Source: Atriophallophorus winterbourni
Lineage: Eukaryota > Platyhelminthes > Trematoda > Plagiorchiida > Microphallidae
Direction: 5' to 3'
Assembly (NCBI GenBank): GCA_013407085.1
Contig: JACCGJ010001783.1
Coordinates: forward strand, 55,409-119,408
DNA length: 64,000 nucleotides
The translations under genes and the position numbers were made by a program. Below, piece after piece: positions 1 to 64,000 of the stretch (the stretch's first letter is position 1; each line of letters starts with the position of its first letter). The notes beneath the pieces are model-generated. The model ran no database searches. It was not told the origin of the DNA and saw nothing but the letters and a program-made list of their open reading frames with translations.

Positions 1-5
1 GTTTC

Positions 6-452
6 ATGTCATTTTTATTAGAGAATAAAATTATTTTGAAATCCATTCCCCGATTTTCCAATGTTACTATGAAACTTGACATTTACCCAATGAAGAGGCG
101 TTTTGGTCGCAAGAAGCGCAAAATTACCATTATACCCCTACACCAATCATCTTCCGAGGCAACTGATAGCATGCAGTGTGATTCATCCGTAGTTAGTACA
201 TCTTCTAGAAGTCAAGCCTCAACAACTTCTGCACCCAACGACATGGTGCACAAAACACCGCCGGTCTCTGAGTGTTCATTTAATTTACCTACATTGAGAC
301 AGACGCAAGATGTTCTTGCAAACGCTTGCTCATTTACAAGCACTGTAGTCAGGAAGACCCTTAACCAACAAGTAACATTGGTCAATAAAAAATATGCGCA
401 CACACGATGCCAGGAACCGTACTCAACTACCATACCGCCCTGTGAATTCTAA
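6..452 (+). other. Unassigned open reading frame, Ser/Thr-rich
   Basis: A 148-residue open frame with a basic patch (RRFGRKKRK, about residues 31-39) followed by a Ser/Thr-rich stretch. I do not recognise a domain. It lies just beyond the 3' tail of a minus-strand LINE. It could be a LINE ORF1-like remnant, the edge of an exon entering from the left, or chance; no splice site or polyadenylation signal decides between these. Confidence 0.2.
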
Positions 453-496
453 CCGGTTCCCATTGAATAAGATTGGCTTCCTAGACCCTCCCTACA

Positions 497-1700
497 ACGA
501 ATTCATTCAATTCAATTCAATTTAATGGTCTAAAAAGCACATAGCTTTACAAAACCACAGAATAATATGCGAATTACAAATAACATAGGTAGTAAAACGG
601 GGTTTGTTTGCCTACTGATTAGTTCAGGAATCACGTAAAAATACATAGAGCAGAAATTGTTTTCAACCGGTTTGATAGGTTAAATATGTATAATTTACTT
701 GGATGCATTGGTTCAAAGCTTTATGATGCAGAATATATTGTTTCAATGTTTGGATTGGTCGACATGAAGTTGTCCAAGTTCGATTGGAATATATCCAAGT
801 TGGTGAATGTGCAAACATTACAAGGTAGGCAGCTCAGGTAAAGCACACGGACGAATAAAAGTACCTTCGCCAGTTTAGTCGCGAGTCGAATATGGACTGT
901 ATAGTCGTGACTCCGGCGGGTTTCTGCGTGAAATCGCGTGAAGAGTTGATTTAGGGATGGTTGGGGGTATGCAGCATAAGTGAAACATAAGTATCAAATC
1001 ACATCTAATACGGCTGATAGGCGAAAAGTCCGATAGATTTGAGACTTGCAATACGATCTTCGTATGTTTGTGCTTCAACCCGTTACGGCTTGGTAGTCGC
1101 GATGATAGATCTCGGCAAGAGGCGATTCCTTCTTGTAGCCAGGGGTGACCAGCATGAACCCATACGCCATGGTTTGGCCTCAGTACGTCTTAATTATTCG
1201 ATGAACGGTTTGCTTAGTGAAACGCCCGAACACGCGTTTTAGCATAGCAGTACTCCGGACTCTTTCATAGACAGCTTGGCGTTAATGCGACGGTTGGTCA
1301 ACGTGCTGCTCACCACACACCCAAGTCCCTTCTCCTTGTCATGCTTTCGAGAATATGGGACCAAGGGTGTAAGGAAACTCAAATATCTTCAACAGTCAAA
1401 CAGGAGATGGGCATTTGCTGAAATTGAAAGGTAGTTCATTGCCATAACTGAACCAGTTTCGTAAGGCACAAGGTCCAGATGAGCTGTCTGCCAATCTCAG
1501 GGTAGCGTACTTGCGTCCACAAGCTTGATGTCAGCCGCAATAACAAGATTTTTTGCTGCGACAAGTTTTCGGTAAGTGTTTACATAGATCAGGAAAAAAT
1601 TGGTCCAAGCACTGATCCCTGCGGCACCCCACTCGTTTCGGCATGGGTCGGATAAAGCAACCGTCACCCTACTCGAATAAACACATGCCGGAGTAATTGT
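497..1700 (-). mobile_element. CR1-like LINE, 3' half, decayed
   Basis: Read on the minus strand, the stretch carries reverse transcriptase motif B (SGVPQGS-like, about 1620-1660), a motif C remnant reading AADIK in place of FADDIK (about 1535), then thumb-like sequence in several frames. It ends in the TTTGAATT-type short repeats that mark LINE 3' ends in this window (about 500-540). Frameshifts and stops make it non-functional. The 5' part is missing, as expected for a truncated insertion. Confidence 0.7.
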
Positions 1701-1792
1701 TCCTCAACCATTTTACTATAATGATTACATGACTCAAAACCCTCCATTCTACAACCGATACACACACCAATTCATGCCACACACGCCTTTTT

Positions 1793-4207
1793 ATGACCAT
1801 GCCTATTTTTTCCAACAATAATAAATTCAATATTAATTGTCATACAGTTGTGCATAAATCTACCTTCACTTCTTTTCATTTCGCTCCTTCTTGTGTTAGT
1901 ATCCTACATATTAATGCCATATCAATCACACCTATGGTCCAAATGCCGAAATCTTTTCTCATTTCGAACTCAGTAGAAATTATTCTTATAAATGAAACCC
2001 AGACACGAGAGGGCCAGCCTGACTCAAAACACAATTACCAGATATTCCGGAATAATCGAAATTCGAAACGTGTTGGCGCTACTCTTTTTCATGTTCATTC
2101 TAGGCTTACAGCTGATAGCTTTACCTAACCTAGTCTATCATAACTAGAGGACTCAACATGGATTATATTACCATCTTTAGATCTCTTAATAGGCTTCATT
2201 TATTATCCACTGTCTTCAACTATGTCTAAAATGGATTATTTAATTCACGCGTTTATTGAAGCATCTCTACACCATGCGCAATTTAAACTCATTGCTGGGG
2301 ACTTCAACATGCCAATGTTAAACTGGCACGGTCCTGCACACCACAGTTGCTCTACACCTTCTATCAGAACTCTAGGATTAATAGGACATAATCAATTTAT
2401 TGACAAACCTACTAGAAATGACAATATCCTAGATCTTGTCTTCATCTGAACCTGTTCCCAGCTAACCTGGAGGTAATTCCATCGATCCTTAACGCTGATC
2501 ATTCCAAATATTATGCGTTACTGCTTCTGCCAACTCTTCTAAGCCATCTAATGTCAAGCAAAACTACAACCACATTAACTGCAAGGTTATTTCAGAAATC
2601 ATTAGAACAAAAAACTAGAGCTGTTTTTTCCTCTCTAATAATTTCACTACTGACTCTTCATTAGGCATACAAAATTAACGAAAACCCAGAAAATAGAAAA
2701 AAATAATGGAGTTATATTTTGTTGCTATGGAAACGCAAGACATTTTGCTCATTTTCGCTATCAAGAAGTCACATATATGCTTCAGACAACACATTTAGAG
2801 CCGATGAAATCAAAGCCCATATAAGTCAGGATAAGATGGAATAACTAGGTAATCTTTACAAGTTACGATCAGCCAACTCACCTAGCAACATAGATTTTAT
2901 TGTCGCAAATTGTATTTCTCCCGTAGCTAAAACAATCATCAGTTTCTCTGATGCTATCTTTGAAGAATTCCTTTTATAATTTAACTCAACCTACAACAAG
3001 TCAAACTACGTTTATACAACCAGTCAACTTCCCTCCCCTGGTAAACTGATTAATCTAAGTATAAACCTAGGTGACAAGAACATTCTGTCAGCAAGCAACA
3101 GTGAGTCTTATACCTGACATACGACGCATAACTCTAGCCATATGCAAAATAAGTGGCAAAGACATTCAACTTCTCTTGCTGAACTTATTTAACGCATCTG
3201 TCGACTTTGGTACCTTTCCGGTGGAATGAAACACTCAAATTTTATACCCAGATACACATCTGGCTCAAAACACTTAATTACGATCTACCGGCGGATAAAC
3301 CATACAGCTTGCTTATGAAGAAAATTTTGAAAATTGTAAACAAAGCTATACTAGAATACCTTGCACCAAGAATCTTTTCTAAGGCACAACACGGCTTCCT
3401 TATTAAAAGATCCTGCATCATTGCCAGTTAGAATACTTAGACTGTATCACAAGATCAATTGAAAATGGTTTAGCAGTCATAGTTGTCTTCCTTGATATAA
3501 CTAACTGTACCGCATAAACTGTTACTATCAAAGTTGCCGATTCCAAGTGGCGTGATACAAGGCAGTGTTTTGGGTCCATCACTTTTTCTCATATACATAA
3601 ACTATGTACATACAGTCATCTGTCATAGTAAACTATTCTTGTTTGCAGACGACATGAAAGTAGTCATTTCTTTCCCATCTTCAGAAGCACAAACTTACAT
3701 TGCCTGGCTGAACAAAGATTTAGCTGCATTATCCAACAGGGGTAAACTAAATGGTCTCTCATTCTCGGTAAATAAATCTAATTTCATGACTTTAAGAATT
3801 ACAATAACTGAAAGATCAATACATCTCAGTAGTAAGCCCATTAAAATGATTAACTACACACGTTCAGATATTCTGCATTGCTTACATTCAGCGAGCATAT
3901 ACATCACGTGATCTCGAAGTCGAAACAGACTGTAATAATTATACTTAAGTTCTTTACTCCCCCAAACTGTAAGTTAGAACTTTATAAACTATTCACTATA
4001 CATATCTTTGATTACTGTAATATAATAGTAATATATAACAGCGAAAACAAAACCGATAGTATCGTTTTCGAAAAAGTACAACGTAATTTTACCACATCAA
4101 TAATTGTATATAGCTCGAATAAATCATATAGAGAAAGGTGTAAGCTACTCATGCTAGAACAATTATGGTTTCGTAGAATTAGACACAACCTGATACTGTT
4201 ATTTTAG
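1793..4207 (+). mobile_element. CR1-like LINE with endonuclease and reverse transcriptase, decayed
   Basis: The most complete LINE in the window. An apurinic-type endonuclease domain comes first: a remnant of its N-terminal block at 1880-2120, then GDFNMP and DNILDLVF at 2222-2449. Reverse transcriptase follows: QHGF/RSC block at 3370-3420, motif B SGVIQGSVLGPSLF at 3545-3590, motif C FADDMKV at 3640-3660 with both Asp residues kept, and the thumb with VQRNFT and RRIRHNLI at 4070-4200. This order is typical of CR1/Jockey-like elements such as schistosome SR1 and Pido. At least four frame changes or stops disable it. About 4208-4620 is probably its 3' untranslated remnant. Confidence 0.85.
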
Positions 4208-4619
4208 TATAATAACTTCTGGTAATATAGGTATAAATTCGACTATTCGCTTCCGACAAGATTCTAGGTATAATTAAAGAAATCAATATAACACCGTGGA
4301 ACTGCCACGATTCCGCACGATAGAAGGAAAAACGTTTACCTGAATAAGTATGCTAAACTTTGGTATCAGCTCCTAAATACATAAGACTTTTGCGTCTTTT
4401 TACATGATATTAAAATACATCTAGTTTCATTCCTAAACATGGAAAAATAACTAAACTTATCAACGTAGATATCTTGCTAAAATATAATATTATCATTGCA
4501 ATCCTGGGTACTAATGGTGAAAGTAGATTTATAACTTTCATATTGAACTTTCACTTGACCCCATATTATTTGTAACAACTGTGTTTTACTGGACCAAAAA
4601 ACATTGAACTTGATATATT

Positions 4620-4768
4620 GTGGCGCTCACAACCCCATCCTTTACACACCACTACCGGTTTCTGAATGTTTGCCGACATCAGTTGGAGACTGTCGGATCA
4701 GGTTCAGTGAGCCTTGAAACAGTGGAAAAGCGGTAAACGAAGTTAAACTTGTATGCCATTGTTATATA
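4620..4768 (-). repeat. Hammerhead repeat family C, degenerate copy
   Basis: Read on the minus strand it matches the family C repeat seen at 50389-50651 and 29500-29700. The GAAA-CCGG part of the ribozyme core is kept (about 4655-4662), but the CUGAUGA box has changed to CUGAUGU and stem II no longer pairs, so this ribozyme is very likely dead. Confidence 0.6.
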
Positions 4769-5083
4769 GGGTTCTTACAAAGAACCACGATGTTAAAACA
4801 CAAAACCACGATGTGATTATTGGTGAAGCACTCAATGCGCTTAAGGATGACCAAAGTAATGTGTTGCTCACTTTGTTTACCACTTATCCACTGTTCCGAG
4901 GCTCACTGAACCTAATATTACTGCATCTACCTGATCACGGCAAACAGCCAGAATCCATTAGTGGGTGGTAAGAGTGCAGGGGATGTGAGCAACACAACAC
5001 TTGGCCAGCATAACGCCTTACTGCTTGACGCAGAATCGGTTTGTGATTCTGTACTTGAACTCGTGGTTCCTCTGTAAAGAACC
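4769..5083. repeat. Imperfect fold-back repeat, about 315 bp
   Basis: The two ends are inverted copies of each other. GGTTCTTACAAAGAACCACG at the left matches the reverse complement of the right end (about 5062-5083), and the inner TGTGTTGCTCAC block (about 4861-4872) is repeated inverted at about 4983-4996. Each arm is about 100 nt and imperfect. No open frame is inside. It may be a MITE-like element or two inverted copies of a short repeat. Confidence 0.5.
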
Positions 5084-5099
5084 ATATATAAACAGTGAA

Positions 5100-6156
5100 A
5101 ATACCCGTTTAACTTTGGTGCCTTGATAAGTTCTTCGATTCACCCTCTAAGTGACGCAACTTCTGTACCGCTGTACACGTTTTGGTTAACCTGATAAAAT
5201 CTTTAATTGTCCGGTGCGTTTAAACCAAGATTCCATGGGATGGTGTTGTCCATTGTACTACAATTTGTGGTCCTAACACCTACATTAAAAAAGTTGACCT
5301 CTGTGCCAAGTGCCTTACCAGTAAGCAGTGATAGTGCTTCGGTTAAATATACTTTTTGCGATTTAAACTTGCATGTGACCTGTGATTAAACTTTGACTGA
5401 TAATTGTGTGAGTTTTGTGGACCACATTAACTATCTATCTGTTTGTTATTTCTGCCATGCCTGTTGAAATCCAAATATAAATGGCCATCGCAAGAGTATA
5501 CATTAATCCGTTGGAAAAGTGTCTAATAGAACAGGGAGTAGATTGTCGCAATTGGAATAGGAGCTTGCACAAATGAAGAATTCTGCGGAGCTATTATTCA
5601 AGCCTAAAACATGTAAACTGAACAAACGAATAAGCAGAACTTTACCACCACCAAACTATGCTCTTGAAAAGGTTTAATTGTTGCAGCACGGCACCCAAAA
5701 GATTATTATAAACTTCTTATAGCCGAAACCGTTCACATCGAATGCCTCATCAACCAAAGTTACATTGAAAATAATTTTGTTAAGTGTTATCTGCACCAAC
5801 TTGTCAGAGTCGACTGAGACGTTATTCTCGATTAGACACCAGAATGACTTGGCTGAATGGTTGAAACTGTGCACTCGGATGAATCTCAAAGCGGTACACT
5901 AAGGCAAGCCGCGGTTACTCAAGCAATGCAGCGGTAATCGGTACTTTCTGAATTCCGAAGTCACCGAATTACGAAGGTAAAAGTCTACGACCCCTTAAAC
6001 TGATACCGTACTTAACTATTGGAATTAGTATCGACAGAAAGTTCCACGAGAGATCAAAATTAAAAGTGAACACCTGAAAGCCGACTCTATCGTGGACGTT
6101 GCCGAGGCTGTTGGTAATGAGCATAGTGATGCCGGGGATACTGCTTCAAAAAACGG
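5100..6156 (+). other. Unassigned sequence upstream of a LINE
   Basis: No gene is supported. It lies directly before the endonuclease of the next LINE and may be its decayed ORF1 or 5' untranslated part, but no ORF1 motif is clear. Confidence 0.3.
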
Positions 6157-7805
6157 ATGTCGACCGACTCTATCGGAGTAGGTGATATAATATACCCATT
6201 AACAAGAACCCCACCATCTTTGATGCGTACTCAACTTGTCTGCTTTACTACTCATCATCCAGCACTTTTATCAAGATCAAACATCAAATGTTTGTACACC
6301 AACGCACAATGCTTAATAAATAAGTTACCTGAGCTAATCGAAATTCGTCAAAAATATTCACCATTCCTGATAGCCGTAACGGAAACCTGGTTCAACCAGC
6401 AATTAGCTGAGGAGGAAATTTCCATTTCAAACATGTTTCATATGGACCGTGTAGGAGCTGTTTCTATTTACCATGATCAACACCTCAACAGAGAATATAC
6501 AATTAATGATTCGATACTGGAACATACACTAACTATAGATCAGTTACGTTGTTGCCAGTGGTCTCTAAAGTTCTCGAACGATTTGTATCTGATGACCTTA
6601 TCAAACATTTGGAACAAAATAATATTTCCAGCGCATAACACGGATTAATGATAAGACACTCTTGCCTCGCCAATCTTCTCATAACTCTTGGTAACTGGAC
6701 TGAAGCCGTGGATAATGGATATCCTATCCATGCTTGTTACTTGGATATAATTAAAGATCTTGACCGTGTTAACAACAGTATACTGCTACAGAACTTGGAT
6801 CAGCTCGGAGTGGTTGGCAGTTTATTGGCCTGGATACAGGATTATTTGACTGGTAGAGTCATTAGGGTTCGAGTTAATGGGGCACTATCCAGTCCAATAG
6901 AAGTAACAAGTGGCGTACCTCAAGGCACAGTCTTGGGTCCAATACTTTTACTGTTATACGACATACCCGAAATCGTACGAAGCCAACTAATTTTATTTGC
7001 GGATGACATCAAAGTTTGGACTAACGTGCGCACCATAGAATATTGTCAAATTCTACAAAATATATCTCTATGCACTTCATACGTGGTCCTTACGAAACTG
7101 CCTGCCATTCAACATCCAAAAATGTAAAATGTAAAACGTCGATAAATCATTCGAATTCACATACTCTTTGGGATCTCAGCAACTTTCATGGGTTACGGAA
7201 GAGAAAGACTTGTTTGTGTGGATTAGCAGAAAGTTGAAGCCTTCACACAGTGTTCTTGGGTTTATAAAAAGTACTGCCCAAGCTTAGCACTGCTCAGAAG
7301 GATCTTCGGTATTTTCCCAAAGAAGGTACTTCCACAGATAATTAATACCTATATCCAGCCGTTGTTTACATGTTTTTCACAGGACATGACCTTGCTGCAA
7401 CGCGTATACCACAATGACCGACCTTTACAACAGGTCATACGAGGAGAGGATTTCAACTATGAACCTGTTTGCTTTTTCGTACCTTCGTCTCAGGGGTGAT
7501 TTGATCCTGCTCTTCAATATTCTGCGCATAGTGGATCACCCACTTGAACACCTGCAAGAAGTACGTGGTAACAGAATCTCTGCCCCGACCTATCATCTGT
7601 GCTTCAAGCCTGAATATGTTCAAGGCTGAACTTGACAAGTATATGATGACCAAATCCAACCTCGTTCCAGAATACCCAAGGTGACTCTCCATTCGTGTTG
7701 TTTCTATGCATTCGCTGTATTTTTAACCTGTGGTTACTATAATGTATTTGCTTTTTGGACCTTTAAACCTTTAAATTATTTTGAATTACTTTGAATTATA
7801 TTGTT
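6157..7805 (+). mobile_element. CR1-like LINE with internal deletion and 3' tail
   Basis: The endonuclease start is readable at 6280-6450 (NAQCLINKLPELIEI, then TETWF). The frame then passes abruptly into reverse transcriptase at about 6450-6550, so the rest of the endonuclease and the linker are deleted. Reverse transcriptase has HACYLDI (motif A) near 6730, SGVPQGTVLGP (motif B) near 6910 and LFADDIKVWTN (motif C) near 6990-7020. The thumb continues in shifted frames with RLRGDLILLFNIL at 7480-7530. It ends with TTTGAATTAC-type repeats at about 7765-7795. Copies near 18160, 45400 and 51000 belong to the same family. Confidence 0.85.
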
Positions 7806-8559
7806 TGATGGACTGAAGTGAAATCGCTCAAAACATCTGAACTTATATGTATAATCTAAATTCCTCTTTTCTCTATTGCTGAATAATGTTCGGTAGATGT
7901 AAGCTGTGTAAACATTTTACCTCGTGTTCAGTACCGTGTATTTTCTTCGAGACAGACATTGATGTAATTCCGGAAGGGTTAAACTCCTGTTAGAAAAGGT
8001 GGACATAAAATAAGCCCCAAGGTTAGACCGTATTCTCAGATGTCTTATGTGACCCCCTGTTTATGTTTTTATTCAAAATGTTTAACAATTGATGTGGCAC
8101 TACAGGAATGGAAACAGAATCATAAAACCGATATCATGTCACTAGGAACGTAGCACTTTCTGTAATTATAGACCGATTATTCTGCATTAACTGATAAAAA
8201 TTTGAGAGAAGTTGATGAAGTGCAAAATAAAGAATGTTCCGTGAGGGTGGGATCGTTGGTTTCAATTTAAAGATGAATTTTTTGAACATCGCTGAGGTAT
8301 AATTTATTTGCTGCTAGCACCAGAATCCTGTTGTGCTTCGACTAATGCATTTCAATCAGTTGATTTTTATTAATCGGCTTTAGTAAGGCGTTCGGCCGTG
8401 TGCCACATAAACGACTGATCATGTTTTGCATGTTTTGGTTTACCAATAATATATTATTATTATTGATATTATTGTTATTATTAGTATTAGTATTATAGAC
8501 AAATTGGAGGATCTGGGTAATAGAAAAAATATAAAGTGGATCGTAGCATTCCTTTCTGG
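7806..8559. other. Unassigned, with ATT microsatellite
   Basis: No gene is supported. A run of ATT-type triplets lies at about 8450-8496. The weak open frames here show no recognisable domain. Confidence 0.4.
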
Positions 8560-9310
8560 CGGTCAAAAGGTGGAGGTGAATAGCGTTATGTCTTCAGTGG
8601 TGAAAGCGAGCTCCAATGGGGCACAGGGATCTGTTTTCAACCGCTGTTATTACGGATATTTGTAAGCGACTTTCCTGATGTGGTTTTCAAGGACTGCCGC
8701 TTATTCGCTGATATTCTGAAATAATGTTCATTTGTGAGTTCTTGTAACGGCCACCAGCTAATGCAGCTAGCAGGTGAACTATTCAGATTAACGAATCGCT
8801 GCGCGTTGTCCAATATTTAGAAACAAGGCCTAGGCTAAGTTGATATTTATCATGCTTAGGATGCCTTGGACATCCAGGAGTAAAATGTTTATTGATTCAT
8901 TCAATAGTTATTGAATAGTTAGCCTATTAGATCACTGTCGGTGGAAACATATTTAGGAATTCTTGTCTGGTATTCTGGGAAGGCCAAGAAGGAAACGTTT
9001 ACAAAATAAAGTAGCCTTACTAGGATGATGTGGGTCATTCGGCATTTCTTTGCGACCATAAATATGAGTATGTTGCAAACGCTCTTCTTGAAGCATCCTG
9101 GCATACTGTTAGAATAAGAGCTATCGCACTACCAGTCTGAAGCCGAAATTGTGAATCCTAAGAAATTGTACAAAGGAAGTGTACGTAGATGGTGCATAGT
9201 ATTGACCAACTCTTTTATGTGGATGAACAAAACATGCTTGAAATCTAACAGCTCCAGCTTTAAAAGGAAACGTTCGACCCCATAATCGTCGGCCAATATC
9301 TTCGGTCATT
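8560..9310 (+). mobile_element. LINE reverse transcriptase fragment, decayed
   Basis: Shifted frames read GAQGSV near 8615 (motif B remnant), then FVSDFPDVVFKDCRLFADI at about 8658-8715 (motif C with the second Asp lost). Thumb-like sequence with repeated stops follows. This differs in detail from the 6157 family and may be a separate LINE lineage. Confidence 0.6.
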
Positions 9311-12300
9311 AAGTTTAGGCGAATTAATTACTCGAGTCACAAGATCCTAGAAGGCTCAAACTAAGTGATGTGAGCACGCTATTGAAAAGCATGATAAACA
9401 ATTGGAAGTCACACATTGTTGTGCTGACTAAGAGTAATATGGCATGAATCGTCAATTGTAATTAACGACGCAATAAAAACACTAGAATTTTCAGAGTTCG
9501 TTCGAGTAATGAAAATCACAGATAAAAGAAATATATATTTGCTTTATGTCCATCACCTGTGGAATCTGCAGGGTGGGAAAGAGAATCGAGTGATTATACG
9601 ATATATATATATATATATTTATCGGTATTCACTACAAATCTATTGCGCAACCATTATATGTCCATTAGAAGATGATCGTCGTGTTCATATCATGCTTAAA
9701 TGTGATTTACTAAATAAACAACATAAAGTTTATGTTAGGAAACTCGTGAAACTCTTGATGCAAAATAGTTTGTAAGGTTTGTGTCGCATTGCGGAAACCA
9801 AAAGATATGATCACGAAATCAATTAAGATAAATCGTGTTGCGATTACCGTTTTGGGGATGTGTACCTACGAGTTTGCTAGTTTATGATAAGCATGTATCA
9901 ATTCCAGCTTTAAAAAGACGAATTTCTCTTGCATTGGTGTTAGTAAATAATGGATACATAAAGTTTAATAAACCTCTGATAAAATATTTTAATTGAATGT
10001 CCGATATTCTCAACATAGAGTCGAAGTTTCTGCGATGTTAAATTTGCCAAGAACATACTGAAAGCCTGTTGGATATAGGATTGACGGATGACTTATTACG
10101 CGAGCTTGTAGGAAGCTGGTCTCCGCGATCTGGTAAAATTTTTGTGAACTGCTGGAGATGATGCGCTGTTCAAACTGGTCGTTCATACCTGATTGGCGTC
10201 TGTCAACAAACTCATCGAAAAATCGATCTTAGTAAACTCAGGTTGAGTATAATAATGTGTTAAAATACGGATCGTTTGTATAGGTGGATAACAAATTAGA
10301 CAGATTGCCATTGAATCCAAATTATTGTCGATATTCTTATGAATTCTTGTATCAACTACAAAATAGAAAATTGTCACGAAATCGGGAATGAAATAGGCAC
10401 CGGGTAAACAACCAGTGCCGACAATAACGTTTTCCAGGAAAAACAATGATACTGAAACGCTAACCGTAAGTTTCAACTTTAATTGCATTGACCACCCAAA
10501 GATTCAATCCGGTTTGACACATAAGCTAGGATTAAGAAGGTGAGTGGACACTTTTTCAGCACACATATCTACCAAGAATCGCAATTTCGATTCGCTAACT
10601 GTGAAATTTATTATCATTAAACATAAAATATAACGGTGCTGCCTAGCTGGAGCATTTGCATTATTACTTAAAGTTTGAGTTGACATCGTAGACCTTAGTT
10701 AACCCATGAAATCGTTCCCTCGAGCGGATAAGATAGTAGCGGAGCGCAAAGACGTATTTACGCTCAGTAGATCAGTGTCGGCATAAGTTTCCATTCGAAA
10801 GGGTCTTCAAACACTATTGGGGAAAATTTTGAAGAAAATACCCTCACCCAATAATTTTAATTCTTAAAACTATTAGACCTTCTTCCACAACAGCTGAAAC
10901 GAGATTTGTGAATCCTCGAGCCATAAAAACAACAATAAACTCATCAATTGTCCTTGTAAAACAATGTTAACTTTGACATGATTAATCTGTACAATTCGTG
11001 ATCGTTAGGTATTTTCAATTTTCTAGTTTCTGGAATAAAATGAAATATTTTTGATTTGATATTATTTTATTTTGCCGTGAGTAGGAAAAAAAGAATAAAC
11101 TATATTTTGCAAAACGTTTGTTTTACTGTTTCAAAAAGCTAACCTCATCCGTGACAACCAAATTGAATATGTTTTAGGAATCATCCGCAAGCAGAATGTC
11201 ATTCAATAGTGAAACTAGGTAACACTGGCTTTTCTGACTAATTGATTATCAAGTCCTCTTGAGTCCTATAATAGTTTACATGATCGACATCTCATCAATT
11301 ACTTTCGTTCTGCTCGGATGAGAAAGCACTTGATAAGGACCGGACTCGTGAGTAAACATTTTGGTTCTGTTATTTAAATATTTTTTTTAAATATTTTTCT
11401 GACTGATGGTTAGCTTAATGTGATCATTGCGTTTTATAATGATAATAATCATGCATATTTTCCAAATTTTCTGTTGATCTATTGAAGCGATATACATAAG
11501 CCCACTTTCAAGACATTTTTGATATTTCATGTGAACCAGCTCATTGTGTGTCCTGTTAGAATCCATCTGTTATATTGTAAACATTTTGTTCCAAGGTACC
11601 ACTTGTCTCATAATGCTCCTGGCGGTTGTGCGAAATAAGTTCAATACAGCTTGTAGTTACATTATTTTTGTATTATTTTCTAAACATGTTTCCGCGTTTC
11701 TCCAATATGTATAAAACATGTAAATAAGCGTTCATAGGATGTGATTGAGGTTTATCGGAATTAGATTGCCTTACTCTAAAACAGTTGAGCATATAAGAAA
11801 TCACTTTGGAAAGTAATGATTTATTATTCAAATTCAATCAAAAAGCCTTGATTTAAAAACTAATGACCACTAGTAGCACTATGCGTATGTGTGTGTGACA
11901 TTGCAAAATTTCAAACTCTATTTTTTGAGTCTCTTTCATTTTACCATACTCAAACTTGCACAAATAATTCATATGTAATCCTGTCCAAGCTGTTCCAATG
12001 GAAATCTCCTGTCAAAAATGATTGCGCTAAACATATGCGAGGTTCTCCAAAGTGGTTTTGAAAAGATTTTTTCAGCTTGAATTCTGAATAAAGCTACAAA
12101 TATCTTTATAACTCCGACAAACGTTTATTTGATTTTACTTTTTAAATATAACCACCGGGTACATAAATTTTAAGTAATTCTACTTCTTACCGTCGTCGAT
12201 AGTGATAGAATTCATTTTGGGATTACATTTATTCTTGGTCAGATAAGAATTACTGCTCATCATGTCCTAATTATTTCGAGTTAGCATCGAAGGGGTCAAG

Positions 12301-13192
12301 GTTTACGGGACATTCAGCATAAATTAGGATTGGTAAACCCAAAATCGAATGATTGATTTATTTGGTTCGAATTAATAATGTGAAACCCAAACGCAGAGAT
12401 TGGTGTGACCATATGTAATAAATTATAAAGTTCTGTGATGATGATGATGATCTTCATTTGCAATACATTCAAAACTAATTAGTGAACACTTTGTCTGCAC
12501 ACAAACAACACCCGATGCTAATTCGAGATTTTTCAAAGTTTTTTAGATTGTATCCCTGCCGATTTCAAGCAGACTCCGTAATTATGTTCGATTTATGTTT
12601 TTACATAGTATTGTGCCATCTAAACTCAAGGAATTCGACCTGCGTTACTTGACTTGGTGCTATTACACATCTTGTTGGCTGTTCGTATAAGAAATATCTT
12701 ACCGGTTTTGCTCAAAATGTGAAAATCAAATAGCTCATATGACATTGCTTACAAAAGGCTAATTGTCATTCTTTCTTTCGGGCAGGTCTTTGTAAATTTC
12801 TTCTACACACACAATTTAGTATATTCAGTAAAACACCTATTGATCAGAATATATTTATACATTTTGAGAAAATAGTTAAATATCGTTTTTAGATTTTGTT
12901 TACTCGCCTCGGGTGCATAAAGAATCACTAAATTCTCATACCTATTTATTGAATTCTTTCAAATTTTCATGACGGTCAGTAACATCGCTCGATGCTTTTA
13001 TAATTCATTGAGTTCAATACGTTTCTTCTTATTTATATGGAAAATTTCGTTTTATTGTCACTTTCCCACTCCCTTATTTTTCAATTCGTGTGATTATTCA
13101 GCGTGGATATATGTTTTAAAAAATGTGAAAAGTAAAACTTTACTGTTCAATGTGCATTTGACCTCTCTTAAATAACTTATAATTACCACTAG
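9311..13192. other. Unassigned AT-rich sequence; possible 5' part of the ERICH3-like gene
   Basis: No coding exon could be recognised. I looked for the missing N-terminal exon of the ERICH3-like gene (a basic segment ending in an arginine-rich motif in vertebrates) and did not find it. A short AT dinucleotide run lies near 9600-9617 and a GAT-type triplet run near 12438-12453. Confidence 0.4.
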
Positions 13193-13390
13193 CTGAAAGA
13201 AAATGGTGAGATACGCCCTGAATCCGAATACAAAGAGCTTCGGATGCGTGAAAATCAAAGGCGTGCACTAATGGAACTTATCGCTCAGGTTATCGTTGAA
13301 AGATCCCTGGAAGCTGAAAGACAAAGACAAAGTAAAATTCGTAGGACGTTGGAAGAAATTTGCAAGCTACACCGCGTAAGACAAATAAAG
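13193..13390 (+). CDS. ERICH3: ERICH3-like exon: N-terminal helix
   Basis: Acceptor AG at 13191-13192, donor GTGAGT at 13391; 66 codons, phase 0 at both ends. The peptide has ESEYKELRMRENQ followed by a long charged helix rich in Glu, Arg and Gln, probably coiled coil. In vertebrate ERICH3 an equivalent segment follows the N-terminal basic motif with the same SEKEY-type and LAQAI-type landmarks; here these read PESEYKEL and LIAQVI. The methionine inside this exon is probably not the start, because the homology begins at or before the exon's first residues. Confidence 0.8.
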
Positions 13391-15383
13391 GTGAGTGATT
13401 CACGTACTTCTACGCATTTTAATTCCGAATAAATAAAGTGAAATCAAGAAGCATGAAATAAATCGATGTTTGTTTCAATACCATTGGATCTGCCTTTCTA
13501 TTAGATAAAGTCGAGTCAGATGTGCAATGTGCTTGTTATAATATACATAATATGATCCATTCACTATTTTTAACCAAACACACCTTTATCTTAAACCATG
13601 ATGAGCTAAAATTATTCTTAATTTTCATGTTGAATGCGAAGGATGTTCCCTGAATAGTAAACATTTAGTTTTGTTTTTGTCTTGTGTAAATGGTCCAGTT
13701 TTTACTGCAATACTGTGAAGCAAATTAACGTCGAGCATTTTTAGACGTTTCATTGTCAAGCGTACAGGCAGTAACTCACGAGCTCGGTGTAAGCTAGAAA
13801 TTCAAGCAGTCTGAAGGTCTTTAATCTGGCCATCGTGATGAATCCAATACGTTAATAGAATGCTCTTGATGGATTAATCGATGTAATTGAACAAGAAAAG
13901 CTCAATAAATTTTAAGCCGTTAAACCGTCAGCTTTCTCGTTCGTCCTTCATGTAAAATATACCAAAAGATCACATTTTGTGTAACCACTATATCGGCATT
14001 TACTTTTCTTAAGTAGTCACAGACGGGGCATGTTTTTGGTTCTAAATAATAACGGACATTCTTAGTAATATCAGTTCGTCACCAGGTTTACTCAAATTTA
14101 ACACCTCTAAGTCAGTTAAATTAGTTAATTAGCAATACCCGTGAAATAAGATACCTTTAGTAGCAAAACTGGATAATCATTTTACGCTCAAAAACGTAAC
14201 TGGACCTCTTTAACAATAGAATTGGAAGTGTACTTTGTTTTACTGATGCTTATGATTATTTCCATGGATATATCAAAGCAAGCACAAACGCCAGTGATGA
14301 TTGTGATGAATTAATGAAGGTTAATGTGATTCAGAAAGTTCACTTTTGTTATAATACATCCATTAATTCATTCGGTCAGACAACTTAACGAGCTAATTTT
14401 AGTAGATGGGTTAATAGCGATTAATATCAATGACAATGGTGCTTCGGTGATCAATAATTATCGCTTTTTCTTATTGATAATATCTTTCGATTTCGTTCAT
14501 GTAAGTACGTCTCAAGCCCACTTTGATTTCATGCTTCTCAGCGCTTTGAACAAATCTACAGTCACATACACTCGCAAAGTACCAGGTCAGTTTGAGACCG
14601 ACGCTTTTCACTCTCTTCATAGTGGTAGAGAACTAGTTTCTCCCACGTTTTTGGGCCATTATTAAGAGCTTCTTTTGACGAACTTCTTTGTAGCGTAATT
14701 GTAGCCCACACATAAGCTGATATCTTAATTTCAGCTCCTCAGCTCCTTTATTTTCAAGACGCAGTGAACGGTGAAGAGTAAATTGCAATCCGCCTTCATT
14801 CGTGTGAGACAATGCTATATTTTTCGCAGTACAAAAAACGCAATTTAGACCATAATTTTAGTGCTCACTGTGAGTTTCTAGATTCCCTTACACAAGAAAT
14901 CAAGGATAAAAGATCGTTCATCATCCACTTGTGAATCTCGTTGTCTAGCTGGAAGCTATCTGCAGTACCTAAAAATATACATGTTATTTAAATCATGTAC
15001 TGTTTAACACTGTCTAAGCTCAAGAGTGTTCTCTGATACAGCACCATCATTTAATAAAAATGTTCACCGTTTTGTATGCCAACGGAAAAGATTCCATTTG
15101 CGACTGAATATGTTCTTGAGAGTTGTCAATGGCGTATGAATGGTTAGCAAACATCATTTATCTTATTAACTTCGCGCAATTGAAATTTGTGGTTCAATAT
15201 CCCGCTACGAAAACGTCTCCCATATGGTCCTTCTAAATACTTATAACTTGCTAGGTTTAAATCAAGTATCTTACTCTATTTCTCTTAGTTTTACCAAGTA
15301 TGCAACGAGACAACTGAAAATAGTTATTACCTGGTTTGCATGAGTAAAGGAGCTGCTGGTGACATGTGAATAAAAATCTAATA

Positions 15384-15480
15384 GCGCATGCGGATCCTGA
15401 TTTTACTGTCCCTACCTGATGAGTGCAAACAGTACGAAACCGATCGTGGGGTGTGACGGAAAAGCATTAAAATGAATATT
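15384..15480 (+). repeat. Hammerhead repeat family C, 5'-truncated copy
   Basis: A 97-bp copy in sense orientation ending in the family's 3' terminus (GAATATT). It contains a nearly intact hammerhead ribozyme, listed separately. It lies in the first recognised intron of the ERICH3-like gene. Confidence 0.75.
15410..15451 (+). ncRNA. Hammerhead ribozyme (family C)
   Basis: Stem I is CCCUAC (15410-15415) with GUGGGG (15446-15451), including one G-U pair. The conserved CUGAUGA is at 15416-15422. Stem II is GUGC (15423-15426) with GUAC (15432-15435), loop AAACA. GAAA is at 15436-15439. Stem III is only CCGA (15440-15443), changed from the palindromic CCGG of other copies. The expected cleavage is after UC at 15445. 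All core bases are present; the stem III change may weaken pairing of two copies. Confidence 0.8.
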
Positions 15481-15804
15481 TTGGCTAATAGGATGTCATT
15501 TTACTTGTTATTCACGTTTGCTTGTTCTGAGCACAATACTGTCCGAATATCAAGCCCAAAGTAGTGAAATTCCGCTCAAAGGTATTTGCTACATTTTCTT
15601 CAGACAAAATTGAAATGAGATCAGCATGTTGTTCAACTATTTTCCATAGCATTAACTTTCGTGCAAAATCGGCTCTGATGTCTGTTTTGCACTCCTCTGC
15701 TTAGTTTACTGTAAGTTACCCGAAACACCATGGTATGATATGATGGTATAAAAGCAGAAGCCTGATCCAGGCAAAGTGCCGCACAGTCAGAGACTGCACT
15801 GTCA

Positions 15805-15970
15805 GGTTGCCCAGGCCTAGACATATATGAGGGTGGAAATAGAAATTGTAGTGAGACTCCAGCGTGTTTCACCATGCAGCTCACTACCGTTGGTCAATCA
15901 ATTTTGCACGATGTTAGCTGCACAGCACAAAGTACTGCACGATTGCACATCCGTGCATCCGAACCACCAT
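15805..15970. repeat. Dispersed repeat D, copy 1
   Basis: Roughly 70 percent alike by eye to 21939-22110: both share a block reading GACTCC/ACTCC, GCGTGTTTC and CATGCAGCTCA in the same order, then CTGCAC-ATTGC. No coding capacity is evident. Confidence 0.45.
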
Positions 15971-16266
15971 GCAACGGTATCGTTCAGCCTTCCCTGACGG
16001 TGCTCGTTATCCAACTTTATATAATGTTACCTTGATTGAGCCTCGCTAATCTACATGAAATTAGTGCAGTCTACTACGAGAGCTTTATTGAAGCATAAAT
16101 TTTTACTTTGATCTCTGTTATCTAAAATAAATATGTGCTTGCATAATTTTCATAAATTATGGTAAGAAAATAAGATCAATTTTTCATTCCATTCACTTAT
16201 TCAATGAACGGTGCATTGTCATATTAACCTGTTGAACGTAACCAACGTTTGTCAATATTTTCACAG

Positions 16267-16377
16267 GAGGAACGACGGAAACGAGAGGCAGAAACACTTT
16301 TGATGCAACTCATTCCACATGTTCAATCATCGCGGGAAAAATTGGATCCTCTGCCGATAACGGTCAACGATGCTTCG
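16267..16377 (+). CDS. ERICH3: ERICH3-like exon 2 (37 codons)
   Basis: Acceptor TTTTCACAG ends at 16266 and donor GTATGT starts at 16378; phase 0 at both ends. It continues the charged helix of the previous exon (EERRKREAETLLMQLI) and then turns into a Pro/Ser linker. No domain beyond this. Confidence 0.75.
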
Positions 16378-16789
16378 GTATGTTTTCTCGATGATTCTTA
16401 GTATTCGATGATTTACAATACATTCGGTGAACTCAATGAGTGATGCATATTCATCACTCAGGGTAAAACGTGGCCAACAAAATCTCTTGCGAAGCGCTTC
16501 GCAAGGAATACGGATGGCAAAACTTTTACAAGTTAGAGTAAACATCACTCAACTTTGCGATGACATAGGATTTTCTCAAAAGCGACCGGAAATAATATAC
16601 GATTATTGTGATTAGTCAAAATCGCGACACCACTCGTTTTCTCACGATAGCAAGGTGGCACACTACAAAATCACATCACCGACTCGCAGTTAATAGTCCA
16701 GGGAACGTACCGCACTACTAAAATGTGACTGGTTGAAAAGCAGTTAGCTTCACAATAATCTCAGGGTCGCAATGTAGTTACGAATGCGT

Positions 16790-17150
16790 ATATATGTATG
16801 TATAAAATGAATCGGTCATCATGACTGGCATAACTGTTGGGGTAAAATCAGGGTTATCTCGCATACAACCGTCAAGTTTCGATTTGAATATAGCTAAACC
16901 ATGGGAGTTTACCAAATTGGTTTGTAGGTAATTCCAGAAAAAGCGCACACGCATCGAATAAAAATACCAGCGGCAGTTCCTTTTGGAGTGGTATTTCCGA
17001 CACGCAACCATGACCTCGAATGTTGTGGGAATTTCGAAGTTGGAATAAGTTATCTAGAGGGTAGGAAACATTAGCAATGAACTTATATACAAGCATAAGA
17101 TCGCCTCGCATTCTCGTTTGTGAAAGTATCTTCAGGTCTATTCGTTAAAG
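16790..17150 (-). mobile_element. LINE 3' end fragment
   Basis: Two overlapping minus-strand frames read the standard end of a CR1-like reverse transcriptase: RGDLMLVYKFI, then RGHGC, and in the other frame FYSMRVRFFWNYL and FKSKLDG. A frameshift separates them. Only the last about 120 residues survive. Confidence 0.75.
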
Positions 17151-17960
17151 ACACTCGACGAACGGTGCATTATGATAACCATCGTCATGCTAACAGTTTG
17201 CTTGCAAGCAAGTGGGCCATGTACGTACGCAGTTTGCATAACATCTTTCGAATGAGTGGTAACTAATTTAGATTACTTTGTACTAAGCTATTGACCCTAT
17301 GGATACAATTTGAACACAGATAGGAACTGCGCAACTGTTGTAGGAATGTAGCGACATCTATTCGACAAGGTGAACGAAAATGGATTGTCATTGGGCTGTA
17401 TCAAACTAGGAGATGCGAGCAGACCTGATGAAGCACACGCCACAACCAAGTGCTGAACCGCATGTTGTAAAAAACGAAGGGAAACATTTAAAAATAACTA
17501 TACGCGTACCTGCATATATTGGGTCCGCTTTCGGTTGAGATTAGATGAATTTACGGGTCAGCGTTCTTCCGGATATGTTACCTGACGTTTATGATGCAAC
17601 AGTTCCATCTGCTATAGGTTAAATCCCAGTGCAGTCTGTCCCGGTCTCATATTCAATATTTGGATGGACAAGCATGCTTCGATTTATTAGAACATATCCA
17701 ATGTTTACTTTGTATAGGGGAAACAATGCTGTAGCAAATAATACACCATTTTTGTATCCCGCGGGAATGGTTAAGGTCAAAGGCATGGCTACCTCAAAAG
17801 TACAGGTTTGAACAATTAGAAATGAGAACGAGGTCATTCATGTGGTAGTCCGTAGCTGTGACAAATGCGATTTCGGCAAATTGTCGCTTTGGGGAATTGA
17901 CTTTATCAAACCACTAGGGAAATACACAAAGTTTAAGTTTACAATCTAAACGGAAGGTGG
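17151..17960. other. Unassigned intron sequence
   Basis: No gene is supported. Two opposing open frames near 17620-17840 show no recognisable domain. A hammerhead-like but incomplete pattern at 17427-17460 is discussed among the rejected items. Confidence 0.4.
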
Positions 17961-19481
17961 TGTGTATAACATTCACGGAAGTTAATGGAAAAGGTTTACG
18001 AACCCATACATCAGAAACCAGTCAGCGATGAATGCGAACCGTTCATGCGGCACTGCCTTGCGGGTGAAGTCAATCTGCTAAAGGTTCGAGATGGGACCAC
18101 GTAGACGAAAGCTCCCTTACGTCGGTGTAGACAATCGGGTAGTATCCGAGTCACATTGTTGCCACTTGTCTCTAAGCTTCTCGAACGATTTGTAGCTGAT
18201 GAACTTATCAAACATTTGGAACAAAATAATCTTCTTTCCATCGCACAGCACAGATTTAGGACAAGACACTCCTACCTCGCCAATCTTCTCATAACTGTTG
18301 GTAACTGGACTCGAGCCGTGGATAATGGATATCCTATCCATGCTTGTTACTTGGATATATCTAAATATAAACAACATATTCTCCAAACCTCGCTTAAACA
18401 ACAGTGCCCATCAGATCTAATCGGTGTTAGCTTACATTGTATCCGAAGGGAAGACCTGACACGGAGATCTGTTCGGTTGAGCGACCACAAAAGATGTTGC
18501 TGGCTCCTTCTAAACTGGTCGGGCAAACGAAGCTACTCAAATGTGCCAGTCTGGAGAACAGTTCATAAACGCTTAATTGCGATCGGTCAAACGGTGGACG
18601 ATAGCCCAGGTCGTTAAGGTTACGGTGGACAGGGTTCAAATCCCACACGAAGCGGAGGATATGCACTGCTGATGAGCACTCGAGTCCAGTGCTTCCATTA
18701 TGGACCGTCGTGATCAACTTTGGGAATAGTTCGATGGGCTTGGCACGGATGAGTAGTCACAAATATAACACTTATTCTCCAAAGATCGCTTAAACAACAT
18801 GCCCGTCAGATCGAATCGGTGTTAGCTTACACACTGTATCGATGGGAAGACCTGAACACGGAGATCTGTTTCGTTGGGCGACCACAATAGGTAGTGGTTG
18901 TGCTTTGTGGCTTCCTTCTGAACTGGTTGGGCAAACAAGCTACTCAATGTGCCAGTCTGGAGAACAGTTTCATAAACGCTTTAATTGCTGATCGGTCCAT
19001 GGGGGGTGGCGGTTGGTGCGATTTGCCCGGGGGTCGTTAAGGTTCGGTGTGGCAGTGTTCAAATCCCACACGAACGGAGATATGCAACTGCTGAGGGTTG
19101 GAGCTCAAATAGAGCGAAACTCGAGTCCAGTGGCTTCCATTATTGACCTCGCGATTACGGTGTTGGGTTGGTGTGTGAGTTCGTGGCGGTTGGCAACGGA
19201 ATATGAGTCACAAATATGTAAAAAGCTTTACCGTGTTAACCACAGCTACTGCAACAAAATTGGAGCGCTCGGGGTGTGTGGGGCAGAATTTTGGCCAGGA
19301 TACAGAGAACTTGACTGGTATCACCAGGGTTACAAGGAATGGGGCACTATCCAGTCCATAGGAATACCAAGTGGCGTACCTACTCACAGGCGCAAGCTTG
19401 CGGCAAAGGTCTTTTCCTGGTTTGGTCTGTTCGCGACAACGATATGCCAGAATCTGTACACTGCAAAATCATTTTCTTTGC
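17961..19481 (+). mobile_element. CR1-like LINE interrupted by a repeat dimer and ending at the gap
   Basis: Reverse transcriptase of the 6157 family reads VSKLLERFVADELIKHLEQ at 18167-18223 and HACYLDISK (motif A) at about 18339-18365. It is then broken by the dimer at 18363-19222 and resumes at about 19223 with motif B remnants (SGVP near 19370). Sequence matching the region just before motif C runs up to the first N at 19482. Extra single bases make the last 400 bp look like poor consensus. Confidence 0.75.
18363..19222 (+). repeat. SM-alpha-like SINE dimer inserted in a LINE
   Basis: Two tandem units start at about 18363 and 18761 (AAATATA then ATTCTCCAAA) and end near 19216. Each has a tRNA-like box B (GGTTCAAATCC near 18636; GTTCAAATCC near 19058) and remnants of the hammerhead seen complete at 22913-22957. 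In the first unit, stem II and most of GAAA are deleted; in the second, extra bases disrupt CUGAUGA. Short similar sequences flank the pair (ATATCTAAA at 18356-18364, ATATGTAAA at 19213-19221), consistent with a target-site duplication. Confidence 0.7.
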
Positions 19482-20481
19482 NNNNNNNNNNNNNNNNNNN
19501 NNNNNNNNNNNNNNNNNNNNNNNNNNNNNNNNNNNNNNNNNNNNNNNNNNNNNNNNNNNNNNNNNNNNNNNNNNNNNNNNNNNNNNNNNNNNNNNNNNNN
19601 NNNNNNNNNNNNNNNNNNNNNNNNNNNNNNNNNNNNNNNNNNNNNNNNNNNNNNNNNNNNNNNNNNNNNNNNNNNNNNNNNNNNNNNNNNNNNNNNNNNN
19701 NNNNNNNNNNNNNNNNNNNNNNNNNNNNNNNNNNNNNNNNNNNNNNNNNNNNNNNNNNNNNNNNNNNNNNNNNNNNNNNNNNNNNNNNNNNNNNNNNNNN
19801 NNNNNNNNNNNNNNNNNNNNNNNNNNNNNNNNNNNNNNNNNNNNNNNNNNNNNNNNNNNNNNNNNNNNNNNNNNNNNNNNNNNNNNNNNNNNNNNNNNNN
19901 NNNNNNNNNNNNNNNNNNNNNNNNNNNNNNNNNNNNNNNNNNNNNNNNNNNNNNNNNNNNNNNNNNNNNNNNNNNNNNNNNNNNNNNNNNNNNNNNNNNN
20001 NNNNNNNNNNNNNNNNNNNNNNNNNNNNNNNNNNNNNNNNNNNNNNNNNNNNNNNNNNNNNNNNNNNNNNNNNNNNNNNNNNNNNNNNNNNNNNNNNNNN
20101 NNNNNNNNNNNNNNNNNNNNNNNNNNNNNNNNNNNNNNNNNNNNNNNNNNNNNNNNNNNNNNNNNNNNNNNNNNNNNNNNNNNNNNNNNNNNNNNNNNNN
20201 NNNNNNNNNNNNNNNNNNNNNNNNNNNNNNNNNNNNNNNNNNNNNNNNNNNNNNNNNNNNNNNNNNNNNNNNNNNNNNNNNNNNNNNNNNNNNNNNNNNN
20301 NNNNNNNNNNNNNNNNNNNNNNNNNNNNNNNNNNNNNNNNNNNNNNNNNNNNNNNNNNNNNNNNNNNNNNNNNNNNNNNNNNNNNNNNNNNNNNNNNNNN
20401 NNNNNNNNNNNNNNNNNNNNNNNNNNNNNNNNNNNNNNNNNNNNNNNNNNNNNNNNNNNNNNNNNNNNNNNNNNNNNNNNN
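19482..20481. other. Assembly gap, 1000 N
   Basis: Exactly 1000 N, so probably a nominal rather than measured gap. It starts in the middle of a LINE, just before the expected motif C. No annotation is possible inside it. Confidence 0.99.
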
Positions 20482-21938
20482 ATAAAAGCATACCAAATTT
20501 CTTTCTACAATTTTGTTTTAATATTATAGAATTGGGGCAACATGGACCACTTTAAGTAGCGTGCAATTCCATTTGCTATATGATATCATCTAATGGTCGG
20601 AACTCTATGCATTAGTACTTATTATCATAACTAATAGATTTATCTACGTAGGAATTCTGTTCGCGGGCGTTCTTAAATGTACGTCACACAGAGTTTTAGC
20701 CTGTGCTTTCTCGTTTGAAAGACGCATACATTACCAGTACGCATATATATGACAGGGCATTTCTAGGTCTTTATAGCTCTTTAAAATTGTCTACTAAAAT
20801 GTGTTTATGGTTATCGCATTACTACTAGATTTTCATGTACCTTAATTACATGGGACACTACACCGTTCACATTTTTAGGTCACATGACCTTGAACATGAG
20901 GTAATTCAGATCAATAGATTCTCCTTGACATAAATTTATAACCAATTGAAGTTTCAGTTGCATTCGTTATTATAGACTGCTATTTAGATTGATCGATACG
21001 AAAGTGCCAAATAAGACGATTATTTTGCGTTTACCTACAAAAGGACCACACAAAATGGAAAGCGATGACAAAAATGACCTGAAAAAGTTGTAAAATGTGC
21101 AATATGTGTCGACACGTTAAATTTGTTTCTAAATTTCTATAATTTACTAAAGAATCCGAAAACAATGGCTTCATATCATTCTTAGAAGTGAATGTCAAGA
21201 TAAATAGCAAAAGAAGAATAAATGGCTTTGTATGAATAGATCGAATTGAAAGCTTTAGACTAAAGTTGGAATACAAAATCTGCACATAAAATTCTGTAAA
21301 TAACTAAATAAATTTGACCATGATTATTCGAAACCCTTTCATTTTGACAAAGATATATTGATGCTAATAAATTAACGTGCCTCCGCTCTTGGGTGTTTTG
21401 GAAGGCAACATATCATGTTTCAATCTAATCGTCGATAATGATTGACATTTAGGTAGATCGTGGGTGAGATATCCGTGTGGATATTATCAACGAGTAGGCC
21501 ACCTAAATAATTGCTGTTTACAGACTGTTCTAAAATGCCTTCTTCAGAAATCCAGTTTGCGCGTTAAATGACTGTGCTACAATGATAGGTCAACAAAAGT
21601 TCTCTTGAAAGTACTGTCGGAAAAATACCTGGTAATCAGTACAAAAGATGAGGTTCAAATACAAAGAGATGACCGTGAAAAATCAGCTTAAGCTTAACAT
21701 AAAATGTGTAGGAAGTAAGTTTGCGAACTTTTGTGATTATTGTTATCTTAAAAATAGTGTCTACCCGTGGGAAACTTGGGTGCATCGCATCGAGAATCTT
21801 CACAGAGAGCATCTCACATATGTAGGGAGGTATCCCAGCACATTTCCATGCGTGTTCAAACCCAATGCACTACTCGATTTTATTACGGATGAATGGGTCA
21901 AAATATTGTGATAGAAAATCCGCACGTGGGCTATGATA
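20482..21938. other. Unassigned intron sequence after the gap
   Basis: AT-rich sequence with no supported gene. Open frames near 21031-21285 and 21648-21911 carry no recognisable domain and lack splice evidence. Confidence 0.4.
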
Positions 21939-22110
21939 CTGTCACTTTGCCCATGTCTGAGAAGATATATGAAGAGAAACATTGCATCGAAACTCCTGCG
22001 TGTTTCCACATGCAGCTCAGTGTCGGTGGCAAATCGCGCGGTGTTACTTGCGCAATATCGAAATGCTGCACAATTGCGGTTATGATGCTGACGAACACGC
22101 TTTTTCAATA
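21939..22110. repeat. Dispersed repeat D, copy 2
   Basis: Imperfect match to 15805-15970 in the same orientation. Not coding as far as can be seen. Confidence 0.45.
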
Positions 22111-22466
22111 TAAAACAATTGTAATCTTTATATCCGATTGTGTTTTTTTATTTATTCTCTAGACCTGTATTTTTGTGTGTATTATCTAGACAATTGTAGC
22201 AAAATTTACCCGTCTTGGTCTTGAAAGAGCATACAGGATTCTCAATCAGAATTATGATTCTTTGCCTTTCAGTACATGCTAACTAAGAGTCAAATGCATG
22301 CTTTTGGATCTAAAGTTGTAATGATGTGGCGGCTCATGGAATGCATACTACGTTCAATTTGCAATTCGTGTTTAGGTGATGGGTGTAGTTTACGAATTTT
22401 ACACTCGTATTTCGAAATGTTGACTATTTTCACTCAAAGTTTCATGCTATCTTCCCTTAGATTCAG

Positions 22467-22532
22467 GCGTTGTTGAACAACGGAGATTTTTATTTGACCG
22501 TCTCCGACATCGACGATCCCGATGTTGCGGTG
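22467..22532 (+). CDS. ERICH3: ERICH3-like exon 3 (22 codons)
   Basis: Reads ALLNNGDFYLTVSDIDDPDV, ending at donor GTAAGC (22533); phase 0 at both ends. Two acceptors are possible: TTAG ending at 22460 (adds Ile-Gln) or CAG ending at 22466; both keep the frame. The only evidence is its splice sites, its frame and its position in the series, so it is less certain than its neighbours. Confidence 0.6.
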
Positions 22533-22828
22533 GTAAGCATTATTGTTGCGTCTATCGTTTCTACTCCGCTTCCAATGTGATTTAAGCTGTCTGAATAAAG
22601 TGGCGCATTACTCAAATTTGATAAGCATGTTCAACAATGAAGATTTTGGAGAACAACGCGGATAGAATATACGTATAGAAATTAAACAAATCGTACATTC
22701 GTGTTTGCATCCATGTGGTTTAAAGGAAGAGTGAAAGTAATTTCAAATTTAACATGAAGTGGGAAATTTATGATTAACAATGAGGGTTTTTAATAAACTG
22801 GGGCCAGCGCAGTGTTATTCAACGTGAA

Positions 22829-22842
22829 ACATTGTAAAGTTT
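22829..22842. repeat. Target-site duplication, left
   Basis: ACATTGTAAAGTTT, repeated exactly at 23139-23152 on the other side of the SM-alpha-like element. Confidence 0.8.
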
Positions 22843-23138
22843 TTGTGTCTACTCAACCGTACCAAGTCTTTCGAAATATTCACAAAGCTTATCACAACGG
22901 TCCACATTGGAAGCACTGGACTCGAGTTTCGCTCTTATTAGAGCTCATCAGCAGTGCATATCCTGTCTCGGGTCTGACTGGAACCCAGGACCTTCACCAT
23001 TGTAGTCTCATACCTTACGGCCTGAGCTACCGACCCCCGTTTGACCGAGCGCGATTAAGTCTTCACGAATGTTTCTCCAGATTGGCACATTTGAGTAGAC
23101 ACAAAAACACAATGAACAAACTCTCCAAACACCCTTCA
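22843..23138 (-). mobile_element. SM-alpha-like SINE with pol III boxes and hammerhead
   Basis: An approximately 296-bp element on the minus strand, flanked by exact 14-bp direct repeats. Reading 5' to 3' on the minus strand: an inverted 5' piece, a tRNA-like box A (TAGCTCAGGCCG, 23029-23018), a box B (GGTTCCAGTC, 22985-22976), a complete hammerhead (22957-22913), and a 3' end reading GAGTAGACACAAAA. The first and last 16 bases are perfect inverted copies (22841-22856 and 23091-23106). Schistosome SM-alpha repeats likewise combine pol III signals with a hammerhead. It sits in an intron of the ERICH3-like gene, antisense to it. Confidence 0.85.
22913..22957 (-). ncRNA. Hammerhead ribozyme, complete core
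   Basis: On the minus strand: stem I GCACUG (22957-22952) pairs perfectly with CAGUGC (22918-22913). CUGAUGA is at 22951-22945. Stem II GCUCU (22944-22940) pairs with AGAGC (22935-22931), loop AAUA. GAAA is at 22930-22927. Stem III is the palindrome CUCGAG (22926-22921), followed by UC (22920-22919), so cleavage is expected between 22919 and 22918. All invariant bases are present. A loopless palindromic stem III suggests it works as a dimer, as known for newt and other animal hammerheads. Confidence 0.93.
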
Positions 23139-23152
23139 ACATTGTAAAGTTT
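23139..23152. repeat. Target-site duplication, right
   Basis: Exact copy of 22829-22842. Confidence 0.8.
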
Positions 23153-23879
23153 CTCAGAATATCATTTCATTCGGCAAGGACAGCATTTCTGGCGGTAGAC
23201 TTTTCCTCACAAAACATACACGGACAGCCTATAAGCACCGGTGACAGTTTAATCGGGAACGTGGTATTTGAAGAATGAGCATGTGACTGCGTATCGAGAG
23301 ACTAAAACCAAACAGGTTTTGAGACTGTGTTTAAAATTGAATAACGTTAGCATTGGAGAAATGCATATGGTGTATTGCTCAACAAGTGTTCATATCTGAA
23401 AGGTAGACGTGACCACAATGGCTTCGTTAAACATGCTCACACTTAAAATTTAGGCGAATTGACAACGCACTCAGTTTGCGTAGGACACGTAATCGCACCC
23501 AGCTGTTAACAACTGCGTCTCGGCTCTCCACAATTTTTATCGAGCATGGTAGATATTTGGTTGAAAGCATCATTAGATAACTACCGTTTATGCTTAAAGA
23601 CAGCAGCGCGTCTGAACGTTTATCATTGATTATTTGGATCGATTATATCATCAACAGAGTCCGGTGTTTAGTCAACAAATCTGTTTTTGATCTGTCAATT
23701 TAGACGGTTGCTTTTGACATTAGGAATCGAAAGGTCGCGAGGAATCGACCAAAGATTTGTTAGCTTTCTTCATTCACAGATTTATAGCTTTATTCTTAGA
23801 TGATGTGGGGGAAGGCTTTGCTTTACAAGACCGACAAAATGTACATCGGGTCTAATGGTAAAAATTGTCTCAAATTGTT

Positions 23880-24200
23880 GTCAAGGCTGATTGTCAAACG
23901 CAAAAGCATTCTTCACCATTCTCGAGTCAAGTGACTTTTTGAAAGTGCCAACGCTCTCAGATTGTGCCACGTTATTGGGTAAACAGTTCCACGATTGCGT
24001 AGAATGGACACAAAAGTACGTATTTACGGCAGTTTAAGCTGCTATGCTATTGATAAACTTTAAGCGGGTGACCGCGCAGTTGTGTTAATCGCGAGATGTA
24101 ATAAATACCTGAATGGTCGGATCGCGTGAGTGTGTACTATCAGGATGATTTGTATTGAGCTGAATGCAATTTGATAATTCTAAGGTGCACTTCGCACGGA
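23880..24200 (-). mobile_element. LINE 3' end fragment
   Basis: On the minus strand the sequence reads WNCLPNNVAQSESVGTFKKS, the usual last block of a CR1-like reverse transcriptase (WNxLPxxVVxAxSxxxFKxxLD). Upstream frames are shifted. Confidence 0.65.
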
Positions 24201-24660
24201 TGATTAGAAAGCCCACTGGCGAGCTGTGTCACTCTACACTGTGCAGTTTGCAATAGATGGATATTATTTTGCCATTTGGGATCCCATGCTTGTATGGTAT
24301 GTAACTGATAGTGACGTCAAACGAATCAACTGCACTTTACAGGAGATTCAGGTTGCTTTAGCAAGTCAACATTATATTGTGTTTCCTAATTCCAACTAAA
24401 TAATCACGCTCAAATTTTTTTCGAAGAGACGCTTTGAATAACAGTTCGACCGATGACATTTTGGTTGTTGAATGTGCTGTTGTGAGATAGTAAGCTGATT
24501 TTGTACTATTCATGGGCATTTTGTCATCTTGAGATCAGTCCAGTTGTAGAATTTATCTTGCACCAAAGCCTCACGTGGTCTGCGAAGAGAAGCACTGGTA
24601 CACTAGGGAATAGGTGTATTCAAACTGATTTAAATCCTCTTGCATCTTACCATTCTTATT

Positions 24661-24720
24661 TGCAGACTTTTCCATCACACCCCACGATAGGTTTTGTGAT
24701 GTGGCGAAACGGAAAACTGT
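24661..24720 (-). repeat. Hammerhead repeat family C, decayed piece
   Basis: TTTTCCATCACACCCCACGA is close to the family C 3' region (TTTTCCGTCACACACCCCAC). The ribozyme core after it is unrecognisable. A 23-bp stretch shared with 4850-4872 lies further on at about 24774-24796. Confidence 0.4.
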
Positions 24721-25296
24721 TTTGAACTTTGTAGCTGAAAATCTTTGTACACGAATAAAACTATTTTTTATTGACCAAAGTGATGTGTTGCTCACATGCC
24801 CCGAAATTATACTCCACTATTTTCTATTGAATAATACAACACGACCAACCATTTCTATCGCATGCAAACGCATGTGGATTGCTTTAAACTGGGACTTGAA
24901 AAATCAATGATTGCAAGCATTTCTTTCACACGCCCCCGTAGACCAGTTTGGTGCTAATTTCAATCATCAAATAAAGTCAGTACGATCAGAATTTGTATGT
25001 CTTGTAACGCTGGAGAAATGGAAAATGATGCCTGAAATGCGAAGTCGCTGTTTGATGAGGTTGGAAGAACCGAACAGCTTAATCGTCAATCAATGGACAA
25101 AATATTCTCATGTGTATGCTTGCTCGTCACACCCACCCGATGACCGCTCATACATGTGCATACGTGGGTGCTCGTGTCATTGTACAGGTCGGTTGTACAA
25201 GCCTTGTCCAACAGTGTTCAACAGTTTAAGCTTTGCCTCCTGCCTCTACTTCACGTATTGTTTTCTAATTCACCACGATCCCATTCCATCTCACAG

Positions 25297-25614
25297 CTTG
25301 ACCGACAGAGTCGCGTCGAGGTAACAAAACTACGCCGCATTTACAACAAGCAACGAAATCGTCAACGTAAATCCGGTCAACCACCTTATCTATACCTAAA
25401 TGAACCAGGAATCGGCCATTTTCACGGCCCCAAAAGTACACCGAAAAAAGTGAAGAAAAAAATTAAGTCAAAGGGTCATGGTGATATCAGTACCGGGGTT
25501 AAATCGAAAGGTCTCGGTACAAGTCCTTCTACCTCATCAGCTGGATCCAATAAAGAAACTACTCAAAGGATTCAAGGAAACCAAGGTGATCGTTTACTTC
25601 CGGATGAAAGAATT
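25297..25614 (+). CDS. ERICH3: ERICH3-like exon 4 (106 codons)
   Basis: Acceptor TCTCACAG ends at 25296; donor GTAAGT starts at 25615; phase 0 at both ends. The peptide starts LDRQSRVEVTKLRRIYNKQR, then has a Gly/Pro turn (PGIGHFHGP) and Lys-rich and Ser-rich low-complexity sequence. It corresponds to the disordered linker between the N-terminal helix and DUF4590; this linker is poorly conserved in the family. Confidence 0.8.
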
Positions 25615-25655
25615 GTAAGTGTATTGAAATGAATCCGATTATCGATTTTTTGCAG
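25615..25655 (+). other. 41-nt mini-intron
   Basis: GTAAGT at the 5' end, a T-rich tract and TTTTTTGCAG at the 3' end, both joining phase 0 exons. Trematodes are known for such very short introns. Confidence 0.75.
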
Positions 25656-26087
25656 CTGACTTTAAAAAAGTGTCCCAATCAAAGCCTCCTGACCAACCAT
25701 TCTTCACCGTCGTATTCCACACCCAGTCCAGCTGGAATTACGAAATCTGAGCAAGAAACCATCAAAAAGATCTTGTTTGCCTCTACGCCTCAGTTTAAAT
25801 CTCTCGAAAGGCAGTATGTGGGAAACGGGAAAGGCTTGCAATGTGACGTTAGCCCATCGCTATTAGTATCTGCTAAATCTGCACCGCAGGCGATCCTATT
25901 ACGATCGGAAACGGAGAAGCGAGCAAAGTTCACACTAGGATCTAGGGGTGTAGCTTATGGCCATAATTTGAAATCAAGGCCTCCGGAACGACAGGCATCT
26001 CCGCAGATTGTCACATCCATGCTACACACAGTGGAGCGAAAACCGCCCATAATTATTCCTGAACCAGTGAGGATGAATTCTGATGAT
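25656..26087 (+). CDS. ERICH3: ERICH3-like exon 5 (144 codons)
   Basis: Acceptor TTTTTTGCAG ends at 25655 and donor GTGAGT starts at 26088; phase 0 at both ends. It is Ser/Pro-rich and basic, with a Lys/Arg-rich middle (SETEKRAKFTLGSRG) and a hydrophobic end (KPPIIIPEPVRMNSDD). No known domain; disordered linker. A long microsatellite begins about 130 nt after its donor. Confidence 0.8.
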
Positions 26088-26216
26088 GTGAGTGTCTTGC
26101 GTTACGTTTGTTCAGAGTTCAGCGTTTGTTTGATTTTCGTTACGAGTTTCATGTTTAGAGCATTGTCGAATGTTTCACCCATTATTAACCTTTACCACTG
26201 AATCATATCATATCCC

Positions 26217-26224
26217 TAACTATC

Positions 26225-26255
<31 letters not shown>

Positions 26256-26262
26256 CTATCTT

Positions 26263-26322
<60 letters not shown>

Positions 26323-26450
26323 CTCTATTATCTATCTACATCCTATAGTCATCTACATCTATCCAGCTATTACATCTAGTCTATCTATATCTATTCTATC
26401 TATCTATCTATCTAATCTAGTTATCTATCGTATCTATCGTATCTATCTGC
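26217..26450. repeat. ATCT tetranucleotide microsatellite
   Basis: A long TATC/ATCT array, fairly pure to about 26322 and then broken by single-base changes to about 26450, followed by short TA and GT runs (26478-26510). The open frame through it (SIYLSIYL repeats) is an artefact of the repeat. Confidence 0.95.
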
Positions 26451-27849
26451 TACGACGACTTTGCGTTCCAGCTTTGACTATATATATATATATAACTGTG
26501 TGTGTGTGGTCTTCATTGTAATACTTGTAGCGAGACAACTGGTCTTAACCCTGGTTAAATGTATGAAGATTATAAATCATTTTTATCGTGTTACCTTTTT
26601 AGTTTATTTTTAAACAACTTTTATTATTTAGTTATTACAGTATCGATCTCCTCGTCTAAATTTATTTCTCACTAGTGCGGATATTTATTTCTGTTTGTGG
26701 TATTGCCAGTATTAATAGAAATATGATGGTTTGTTTACATGTGTGAGCATTTTTGAAAGTGGATCACAGAAAAGAATGGTATAATAATCTTTGGTTCTCC
26801 TGACAATTGGATAATTTGACTTCGTCGTGGTCAATAATCCTATGAGCGCTAGAGCTGAACCCCATCATTTGTATCAACACGATGATGATTCTTTTGATAA
26901 ATCATCGCTTTCGAGGATTACCGTGCATTTAGCTGCCATACAATTCTAACATGATAACATATCCTGAATAGATGGAGAAGAGCGGGAATATGGAATCGAT
27001 GGTATCTATAGAAAAGCAAGAACATAAAACTGGAAATAGGTGGCCACACCTCAAATGAAACATGCGTTCATTCAAGTTTCCGGAATAAGTGGAGCGACAG
27101 CTTCCTCGCGCATTTCACAGCCATGCTTCAAAACAAGCATTGATCGAATATCCACAAGAAAGCACAATTGATTGAGCACGCAAATAAATTAATTGAATAA
27201 GCCAACATTCTAAAATGATGCTTACAGCCAGACCGCCACTGAACACGGTTTTGAGACATCCTCAGGTGTAGCTAGCCATCGCGATGTCGGATCACACCGA
27301 CGCCAACCCGATGCTGCCGAGATTGGGTTCTTTAACTGCTTTTGTCATGTTCAGGTTGGGCCGCCCCGAGGTCTACGCCAATCGGGATGCGATGAGGGAA
27401 AACGGAAGTCGGTGTTCCGGCGTTAGCGATATGTGATCCATTCAACGTATAATATGGAAATTAATCTGTATCTCTATCAATCTTACTCCCGAAAACCTTA
27501 TCACGGATAGCATTGCTGTGTATGTCATGTCATGTCAACAGCTAACTCACAAAATGTTACACAAAAAGTGATTATCGGACAGTTGGAGAGATCTGATATG
27601 TCAGGTTTCACACTCATACAACAATACAGTTTGATATGTTGCTTTGTAAATTCTATTTCCCATTTACGACGTTATAGGTGACTTAGGTTGCAAGTGATTG
27701 GGTTCCAGAACTTCATCGTTTAAAGATGTCGAATTATTGATTTAACTACATAGATACTTAACATGATCTACAGTTTTGAGCGCCTGGCTATAAGAATAAA
27801 TTGTTGTTTAAGAAATCGATGTTTTGCAGCAAATCACTGTAAAATGCAT
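26451..27849. other. Unassigned intron sequence with a GC-richer patch
   Basis: No gene is supported. About 27225-27425 is clearly richer in GC than its surroundings and may be an unrecognised repeat. Confidence 0.4.
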
Positions 27850-28089
27850 TCATACTGCTGGCAAAATACCGGATAGCTCATGTGCCATAGTTTGTCTACC
27901 TGTGTGGGAGTCGAAAAACAGAATTGCATCATAAGCTTCGTCCGCACCAGGAGTCTTGCCCTGTGGAAGAATATAAACTCCGAAAGTTGGGTTTACCTTG
28001 CTGCATTGTTCCAAAATAGCATCGATTGCGAAATTAAATAAACGGCATCCTTTTTTCATCGCCACATGCTGAATAGTGAGTTTACTCAC
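27850..28089 (-). CDS. Possible antisense exon or transposon fragment, unknown function
   Basis: A 79-residue minus-strand frame starting at a GTG, with balanced composition unlike random intron sequence (FGVYILPQGKTPG, then YDAILFFDSHTGRQ). An acceptor-like CACTATTCAG precedes codon 7 on the minus strand. The FFDSHT-type block faintly recalls the last block of transposon-encoded OTU-like proteases, but I cannot confirm that. It lies within an intron of the ERICH3-like gene, opposite in strand. Confidence 0.3.
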   Translation of the reverse strand: MSKLTIQHVAMKKGCRLFNFAIDAILEQCSKVNPTFGVYILPQGKTPGADEAYDAILFFDSHTGRQTMAHELSGILPAV

Positions 28090-28878
28090 TGTTCGTCAGT
28101 GGTGCGCTTCCTCGTGGTTTAGAATAAACGAAAAAGATTATCCGTCTAAACGAAGTTTCAGCTATAGGATTTTCGAGAGAGATTGAACATTTTGCTGCAA
28201 ACTTCTTTCAGGTCAGTGCATGTGGCGCATCCGAACGATTTGTACTATTATGAAAAGGAGTCGTGTGTCCATTAACATGAGAATACCAAGAAAATCAGCC
28301 TCAAAGGCGTTGTCCCTTACGAAGCAACGGTGTGTAAGACAATTTCTGTGACTGCCATCGAAATGTTCATCAAATCTCACAGTGGCCCTGTAGCCTGCTA
28401 TACCTGGGATAAAAACGTTGGGTGATCTATATGCGCCCTAGCAAATCAGAATAAGGAATCACTATGGGCAAAATATGTTTGCTGAAATCGTGTTGAAATT
28501 CGTGTCCGATAGTTGGGTGGAAACACTGTTAGTTACAAGCTCAACTCAGCATTGATGTCATCAGTGTAGTTCATCTATTATGTATTGTTTCAAAACAAAA
28601 TAAAATTTACGTGTAAAATTGTCAGATTATGTGGCTTGGGCTATACATCTCTTGCATTATCGTTCCACATTTCTTACTGTTTTTTTATAAATAGCTACTC
28701 ACCTAGCCTGTCTTTATTCAGGTATGTTTGAGGTACAAACATTCACGTTGATAGTTACCGTTTTACGACCTAAATTTGAAGTGATTACTTTTACCATTTA
28801 CTCAAATTGAACTAACCACCACTTGATGTTGGAGTGATGTCATTTAGTTGTTTTCATTTGTTCCTGGCGTTTGTGTAG

Positions 28879-28941
28879 GAGGACGATAATTCCGTGGCAT
28901 CGAACCTACCACCGATTTCTGACAAACAAGTCGTTTCAAAG
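28879..28941 (+). CDS. ERICH3: ERICH3-like exon 6 (21 codons)
   Basis: Acceptor TTTGTGTAG ends at 28878, donor GTAACT starts at 28942; phase 0 at both ends. Acidic start (EDDNSVA) then ISDKQVVSK. It is assigned by splice sites and frame only. Confidence 0.6.
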
Positions 28942-29499
28942 GTAACTGGTCCTGCACACGCAGTTTTTCGCATTCTCTCCCTGTATAACTGATAAATTTA
29001 AAGCTCATTAATGGATAAATTTGTGAGCGCGTTCTGAAATAATAATAATAAACTGTAGTTCATTTATGGATTTTTGATGTTGTGTTTGTCACCAAACTAG
29101 ATTCTGAAATTGCCCGAACGTTTATGAAAGCTATAATTAAATTTTCCTAGATAATATCCAGCTAAAAACAGCAGGCTTTTAATCGTTAAGCCCGGGTTCG
29201 TGAAATGAATCCATGTCGGGATCAGAGCTCGAGAAATGGTTGCACATTTATGTCAACTTCACGTCCCTGTAGTTCGTGTCTTGCCTCGCTGCAAGCTTGT
29301 GATTTCTGCAAACGTTTCATTTAATCAAATCTCAGTCTATTGCTTTATGGGTTAGTTATGCATTTGTTCATTCTGTCAAATATCCATCGTTCGATTCTTC
29401 GGTTTGAAGACCATGAAATTACGTTCCACAAGCCTCAAAACAATAGATAACTTTCGTGCCGTTATATCCAGTCAAACACACAGGCCGGAAAAATGTTTA

Positions 29500-29700
29500 T
29501 CTTGATACAAAAATGCTCATTTCCATGCATTTCCATCACACACACACCACAACCGGTTTCGTGTTGTCTTTGATGATGATGATGTGTTGTTTGTACTCAT
29601 CAGGTAGTGACCGTAGGATCAGGATCCGCATGCGCTTGAAACAGTGGAAGAATATTAAACAAGTTGCGCTTGTATGCCATTGTTGGATAAGGTTAAATTG
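29500..29700 (-). repeat. Hammerhead repeat family C with expanded ribozyme loop
   Basis: Minus-strand copy of family C. On the minus strand it reads from the family's TATCCAACAATGGCATAC region, through CAAGCGCATGCGGATCC, to the ribozyme and the 3' end (GGAAATGCATG). It lies in the intron before the DUF4590 exons. Confidence 0.75.
29540..29610 (-). ncRNA. Hammerhead ribozyme with loop II expansion
   Basis: CUGAUGA at 29603-29597 and GAAA-CCGG at 29560-29553 are intact on the minus strand, followed by UU (29552-29551), an allowed cleavage site. Between the two core boxes lie 36 nt instead of 13: a partly duplicated stem II and four ATC triplets. Stem II can form only weakly, so activity is doubtful. 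Confidence 0.6.
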
Positions 29701-30140
29701 ATACGTTTTTTCATCATTCACTCCAGAATTGCTCGCGTGCTATTCACAGTCATTTTGTAGAGACAAGACGATAAGGTTGCAGATATACTTAAAAGTATAA
29801 TTAAACCTGAGAGTTAGGACCAAATTTGACTGTTGTATACAGAAATGTACAATAATATCTTAGCATTGGATTTGTATTACGACGATTGAAGAGCAGCCTG
29901 AAGTTTATAAATCTCGATGAAGTGCGGTTTGATTAGCATAGTGAATCAAATGTAACCGTACTGAATGGCACAAGTCTGTTTACATTCACCAACATTTTGT
30001 TGGTACATATTTCACACGCTTCTCCAAAGTCGACTTCACGGGACGAAAAGCAAGAGTGTTTTAAAGAAACATCGTGATGCTGCACAAACCAAATTTAAAT
30101 ACGGGAGACTTTGTACTCGGATAATGAACTTCCATTTCAG

Positions 30141-30324
30141 ACATCATGTGTTGTCAAGCTCATGTACCTGGGGGACGTGAATGCGAATGAAAACCTCCCC
30201 GGATCAAAGAAAAAGAACTCGCATTCCATATCGAATTTATCCCCGAAACGTTGGATTACGGTCATACAACAACCAAGCGGGGGTAATACCATCACTGTAT
30301 TCAAAGAACTACTAAAACCGGGTG
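30141..30324 (+). CDS. ERICH3: ERICH3-like exon 7: first half of DUF4590
   Basis: Acceptor CATTTCAG ends at 30140, donor GTAAGT starts at 30325; phase 0 in, phase 1 out. It starts with TSCVVKLMYLGDVN, matching the beta strand that opens DUF4590 in ERICH3 (ITMIYLG in vertebrates), and includes ITVIQQPSGGNTITVFKELL, matching the QHCGGENLCVYKGKLL block. This is one of the two clearest family signatures in the gene. Confidence 0.9.
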
Positions 30325-31631
30325 GTAAGTGGACACGGAAGCAATTTTGTACCGATTCGATGTCTATGAGACGAGACCATTGGCCTACAATTTATTTGTG
30401 CAAGATATTCTTTTACAGCCAATCGAATGAAAATTGTTTCTGATTGCATGTTAACATGTTTACTTGAAACAATTCAAGTTTGGTATATCATGAAGATTGT
30501 CAATGTAAAAATTTCTCTTTAATTCGGGTTTTCTATTTTCATGGCCGACATGAGAAAACTGCACTCACTGTTTTTGCTTGTTTGCAATTTATTGTTTGAA
30601 ACTCTTTAGTCGTATTTCGGACCAATTCGTGCTCGGATTGTGTATTCAAATTATTATTATTATTGGATTGAGACGTTTTCTGTGCAGCAAAAACAACCCA
30701 GATGCATTTTGTGTCAAACAAGCTTTTGGTTGCGTGCGAACTCAGCCGAAGTCAGTTGAATGGTTTTCCTGCATGTGAACTCGAAATCATGCAAATTAAT
30801 ATTCACTCGTTGTAGATGTATCTTCCCTGTCTACTTGCTCGGCCGCATTCCTACTAGCTTATGCTACTTCAACCGCCCCAGCACTGAAGCGCTTCGTATT
30901 CGGCGTCATCTTTCACCTTATCAGCTCCACATTTTAAAGCTCCATGCTGCGGTTTGTGTCTAAAGCGTGTGTTCAGCTCGGGCCTCATCAAGGATTGATA
31001 TTCACTATCATTGCGGAGACGCTTCTCGTTTCACTATTATTCTCGTTCATCCTTACAGAAAGTTACATAGTATTCTCTTGTTATACACTCCAGGAAAATA
31101 CTTAGATTGGATCTTCTATATACTGTTGCATTGTGTTTATCACCATACGCTGAATTAACAAAACTCGCAGCCTGGCAATCCCATCTATCCAATACTCCAT
31201 CTTGACTTAGACAGTAATTCTCTTCTGGATTAAAAAGCGGAAATAAAGTTACCATGAAGTCAGATAATATGTTGACATTCCGCTCTTTAGGGCTGCGATT
31301 ATCAAATTATAGTGTGAGAATGGAAATAGAAGGTAAAACTATACCGAATAATGAGTTTGAATAAGAAGGAATAAAGCCCGTAAACAGTTCGCGTGTCTGA
31401 ATTTCCTTCGGTTTTAAGCTTAGTGACATCAATATTGGCTGGAAATTTTTTAGGTCTTTTGTTCATTAGTCTGTGTGGTAGACGGACTCGATCTCGAACG
31501 TACTATAATTATCCACCAGGATCCCTAAAATATCAAATAACGAGATACCTCATTTAAGTTTCAATGTTATTATTTTTGCTCATTTTCGTGAGCAATCCCG
31601 GGATAATCAGATCGATTTCACTTTATTGCAG

Positions 31632-31818
31632 ACGTGTTCGAATTCAACTCACGCCGAGTTCACGGTTTCCCGTTCTCACTGCTGCTCTGCGTCGACGGAG
31701 CTCATGACACTCGTGTTAGCACCTGTTGTGAATATCGATACAAAAAAGGAGTCCGTATTGGTGGAAAATCTGGTCGCTTTGTATACCTCGACGCACAAGG
31801 ATCGATGCCGTGTTTCAA
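31632..31818 (+). CDS. ERICH3: ERICH3-like exon 8: second half of DUF4590
   Basis: Acceptor TTATTGCAG ends at 31631; donor GTAAGC starts at 31819. With the G left over from the previous exon it reads DVFEFNSRRVHGFPFSL, then CCEYRYKKGVRIGGKSGRF. HGFPFSL and CCEY..RKG.R.GGK.G.F are hallmark DUF4590 features in ERICH3. Two Cys residues and the Gly-Gly-Lys loop are kept. Another open frame over the same bases is a shadow. The exon ends in phase 2. Confidence 0.92.
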
Positions 31819-32229
31819 GTAAGCCAACTAGATGTTGTTTGTTTGTGACCATCGTGATTCGGTGAGAAATGCTGCTCCTTCCGAATCTTTACCATGCATT
31901 TAATTTTTGCGATGAACAGTCTAGCACCAATGTAATATTTGTATGCGGCTATTCCTTTATTGGTAGCAACAAAGCCCGTTAACCAATTCTTAATTGAAAA
32001 GTCTGCCATTTTACCACTTTAAACGTGAGTTTTCAAAACGGGTGCGAGGTAGCGTTTCGTCTTTGCCTTGTATTAAGAGAGTGGCCATTCCCCGATTATT
32101 CATTGTCAATTTCTTAACGCATTCTGTGTTCGTTCACGGCATGCATTGTAAGGGTATTGTATTTTCCATTATCGAAATAATACAGATATAAATAATTTGT
32201 AATCGAAGCACAGCTTATTGCATTTTCAG

Positions 32230-32306
32230 GTGCCAGAGTATGCGCACAGCAAATGTCAAAACAACGGCTGATACACGACTCCAAACGAATTGTCCTGTTG
32301 CTGGAG
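32230..32306 (+). CDS. ERICH3: ERICH3-like exon 9 (short linker)
   Basis: Acceptor ATTTTCAG ends at 32229, donor GTGAGT starts at 32307. It completes the PCFKC end of DUF4590 (vertebrates have PCYKC) and adds QSMRTANVKTTADTR. Phase 2 in and phase 1 out match both neighbours exactly. Confidence 0.8.
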
Positions 32307-33294
32307 GTGAGTGAGCATTGTAAACTTCATTTTCTGAGCCACTCAAGCATTGTTTTTCTTTCTCGTTTGAACGAGGTTGAATCGTCATAGTCTGTACGAA
32401 CACCAATGTATCTCACGGAAATTTAATTATATTGATTGGATTGAAATTCTTTAAGATTTCCGGGGCTGAATGCTCTAAGTTATTTGACTGACTTTTTATA
32501 TACCTTATAGTTAATGAATTACAAACGGTTCAACAGGAACCACAGCATGAAAGTGTGTACTAAGAAGTACGTTCGCTGATCAATTTAAAACAAATAATGA
32601 CCCCATGATTATGTATATCCGGCTAAAAGTAGACGTATATTCAATTCGACCGCGAAGGTGGTTAGTGTGGTTTTTGCATGGTGGGATATTTCTCGATTGG
32701 TTTCAGGAAGATCTTTGCCTAATACCGGAGCGATGGAATGAATTCAGTCTGCTGCTTCTAGATATCGTTCATTCATTCACTAAAACCTGCATTTTCTGAC
32801 AGCAGCTAAGGAAACGGGTTGCCAGTGATCATACACTTAAGACCTCCGCTTGAACCGATACATATCTTAAGCAGTGTTCAATTCATCTATGAGCACGTTA
32901 TGCATTAAGCTAACGGTAAAATATCTACTGCAGCTATGAACGGTTATCAAAGAATACTTCTGCGTTTGGTCTCTACGTTTACAGTCTACTAATATTTCCG
33001 ATTTTAAGGATGCCATATGCTTAGGCAAGCCAAATTCCATTCGTTTTAATTCAGAGTCTACAAATGTGTAGTATATGACGTTCCATAAGTAGGTCGAAGT
33101 ACACCATCGGTTTCGTGGTTGCCACTTATCGTGGAACTCAGCTTAGTCCCTATGTAAAGCTAAATGTCATGTTGCAAATGAAGATTTATCCATCACTTTT
33201 CAAATCAAAATCGTAGTAACTATTCTCTTCCCCATTGCATGATATTGTGAACGTGCAGAAAATATTTTTAAGTTGGTCGTTTTCTTCACGATAG

Positions 33295-34862
33295 ATGATT
33301 CGTGTGTAGAGGGCGCGGAGTGTAAAACGTCTCAGCAATTCGAACCCGATCCTGATTTATTGACCGATTCCTTAGCGTTGGATTCGAACGTGAGTCGACG
33401 TTTAGCGAAATCCACTCGTTGGGAATGTTTCCGCACCATGTTCCACCCGACGGAAGAAGCTGAAACTGAGCAAGCCACGAACGAAGACACACAATTGAAC
33501 TACGGGGTCGAAGAGGTGCAAAATGCCGATGAAGTCGAACCCTTGTCCGAAACACATGAATCAGTCAGTCACTTGTTACCGGCTACTGAATCAGATGATC
33601 TGACCACATCTCCCACTTCCAATCATGCAGTTCCAGACTACGAGGCTGATGAAATAGTTTACGATGAAGAATTTGAGGAAGAAGATGCTGATTACCAAGA
33701 TGACGATGGTATTGCTGACGATGCTTCGAATGGCGGCGAGCTGTCCGCAAAATCTGTTCACAACTATGAGCAATCAGAAGATCCTTTTAATAAACCAAGG
33801 GGAGACTTTATCACTACGAATTCTTCGCAGTGTGCTGTAGTCGGTAAAGCCGATAGCCTGTTCTTGGGCTGCATGGTATCTGTGACCCCTTCTAGATTTT
33901 CGGTGGACCATTTTCTATGTAGCAAAGAAATTGGCGAAGACATTAAAAATAAGACAACAGATTCGCCATTTGCTGATATGCCTCACACAACTGAACTGCA
34001 AGAAACAATATGCGACGGTCATACCCTCGGTCGAGCTCAGCACAGTCTTTTGCGAGATTACAGTTCAATTCAATTGAACGAAAGCGGAAACGTTGGAAAT
34101 GCAGTACAACAGACCTGTATTGTAGAAGATCGCTCACACGAAGCTGAACAGCGAGTGGCCAGCAAAATTGAGAACGTTGCTCGTTCTTCCCAACAGTTCG
34201 GAACTGTTGTTCAAGGCGACTCGTTGAATTCATTTGAATATGAACATGTTCATGTATCAGGTGACAGACGTGCAACGTACACTGTCACTTTGGATTCTTC
34301 AGCGGCTCAACCCAAATCAATTGACCGATTGACCCGACAGCTGGATGTTGACACGCGACCAATCGACTCGGGAATACACTTTGGCGATGAGCTGGTTGCC
34401 TGCGCTTCGTTGAACACCGCAGAACTTGATCCGAATCATATCAATATACTTCCGACGAGGAAGTCTTCAATTCACTTACCAGAAAACGTTTCGCCTGATG
34501 TGTATCAGTTACCAGATCGTGATGTGCCGCAGATCACACAAACACACATCCCTCTTGCACAGAGTCCCATCCATCAATCTGTGTCAGATGAGACTGGCCA
34601 TGAAACTGTGTTTACCAAACCAGGTATAGCCGAAACCAAATACATGGAACATGATGTTGCTCAAATGAATGCATCGAAACCAAAAGTCATCAAAGATTTT
34701 ATGCACACACCATCATTATCGACCGAAGTATTAGGTTCCGAATATGAACCAGCATCAGAAGTCTATGAGTCCGCGTCTGATGTCACTCTTCGTTCACTAT
34801 TGAATAATGTTAGAGAGGCCGAATTAGACCGGAACGTTTTAAACGAAGCAAAAAATACGTAA
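33295..34862 (+). CDS. ERICH3: ERICH3-like exon 10: acidic C-terminal tail
   Basis: Acceptor TTCACGATAG ends at 33294; the exon completes a GAT codon (phase 1 in) and stays open for 522 codons to TAA at 34860-34862. Near 33650-33710 it has a Glu/Asp-rich run (YDEEFEEEDADYQDDDG), comparable to the EYEEDFE segment after DUF4590 in vertebrate ERICH3. The rest is Ser/Thr/Glu-rich, with no domain, and is probably disordered. A donor after the stop (34882) and downstream exons raise the question whether the reading frame once continued. Confidence 0.85.
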
Positions 34863-34973
34863 TTCTCAAGCTAGGAATCAGGTAATCCGTGTTATGAGAT
34901 GTTCTTTCTTGTTCAATGCGAATTTATTGCTAAATTTCCAAGATTTCTGAGACTTTCATTTTTTTATTTCCAG

Positions 34974-35036
34974 AAACAACTGTTGAAACGAAGCAAGCAG
35001 TAGCTGGAAGAAATTTAAGCTGTCACACCGCTTCGG
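34974..35036 (+). CDS. Possible downstream exon of the ERICH3-like gene (63 nt)
   Basis: Strong acceptor TTTTTATTTCCAG ends at 34973 and donor GTAACA starts at 35037. In phase 1 it is open (TVETKQAVAGRNLSCHTAS). The CAG|GTAATC donor at 34882 would supply phase 1, but two in-frame stops (34860 TAA, 34872 TAG) lie before it. It could be 3' untranslated or part of an alternative transcript. Confidence 0.35.
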
Positions 35037-37832
35037 GTAACAATTAAATAGTTTTTACACTTCATAGCATTTGCAAATTGTTTTGTGTAAAGAATTACTC
35101 ATCAATTATTACTATTCGTAGCAGTAGCGGTGAAGTACTAAAGGTTTCAACGCTCCTTGCTGCTTTACATAAACACTGCTCTCAAACATTTTCCCTTTGC
35201 AAGATCTTGAATATATTTAATACATGACGCATCTTGATATTGCTGTGTTCAACACAGTTTCATCCCATTTAAGTAACGCGCCTTATGAATATAACTGCAT
35301 ATATCGCCATGCATGTATCCCCACACGTTATTTTATTTCGATTAATTGGTCTTCCATCTGGCATATCACATTGGTTTGCGGATACCCACACAAGTATATA
35401 CACGCTATTACATATCCATTTCTTGCTGAGCTACTTTGCGTCTCTCATAAACTTGTGCATTTCGAATAGTAATTGATAAGTTGAAAGCAGTGATGGTCAC
35501 CTTGAGTTAATTTCTTTTTTCCGTACATTAATATTTGGCGTCGAGTTTGAGTTTGCACTGACCCATCCAACTTTTGTTTTCTAGTTACTCAAAATTACTC
35601 GCCTGAAAATGTAAGTCTATTCAATTATATGTGATTTTCTAAAAGCACGCTTGCATGTATTCTGTACTGAGCAGTACTTGTGAACTGAATGTTGGCATAC
35701 TCTACGTGCAGGTCGACGGTTTAAGGTTTCTCATTTGTCTCCGAGCTGATAATATTATGCATAACTACATAAATTGCATAAATCAAAGGCGTTCTACTCA
35801 GCAAAGGATCACCTTGCTCTGAACATTTTGCGCCCATCGGTCACTTCGGTTGTACGGGTATTTGAAAAACCAATGGCTGTCTTCTCACCATAGAATCACT
35901 TTGTTTAGATATTTTTTTGTGTCCATCGGTTGCTTAGGTTGTATTGGGATTTCGACCGTTTTTCACGGACCATCTTATCCCTCAATATGAACAACTTGTA
36001 ATCAACTAAGCGCCCTGCCTCTACAATTTCATTGACGAATAGAAACAGACGATGTTAGAATCGAGATCGTTCAACAACAATTGAAAAATTCACTTGCATC
36101 TCGATAGCATCTCGGCATTCCACGCCTCAGCATGTGTCTCGGTTCTTTATGCACGTGAGCGCATCTTTTCTCGAGAAGCTCATCATTCACATTATCATAA
36201 AGTGAAATACTGGTAACGGTTGTACGCATCCAGCGAGGTGTTGGTCTGCTGCAGTTTGTTCACCATGTGATTGCGCTGGTTGATCATGCAACTTGATCCA
36301 ACAGGGGCATGCGGGCTCTCGTGTGAAAGGCCCCTATGCTTCCACTGCCACGTTTTGGTTCCGTTTCTGGTCCGACTGTGAACAAATGGACAGCCGAATC
36401 GGTGAAGCTCGATATTCATTTTGTTTGTCGCTTTTATTCCGTTTCGTTCTTTTAATCAATGCACGTTAACTTGATCAAGAAGAAAAAGAAGAAGATCCCT
36501 TGATATGCTCATTGAATCAGCGATAACTGAGCCTGCTGTGCTTTTTTCAGGTCGGATCGGTTTCAACGAAAATCACGACTCCAGAAGGCACGTTCCATCG
36601 TTTCATCCTCATCTCCATGTTCATCACCTCATCCAATGCACTCGCTGGGCTTACACTCGATCACGATGCACCTGCCTTCTTCAATTTCTTCCTTCTCTCT
36701 GTTGTATTCCATGTTTTGCATGATGCGTCAGCGTTTCCGACAAATGTGCTTGCTTACTTTCCAACTATAGCCAACAAGGATATACAATGCAGTTGCTTGA
36801 GTCCATTTGGCGTTTTTAGTTCCAAATGTTTTGCAGGATTGCTGTAACATTTTCAGAGGACCATCTTATACGTTTTCGAATCTCTGACGAATAAGCAGCC
36901 AGAAAACCATCCACCAGCTTTAGATTTGGTGCAAATTAAACTATTTTCTTGCGCGAATTAAATGCTACGGGCCCTTATTTTGCTCAGCGCAGAATTCAGC
37001 GGCACTAAAGCAGAATGTAATGACGCAATACTTCCGTAGACATGACAATTCTTCTTCTTGTGTACTTAACCATCATCAATCAACTCCCTTCCTATTAGTC
37101 ACGTTCAATGCTACATAGGAACGTGTACACGTTTTATGCTATTCCCTTCTACACCTGACCTTATGCCCCGAAAGTGATAGACTTGAATTGTCAGGCTGAC
37201 TGCAACTGCACAACCTTCTGTCAGTCAGGATTATAAACCTTTAACCCTTGGTGCACCTAAATTAATCTTTTATTCATGGTGTGGCCATATACAGACCTTT
37301 TGCTCAAACACAATTGAGAGAGTGGGTGTGAGCAAACACTGCATCGGGCGTTTTCTACGTTTTGGAGCTTTACCTGGAATCAATCTTTAGTTCTGTATTT
37401 GAACACAAAGGACCGCTGTGCGAAAATTATTTACGCTCTTTTCGGTTGATAAATACAGATTAGAAACGTCAGGAATGATACCGATGCGAAATATAAAACA
37501 TAATGGAATTATCATCAAACTGGGCCATTATGCGGGTCAAGATCGGGTTTACTTTACATCCACGTTGAATTCAAATACTTCCAAAATGTCAAGGTTTGGA
37601 ACATCTTCTTGGAGCGACATCCAACATCAAACGCTGCTGATCGCATATTCACTGTTTCGAAACCCACCGAACCAGGGCTTACTGTCTCTGCGCTGGTGAT
37701 GGTAACCAGCTGGAAACCGTGGGCGGAGTATAGGTGCAGGTGTTAGGAACAGCAAGATAACGTTGAACCCGATTTGTTTTGACAATCAGTTAGTCATCAT
37801 CCACCCATTTTACTTGCAGTTATCCACCCTAG
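35037..37832. other. Unassigned, with a short imperfect direct repeat
   Basis: No gene is supported. Two similar stretches of about 57 bp at 35808-35863 and 35894-35952 share CCATCGGT...TAGGTTGTA-type blocks. An ATTAAA near 35042 could end a transcript of the ERICH3-like gene. Open frames at 36505-36847 and 37418-37699 show no recognisable domain. Confidence 0.4.
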
Positions 37833-38125
37833 TTATTAAATTAAAAGGGGTTTGAAATTTGATTTCTCATACAAGATCTCATTATGCATCATTTGCCGTG
37901 ATGTGCACAGCATTTCACATTGTTCACAAAACAAATTGCTAAACGCGCCTGGGGATGCCTCAAATGATTTGCATGTACACCATCGTGGTTATTAAATTGA
38001 AAGGAGTCCAAAATTTTAGTTATTCCACAAGGTCTCATTGTGTAGCAGATATGCACATCGCCTTCTACATTGTCTACCAAACATGATTGTTTAATTTACC
38101 ATGGGTATGCTGCAAAATTCTTTAT
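37833..38125. repeat. Two-copy tandem repeat, unit about 152 bp
   Basis: TTATTAAATTAAAAGG at 37835 recurs as TTATTAAATTGAAAGG at 37987. The pair continues with TCTCATT, TGTGCACAGC/ATGCACATCG and ACATTGTTCACAAAAC/ACATTGTCTACCAAAC at the same spacing. The two copies have diverged by roughly a quarter to a third. Confidence 0.7.
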
Positions 38126-40984
38126 TTAGAATGGAATTAAGTGAACCCTTAAATAACATTTCTCCGTATTCGACCAAGTTACAGGCAGCGATAGATTTAT
38201 CATGATGGTACGGTACTTGGCTTAGTGTGAATTAACTGCCATCCCGCTAACAGAAACATTAATTCTAATCCACCTTGAATTTTCTAAAAAAAATAACTAA
38301 TCGGAATTCTAAATGTGAGGTGCAGTTGGCCAGCTTTAAATATGCAATACCGGATTGTAAAAGATGAAGCATGTTAGATGCATCTGAAAAAGAAATAGAC
38401 TCGATGGTGCATTGTAATTGCTGCATGATTCGATAGCTACACGCATTCTACAATGACTGTCGAGATGCGTAGCATTTCCCCAGCAAAATGTCTTAGAACA
38501 AGCCATATCACGCAGGGTTAACACCATTATAGTCTAGATGGTTGCTTTCTGTTTCCTGAACAGAACGCCAGCAGGACAAATTTAATATGGAGACCATGTA
38601 GAAATCGCGTTGCTTATGTTTATCGAGCTGGTAATTTAAACAAAGCAGTTCATATATCACAATCACCATGTCTTTTCAGTACATGCATAATGCACCGAGT
38701 TTCTAACAGAACTCCATGTTGCGTTTGGTCACAATTCTCCCAGAATGAACGCTCGACAATAGCTTCATGTTAAGACGTGCAACATTTCAATTGCTTTTCG
38801 AATCATAGTATGCAATCGACCGAATTTTTCTCAGTTCCATTCTTTAACCATAAAACAGGAGCCATAATACCTATTTAATCAACATTTCATCACGTAGCCA
38901 TATGTCATCCGCTAAATTGATTGTGTCAAAGAAATCTCGTTCATTATTAGGAGTTCAAAAATCATTGTATTTACCTAAACCGCATTTTGTGCATTCATCC
39001 ACTATTAAGATCCAATCTGCCGTCCATAACCATTCGGCATAGCTTAAAGGCATTTGTTACGCACAAAAGGTGACACCACCTTCGTGTGGTACTTTGTCAC
39101 GCAATGTGAGAGATAACCCGGGTGACCTAACAGGGGAAACAACTCGTCAAGCCTTGTGTACTCGTTTGTCAAGACAAAGTGAAACGCCCTAAAGCGATCA
39201 ACTTACACAACTTGAAAAATGTCCTAATCTACCCATACCGCAAAATCCTGAACCAGGAGCATCTGAAATTCTGATTAACTAATCTGTAGTCAACGGCGAA
39301 AGATTATAATAAGCTGTTTATGTTTTGTCAGTAAGCACGAATCTGAAGATAGCCAGAAAGCTATTTCAATCGTGAATCCAACAAGTCTTGTCAAATCATT
39401 TGAGGCGCCTAATGTAGTCAATGGTGCGAAAGGAGTGAATTAATTTTAGACACAAATCAGTCAAGCTATTTCAGAAACCGGCTCTCAAAACCCTGCAACA
39501 TAAATCAGAGTTATATATTGCACAAATCAGTTAAAAAGTAACTCAAAAGCAATGAGCAAAACATGTGCCATATTTTCCTTCATCTCTCCATAATATGCAT
39601 TGAGCTCATGAATCGAAATTTTCGTTATTCTGATTAAAAATCGTGAACGTAAATAAGTATGCATAGCTCTTCCTTGGACGAGTTTAGCTGCAAGCACTTC
39701 GGTAGCATCTTTAACTGCTTGAGCTACAACGCCAGGACCTAGTCGCCAAAACTTGTTGAAAGTGCCGAGCCACTTAAACACTATTTTTTCTCAAAACTAG
39801 CGCAAATGCTTTATAAATAGGGCTGGGTTTAGTCTAATATACAAGACTCCGTAAACATCACCGCATAAAAATTCACCTTAAATATTAGATACAGATACTC
39901 AATGTCAGGTAGACAAATAAAGGAGAATAAGTAGCACCAGCCTTCTTTTTTAGAGAAACAACTCAAAGAGGTTTCTACGATTCTATGGTCTGTTTATATT
40001 TGCACGACGATAAAATTGCATCAGTCAAAATTACGCCAGCCGTATGCATTTGAGTTTATATTTTAGAAACTGATTAAGTGAAACTTCGTTCAAAAGAACG
40101 ACCGAGAACTACTCTTTAATTACATTAAATTACGCATTACGTGGGCAGTGATGAGACTGGACGAATAATAGGATACTTACCTGTAAATCAATACGTTCCA
40201 AAGGAACCACCATCCGCCACATAGCGAAAGAGATCATTTATATCCGTTAGTTAACTTTGAATCTCAGTCAGAGAAGCGTACAGCGGAAATTAATGTAATT
40301 TCCGTTTCACAATTCTGAGTTAGTTAGCACCGAATGGTTGTGGTTAAACGGGGGCTAACAAAATGTGTTTTGAATATCACTTCCACTATGATAAAATTAG
40401 GTTGAAGTAGATGCAAGGCACGTTCGTAGGATTGATATGATAGTGAAGAGTTAACAGAAAATTCAAAAAAAAAAAACATTTGAGAGGGTACAAGTGGTAC
40501 TTATATGATTTAAACTAAACATTCAAATGTTCATAGGATTAAAATTACTAATTAGACTCCGATGTTCATGGTTAGAACAGAATCGGAAATCTTATATAAA
40601 ATAAAAGATTGCTGTTGACAGAGAAACATGTCTTTTTAAAACTGCAATCTTGTTTCTCCAATCAGATCAAAACTTTCAAGATGTGAACTGTGGGGGTTCA
40701 TTATGACTTCAGCGATAGTTACTGCCATTTGAACATGTTGGCTAAAAAATCTGCCATAGAATCCACAAGCTAGACAATCGTGTTTGGTTGGACTAACTGC
40801 GACATGTCGCGCCATTTTGTATATTGTTTCATTGCGTCTCAGTTCAATGAAGTCCTATTCTTTGAGGTTGGTTTTTAGTGCAATCTCTTCCCTTCTGTTC
40901 TTCGACAATTCATAGTGCTTTGTTGATAGATATATTTGTGTATCCCGGACCACTGTGATCTCTTACCGAACATCTGTCTACATT
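38126..40984. other. Unassigned sequence
   Basis: No gene, LINE motif or clear repeat was recognised. An A-run lies near 40467-40479. Minus-strand open frames at 38336-38527 and 39527-39781 carry no recognisable domain. Confidence 0.4.
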
Positions 40985-41650
40985 CAAGGTAATTCAAGAT
41001 TTTTACTGATCAAAAAAGCAACAAGCTTAACAATAACCGTTGGATGGTAAATATTGAAATGTTAGTGTATAAAACAAGATAAGCATATTGATTAAACGGT
41101 ATATATGCAGTTGGGAAACGAATAATACAATAAAATTAGTCTAATTTCGTTGAAAATTCGTGCAAGCAGGTGGAGTGAGCAACGGTAGAAGGTAACCTTT
41201 TCGAAATAACACTGGCACGGACAGTATAAAAAATACCTTCTACAATTTAGGCGGGAATGGGGTATCACCAGCTTATATTCATGAGTCCGATATTTCGGTT
41301 GCTGAGAACTAGTTTTGTTGAGCGGTGATAGATTCGCTGTATAAGTTCAACATCCTTCTTAAGCCAAGGAGACCATGACTGCACAGCGTATTCCATAAAT
41401 GATCTCAAGTATGTATTCATGATCCTTGGGAATATCGTGGGCGAAATACCCGTTTTGAGTAGATTGAGGACACGTGTTTCTTTTGTAAAGGCAGTGTCAT
41501 TTTGAAGTGATGTTTTTAAGCTGTATCATATTTAGACACCCGAATCCATTTCCTTCACTGCAATTTTCAAAGACACGTGAACCTATGTGGTATGTGAAAT
41601 CTGCTTGATTCCCAACATTCGAGATCCTGAATTTGATGCAAGGTTATGAT
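40985..41650 (-). mobile_element. LINE 3' end fragment with tail repeats
   Basis: The right side, read on the minus strand, carries thumb-like reverse transcriptase sequence in broken frames (YAVQSWSPW-type block near 41370). The left side ends in the LINE tail (AAGGTAATTCAAG, 40988-41000). It shares long stretches of 3' untranslated sequence with 56934-57350, so the two are the same LINE family. Confidence 0.65.
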
Positions 41651-42322
41651 TGTGCGAGCTATAACATAACGAAACAATTAAATATCGAATGACCTCGGGA
41701 TAAGAAATAAAAATTCCAAATTCGGGTGACTTGTCGTCTAGTATGATTTGAGCGGAGAATATACGAGAATAATTGCAAACTAATTTTCCCTTGTTTGTTG
41801 TCTGGTTGAGTCTGTGTTGTTTATTTTGTAAACAAAAATGTTAAATGTTATCCTTTAATTTTGAAGTTTTATGTTGATTAGCGAGTATACGGTTTCAGCT
41901 ACGAAAATTTCACGAGGGTAAGCCATTATCACTATTTTTCCTGACAATGTTGTTCGTTTATATGGATGCGATGATATAAGCTCATGCCTAGCATGAGGTG
42001 TGACATTAACGTTTCGTTTTTCGAGAATTGCAAGGAAATCTATTTATCAAGGTCATCCGCCACTTATGTATCAGTGTTGTTAGATGCGTACATGCAGTAG
42101 CGTTCCACTGATATCGTTTTCATTCCGTCATTCTTTCTTTCCACGCATATTCAGTGTATTACTCTATCAATCATATATACGGTGTTTACACATCACGCTC
42201 CTGATGCCAATGTAATTCGAATGTAACAATAAGACCATTGCGGTCCAAAATTAACAACATCTCTGCGTGCATTCGTACGATAGATGCAACAATCCATAAA
42301 GTATATATTTTATTTTATGCAG

Positions 42323-42534
42323 GCTATCACGAGAATCGAAACAACGACATGCTGAATATACGAATTGTATTTCTTGATGGGGAATCAGAAGAGTGTGAAT
42401 CCCACTTTGACGAACAACAGGAATCGTACCATGGAGAACCGTTTGAACATCCGTGTATTGCAATCATTTACGTGGAAACTGGGAAAGGACCGATTGAATT
42501 GAGATTACATAAATACAGAAGAGACTGCAAGTAG
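42323..42534 (+). CDS. Probable terminal coding exon, gene unknown
   Basis: Acceptor TTTATTTTATGCAG ends at 42322. In phase 1 the frame is open for 70 codons to TAG: NIRIVFLDGESEECESHFD, an acidic stretch, then HPCIAIIYVETGKGPIELR and a basic end. A polyadenylation signal follows 43 nt after the stop. I do not recognise the domain. It could be the last exon of the ERICH3-like gene through the exon at 34974 (phases fit), or the end of a separate transcript. Confidence 0.5.
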
Positions 42535-42577
42535 TTGTTTACCATAAAAACAGTCCATTGGAAAGGTGAATGTTGTA

Positions 42578-42583
42578 AATAAA
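42578..42583 (+). terminator. Polyadenylation signal AATAAA
   Basis: Canonical AATAAA 43 nt after the TAG of the exon at 42323-42534. Confidence 0.6.
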
Positions 42584-42774
42584 GATAACTCGACCTCATG
42601 TTTCCTATTTCGGGCCACTTGTATCCATGCGAGATCGCTGTGACACGATTTGAAGTTGGGTCTATCCTGAATCGCCGACACGAAGAACGTTAATCGATCA
42701 AGATTTTTTCTTTCTAACGTGAATGTTTATTTTTCACCTGATGTACTAGTATACTTTTTGTGTAGCTCATATCT

Positions 42775-42870
42775 CCTGCACTTACACTCTACAACCGGAT
42801 TCTGGCCGTGCTTCTACAATTTATAGATAATAAGATTAGGTTCAGTGAGTTTTAAACCGTAGGGGAAACC
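42775..42870 (-). repeat. Hammerhead repeat family C, strongly decayed copy
   Basis: ACAACCGG-TTCT and TAGATTAGGTTCAG-like blocks follow family C order on the minus strand, but the CUGAUGA box is lost. Not a working ribozyme. Confidence 0.4.
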
Positions 42871-43779
42871 TGGTTATAATTTGAAACTACTGTTGAATAT
42901 CATTTAGCCGGAGAACCACTATTGTTAGGACACTTAACATAGAACACTCATGCTCGATCGCGATCTACGGATTATTTCAGTTGATTCAAGCTCACGCATA
43001 CAATTAAACCCTTAGAAAAGAGTAAATCCAAGCAAGCTGATTGTGCCACTCTGAGCGATTGGTGAGTGAGCACTAATGCATTGTGACGTTAGCTGTACGA
43101 GTAGGAACACATGGGTATGGAGGAAGTGTAATTATTGATCTGACTGGCTCCAACAACTTCCTTTCTGAACGTTAAATTGTGTGTACGGCCTGGTGGCTGC
43201 TGCTTCGCAGGACGGCATGAAATGTGCAGCGGTCAACTGCGGTCAATTATCTGTTACGGTGAGTCTGTGGGAAAACAGATTATGTGAATAGTTAATCCAA
43301 ACAAGTAAAAGTAAATGATGCATTTATGAAGCTGGAAGAAAATGATTGCGCTTTGATTTGAAAAATCATGTTTCCGTAATACTTGGCTTGTCATCATACA
43401 TGAATTTTTATGTTTTCTAGGTCTTGCAGACTTTAGTTACGTATGTATTGTTAGTTTCCCATTAAAGCTTTAAAAGCTTCAGTTGACAGTCTTCGTGTTG
43501 ATGAAAGTAATGACTGATAGCTACACTTGGATATCATCAATGTTGTCAATTATTATGACACCTAACGAACAATGCACAACCCTGAAGACAAGCTGTGTAT
43601 TAGCAAAACTGAGTACAAAGCTATGCAAGCATACAGTTAGGGTCGCACCTACTATTAGATCAATGACAAAAGCGGCAGATCGAATGTCACAATAGAAGCG
43701 GGTACCGGTGTGGAAGTGTGAAATGCATCCGCGATTATTACTAATTGGATGATATGCAGTGCACATTCCTAGGGCACAT

Positions 43780-44070
43780 CACAAGAGCAGGAATCTCCGA
43801 GGACGACAATCGCGAACCCGAAATAAATCGTGTTTCGAAAATATAGCATAAGAACAGTTCGAAGGACAACATTCTTTGAAGCATGATGTGATAGCAAATA
43901 TCAGCCGCTATCAAACAATATACAATTCGTCAATGTCGGTCAAACGAGCCCAGCGCAGTTATGGCTTGAAACGTAAAGGGTTGGCATGAAAATTGATTGG
44001 CAAGTAAAATCGAATTGACACCCGGGGCAGAGATGTTGAGATCAGTATGGCGGTACGTGATTTGCCTATA
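43780..44070. repeat. Dispersed repeat E, copy 1
   Basis: Matches 62041-62360 and 62757-63110 in order: GACGACAATCGCGAACCCG, CAATTCGTCAATG, GAATTGACACCCGGG-CAGA and TTTGCCTATA-AA near the end. Diverged, non-coding. Confidence 0.55.
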
Positions 44071-44639
44071 AAACGTAGGTTATGAAACGACCGAGCCGAG
44101 ACTCATGACAGGTTCGCAGGTCCTAGAGCAGGACAGGGCCAGCGTTTATATAGCGAAAAAATGGGTGTGCGAAGTAGTCCGTGCCGAGTAAGACAACGCA
44201 TGTTCGGATAAGGACATTGATGCGTAAGGTTACAACATGCCACAGCAAGCAAACGCACTGTTCGAATAAGGAGATTACAGAGGTCGCACGTGTCTTGTGT
44301 GAGCTCGCCTCACCCAACAGTACCAAGAGAATCGAACACCAAAAGCGCATCGGTAAGCAGTCAGGCGATTTCAGTGAATATGAATCACTGATCAGAGATT
44401 CAGCCCTAGCTGAACCCGTGTTGGCACAGGTTATGATGTTGATATTTATAGAGTAGAAGTGATAAAATCGTACATGTGGGTGGGGCTGGTATGTCCACAA
44501 TCTGGCGTACGGTTCTGCAGCGGATTGACATTAACGTGAGTGACCCCTAGTGTGCGCACCGATTACGCAATCAAACTAATCGACCAGCAGATGCCGATCA
44601 TAACTTAACATAATCAAAACAATTAAAGGATTACACAGT

Positions 44640-44860
44640 ATATACGGATGTGTGCATCAATTGATCTCAATCTCGCTTGTCTAACTTTTTAAGCTCAGTG
44701 CACACCGCTTGTCCAACTCTTATCGAGCTTAGGATTGGTTAGGTGAAAGCAATTTAATCCTAATCTCTGTTCGCACTGACACCCTTGATCCGACGAAGCT
44801 TCTGTGTCAGAAGTGTAACCTCACCAATAAACAAACTTTCTTTCTAATGAATAGGATACC
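44640..44860 (-). repeat. Partial copy of the 56299 fold-back element
   Basis: On the minus strand it reads CACTTCTGACACAGAAGCTTC then ATCAAGGGTGTCAGT and AACAGAGATTAG, matching the left arm of 56299-56887. Only one arm is present here. Confidence 0.6.
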
Positions 44861-45269
44861 TCGATCTGTTATTTTCAAATACTATTTCGATCGGCCAATC
44901 AGCAATTCATTTGTATTCAGCAATTGTTGCGTGTGAATTTTCAGAACTGTTTCAGTTTCCTATCAGGTGGAAATCTCGAGAACACTTAATTCGTCGCGAA
45001 TGAAGTAAACAGAAGTAATTATTCAGCATCGGCGAGCATTTTTTTCATATAAATTTGAGCACTAGTTGAACACATTTATGGAAATGATTCCTGCTGAATC
45101 CAAACCCACTCCAGCGTAACACGCGTAATGAATCTTATGAAAATTGATAATTTATGTCGACATATTAATTAATCAAAATGTTGTATTTGCTGTCACATCG
45201 AACCATTGAATTTGGGCTTAAATAAATTTAAGTTGTTGCAATTACTTGCGGTTATATTTGTATCAAATC

Positions 45270-45840
45270 GCTAATTCAAAGTAATTCAAAGTTTTATTGG
45301 TCCAAAAAGCAAATACTTTACCATAACTATAGATTAAAAATATAGGAAATGCATAAAAGCAACACAAATGTGTTATCAATATGGAAAGTCAGCTTTTGTA
45401 TTCAGGTGCGAGGTTCGATCTTCGACAATTTGATCTAGAGTGTGCAATACTTAACTTGTCGTCATGAAATCTGCTAACACGTGCTTCCTGTCGTTGAAAC
45501 AAGTGTTCAAGTGGGCAATCCACTGTGTGCAGAATGTTGAACAGCAGGATCAAGTCACCCCTGAGACGACGGTACGAAAAGTTAAACAGGTTTAGAGTTG
45601 CAATCCTCTCCTCACCAGTTTTGTAGCGCGGTGCTATACCCGTTGTAACTATGGGGACCATGCTTGAACAGCGTACTCCATTGTTGGCCGGATATAGGTG
45701 TTAATTACACAATACAAGCTTTCATACCAAACACTTGCTCGCTGCGCAACTTGAAGCAGATCAGTGAAACCCGAATCGAAATCTGTAATCGTGTGTCATA
45801 ATGTAAGGAGGGAGGGAGGCGGAGTACGTCAGATCAATCG
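45270..45840 (-). mobile_element. CR1-like LINE 3' end (6157 family)
   Basis: Minus-strand frame reads EERIATLNLFNFSYRRLRGD then LILLFNILHTVDCPLEHLF, the same block as 51034-51787. The LINE tail (CAAAGTAATTCAAAG) is at 45277-45291. Upstream remnants run to about 45730, and the 5' part is missing. Confidence 0.75.
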
Positions 45841-48234
45841 GACCAAATCTCGTTTCCTCTTCTATCGTCCATTACATTGTTCGCACAGGCTTCGAAGACA
45901 CTAGAACCAACAATAATGACGAGACCACCCACGATTCTCACCCGCTGATCGACTACGTCCGAATTCTTCACTCATGTCGACCTTGCCAACCCGAATTACG
46001 TTCATCCGCGAGAGAACTCCAATTGATCAAACACGTTTATTCCGCTCACGACAAAGAATTAAACATACGCATAACTTATATCGGGAAATCTCGTTACAAC
46101 ACTGTCCACCACACGTCTGTACCGGTCGTCTCTTCGATTTGATTTGTCAAGCCCGAACCATGCTTGGCTCGTTTGACTGACCTTGATGAATTACATATCG
46201 TTCAGTAGCGTCCGACCGTGTTAATAAGATTTTAGAAAATGTAGTCTGTCCTCGCGATTGTTTTATTCGGTCACTTCGATGATTCGGATGAGGGTGTTCT
46301 TAATAAAATCCAAAATGTCATGATTAACACTCGTCGATAATGTACTTCACAACTCCACAATTAACCGCCATGGCACTTCAGTGTCCGAAAGCAAAGACAA
46401 GCAAAAGTCAATGAACCTGATTACGAAGGTAATACAGGTAATACAATAAAGCACATATTTGATTGACCAATGCGGACTTTTCGCGTTTGCAATATTCACA
46501 AGGATGATATGATATGATACGGCGATGGCCGTATTTGGTTTTAATAAGTGGTGTAATGCGTCAAAATGTTCAATTTCTTAAGTTTCGATACAAATTTCGA
46601 AGCAACTCTCTTGTGCGCGCTTACCAGATGGCCTCAGGCCTAGAGATAATACCCTTGAATTCGTCTTTTACACTCAATCTCGATTCAAACGCTTTCCGTC
46701 TCTCGTTGAACTTTGCTTCGAACTGGCCGAGAATCCACACTTAGAGTCTCAATGCTGTATTAGTACTGAATGGCTGCACCACAATTAAATTTTACTTCAT
46801 TGTAGAACAAGTGGAATAGCAAGACACCAAAAGACGTAAACATTTTTCTAAAAAATGTCGCTCGTCAAATGCAATGTAACGATTTCAGACTCAAGCACCC
46901 AATTTGATATAAATCATTTGTATTAATAAAAGCGAAAGATGGCTCTTGATTAAATTTACACAAAAAAGCATGTCGAGCTTTGGACAATTAAGAGTGATAC
47001 AAGCAAATTTGCTACATTTCATGCATACATAAGATAATTATGTGTTCTTCATCAGCATTTTAACAGTAGAATTACGTTGGAATATTTAAGCACTCTATTG
47101 CATATCAATATTCACAACAATCCTTTACGAACTAAAAAGATCTCAAACTGCTACTGCAACTTTTTAAGACTTGTTTTAGAAGTAATTCAAACGAACGGAA
47201 TTAGTATCTAATGCAATTTTTTCGTAATATCTCGACGTATATGCGTCAATACTTATAGCATCTGGTATATCTCTATTAAACTATCAGGATGCAAATACTT
47301 TTATTGTAAATGCATTGTCGCCTAGCGATTAATGTGTGCACCATAAATGTTGTAATTTTCAAAATGAAATAACGTATTCGTGCGTAAGAATTCGCCGAAT
47401 TGCGTTTAAATGTATGATTTAAGTGCGAACAGTCTACAGAAAAGCAAACCATGTTTCACGCGAGAAAAATCGATGCAGCTCTGATTTTTGTAACCATAGC
47501 AACGATTCTTGCATCCAACTTATAGGCGAAATAGGTTTTTTGATCGAAGATTTGTTGTTTAATACGTGCCAATATTAGGTATATGCTATTGAGAAATTCC
47601 TGATTATATTCCGTGATTGCATTTCTTTTCATCACACACACACATAACGACTATGTTTTGTGTTACTCGGATTCCAGCGCTGTAGATGCTCAAAAATAAC
47701 GAAGTACAGTGTTGCTCACGTCGCCTTCACTCAACAGCCGGTTCTTGTTTATTTGTTCATTCGTGTTCGTGCGCTTTATGTCGTATACAGCACGGATACG
47801 AATTGACGGAGGTGCCTATTCTTGGCATTAATACGAGTATTCTCGAGTATTCTGTCCTTCATTTCGCCTGTGGGGAAAGATATTTTGGGAGGAGGAGGCT
47901 ATTGAGATTCCTTTTTTGGCTTAAGGCGTACAAAATGAGTCGTTATTATACCGTTGAAACTTTGTAAAAGTCTTCATTCACTGCAGTCGTTTACTTGATT
48001 CATCCTCGTTCGAACTGGGCACACCATGAACGTTAACAGTTTGGTGATTTATTGTCTTATTTTGTTAATTCCGGATTGTTGCGACGAATCAAGAAGCAAT
48101 GTTTTATGGTGTTAAAGAGCACTCGCTTTACATGTACCATTGGATGACAATTATAGAAAATACAGAGGATGCAATCAAAATTCTATTGTGTTTGGTTTGT
48201 ATGGGTTCATATGGGGTCAATATACAGGGCCGAT
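45841..48234. other. Unassigned sequence
   Basis: A plus-strand frame is open at about 45885-46139 (around FEDTRTNNNDETTHDSHPLI) without an ATG or known domain; it may be a TE remnant. The rest is AT-rich with no recognised gene. Confidence 0.35.
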
Positions 48235-48500
48235 ATTGGAGTGCTTTTTGATGTAAGCGTCCAGTTTAAATTTGAAATCACGGATCGTAGGAACGTTCAC
48301 AATATCCTGTGATTGTGAATTCCACAGAAAGCAAATACGCACTGAGAAGAATTGACGTTTACAATCGAGTCTTGATTGCAGTATAACGAGACAACTTGAA
48401 TGACTTCGGGGAACTGACTTTTGTCAAATCGAGGGATGTTGATTCTCCATCCGCTTTATTTTATATGTTAGGATCGTGTCGCTCCTAACTCTCCTTTGTA
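48235..48500 (-). mobile_element. LINE 3' end fragment
   Basis: On the minus strand the sequence reads RQFFSVRICFLWNSQSQDIV then FKFKLDAYIK, the standard reverse transcriptase end of CR1-like LINEs. Confidence 0.7.
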
Positions 48501-50388
48501 TAAAATCGGTCAATCCCAACAAGGCCATTCGCTCTTGGTATGGGATCTGCTGCATTCCATCAACTAGCTTCGGCGCTCGGTGGTAAAGTTTATCCTGCTA
48601 TTCAATGTCTTAATGCAGCCACGGTGCCCGAAATGGGATCATGTATTCTATCATTGGATGGATGTAAGTATTTAGGAGAGAACCGCCCAATTAATCTCCT
48701 CAGCATTCACAAGATACCGCTTGCCCTGTTGAATACTTTCTGGCAATGACTATTTGGTTTCAGGTTATTAGTAATACAGATACCATGGTACCTCGGGAAA
48801 CATTCGTACAGCGGATTTGAATACAACTAAAAGAAATGAGGCCTGTAAGATATGTTTGAAACCTTGTTCGGAGATTAGTACTACATGCCTGAATAAGTTT
48901 GCACAAGGTGAGTTCGGTGGTCTAAATAATAGCATCGACGAAGAAGGTGAAGCAGTGATACCGAAGCCTTTACAAGGACCATTGCTTCATATCATCTACC
49001 TCGCGTTGCTTTAGTGACAGAATTGTTGATTCAGTAAGATAACTGTGAATTACCGTTTGAACTTCGATTTTCATCTAGCGGGAAATTTTTTGTTTAAACT
49101 CCTTTGACCTAGCTTTTACACATCTTTCGTTAATATTACACTTCAATTGGCTCGACCGCTGGTCTGCAGATATAATGGTTGTACCGAATTGTTCAGAGGG
49201 AGTTTGATGGATTTTCTTGGATCGAGGAGCGTTTCAGAGGTGGTGTAAAGCTTCCGTGTAAGAAATATAGTTAACGTGTTTAAGGGCTATGTTTTGAACT
49301 GACCTCGGCGCTTCCTGACACGCATATGATTTGAAAGTCACTAGCGTTTCTTCAAACCATTTAACGTGCGTCTCTAGAGCGAACATACGTCTTTGCATAA
49401 TCGAATCAGAGTTAACAGCTCTTGTTAAATCACGATAATTTTACCCTGCATATATTACATATATAACAAATGTCTGGTAATTTGCAATTGATAATTAATA
49501 CCATTGATTCCGATCACCAAGTTTTTTCACAACTTGCGTAAACATTAATCGACTTGGGACAAAGTTTACACTTTTTATAAGCGCCGTCGCCCAATACATT
49601 AAAGGTCACGTTGGTCATCGTCACAATGTCGCGGGTGAGTCGATCGATACACTGCGGAACGCGGTCGTTTGTCGGTCGGTGCAAAAACTGGTGGATGCGA
49701 TTCAATGCGATCCAACGGACAATAAAAAGATAACATTTGAACGTAAAGCGTCGCTGCATCGCGAGATTTGATCTTATAGAGTTGAAACAACTGTCAGTAC
49801 ATTCGAGATGACGAGAGCTTTCTGATAGTCAATGACTGGTTGCGTTATTCTGGATTGCCAGCGATGTTTCGCATGTAGATATCACCGGGTTCAAACGGGA
49901 AACTTTTGATTTTCGAGGATTCACTTTTGTAGATCTTGAAATTTGTATGTTCCAAATAAGGTAGTTGACACCAGTTCAGTGATATATGAAACGTCTAAAT
50001 ATAACAAAAAGTACGAGTACTAAAGTCCAAAAGTGTGCGAGAACAAATTTGGGCGTCCACACTGTAATCCGTAGGCCATGCGAGTTTATGCCCTGTCCTT
50101 CCACATATTCACACAAAATTCAAACAAAAGTTTTATGTATTTAAATAATTAAAATGTTAAAACTCATACAAGACTTCTGAACAGTCAAATTACAACGAAA
50201 GACAACAAAGAATTATTTCTCATTGTCCACAGATAAACGTAATGTGGAGTCCCAAACAATTTTCCTACAAAGTGCATTAGCTCCTGAGGACTCGTTAGTT
50301 TTGGAATCGTTCAACACCAACACATACTCATCTTCTCAATCGGTCGATGTAACATCAACGACGTATCAATTTGAACGATCTCAATTTT
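48501..50388. other. Unassigned, several short open frames
   Basis: Frames at 48540-48749 and 48817-49014 (plus) and 49514-49790 (minus) have fairly protein-like composition, but no domain, splice chain or polyadenylation signal supports a gene. Confidence 0.35.
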
Positions 50389-50653
50389 AACAAAATATTC
50401 ATTTACATGCTTTTCCGTCTCAACACGACCGGTTTCGTGCTGTTTGCACTCATCAGGTAGGGACAGTAAGATCAGGATCCGCATGCGCTTGAAACAGTGG
50501 AGGAATGGTAAACAAGGAGCGCTTGTATGCCACTGTTGGATAAGACTGGTACGACCAACCTGTTCAATACATGTGTACAAACACATGTTTAATGGAGTTA
50601 AACCCATAACCATGAAACAAAATATTCAGCTGCATGCTTTTCCGTCTCAACTC
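50389..50653 (-). repeat. Hammerhead repeat family C: one full unit plus partial unit
   Basis: The 36-bp end of the repeat occurs twice, at 50389-50424 and 50616-50651 (33 of 36 identical), giving a unit of 227 bp. On the minus strand the upstream partial unit starts at or 2-3 nt after the predicted ribozyme cleavage point and runs into a full unit that ends with the ribozyme and a second 3' end. This is the arrangement expected if a ribozyme-trimmed multimeric RNA was copied into DNA. Confidence 0.75.
50421..50462 (-). ncRNA. Hammerhead ribozyme (family C), core intact
   Basis: On the minus strand: CUGAUGA at 50456-50450; stem II GUGC (50449-50446) with GCAC (50440-50437), loop AAACA; GAAA at 50436-50433; palindromic stem III CCGG (50432-50429) within ACCGGU; UC at 50428-50427; cleavage expected before 50426. 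Stem I is weak here: CCCUAC (50462-50457) faces GUGUUG (50426-50421), about three pairs. Confidence 0.85.
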
Positions 50654-50904
50654 TATTTTAGTTTTCGGAAAGCACAGTTGCTGTTTTTCATCATCACTCG
50701 TGAAAAAACACGAAAGCTTGCAGAACGTTTCAAATTTGTCTCATTTTCGAAACAATTTATTAATTCCTTTTTCAGTGTACAGAATAAAATTATTAACCAA
50801 TAAAAGTATTAATTAGAATGATTACTATATTCACGATTACTATATTCACGACTCAAAAATTTATGGTCACAAAAATCACGTAGCTTCAAAATGACCCCAT
50901 CAAT

Positions 50905-51840
50905 GTTAATCAAAGTAATTCAAAGTTTTAATGGTTCAAAAAGCAAATACTTTACAATAACCATAGCTTAATACTATAGGGAACGCAGAAAAACAACACA
51001 TTTTTTATCAATATGGAAAGTCACCTTCTGTATTCAGGTGCGAGGTTGGTTGTTAAGTTCAGCCTTGAACATGTTCAGGCTGGATGCACAAATATGTGGG
51101 GGCAGAGAGTTCAATATAAAACAAACTCGGACAGCAACGAAGAACCTTCGACAATTTGATCTGGAATGTAGAATAGTTAACTTGTAGCCATGCGATCTGC
51201 TACCACGTGTTTCTTGCCGATGAAACAGGTGTTCAAGTTGGTGATCCAATGTGTGCAGAATGTTGAACAGCAGGATCAAGTCACCCTTGAGACGAAGATA
51301 CGAAAAGTCAAACAGGTTCACAGTTGCAATCCTCTCATCGTTTGGCCTGTTGTATAGTTCAGCCACATGTTTTACTGTGGTATACGCGTTGCAGCAAGGT
51401 CATGTCCTTTTGTAACCATGGAGACCATGCTTGAACAGCGCATTCCATTGTTGGCCTGATATAGGTGTTAATTATCGGTGAGAGTATCTGCTTTTTGAAA
51501 CTACCGAAGATCCTTCTGAGCAGTGCTAAGGTTTGGCAGTACTTTTTGTATACCACAGAACACTGCCATGAAGACTTCAAGTTACTGCTAATCCACGCAC
51601 CCAGGTCTTTCTCTTCCGTAACCCATGAAAGTTGCTGAGATCCCAGAGAGTATGTGAATTCGAATGATTTACCGACGTTTAAAATTTTACATTTTCGGAT
51701 GTTGAATGGTGGGCAGTTTTGTAAGGACCACGTATGAAGTGCATACAGATGTATTTGTATAATTTGACAAACTTCTACGGTGCGCACGCTATTACAGACT
51801 TCAATGTCATCCGCAAATAAAATGATTTTACGTGCAGCAA
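50905..51840 (-). mobile_element. CR1-like LINE, 3' half (6157 family)
   Basis: Minus strand: FADD motif C at about 51811-51822 (ILFADDIEV), then NVGKSFEFTYSLGSQQLSWV, the YIRPTMECAVQAWSPW thumb block at 51440-51480, a frameshift, and the RLKGDLILLFNIL end. The tail CAAAGTAATTCAAAG lies at 50910-50925. It is truncated exactly at motif C, where a Penelope-like fragment begins. Confidence 0.8.
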
Positions 51841-51844
51841 CACA

Positions 51845-52260
51845 TTACAACACAACGGAACTAAGAAGACAAGAATAAGAATACCTGTTCAAAGTGTTCC
51901 AGAAGAATGGATATCCAAGCAGTTTCGTACTACGCAACAAGTTCAACCGTACCCCACATGGAAATGATGACGAAAACAGATTTAGACGTGCAGAATATAT
52001 CAGAAATCGAAGCGTGGCACTCAACAACGACATCAATCAACCAGCATCTTCAATTGGCTACAACCCTTGTACCAATGAAAACTCGATGGACAAGAATGAA
52101 TTCTACCAACCAACGGGAGTGATGGCGAACGGACCTTATAAAAACCAATGAATACCAATTTTAAGTCACTTCAAAAGAAGTTCTGATAATGATGTCATCT
52201 AGTTTGATGACGAAACGTCCAACATAAACTATACTTTTCCCGTCAGGAGCAACTTTTCCA
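51845..52260 (+). mobile_element. Penelope-like element, 3' fragment
   Basis: The plus strand reads EYLFKVFQKNGYPSSFVLRN (about 51875-51937), the NGYP block that ends Penelope-type reverse transcriptases, followed by a low-complexity linker. After a stop it ends with a GAUGACGAAACGUC block like that in hammerheads of Penelope-like elements. No GIY-YIG endonuclease can be recognised. Only about 400 bp remain. Confidence 0.6.
52191..52221 (+). ncRNA. Degenerate hammerhead-like core in Penelope-like remnant
   Basis: Hairpin GUCAUC (52194-52199), loop UAGUUU, GAUGAC (52206-52211), directly followed by GAAAC and GUC (52212-52219), as in a hammerhead's 3' half. The CUGAUGA box appears as CUGAU-AAU-GA (52183-52192), with three extra bases. 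Probably inactive. Confidence 0.4.
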
Positions 52261-52418
52261 CAAATCAGTGGCAGGTTGCAAAGATCATAGTAAAGATTCG
52301 TTCATGAAAAATGAATAAAACATAATTATGCAATGTCAAGTATGGTCCAGTTGTATAATTACCATTAATCAATACGCAGTTGTCGTTAAATCATAATGGA
52401 ACAAATTGGTGTCCAAAT

Positions 52419-54570
52419 TTAGAATTTAAGTTTCGACGCTGGAGGCGATGACAAAAGTTTTGGGGAGGGCATTCCAAAGGAAACAACACATGCAGAATAA
52501 AAATATCGGCGACAGCTTATACCGGAATGGAAAATTTGTAGTGTTTCTGAGTGGCTGAGTGTATGTTGTGACTCATGGTTTGCGAATAATTGTTTTAAAG
52601 GATGATATGGGGTAGTTAATATTTTGTATGTTAGTATCATATCACTCTGAATGCCCATTTTAAGGAGAGTTTGGAGTCTCAGTTTATGCAACCGTTCCTC
52701 GTACGTTAATTTCCGGAAACCACTTACGAGTTTGGTTGAACGATGGTATATTTTATCAATCAAAAGTATATCCTTGGTCAACCACGGAGTCCAAGCTTGC
52801 GATGCATGCTCCATGGTTGGAATTAAGTAAGCCTTCATGATGGTTGGCAATGTTCAAGGTGATACTATTCAGAAAATCCGTCACAGCATACCTAGAAGCT
52901 TGGAAGCACGTTTGTAGATGACCTCATAATGCAGGCTGTAATTTAGGCTGTCGCATGACCAGACTCCAAGATTCTTTAACGATTGGGTCCGGCTCAAAAT
53001 CTTTGGCCCAAAGTGATATTGGTACTGGAATGGCTTATCAATTTGGAACACCTTGCATTTTTAGAAATTGAATGGCAGCTTACTCCGTACCGACCATTTA
53101 TCGAGAGCAGCTTTAGCAGCTGTACACAGTCCGCAATTGATTTATCCGCGTCCAAAGTTTAATATCATCAGTAAAGAGAGTCACTTTGCATGAGAGCGGC
53201 TCTGGTAGGTCGCTGATGTAAACCAAGAAACGTACTGGCCCGAAGACGTAACCTTGCAGTAGATCATTAGAGGGATCAATAACCCGTGATTGAACCCTGT
53301 AGAGTCAATCGATTGCCTTGCGCCCAGTGAGGCAACCTTCAAGCCATACGCGTAGCTGTCCGCGGTCACCCATCTGCTTCAGCTTTTGTATTAGTCGAAA
53401 GTGATCAACTCGGCCAAAAGCTTTAGACATATCCAGATTGTAAGCGTGGATGCGAGCTCCTTCGTCAACCACTTGGGTCCAGTCGTTTAACACCCTCAAC
53501 AAGTTTGTCAAGCATGAGCGAGATTTACGAAAACCATGTTGCGCTACAGATATTTGTTGATTCCAAGTGATAACATATTTTTCAGTCACTATACGCTCTA
53601 GAACTTTGGATATCACATGATTAAGGTGGCAGGACGGTAGTTTGCAGGATCTCACCCTACCACCCTTGTAGATAGGCGAAATTAATCCTGTCTTCTACTC
53701 TGTTGGCACCACTCCTTCGGTTAGACTATGTTTAAACAATTCACTTGATGGTTTAAACAGCTCCTGTTCACAGGATTTCAGTAAGTCGGTGTGATTCCGT
53801 CCGCTCCAGTGGATTTCCTGGGGTACATTCGACACAAATGTTGCTGTATAATTGCTAAATTGATCTCGATCTCAGTCAGCTGTTGCATCACAGTTATTGG
53901 CGGTAATTCTACATTCGATCTAATCGTTAACAGACTAAATACTTTGGCGTAAAATTAAGCGAGAGCATCAGCTGTATCCTTTGTTGAGACTGTTAACCCA
54001 TCCTCAGTAAGCACAGGAAACACCCCTGGTTTCACGCTCGATCGAGCATTGACAATCCGATATATAGCAATTTAGGATTTCCTTCTATTTTCAAAGATAG
54101 AATGCGATGATAATTTTGCTCGTCTTCCTTGATTAAAGCGTCCATTTTGTTTCGAATTCCGCACAATTGTTGCCAGGAAGCATCAGCGATGGTATTTCTG
54201 TGTTGTACCCAAGCAGAGTTCCTTTGCCCGATCCATTTTTCGTGCGAATACGAATCTTTAAGCAAAAGTAGCTTGCCCGTCGTTCATCAACAATCGCGAA
54301 CTTTAATATATGTCTGACTGAATTCTTTCTGTGAGTGCTGTGCAATGTTTTGGTGTTGTAATAAACGTAAACTCGCGTGGCCGATTCATCTGAATAGTTT
54401 TGCGGACTCACATACTCGTCTAGCGCTGCATACATATTCGAAGCCTAACACAAGATAATCACTCCGACCGAGGGGAGGAATGTAGTGAAAACCCTCAACT
54501 GCCGTAGTCTCGGAAGTAAGGTTTAAATCCAAAAAGGAAGGCAACTCCATGGTGTCCAAGCTTGTACTCT
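52419..54570 (-). mobile_element. LINE B: endonuclease end to reverse transcriptase end, decayed
   Basis: Minus-strand order: end of the endonuclease (YIPPLGRSDYLVL, near 54450-54490), the linker with RNSAWVQHRNT and IKEDEQNYHR (54032-54265), reverse transcriptase start (SKVLERIV, QHGFRKSRSCLTNLL), motif A YNLDMSKAFGRVDH (53405-53450), broken palm frames, and thumb/end (HASQAWTPWL, then YEERLHKLRLQTL) at 52419-52850. Stops and frameshifts inactivate it. Motif C is not readable. Confidence 0.8.
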
Positions 54571-56060
54571 CTAATCCGCAACTGGATGGATGTATGTATT
54601 GAGTATCTTTGACAATGAGTGCGGTGGGAAACGTCCGAAAATTCGTCTGAGTAAGCAGAGTATGCTGCATGAACGCTTATAGATAGCTTCGCACTGCAGG
54701 CTGTTTTTAGAATTTCCGCACACCCATATATCTATATCTTTCCGTGATATATTCCACTCAAGCGTGTGACTGCCAAGTATGTATGAGAAATAGAAGGGTT
54801 TCCAAATTGGCAACTTTTTGCACTTGTGGAAGTTGAAGGGAAGCTCGTTTTGAACTGACCACTGGCGCAGATTATTTAAGTATGCTTGTAAAACTAGGCA
54901 ATTCTCAACAGAGTTGACGTTCGTCCAAATTTTTAAATCGTCGGAGAAAAGAACAAGTTTACATCGCACCAGTTTCGGTAGATCAAGATTAAATAGATCA
55001 CATAGTCGGCCGCAAAGCTCCAGCTCACATGACATCAGAATAACCGGCTTTATTCCGTCTTACCGCCTGAATTTATTAACGTTTATCCAGCTAAGATGCT
55101 TTCGCACAACCGTAGGATTCAAATCGAAATCACTTAAGCTTTCCATCTCTATTGAACGTGACAAAAGTGTTGGCAGGGACACATATTTTGCACAAAAGAC
55201 TTGCGCATAAAATGTGGCTAGAACGTCAGTTGTATCAATGACATTATCTGTCAATCGTCTGCTGTCTGAATAGGAAAATCTTTCTGCTTAAACTTAGTCA
55301 AGTTGTGTATCATAGGATGTCGTTCCATCTGGTCTATCAGCATCCAATGGTGATATTACATGTCTTCACGAATTAAGGACGCCACCTTGTTTCAAACATT
55401 TGGATAGTGTTCCCAGGATAAGGCTGTTCGAGTGATCCTGTGTATAGCCCAAGCCAAATTTCACATTGCTTTCCACTTTCGAGTGCGGCTACGGAGTTTG
55501 AAACATAATGTTATAGCTTTTCTTTCCGGCTGAGGTTTGTCTATTTTCATACCGATATATCTTAAAAGGCCGGAACAGTGAGTTTTTATATTCGTAAGAT
55601 CGAGATGATGAGTTTGACGTCATTAGATGCCCTCCTGGCGCTGCACACGAATTTGAAGAACGAGTTGACCACTTAGCCCCAGAGGACTATGATACGGCAT
55701 AGACTCGACTGGTGTACTTTTTGATGCGAGAATCAAATCCAGCATTGAAGAATCGTCGGGGCCTCTCTGTCTTGTGAAGGAATTTACGTGTATGTAAAAC
55801 GGAATGAGATTAATCCTCTCGCGGAATTTTCAATTAAATGATTACTGTGGGTGCAATCTTTCGGTGTAAAGCTGTGGAAGGTTAATATCACCCATTCTGA
55901 ATAATTGGGTTCCACTCAGATTTTCAGCGTTACGTGTCATTTCTAGCAACATTTCGTTGCCGGCACAAGATGAGGTGGTTAAGCGGTAAATTACACCAAG
56001 GATGCATTTCTCTATCGATTCAAGGTGCAAGCTACGCCACACGGTATCTTCCGTATGCAT
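54571..56060 (-). mobile_element. LINE A with internal in-frame deletion
   Basis: Minus strand: endonuclease piece with GVIYRL and MGDINLP at 55842-56060, a reverse transcriptase start (YAQVFCAKYVSLPTLLSRS) at 55060-55254, then a frame that joins the start of the domain (CDLFN, about 54995) directly to the sequence before motif C (LVRCKLVLFSDDLK, about 54930-54980), and the thumb to about 54590. Motifs A and B are thus missing without breaking the frame. Confidence 0.75.
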
Positions 56061-56298
56061 ATCTTAAATAAAATTTATATGCTTTTGGGCTTACAAATCA
56101 TGCCAAAAAAGCGTGTTGAATCAAATTGAGAGATAAAGATATATGATGATGATCATACGACAAATCTATTTAGCGTTGATATATAAAAATAAAGCAAGCT
56201 CGGGCAAGACAATCTGAGCAACAATTATCCCCGCAGATATAAATCTTCTTCGACGAAATTGTCGAAATGAAAACTAGAATTTAACGTACTCCTCATTG

Positions 56299-56887
56299 AA
56301 ATAAATTTGAATGCAATCAGTTAGAGCAGTTTAAGGGGTAGCGTTTCACTTCTGACATAGAAGCTTGGTTAGAACAAGGGTGATAGTCCGAACAGAGAAC
56401 GTCATTAAACACCATTCCAACAACCACCTTTAATTGGTTGTCTCACCAAACAGCCTATTGAAATCCTAGGCGTGTGATCTCGTGTGGAAAATAATAAGTT
56501 CGATCAGCCAATTTACCCAGCACACCGTGAAATCGGTCAAGGTCAAACGACACTGTGGTTCACACGTGCACTTTTAAAGGTGTGACAAAGTCGCATGAGG
56601 CTATTCAATCGGCTAGAACTTGACCGTGTTCAGTTGTATTAGATTGATGTGGATCTACAGTAGTAGGCAAATCGACAACCGATCCTAGTCATTCACACAA
56701 GACGTGACACACTGTCGGCGTACTATTGGCTGTTTAGCGGTAAGGTCAAATAAGTGGTGGGGGTTTGACTACTACTTAATCATGTTTCCTGTCCTGATTA
56801 TCACCCTTGGTCTGACGAACCTCCTAGGTCAGAAGTGAAACGTTACCAAAAAACTGCTCTAACCGATTGCACTCAAATTTCTTTGTA
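56299..56887. repeat. Fold-back element, about 590 bp
   Basis: The left end (AAATAAATTTGAATGCAATC at about 56299-56318, then TTAGAGCAG and CACTTCTGACATAGAAGCTT) is repeated inverted at the right end (about 56792-56887). Similarity between arms continues inward past AACAGCC, for about 180 nt clearly and perhaps 260 nt. The arms contain a tRNA-like pattern (TTAGAGCAG, a short CTTCT/AGAAG stem, a GGTTAGAAC box-B-like block). No coding region. Confidence 0.7.
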
Positions 56888-57051
56888 TTATGAATACACG
56901 ATCAGGTCCCAAACATATTCCAATCGATTGCTATTCAAGGTAATTCAAGGTTTTTAATGGTCTAAGAAGCAGAAAAATTAGCAACAACCATATGATGGTA
57001 AAATTGAAATGTAAGCGTATAAAACAAGATAAGGAATTAGATTAAACAGTA

Positions 57052-57089
57052 ATATTCACTTGCATGCTTTTCCGTCACACACACCCCAC
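57052..57089 (-). repeat. Family C fragment starting at the ribozyme cleavage site
   Basis: Read on the minus strand it starts GTGGGGTG, exactly the bases expected just after hammerhead cleavage, and runs to the 3' end (GAATATT). It is flanked by GATTAAACAGTA at 57040-57051 and 57099-57110, consistent with a target-site duplication; a 9-nt extra GATTAAACA lies beside it. Confidence 0.65.
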
Positions 57090-57254
57090 GATTAAACAGA
57101 TTAAACAGTATTTAAGTGTTCGGGAAACGAATTATTCAATAAAACTTCGTCTAGTTCGTTTTAAAGTCATGCAAGCTAGTGGAGTGAGCAACGGTAGAAG
57201 GTAAACTGTTCCAAGTAAACAGACACGGGCAGAATAAAAATACCTGCCGTCTAT

Positions 57255-57270
57255 TCAGAAGAACAAGAAG

Positions 57271-57301
<31 letters not shown>
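57255..57301. repeat. AGA triplet microsatellite
   Basis: About 15 AGA/GAA triplets with one change near the start. It interrupts the LINE sequence. Confidence 0.95.
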
Positions 57302-57350
57302 TCAGGCGGGAATGCGGTACCACTAAAACATATTCACATATGGAGATTTC

Positions 57351-58405
57351 AGCCCCGTCTAACTTGTTAACAGCATGTCTTTCAGCTTTAGTGATTTCAA
57401 ATGCATCCGCGTGCAAACGTTCAACGTAATGCTTAATGCTACGCCGTAGTCCATCTACATTGTCAAAGTTCGCATTGTGACGAGTTTACAACACATGTTC
57501 AGCTAATTATAAGTTCTTGACTCATTCCTGAAACACCCTCTCACCCTGTGGACGTTTCTTTATGCGCTTTTTATGCCGTTCAATCCTGACAAAACGTCCG
57601 ATGTACACACCGGCGCAATTTCACACTTGGTTCTACAAACAAAATTAACAGACCTGTCTCAAGTTAACTTTTTCTTTAAGTGCACGAAGGTCGAGCGTGG
57701 TTCTATCCGTCTAATGTTACCCGTATTAATGCTGCGTTTAAAATTCTACTTAACGCTTCAGATACATGCAATATACATACTGTTGCTTGTCATTTTTCTT
57801 CAACTATAATTTAACTTTGTACAACTCTATTAATTGTGTTTATGGAGCCATGTGTACAGTTGTAGCATTGTATACATCCGACAGACTACCGACTAAACAA
57901 ATTGAAGGATTGAAGAGCATAGGATGAGCGGGCTTATCAGGCATTAATCGGGACTAAACATTACGTAAACATGTGTTGTACACTGGCTAATGTGTGGACT
58001 ACATAAACCCAATTTGACAGTGGTTTCAAAGTTAAACCTTGACTAGCACTTTACCAATGCTTCAAGAATCACCATCTAAAGAAACCAAACCTGAAACCAG
58101 GAGTGCAGTGTAAGTGCTGGAGATCAATGTAACAGTCGATGCATTTCTAGTGGCGAGCGTCTCACGGATTGATGTCTGGTTGTTCTGATGAAGTTTAACA
58201 GGTGGGTTCAAATGTTTGCCTCGTTCAAACTCTTCACACTGAAATCCAAGCTTGGTCGCGGCGAAAGAGTAACAAGACGAACAAACCCCAAAATTCATGG
58301 AAAATTATGCATAAAAAGAGCGTAAAATCGACTCCACAATGGAAATTAATCATACAAGTCATAACACTGATGATTTGAGGCAGCTCAACCTTAGTTGAAA
58401 GGGTA
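57351..58405. other. Unassigned sequence
   Basis: Open frames at 57573-57809 (plus) and 58062-58298 (minus) show no recognisable domain, splice chain or tail signal. Confidence 0.35.
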
Positions 58406-59340
58406 TTGGTTGCGAGTGTGATAATTTGGTTGTCTGCAAATGCAGGGAAAGTTCAGGCTCCATTTGGTTGCCAATGTGATGACGAACCAGATCTTAGACA
58501 AAAGATTACTCGTGTAATTCTGATGTTTCTGCAGCGACCGAGGTATGTGTGCGTCCGAAACGTGTCAGGTCTGTTAAAGACTATATGGCATTATAACGGG
58601 ATCTGTGCACCTTATTTCGTTGGTCACAGTCAAATGAGTTACCATTTAACATTGCGAAACGTAAAATGCTGCGGCTTGAAAAATCTCTGCAACACACGTA
58701 TCAGCAAGATCTCGTCTGGACTACTGCAGAAAAAGATCTCGGTGTATGGATGCCGTTAAAACTTAAGCCTGGACATCATTGCCGGACACTGTACAATCAA
58801 GCCTGCCGTATCTTGAGTCTTCTAAAAGGATATTCAGCATTTTCACGATAGAAACTTTACCCCCTTTAATTAATACGTATGTACGTCCTGCTATGGAATA
58901 TTCCATCCAAGCCTGGGCACCATGGCTGAGGAAGGATATCGAACTACTTGGCATGGATTTATCATCGTGCAACAAAGTTGGTGGCCCGTTACAAAAATTT
59001 GCCTTTCAAAGAGCGAATGTTAAAACTATATCTACATGATTTTACCCAACGACGGATACGGAGTGACCTGTTGGCATTCAAAATCTTGCATACTGAGAAC
59101 CATCCCCTTAAACACTTGCTAAAGCCCAATGGCCTTACTCGAACATGAAAACATTCAAAGGCTTTAAGCATTCTGAACTCTCGATTGAATATTCGTCGAA
59201 AGTTTTTCTCGGTAAGAATTTGTTTCATTTGGAACTTTTTGCCTGAATAAATTACACGCTCGGAATCTGTTGCAGTTTTCGCTTCCAAACTGGATGAGTA
59301 TATGACGAACCATTCAGTATGTGACTGTCCCTATTGATTT
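58406..59340 (+). mobile_element. CR1-like LINE 3' half, decayed
   Basis: Shifted plus-strand frames read LVWTTAEKDLGVWMPLKLKP (58700-58770), INTYVRPAMEYSIQAWAPWL (58866-58925), IYHRATKLVARYKNL and RIRSDLLAFKILHTENHPL (58955-59115). No palm motif C with DD is left. It ends shortly before the polyadenylation signal of the next, opposite gene. Confidence 0.75.
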
Positions 59341-59599
59341 TTGAGAGATTTTGTAATTTTACTCCATATACTTGTCATCCTATGGTTATTATTAAGCTCA
59401 CTGCTTTTTCTACCATAAAACATTTTGAGTTCTGAGTTGCATTTCTAAACAGACGCTTTCCGACAAGTTTACCTCTTGCTGAAAATTTGTTCAAACAAAC
59501 AAAGCTATTTTCTTCTGTCAAAAGGGGTATACGATGCTTGGATTTTACATTAACATCGGAGCTGAAAAACACATGAATGAGTCTCACGCCGTTCGTCCT

Positions 59600-59605
59600 T
59601 TTATT
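59600..59605 (-). terminator. Polyadenylation signal of the SxIP gene
   Basis: TTTATT on the plus strand, i.e. AATAAA on the minus strand, about 65 nt after the stop of the minus-strand gene. Confidence 0.65.
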
Positions 59606-59669
59606 ACAAAACGGCCTTGAACACGGATGGCGAATATCCATCACACACGCAACAACATAGCTAAACAGT

Positions 59670-61580
59670 CTAGATATTTGACCATCGCTTTCGCCACCGG
59701 GAAAAGTACTTTTTCTTCCGATGTCTCCCATCACGTTTTCTTGATGTTCGTTCTTTGTGGAGTTGGGAGTGATTGTTCACGAACATTGTTGGTTCGTTGA
59801 AATGCAGTGGGAATCCATGATACGACGCTGAGCATGGGTAATATTCCGAATGAGGTGGCATGGTCTGTTGGAAATTGTGCTGTCCGTAATAGAAGCGCAT
59901 CATGTCATCCAGCATGGGTGGATGATATGAAGTAGCCTGCCACCAGGGAACAAGAGGCATACTGTAATACGATGGCTGAGCCTGTGCAAATTGATCTGAA
60001 GGAACTGGAAGCTGAGATTCTCGTTTAGAGTCCACAATCTCGTGATCTAGTCGCTGTTGCGAGTCCTCATACATCGGCATCAAATCTTCGTTGAAGCAAA
60101 GCTTCCTGAATTCTTTGTCAAGAGTACGCAATGAAGCATCCTCTATCAGATCAGAAGTTTCCGCCAAAGCCAATACACCCGCCGTTATCAAAGAAGCCGA
60201 ATCTGCCGTTGAAATCAGACTAGGGTTATCCCGCGGAGCAAGATTCTTGTGAGAAGCATGTTGTTTTAGTATTTTGGAACTCGGTGATTTACGCCGCATC
60301 GGAATTTTACTCGATGGTCTCTTCAAACCAGAGGAACTAGCAATTTTAGATTTAGCAGTAGATTTACTCAAGTGTGAAGATGGGATTGAGATATCTGGAC
60401 GACTTGGCTTGGTGGTGTGTTTTTCGTGCCTATTAGCATGTAGCAGGACTTCTTTATGAACAGGAAAACTTCGCTTTTGAGTGTGAAGCGATTGGCTCCG
60501 CCGAGAATTGCGTCCAGTAGAAATGGTATCAAACGTAGTGACTGCTGTAGTTTTACTTTGCATTCCAACTTTCACGACCCTGGAGTCTTTGCAATTTTGT
60601 ACTGGCTGTTGAGCCACGGGTTTAGGAATTCTGGAGGGTCTTGGCAAACTATCATGTAAATTCATGTGTTCAATATTTTTCTTCGATTTTTCGTCCCCCG
60701 TCTCTCCATGGCGTGACCGAGACACAACACAACTGTCGCGAGTACAGTCCGTGGATGAACGGGTTCTGGAACTTGAAGGCCAAGATTCCTTTTCCGGCGG
60801 AACCGTCGATGTGCATGATGTTATTAAATCTGACGTTGAGGCATCGTTATCGAATTGTGATGTGTCGGATTCCACCTCACACGAACAGTCTGAAGTGTAT
60901 TCAGTCCGGGTTACAACTCTAATTGAATCCGAGATAACTGTGGTCGAAATGACACCAACCATTGGTGTTTGATGCTGCAAATCGCAAGTTGGCATATGTG
61001 TAGGGTCCTGATAAGTGGCAGGGTTGCTCGACTGGTCTGAAGAGTGAACTAATTCCGAAATCTCACTGGAATAGGTCGAGTTCTTGCTAGAGCCAACAGA
61101 TTCCTTTGAATGTTTTAATTGGATGGAGGATGTATCTGCAATGCTTTTTCTAATCGTTATTTCCTTCCCGGATTCTGAACCCGCAGGATTAACCACCCTC
61201 AGAAAATGCTTGAATGTATCCAGGAAGCCTGTCGAATTGGTTGTGGATGAACTGGCCTTTCGAGACAAAGAAGCTACGCGAAATAATGTAGCCAATCTGG
61301 TGTTCATAACTTGATCGCCTGCTTGTTGAACTTTAAATGGAACGGCAGGATAGTGAGAATGATGCACAGGACCGTGACCACTTGTTCTTGAACTGTTCGC
61401 GTTTGAACATAAGCACGAGAACCACTTGGATTTGTCTTGTTTAAATGCAGCTTGCCTCCGGTACTCCGCTGGATGATGATTTACATCCGAAACACTGTCA
61501 CCCGTCACACTGACGGACGTGAGAGAATCCATCAAAAAGGATAGGCGTTTCGATAGACCTAAATTACCATTCCGTGACAC
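59670..61580 (-). CDS. SxIP-motif Ser-rich protein, large 3' exon
   Basis: A 636-codon minus-strand frame. Much of residues 100-440 is Ser/Thr-rich and basic, with SRIP (316-319, in PSRIPKP) and SKIP (424-427, in PSSKIPMRR). SxIP in a basic Ser/Pro-rich setting is the standard EB1-binding signature of microtubule plus-end proteins, so a role at microtubule ends is inferred. A conserved-looking helix (residues 478-515, LIEDASLRTLDKEFRKLCFN) and a Tyr/Pro-rich part (535-590) precede a very basic C terminus. The first codon is GTG; the nearest ATG is codon 17. An in-frame TGA lies just upstream and an acceptor-like ATGTAG ends at 61582, so this is probably a 3' exon of a larger gene; other exons were not found. 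A polyadenylation signal follows. Confidence 0.75.
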   Translation of the reverse strand: MSRNGNLGLSKRLSFLMDSLTSVSVTGDSVSDVNHHPAEYRRQAAFKQDKSKWFSCLCSNANSSRTSGHGPVHHSHYPAVPFKVQQAGDQVMNTRLATLFRVASLSRKASSSTTNSTGFLDTFKHFLRVVNPAGSESGKEITIRKSIADTSSIQLKHSKESVGSSKNSTYSSEISELVHSSDQSSNPATYQDPTHMPTCDLQHQTPMVGVISTTVISDSIRVVTRTEYTSDCSCEVESDTSQFDNDASTSDLITSCTSTVPPEKESWPSSSRTRSSTDCTRDSCVVSRSRHGETGDEKSKKNIEHMNLHDSLPRPSRIPKPVAQQPVQNCKDSRVVKVGMQSKTTAVTTFDTISTGRNSRRSQSLHTQKRSFPVHKEVLLHANRHEKHTTKPSRPDISIPSSHLSKSTAKSKIASSSGLKRPSSKIPMRRKSPSSKILKQHASHKNLAPRDNPSLISTADSASLITAGVLALAETSDLIEDASLRTLDKEFRKLCFNEDLMPMYEDSQQRLDHEIVDSKRESQLPVPSDQFAQAQPSYYSMPLVPWWQATSYHPPMLDDMMRFYYGQHNFQQTMPPHSEYYPCSASYHGFPLHFNEPTMFVNNHSQLHKERTSRKRDGRHRKKKYFSRWRKRWSNI

Positions 61581-61584
61581 ACTA

Positions 61585-62040
61585 CATGCTAATCAAATGG
61601 TTAATTTATTGATTTATTTTTATCACGTGATATGAAGTTTACGGTTAGACTTACAAGTGAGAGTATAAAAGTCGTACAAGGAATCTGTCTAAATAATTAT
61701 AATACACAAAGAAGGTGCGATAAGCAATGGAGGATGAATGATCAAAGATAACTCATAAAACTTCGGAAATTTAACAACGCAATTACCACCTGCATTTCTG
61801 TAATTCTACAGTTATGCATGATTCGGTGAACGGGCATTGGTGAATCTCAAAAGTTATACGTCTTGAGAATTCAGAAATAGCTACGAGTGAATTCATTTTT
61901 TTCAGATTTCTAGATTTCTCGCTAAATACAACGAAACTATGTGTATGTTGTCCTCCTTTGGTCAATATCCACCATGGATGTACATCACAGGTGTATTGCG
62001 ATTTCATGCTCCGCACGCTTTGTCGAGGTGCAAAATCCAT
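61585..62040. other. Unassigned, upstream of the SxIP exon
   Basis: No further exon of the minus-strand gene could be recognised. The minus-strand open frame at 61783-62040 shows no domain. Confidence 0.35.
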
Positions 62041-62500
62041 TAGTGATGAGTGCTGATCCCGTGCTTTTGAAAGATATGCAGAACATCACCCTTTGGAACA
62101 ACACAAGAGTAGGAAGCGCAGAAAAGACCGACGACACCAATTGCGAATCAGTAATAATTCGGGTTTCGGAAGAATTACATTCAAATGGTTCGAGCGACGA
62201 CATCCTCGGAATAATGGAAAGATGGATAGCGTCAGCCGGAATCGAGATCGGTCGAACAATCCCTGAGTGGCGATGACTTGAATCATACCGGTTGGCGCGA
62301 AATCGCCTGACAAATCACATCGAAATGACATCCGGTACAGACATTTTTCATTTGCCTACAGATTGACCTCATGGATGAAACTGGGCACATTTTGCAAGTG
62401 GCGATGAAACGCGGGGTGCAATGTGGTTATCGTTGAACCAATGACCCGAATAATGCGATAAGAGGCCAGGTATTCGCCGTTTGCCACTCCTTAACCTGGA
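62041..62500. repeat. Dispersed repeat E, copy 2
   Basis: Matches 62757-63310 in the same orientation and order (AGTGATGAGTGCTGA/AGCGATGAGTTTACG, GACACCAATTGCGAA/GACGACAATTGTGAA, TTGACCTCATGGATGAA/TTGACCTCAGGGATGAA). Copy spacing is about 720-815 bp because of insertions or deletions. Confidence 0.65.
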
Positions 62501-62756
62501 ATAACCCGACGAATTTATTCCTGGGTTCCCGCTACAAAATGACTGAGCAGTCCGATTCGAGAGCTACAAGCACTCCCACAACGCTCACAGTAATAGGCAG
62601 TACTCGGTCCATCGATGGCATTTACACATTCAACAACGGAGAGTAGTATCTACTATTTGCCAGCTTGCAGATGACGCTTTACATAATATCCACAAAGTAA
62701 GCGGTCAACAGCAAGTTTTTCAGGGTCAATGTCCTTCAATTTGTAAAGGTGCGAAG

Positions 62757-63310
62757 TGCATTAGCGATGAGTTTACGAATGGTATACAGAACTCTGCCTT
62801 CCGACACAACACAATAGCAAGAAGCGTCGAAACGTTCGACGACGACAATTGTGAACTCGTCATACTTCGGGTTTCGGATCGATAGCATTCGAACGGTTCG
62901 AGCGACAACATCTGCAATAGTATGAGAAAATGGACAACGCCAGCCGCAATCGAACGATATGCAATTCGTCAATGCCAGTCTAACAAGTCCTTTGTGGCGA
63001 GGACTTGAATTCTACCGGGTGGCACGAAATCGACTGACAAATCAGATTGAAGTGACAACCGGGACAGACATGTTGAGGATCGCCGTTGCGATTGCTTGTT
63101 TGCCTATATAATGTAAGCGTGTGCTTCATTGTTTTGTGCGCCTTTGACAAAACGGCTTCACTTGTGTTGTGGGATTCGTGGGTTGACCTCAGGGATGAAT
63201 CGAGACAATTGATGTGTGTGCGTGCAACGCGGGGGGACGTGGTTAATGTTGAGCGGATGACCCGAAAATGTGATAATTATTCCGATATTCGCCACTTGTT
63301 GACCTGGCGC
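62757..63310. repeat. Dispersed repeat E, copy 3
   Basis: See copy 2. The AATTCGTCAATG and GACAACCGGGACAGACATG blocks are also shared with 43780-44070. The plus-strand open frame here is not supported as coding. Confidence 0.65.
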
Positions 63311-63850
63311 AATGATTGTCGGCCTGTCTCTACCCCAACTCGCGACCATCTCATTTTCAAACGTTTTGTACTGCAAGTGCGGCCTGCCCAAAAGTCGATG
63401 CCCTGATTTCAACTCACCATACAGACCTTTTGGCATACGACGATGTCGCAGCAGGGCGAAAATGCTCTGCAGACCCGCTTTTGAAAGCACTTCAGCATTT
63501 GTTACTTTGTCCATTCGCGATACATTCAAGATGCCACGGATGCTGCGTAAATGAAAACTATTCCGTTTCAATTCGTATCTTGCGTGAATCGTCCAACTTT
63601 CACTGCCATACATTAAAGTATTTCATACGAAACTGCCATCCATTTGCCCTCACGCTTAGTTTGCTGTTGCCCAAGACATGAGAGTCTAAATGCGACATGG
63701 CAGTAGCTTTGGCAAACTACTTATCAATCCCGGAGCAGTGTAGATGAGATGTACTGTTTCAAGCTGGCAGTTTCCACTAGCGATAATGGGAGGCGATACA
63801 GTCCCAAGACTAAGTAATTTGGTCTAATTCATGCTGCTTGTCCACCCAGT
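63158..63850 (-). mobile_element. RTE-type LINE reverse transcriptase end
   Basis: Minus strand reads YGSESWTIHARYELKRNSFH, LRSIRGILNVSRMDKVTNAE, VLSKAGLQSIFALLRHRRM and GLYGELKSGHRLLGRPHLQY, the well-known C-terminal block of RTE-like endonuclease-reverse transcriptases. Further remnants (LPKLLPC-type) extend upstream to about 63850. After the block the frame runs into repeat E. This LINE type differs from the CR1-like copies elsewhere in the window. Confidence 0.8.
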
Positions 63851-63966
63851 CTTTGTATGTCGACATAAAGCGATTAATTGACGATAACAAATGTTTTTGA
63901 GCGTGAAAAAAGTTGACTGCGACCAACAGGTAACGGATTACTACATCCCGTACATTGGTTTGTGCT

Positions 63967-63980
63967 CTCTCTCTCTCTCA
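63967..63980. repeat. Short CT microsatellite
   Basis: About seven CT units near the window's right end. Confidence 0.8.
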
Positions 63981-64000
63981 TTACAACGAACTCGTTTACA

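What the first reader, a model, noticed from the sequence alone, without database searches (positions are those of the whole stretch)
22913..22957. A complete hammerhead ribozyme with a palindromic, loopless stem III
On the minus strand every invariant hammerhead base is present (CUGAUGA, GAAA, UH before cleavage), with perfect 6-bp stem I and 5-bp stem II. Stem III is CUCGAG with no loop, so a single copy would fold poorly but two copies could pair into a longer stem. It sits inside a SINE-like element, as in schistosome SM-alpha. The particular family here may be undescribed.
Basis: partly seen in the sequence, partly recalled or inferred. Interest (0 to 1): 0.9.

Follow-up and report, generated by a model that had tools for sequence, protein, structure and literature searches.

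The report
Self-cutting RNA in fluke jumping gene
A short self-cutting RNA sits in one of hundreds of copies of a small jumping gene in a parasitic fluke, and the way the copies were inserted hints at which copying machinery moves them, a question that had been open.

Summary
The motif is real. The loopless palindromic stem III is not odd: the Rfam type I consensus has it too.

The host is a digenean trematode (COX1 79% identical to Prosthogonimus cuneatus; species not identified). The ribozyme belongs to a dispersed tRNA-like SINE of the SM-alpha / non-LTR retrozyme kind: 207 matches in 537 Mb to a 33-nt ribozyme pattern with four free loop bases, control 0, and tandem units of about 423 bp.

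New is how copies insert. Most 3' ends fall at two A/C-rich sites about 30 nt apart, inside the unit. Inverted pairs are head-to-head (30 against 0 tail-to-tail) and usually carry one tail of each kind (17 of 20 classifiable, p=1.3e-4). This resembles the two internal start sites and two-strand priming shown in vitro for a Penelope-like element (PMC11167929). The window copy is such a pair, with a 15-bp target duplication. Penelope-like machinery probably moves the element, but no such element sharing its tail was found. Insertion ends show almost no footprint of ribozyme cleavage.

The parts
22913..22957 (-). Type I hammerhead ribozyme; predicted cleavage between 22919 and 22918
   Evidence: Rfam RF00163 35.6 bits, above gathering score; sequence; 207 genome matches to the 33-nt pattern with four free bases, reversed control 0
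22909..22963 (-). Ribozyme with outer stem I (GGA/UCC) and its internal loop (UAU / U)
   Evidence: HH9 model aligns 22909-22962 at 39.2 bits, below its cut-off of 52; fold; outer pairs kept in 95.6% of cells of 31 chosen copies
22975..23029 (-). tRNA-like head with A-box-like TAGCTCAGGCCG (23029-23018) and B-box-like GGTTCCAGTCA (22985-22975); most of the 31 aligned copies have G where this copy has the second C
   Evidence: sequence, alignment of copies; box consensus recalled; ARAGORN finds no tRNA
22839..23098 (-). Main arm of the insertion, unit positions u76-335; its 3' end is the short tail (ACACAAAAAC)
   Evidence: mapping on a real 423-nt unit of L008, 95% identity
23092..23141 (+). 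Second, inverted short arm, unit u319-365, ending in the long tail; overlaps the main arm by 7 nt (TGAGTAG)
   Evidence: mapping, 94% identity; inverted repeat 22839-22865 / 23082-23108
22828..22842 (+). Target site duplication, copy 1 (AACATTGTAAAGTTT); last 4 bases overlap the arm
   Evidence: (15 nt)
23138..23152 (+). Target site duplication, copy 2; first 4 bases overlap the arm
18373..18851 (+). Older copy of the same element, about 1.2 tandem units, ribozyme stem II lost
   Evidence: 74-79% identity
18912..19149 (+). Second older copy; sub-threshold hammerhead at 19085-19133 with an insertion in the core

Best explanation
A non-autonomous retroelement of a digenean fluke: a tRNA-like SINE that carries a type I hammerhead and also exists as in-register tandem units of about 423 bp (a non-LTR retrozyme of the SM-alpha kind). 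Its RNA is predicted to fold into a long rod, with the tRNA-like part and the ribozyme at the tip and the A/C-rich tail at the base. A Penelope-like (PLE) enzyme is inferred to bind the RNA, cut both target strands about 12-15 nt apart, and prime reverse transcription from either or both 3' ends at two internal tail sites about 30 nt apart. When both ends prime, the two cDNAs join head to head; the window copy arose so. The ribozyme probably serves to trim tandem transcripts into monomers; cleavage is apparently not needed for insertion. Shown: ribozyme match, family, tandem units, tails, pairs, target duplications. Inferred: PLE as the mover, rod and dimer folding, ribozyme activity and role.
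For: Rfam hit; 207 pattern matches; 16 of 20 loci scanned have a match over the cut-off; tandem units of 419-424 nt. After removing duplicated loci, 83 insertion groups: 46 in-register tandem junctions, 30 head-to-head, 4 other same-strand, 0 tail-to-tail. Single 3' ends: 31 short tail (u325-345), 14 long tail (u350-373), 4 other. Of 27 pairs with both outer ends in view, 17 carry one tail of each kind, 3 two alike, 7 not classifiable; 17 of 20 against 43% expected from singles, p=1.3e-4 (0.0013 if half were expected). The 30 junctions are all different, so independent events. Target duplications of 12 nt or more in 15 of 84 clusters against 2 of 3540 mismatched-flank pairs; 14 after removing duplicates, of which 11 are head-to-head pairs. 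PMC11167929 (parts 1-2 of 4 read): a PLE starts reverse transcription internally at two adjacent sites in an AC-rich loop 111-118 nt into the ORF, the ribozyme cut being 26 nt into it (so 85-92 nt after the cut); it cuts and extends both strands; an optional 30-40 bp tail lies between the sites. Here the peaks of the ends lie 77-81 and 104-114 nt after the cut. GIY-YIG fragments over the Pfam cut-off exist in this genome, some beside frames that look like PLE reverse transcriptase (motifs recalled). Rod and ribozyme helices: 87.6% of cells paired against 33-39% when slid. In 34 copies not picked for their ribozyme, ribozyme sites diverge 5.2% against 9.7% nearby (p=0.014).
Against: No PLE sharing the tail was found: 12 GIY-YIG loci of about 3 kb, several of them duplicates, of 17 matches listed, show neither a hammerhead nor similarity to the unit. 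Most single insertions lack clear target duplications. The two arms of a pair, and adjacent tandem units, are rarely each other's closest relative (0 of 15 and 3 of 22), so a shared or circular template is not shown. Only 19 of 34 copies not picked for their ribozyme have an intact core. Of 16 copies truncated upstream (about 9 independent) none starts at the ribozyme cut, and one of 62 arms of pairs does (L072, u256), so cleavage in vivo leaves next to no footprint here. ARAGORN sees no tRNA.
Confidence: 0.62

Rival explanations
1. An ordinary hammerhead SINE moved by a LINE (for example CR1 or RTE), with inverted pairs made by classical twin priming.
For: Non-PLE-like reverse transcriptase fragments in the window (Pfam RVT_1 in 3 of 8 frames scanned); target duplications of 12-15 nt and head-to-head inversions also fit target-primed reverse transcription.
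Against: Both arms of most pairs end at fixed tail sites, not at random inner sites; the ends are internal to a longer unit (u370-423 occurs between tandem units; one of 49 single insertions ended at u423). [quoted passage not shown]
Confidence: 0.25
2. A retrozyme copied through a ribozyme-made circular RNA, whatever the enzyme, giving tandem cDNA by rolling around the circle. This can be true together with PLE priming.
For: In-register tandem units are common (46 junctions); known metazoan retrozymes make circRNAs (PMC7229834); the circular fold is rod-like; adjacent units are somewhat closer than a typical pair (0.929 against 0.886).
Against: Adjacent units are each other's best match in only 3 of 22 cases; 12 of 70 single-strand runs start at u2-u4, a fixed 5' end not expected from a circle; almost no ends at the cleavage site.
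Confidence: 0.3
3. A DNA transposon or fold-back element (MITE) with terminal inverted repeats that happens to contain a hammerhead.
For: The window copy has 27-nt inverted ends at 89%.
Against: The inverted ends come largely from a second short arm; other loci have different breakpoints (30 distinct junctions) or one arm only. The natural ends are imperfectly complementary as part of the predicted RNA rod.
Confidence: 0.03
4. A dead relic: a preserved hammerhead in decayed repeats with no activity.
For: 15 of 34 copies not picked for their ribozyme lack the full core; the best monomer fold is not the hammerhead; the window copy's B-box differs from most copies.
Against: 207 pattern matches; ribozyme sites diverge half as much as neighbours.
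Confidence: 0.1

Closest known systems
SM-alpha / Sj-alpha hammerhead SINEs of Schistosoma
   Same: tRNA-related SINE-like element of a trematode with a type I hammerhead, dispersed and highly repetitive (PMC2770079 and PMC8490949, passages read)
   Different: Unit here is about 423 bp (W36.2, similar to SM-alpha, is 335 bp in PMC8490949); sequence not compared because no SM-alpha sequence was held; the two-tail and head-to-head pattern was not mentioned in the passages I read
Metazoan non-LTR retrozymes (Cervera and de la Pena 2020, PMC7229834)
   Same: Tandem repeats of 150-450 bp with a type I hammerhead, GC below 50%, target duplications, strongly self-paired RNA
   Different: circRNA not tested here; this element has tRNA-like promoter boxes; that paper only names PLEs as a strong candidate mover
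Penelope-like elements (Poseidon of Anolis, PMC11167929)
   Same: Ribozyme, then two internal reverse transcription start sites in an A/C-rich stretch; tandem units; both strands primed; optional 30-40 bp tail
   Different: PLEs encode RT and GIY-YIG nuclease; this element is too short to and is a non-autonomous user at most

Membership tests
Type I hammerhead ribozyme (Rfam RF00163) | Score above curated cut-off with all core residues | tested here: met
   35.6 bits against 34; core read directly
Type I hammerhead ribozyme (Rfam RF00163) | Self-cleavage after C17 | not testable with these tools
   needs in vitro transcription
Hammerhead SINE of the SM-alpha kind | tRNA-like head with A and B boxes upstream of the hammerhead | tested here: inconclusive
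   A- and B-box-like sequences (consensus recalled); ARAGORN finds no tRNA
Hammerhead SINE of the SM-alpha kind | Sequence homology to SM-alpha | not tested
   no SM-alpha sequence held; Ferbeyre 1998 not held
Hammerhead SINE of the SM-alpha kind | High copy number, dispersed, with target duplications | tested here: met
   207 pattern matches; 15 of 84 clusters with duplications of 12 nt or more, control 2 of 3540
Metazoan non-LTR retrozyme | Tandem repeats of 150-450 bp carrying a type I hammerhead | tested here: met
   units of 419-424 nt, 46 in-register junctions after removing duplicates
Metazoan non-LTR retrozyme | Low GC (text of PMC7229834: below 50%; its figure legend: below 45%) | tested here: inconclusive
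   about 46% in the arrays: meets the first figure, not the second
Metazoan non-LTR retrozyme | Abundant circular RNA | not testable with these tools
   no RNA data
Penelope-like element | ORF with RT and GIY-YIG nuclease | tested here: not met
   a 423-bp unit is too short; the only frame of 110 aa or more over the window copy is 116 aa stop to stop; so it is not itself a PLE
PLE-mobilised (works like a PLE) | Two internal 3' ends about 30-40 nt apart after the ribozyme | tested here: met
   peaks u332-336 and u359-369; of 49 single ends 45 fall in the two tail classes and one at u423
PLE-mobilised (works like a PLE) | Both target strands primed | tested here: met
   30 head-to-head, 0 tail-to-tail; indirect, from insertion structure
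PLE-mobilised (works like a PLE) | A PLE in the same genome sharing the tail | tested here: inconclusive
   no similarity or ribozyme in 12 GIY-YIG loci of about 3 kb; only those were looked at

The most novel reading that the evidence does not exclude
Hammerhead SINEs (and perhaps animal retrozymes in general) are moved by Penelope-like enzymes: the stretch from ribozyme to tail imitates the enzyme's own initiation site. The two 3' ends of a cut target prime at the two tail sites, one each, leaving a head-to-head insertion with one tail of each kind. Ribozyme cleavage is not part of insertion. I saw no such genome-scale trace of two-strand priming reported in the listings.
Probability: 0.5. 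Interest if true: 0.75.

Novelty: new member of a known kind. Interest (0 to 1): 0.55.

Why it matters
Hammerhead repeats in animals have been reported since 1987 (PMC7229834), yet which enzyme moves them and what the ribozyme is for are open; the two 2020 papers read in part here (PMC7229834, PMC7761336) only propose Penelope-like elements. The two-tail, one-of-each head-to-head signature can be checked in any sequenced animal with such repeats, and the two start sites can be tested with a purified enzyme and one short RNA.

Tried and rejected
TIR/MITE reading: the inverted ends of the window copy dissolve into two arms of a two-ended insertion. tRNA gene: none by ARAGORN, which ran with the bacterial setting. 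Ribozyme footprint: copies found by the 3' half only; 92 places, 40 fetched, 16 truncated upstream, 0 at the cleavage site; the 16 include near-identical loci and are about 9 independent ends. Against this, one arm of a pair (L072) starts exactly at u256, the first base after the cut. Circular template by similarity of adjacent units: undecided. Hammerhead inside PLE loci: none in 12 loci. Species by literature: not settled. RNAalifold consensus was weak, so a structure from the window copy was counted instead, which favours that structure. Junction microhomology is not above chance overall, although the window copy has 7 nt.

Sampling and rows dropped: 100 loci were mapped: 30 from the similarity search, 10 from the Rfam search and 60 regions from the first 100 of the 207 pattern places, in list order with some skipped. 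Three of them (L075, L089, L105) gave no cluster of 120 nt or more. 18 of 101 clusters were merged as duplicates by flank similarity. The tail test used 20 of 27 scorable pairs. Control flanks used 60 of 84 clusters. The structure count used 31 of 68 listed copies. Most loci were chosen by their ribozyme, so 5' ends beyond it are under-sampled.

Full report
OBSERVATION. The minus strand of 22913-22957 is a complete type I hammerhead. Rfam release 15 places it above the cut-off of Hammerhead_1 (35.6 against 34 bits, E 3.3e-5 over 64 kb). Read as 2 bp capped by UCGA it has the shape that PMC7229834 (abstract, passages and discussion read) calls similar to invertebrate hammerheads; the axolotl ribozyme so described was weak as a monomer (22% in an hour) and better as a dimer. 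Two copies cofold as the dimeric form with 8-bp helix III at -36.7 kcal/mol; a single copy's best fold, -13.6 kcal/mol, is not the hammerhead. Such programs ignore loop-loop contacts, so whether the monomer cleaves is open.

HOST. The window is G000:C1569:55409-119408 of a 537-Mb assembly. Its mitochondrial COX1, read with the flatworm code, is 79% identical to Prosthogonimus cuneatus and 70% or less to the other 119 proteins listed. It is a digenean; the species was not identified.

FAMILY. A search with 141 nt gave 44 places as a lower bound (1794 candidates, 40 scored). A 33-nt ribozyme pattern with four free loop bases gave 207 places and the reversed control 0. Of 20 of the first 30 loci scanned with Rfam, 16 have a match over the cut-off. 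Older subfamilies carry the same ribozyme. Upstream lie A-box- and B-box-like sequences. Some loci are tandem arrays with a period of 419-424 bp, within the 150-450 bp range of animal retrozymes (PMC7229834). SM-alpha of Schistosoma is the nearest named kin (PMC2770079 and PMC8490949, passages); no sequence was held to compare.

INSERTION ANATOMY. I mapped 100 loci on a real unit of L008, numbered u1-423, ribozyme cut after u255. 97 of them held 101 clusters, 84 with both flanks. After merging duplicated loci 83 groups remained. Junctions: 46 tandem in register, 30 head-to-head, 4 other same-strand, 0 tail-to-tail. Single 3' ends: 31 at the short tail, 14 at the long, 4 elsewhere (one of these at u423). 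Of 27 head-to-head pairs with both outer ends in view, 17 have one of each tail, 2 short-short, 1 long-long, 7 not classifiable. Given the single frequencies 43% unlike pairs are expected; 17 of 20 has p=1.3e-4 (0.0013 against one half). All 30 junctions have different breakpoints, which speaks against a spreading inverted master. Target duplications of 12 nt or more: 15 of 84, control 2 of 3540, one of the two a 23-nt match that probably reflects duplicated loci. After merging duplicates 14, of which 11 are head-to-head pairs. Of these 14 sequences 13 begin with A or CA and 13 end with T, so both primers would end in T; overlap with the A-rich tails may add to this.

THE WINDOW COPY. Main arm u76-335 (22839-23098, minus), second arm u319-365 (23092-23141, plus), 7-nt overlap, 15-bp duplication at 22828-22842 and 23138-23152. 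It thus has one short and one long tail. The 3' ends of the two cDNAs would be complementary over those 7 nt, which explains the join; across all pairs such microhomology is not above chance.

MECHANISM. PMC11167929 (abstract and parts 1-2 of 4 of the text) reports for a Penelope-like protein: reverse transcription from two adjacent internal sites, mostly in an AC-rich loop; both DNA strands cut and extended; the optional 30-40 bp tail of genomic copies matching the stretch between the sites; ribozyme mutants without effect on insertion; and no RNA reads ending at the ribozyme cut. The distance from cut to main start is 85-92 nt by its numbers. Here the peaks of the ends lie 77-81 and 104-114 nt after the cut, the tail between them is about 30 nt, sequence beyond it is rarely inserted except between tandem units, and both ends prime. 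As there, the ribozyme cut leaves next to no trace: 0 of 16 upstream-truncated copies (about 9 independent) start at it, and 1 of 62 arms of pairs does (L072). PMC7229834 and PMC7761336 (passages) argue for PLEs from shared ribozymes, tandem copies and co-occurrence. GIY-YIG matches over the Pfam cut-off and nearby frames that look like PLE reverse transcriptase (by eye, motifs recalled) are present in this genome. I could not find one that shares the tail, so the link rests on insertion structure.

STRUCTURE. The 423-nt unit folds into a rod as circle or line. On 31 chosen copies the structure of the window copy forms 87.6% of cells, against 33-39% when slid. Cells changed on both sides exceed all 500 shuffles (29 against 15.9), as does the covariation score (0.100 against 0.092); but the number of pairs so changed (9 against 8.6) and of further pair types (63 against 65.7) do not, and most changes separate two subfamilies. 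Support for the rod is therefore moderate.

SELECTION. In 34 copies not chosen for their ribozyme, ribozyme sites diverge 5.2% from the majority, neighbours 9.7% (p=0.014); 19 of 34 keep the full core. Constraint on source copies is likely; activity is untested.

NOVELTY. Searches (listings) of the held library showed no report of this element, and searches none of tail pairing in hammerhead SINEs; key papers of 1998, 2014 and 2017 are not held. The element is a new member of a known kind. The insertion signature is the part worth following.

Noticed in passing
window 15410-15451 (+) and 50419-50462 (-): A second, apparently unrelated hammerhead-bearing repeat with a very short stem III (26.5 and 28.8 bits, below cut-off); partial copies near 29584-29691, 4638-4956 and 57051-57092; 40 places in the genome as a lower bound.
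   Followed up: partly
window 19482-20481: Run of exactly 1000 N, probably an assembly gap or a withheld stretch, next to two older copies of the element.
   Followed up: no
window 3501-3911, 6639-7127, 53305-53694: Reverse transcriptase fragments (Pfam RVT_1), probably of LINEs.
   Followed up: no
window 33243-34862 (+) and 59670-61592 (-): Two long stop-to-stop frames (539 and 640 aa) without any Pfam match.
   Followed up: no
G000 contigs C4859, C4746, C11485, C8922 and others (L045-L049): COX1-like matches besides that on C6618, several with TAA or TAG stops: possible nuclear copies of mitochondrial DNA.
   Followed up: no
L053, L054, L058, L061, L062: Penelope-like fragments (GIY-YIG by Pfam; RT by eye in some) without a detectable hammerhead within about 1.5 kb.
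   Followed up: partly
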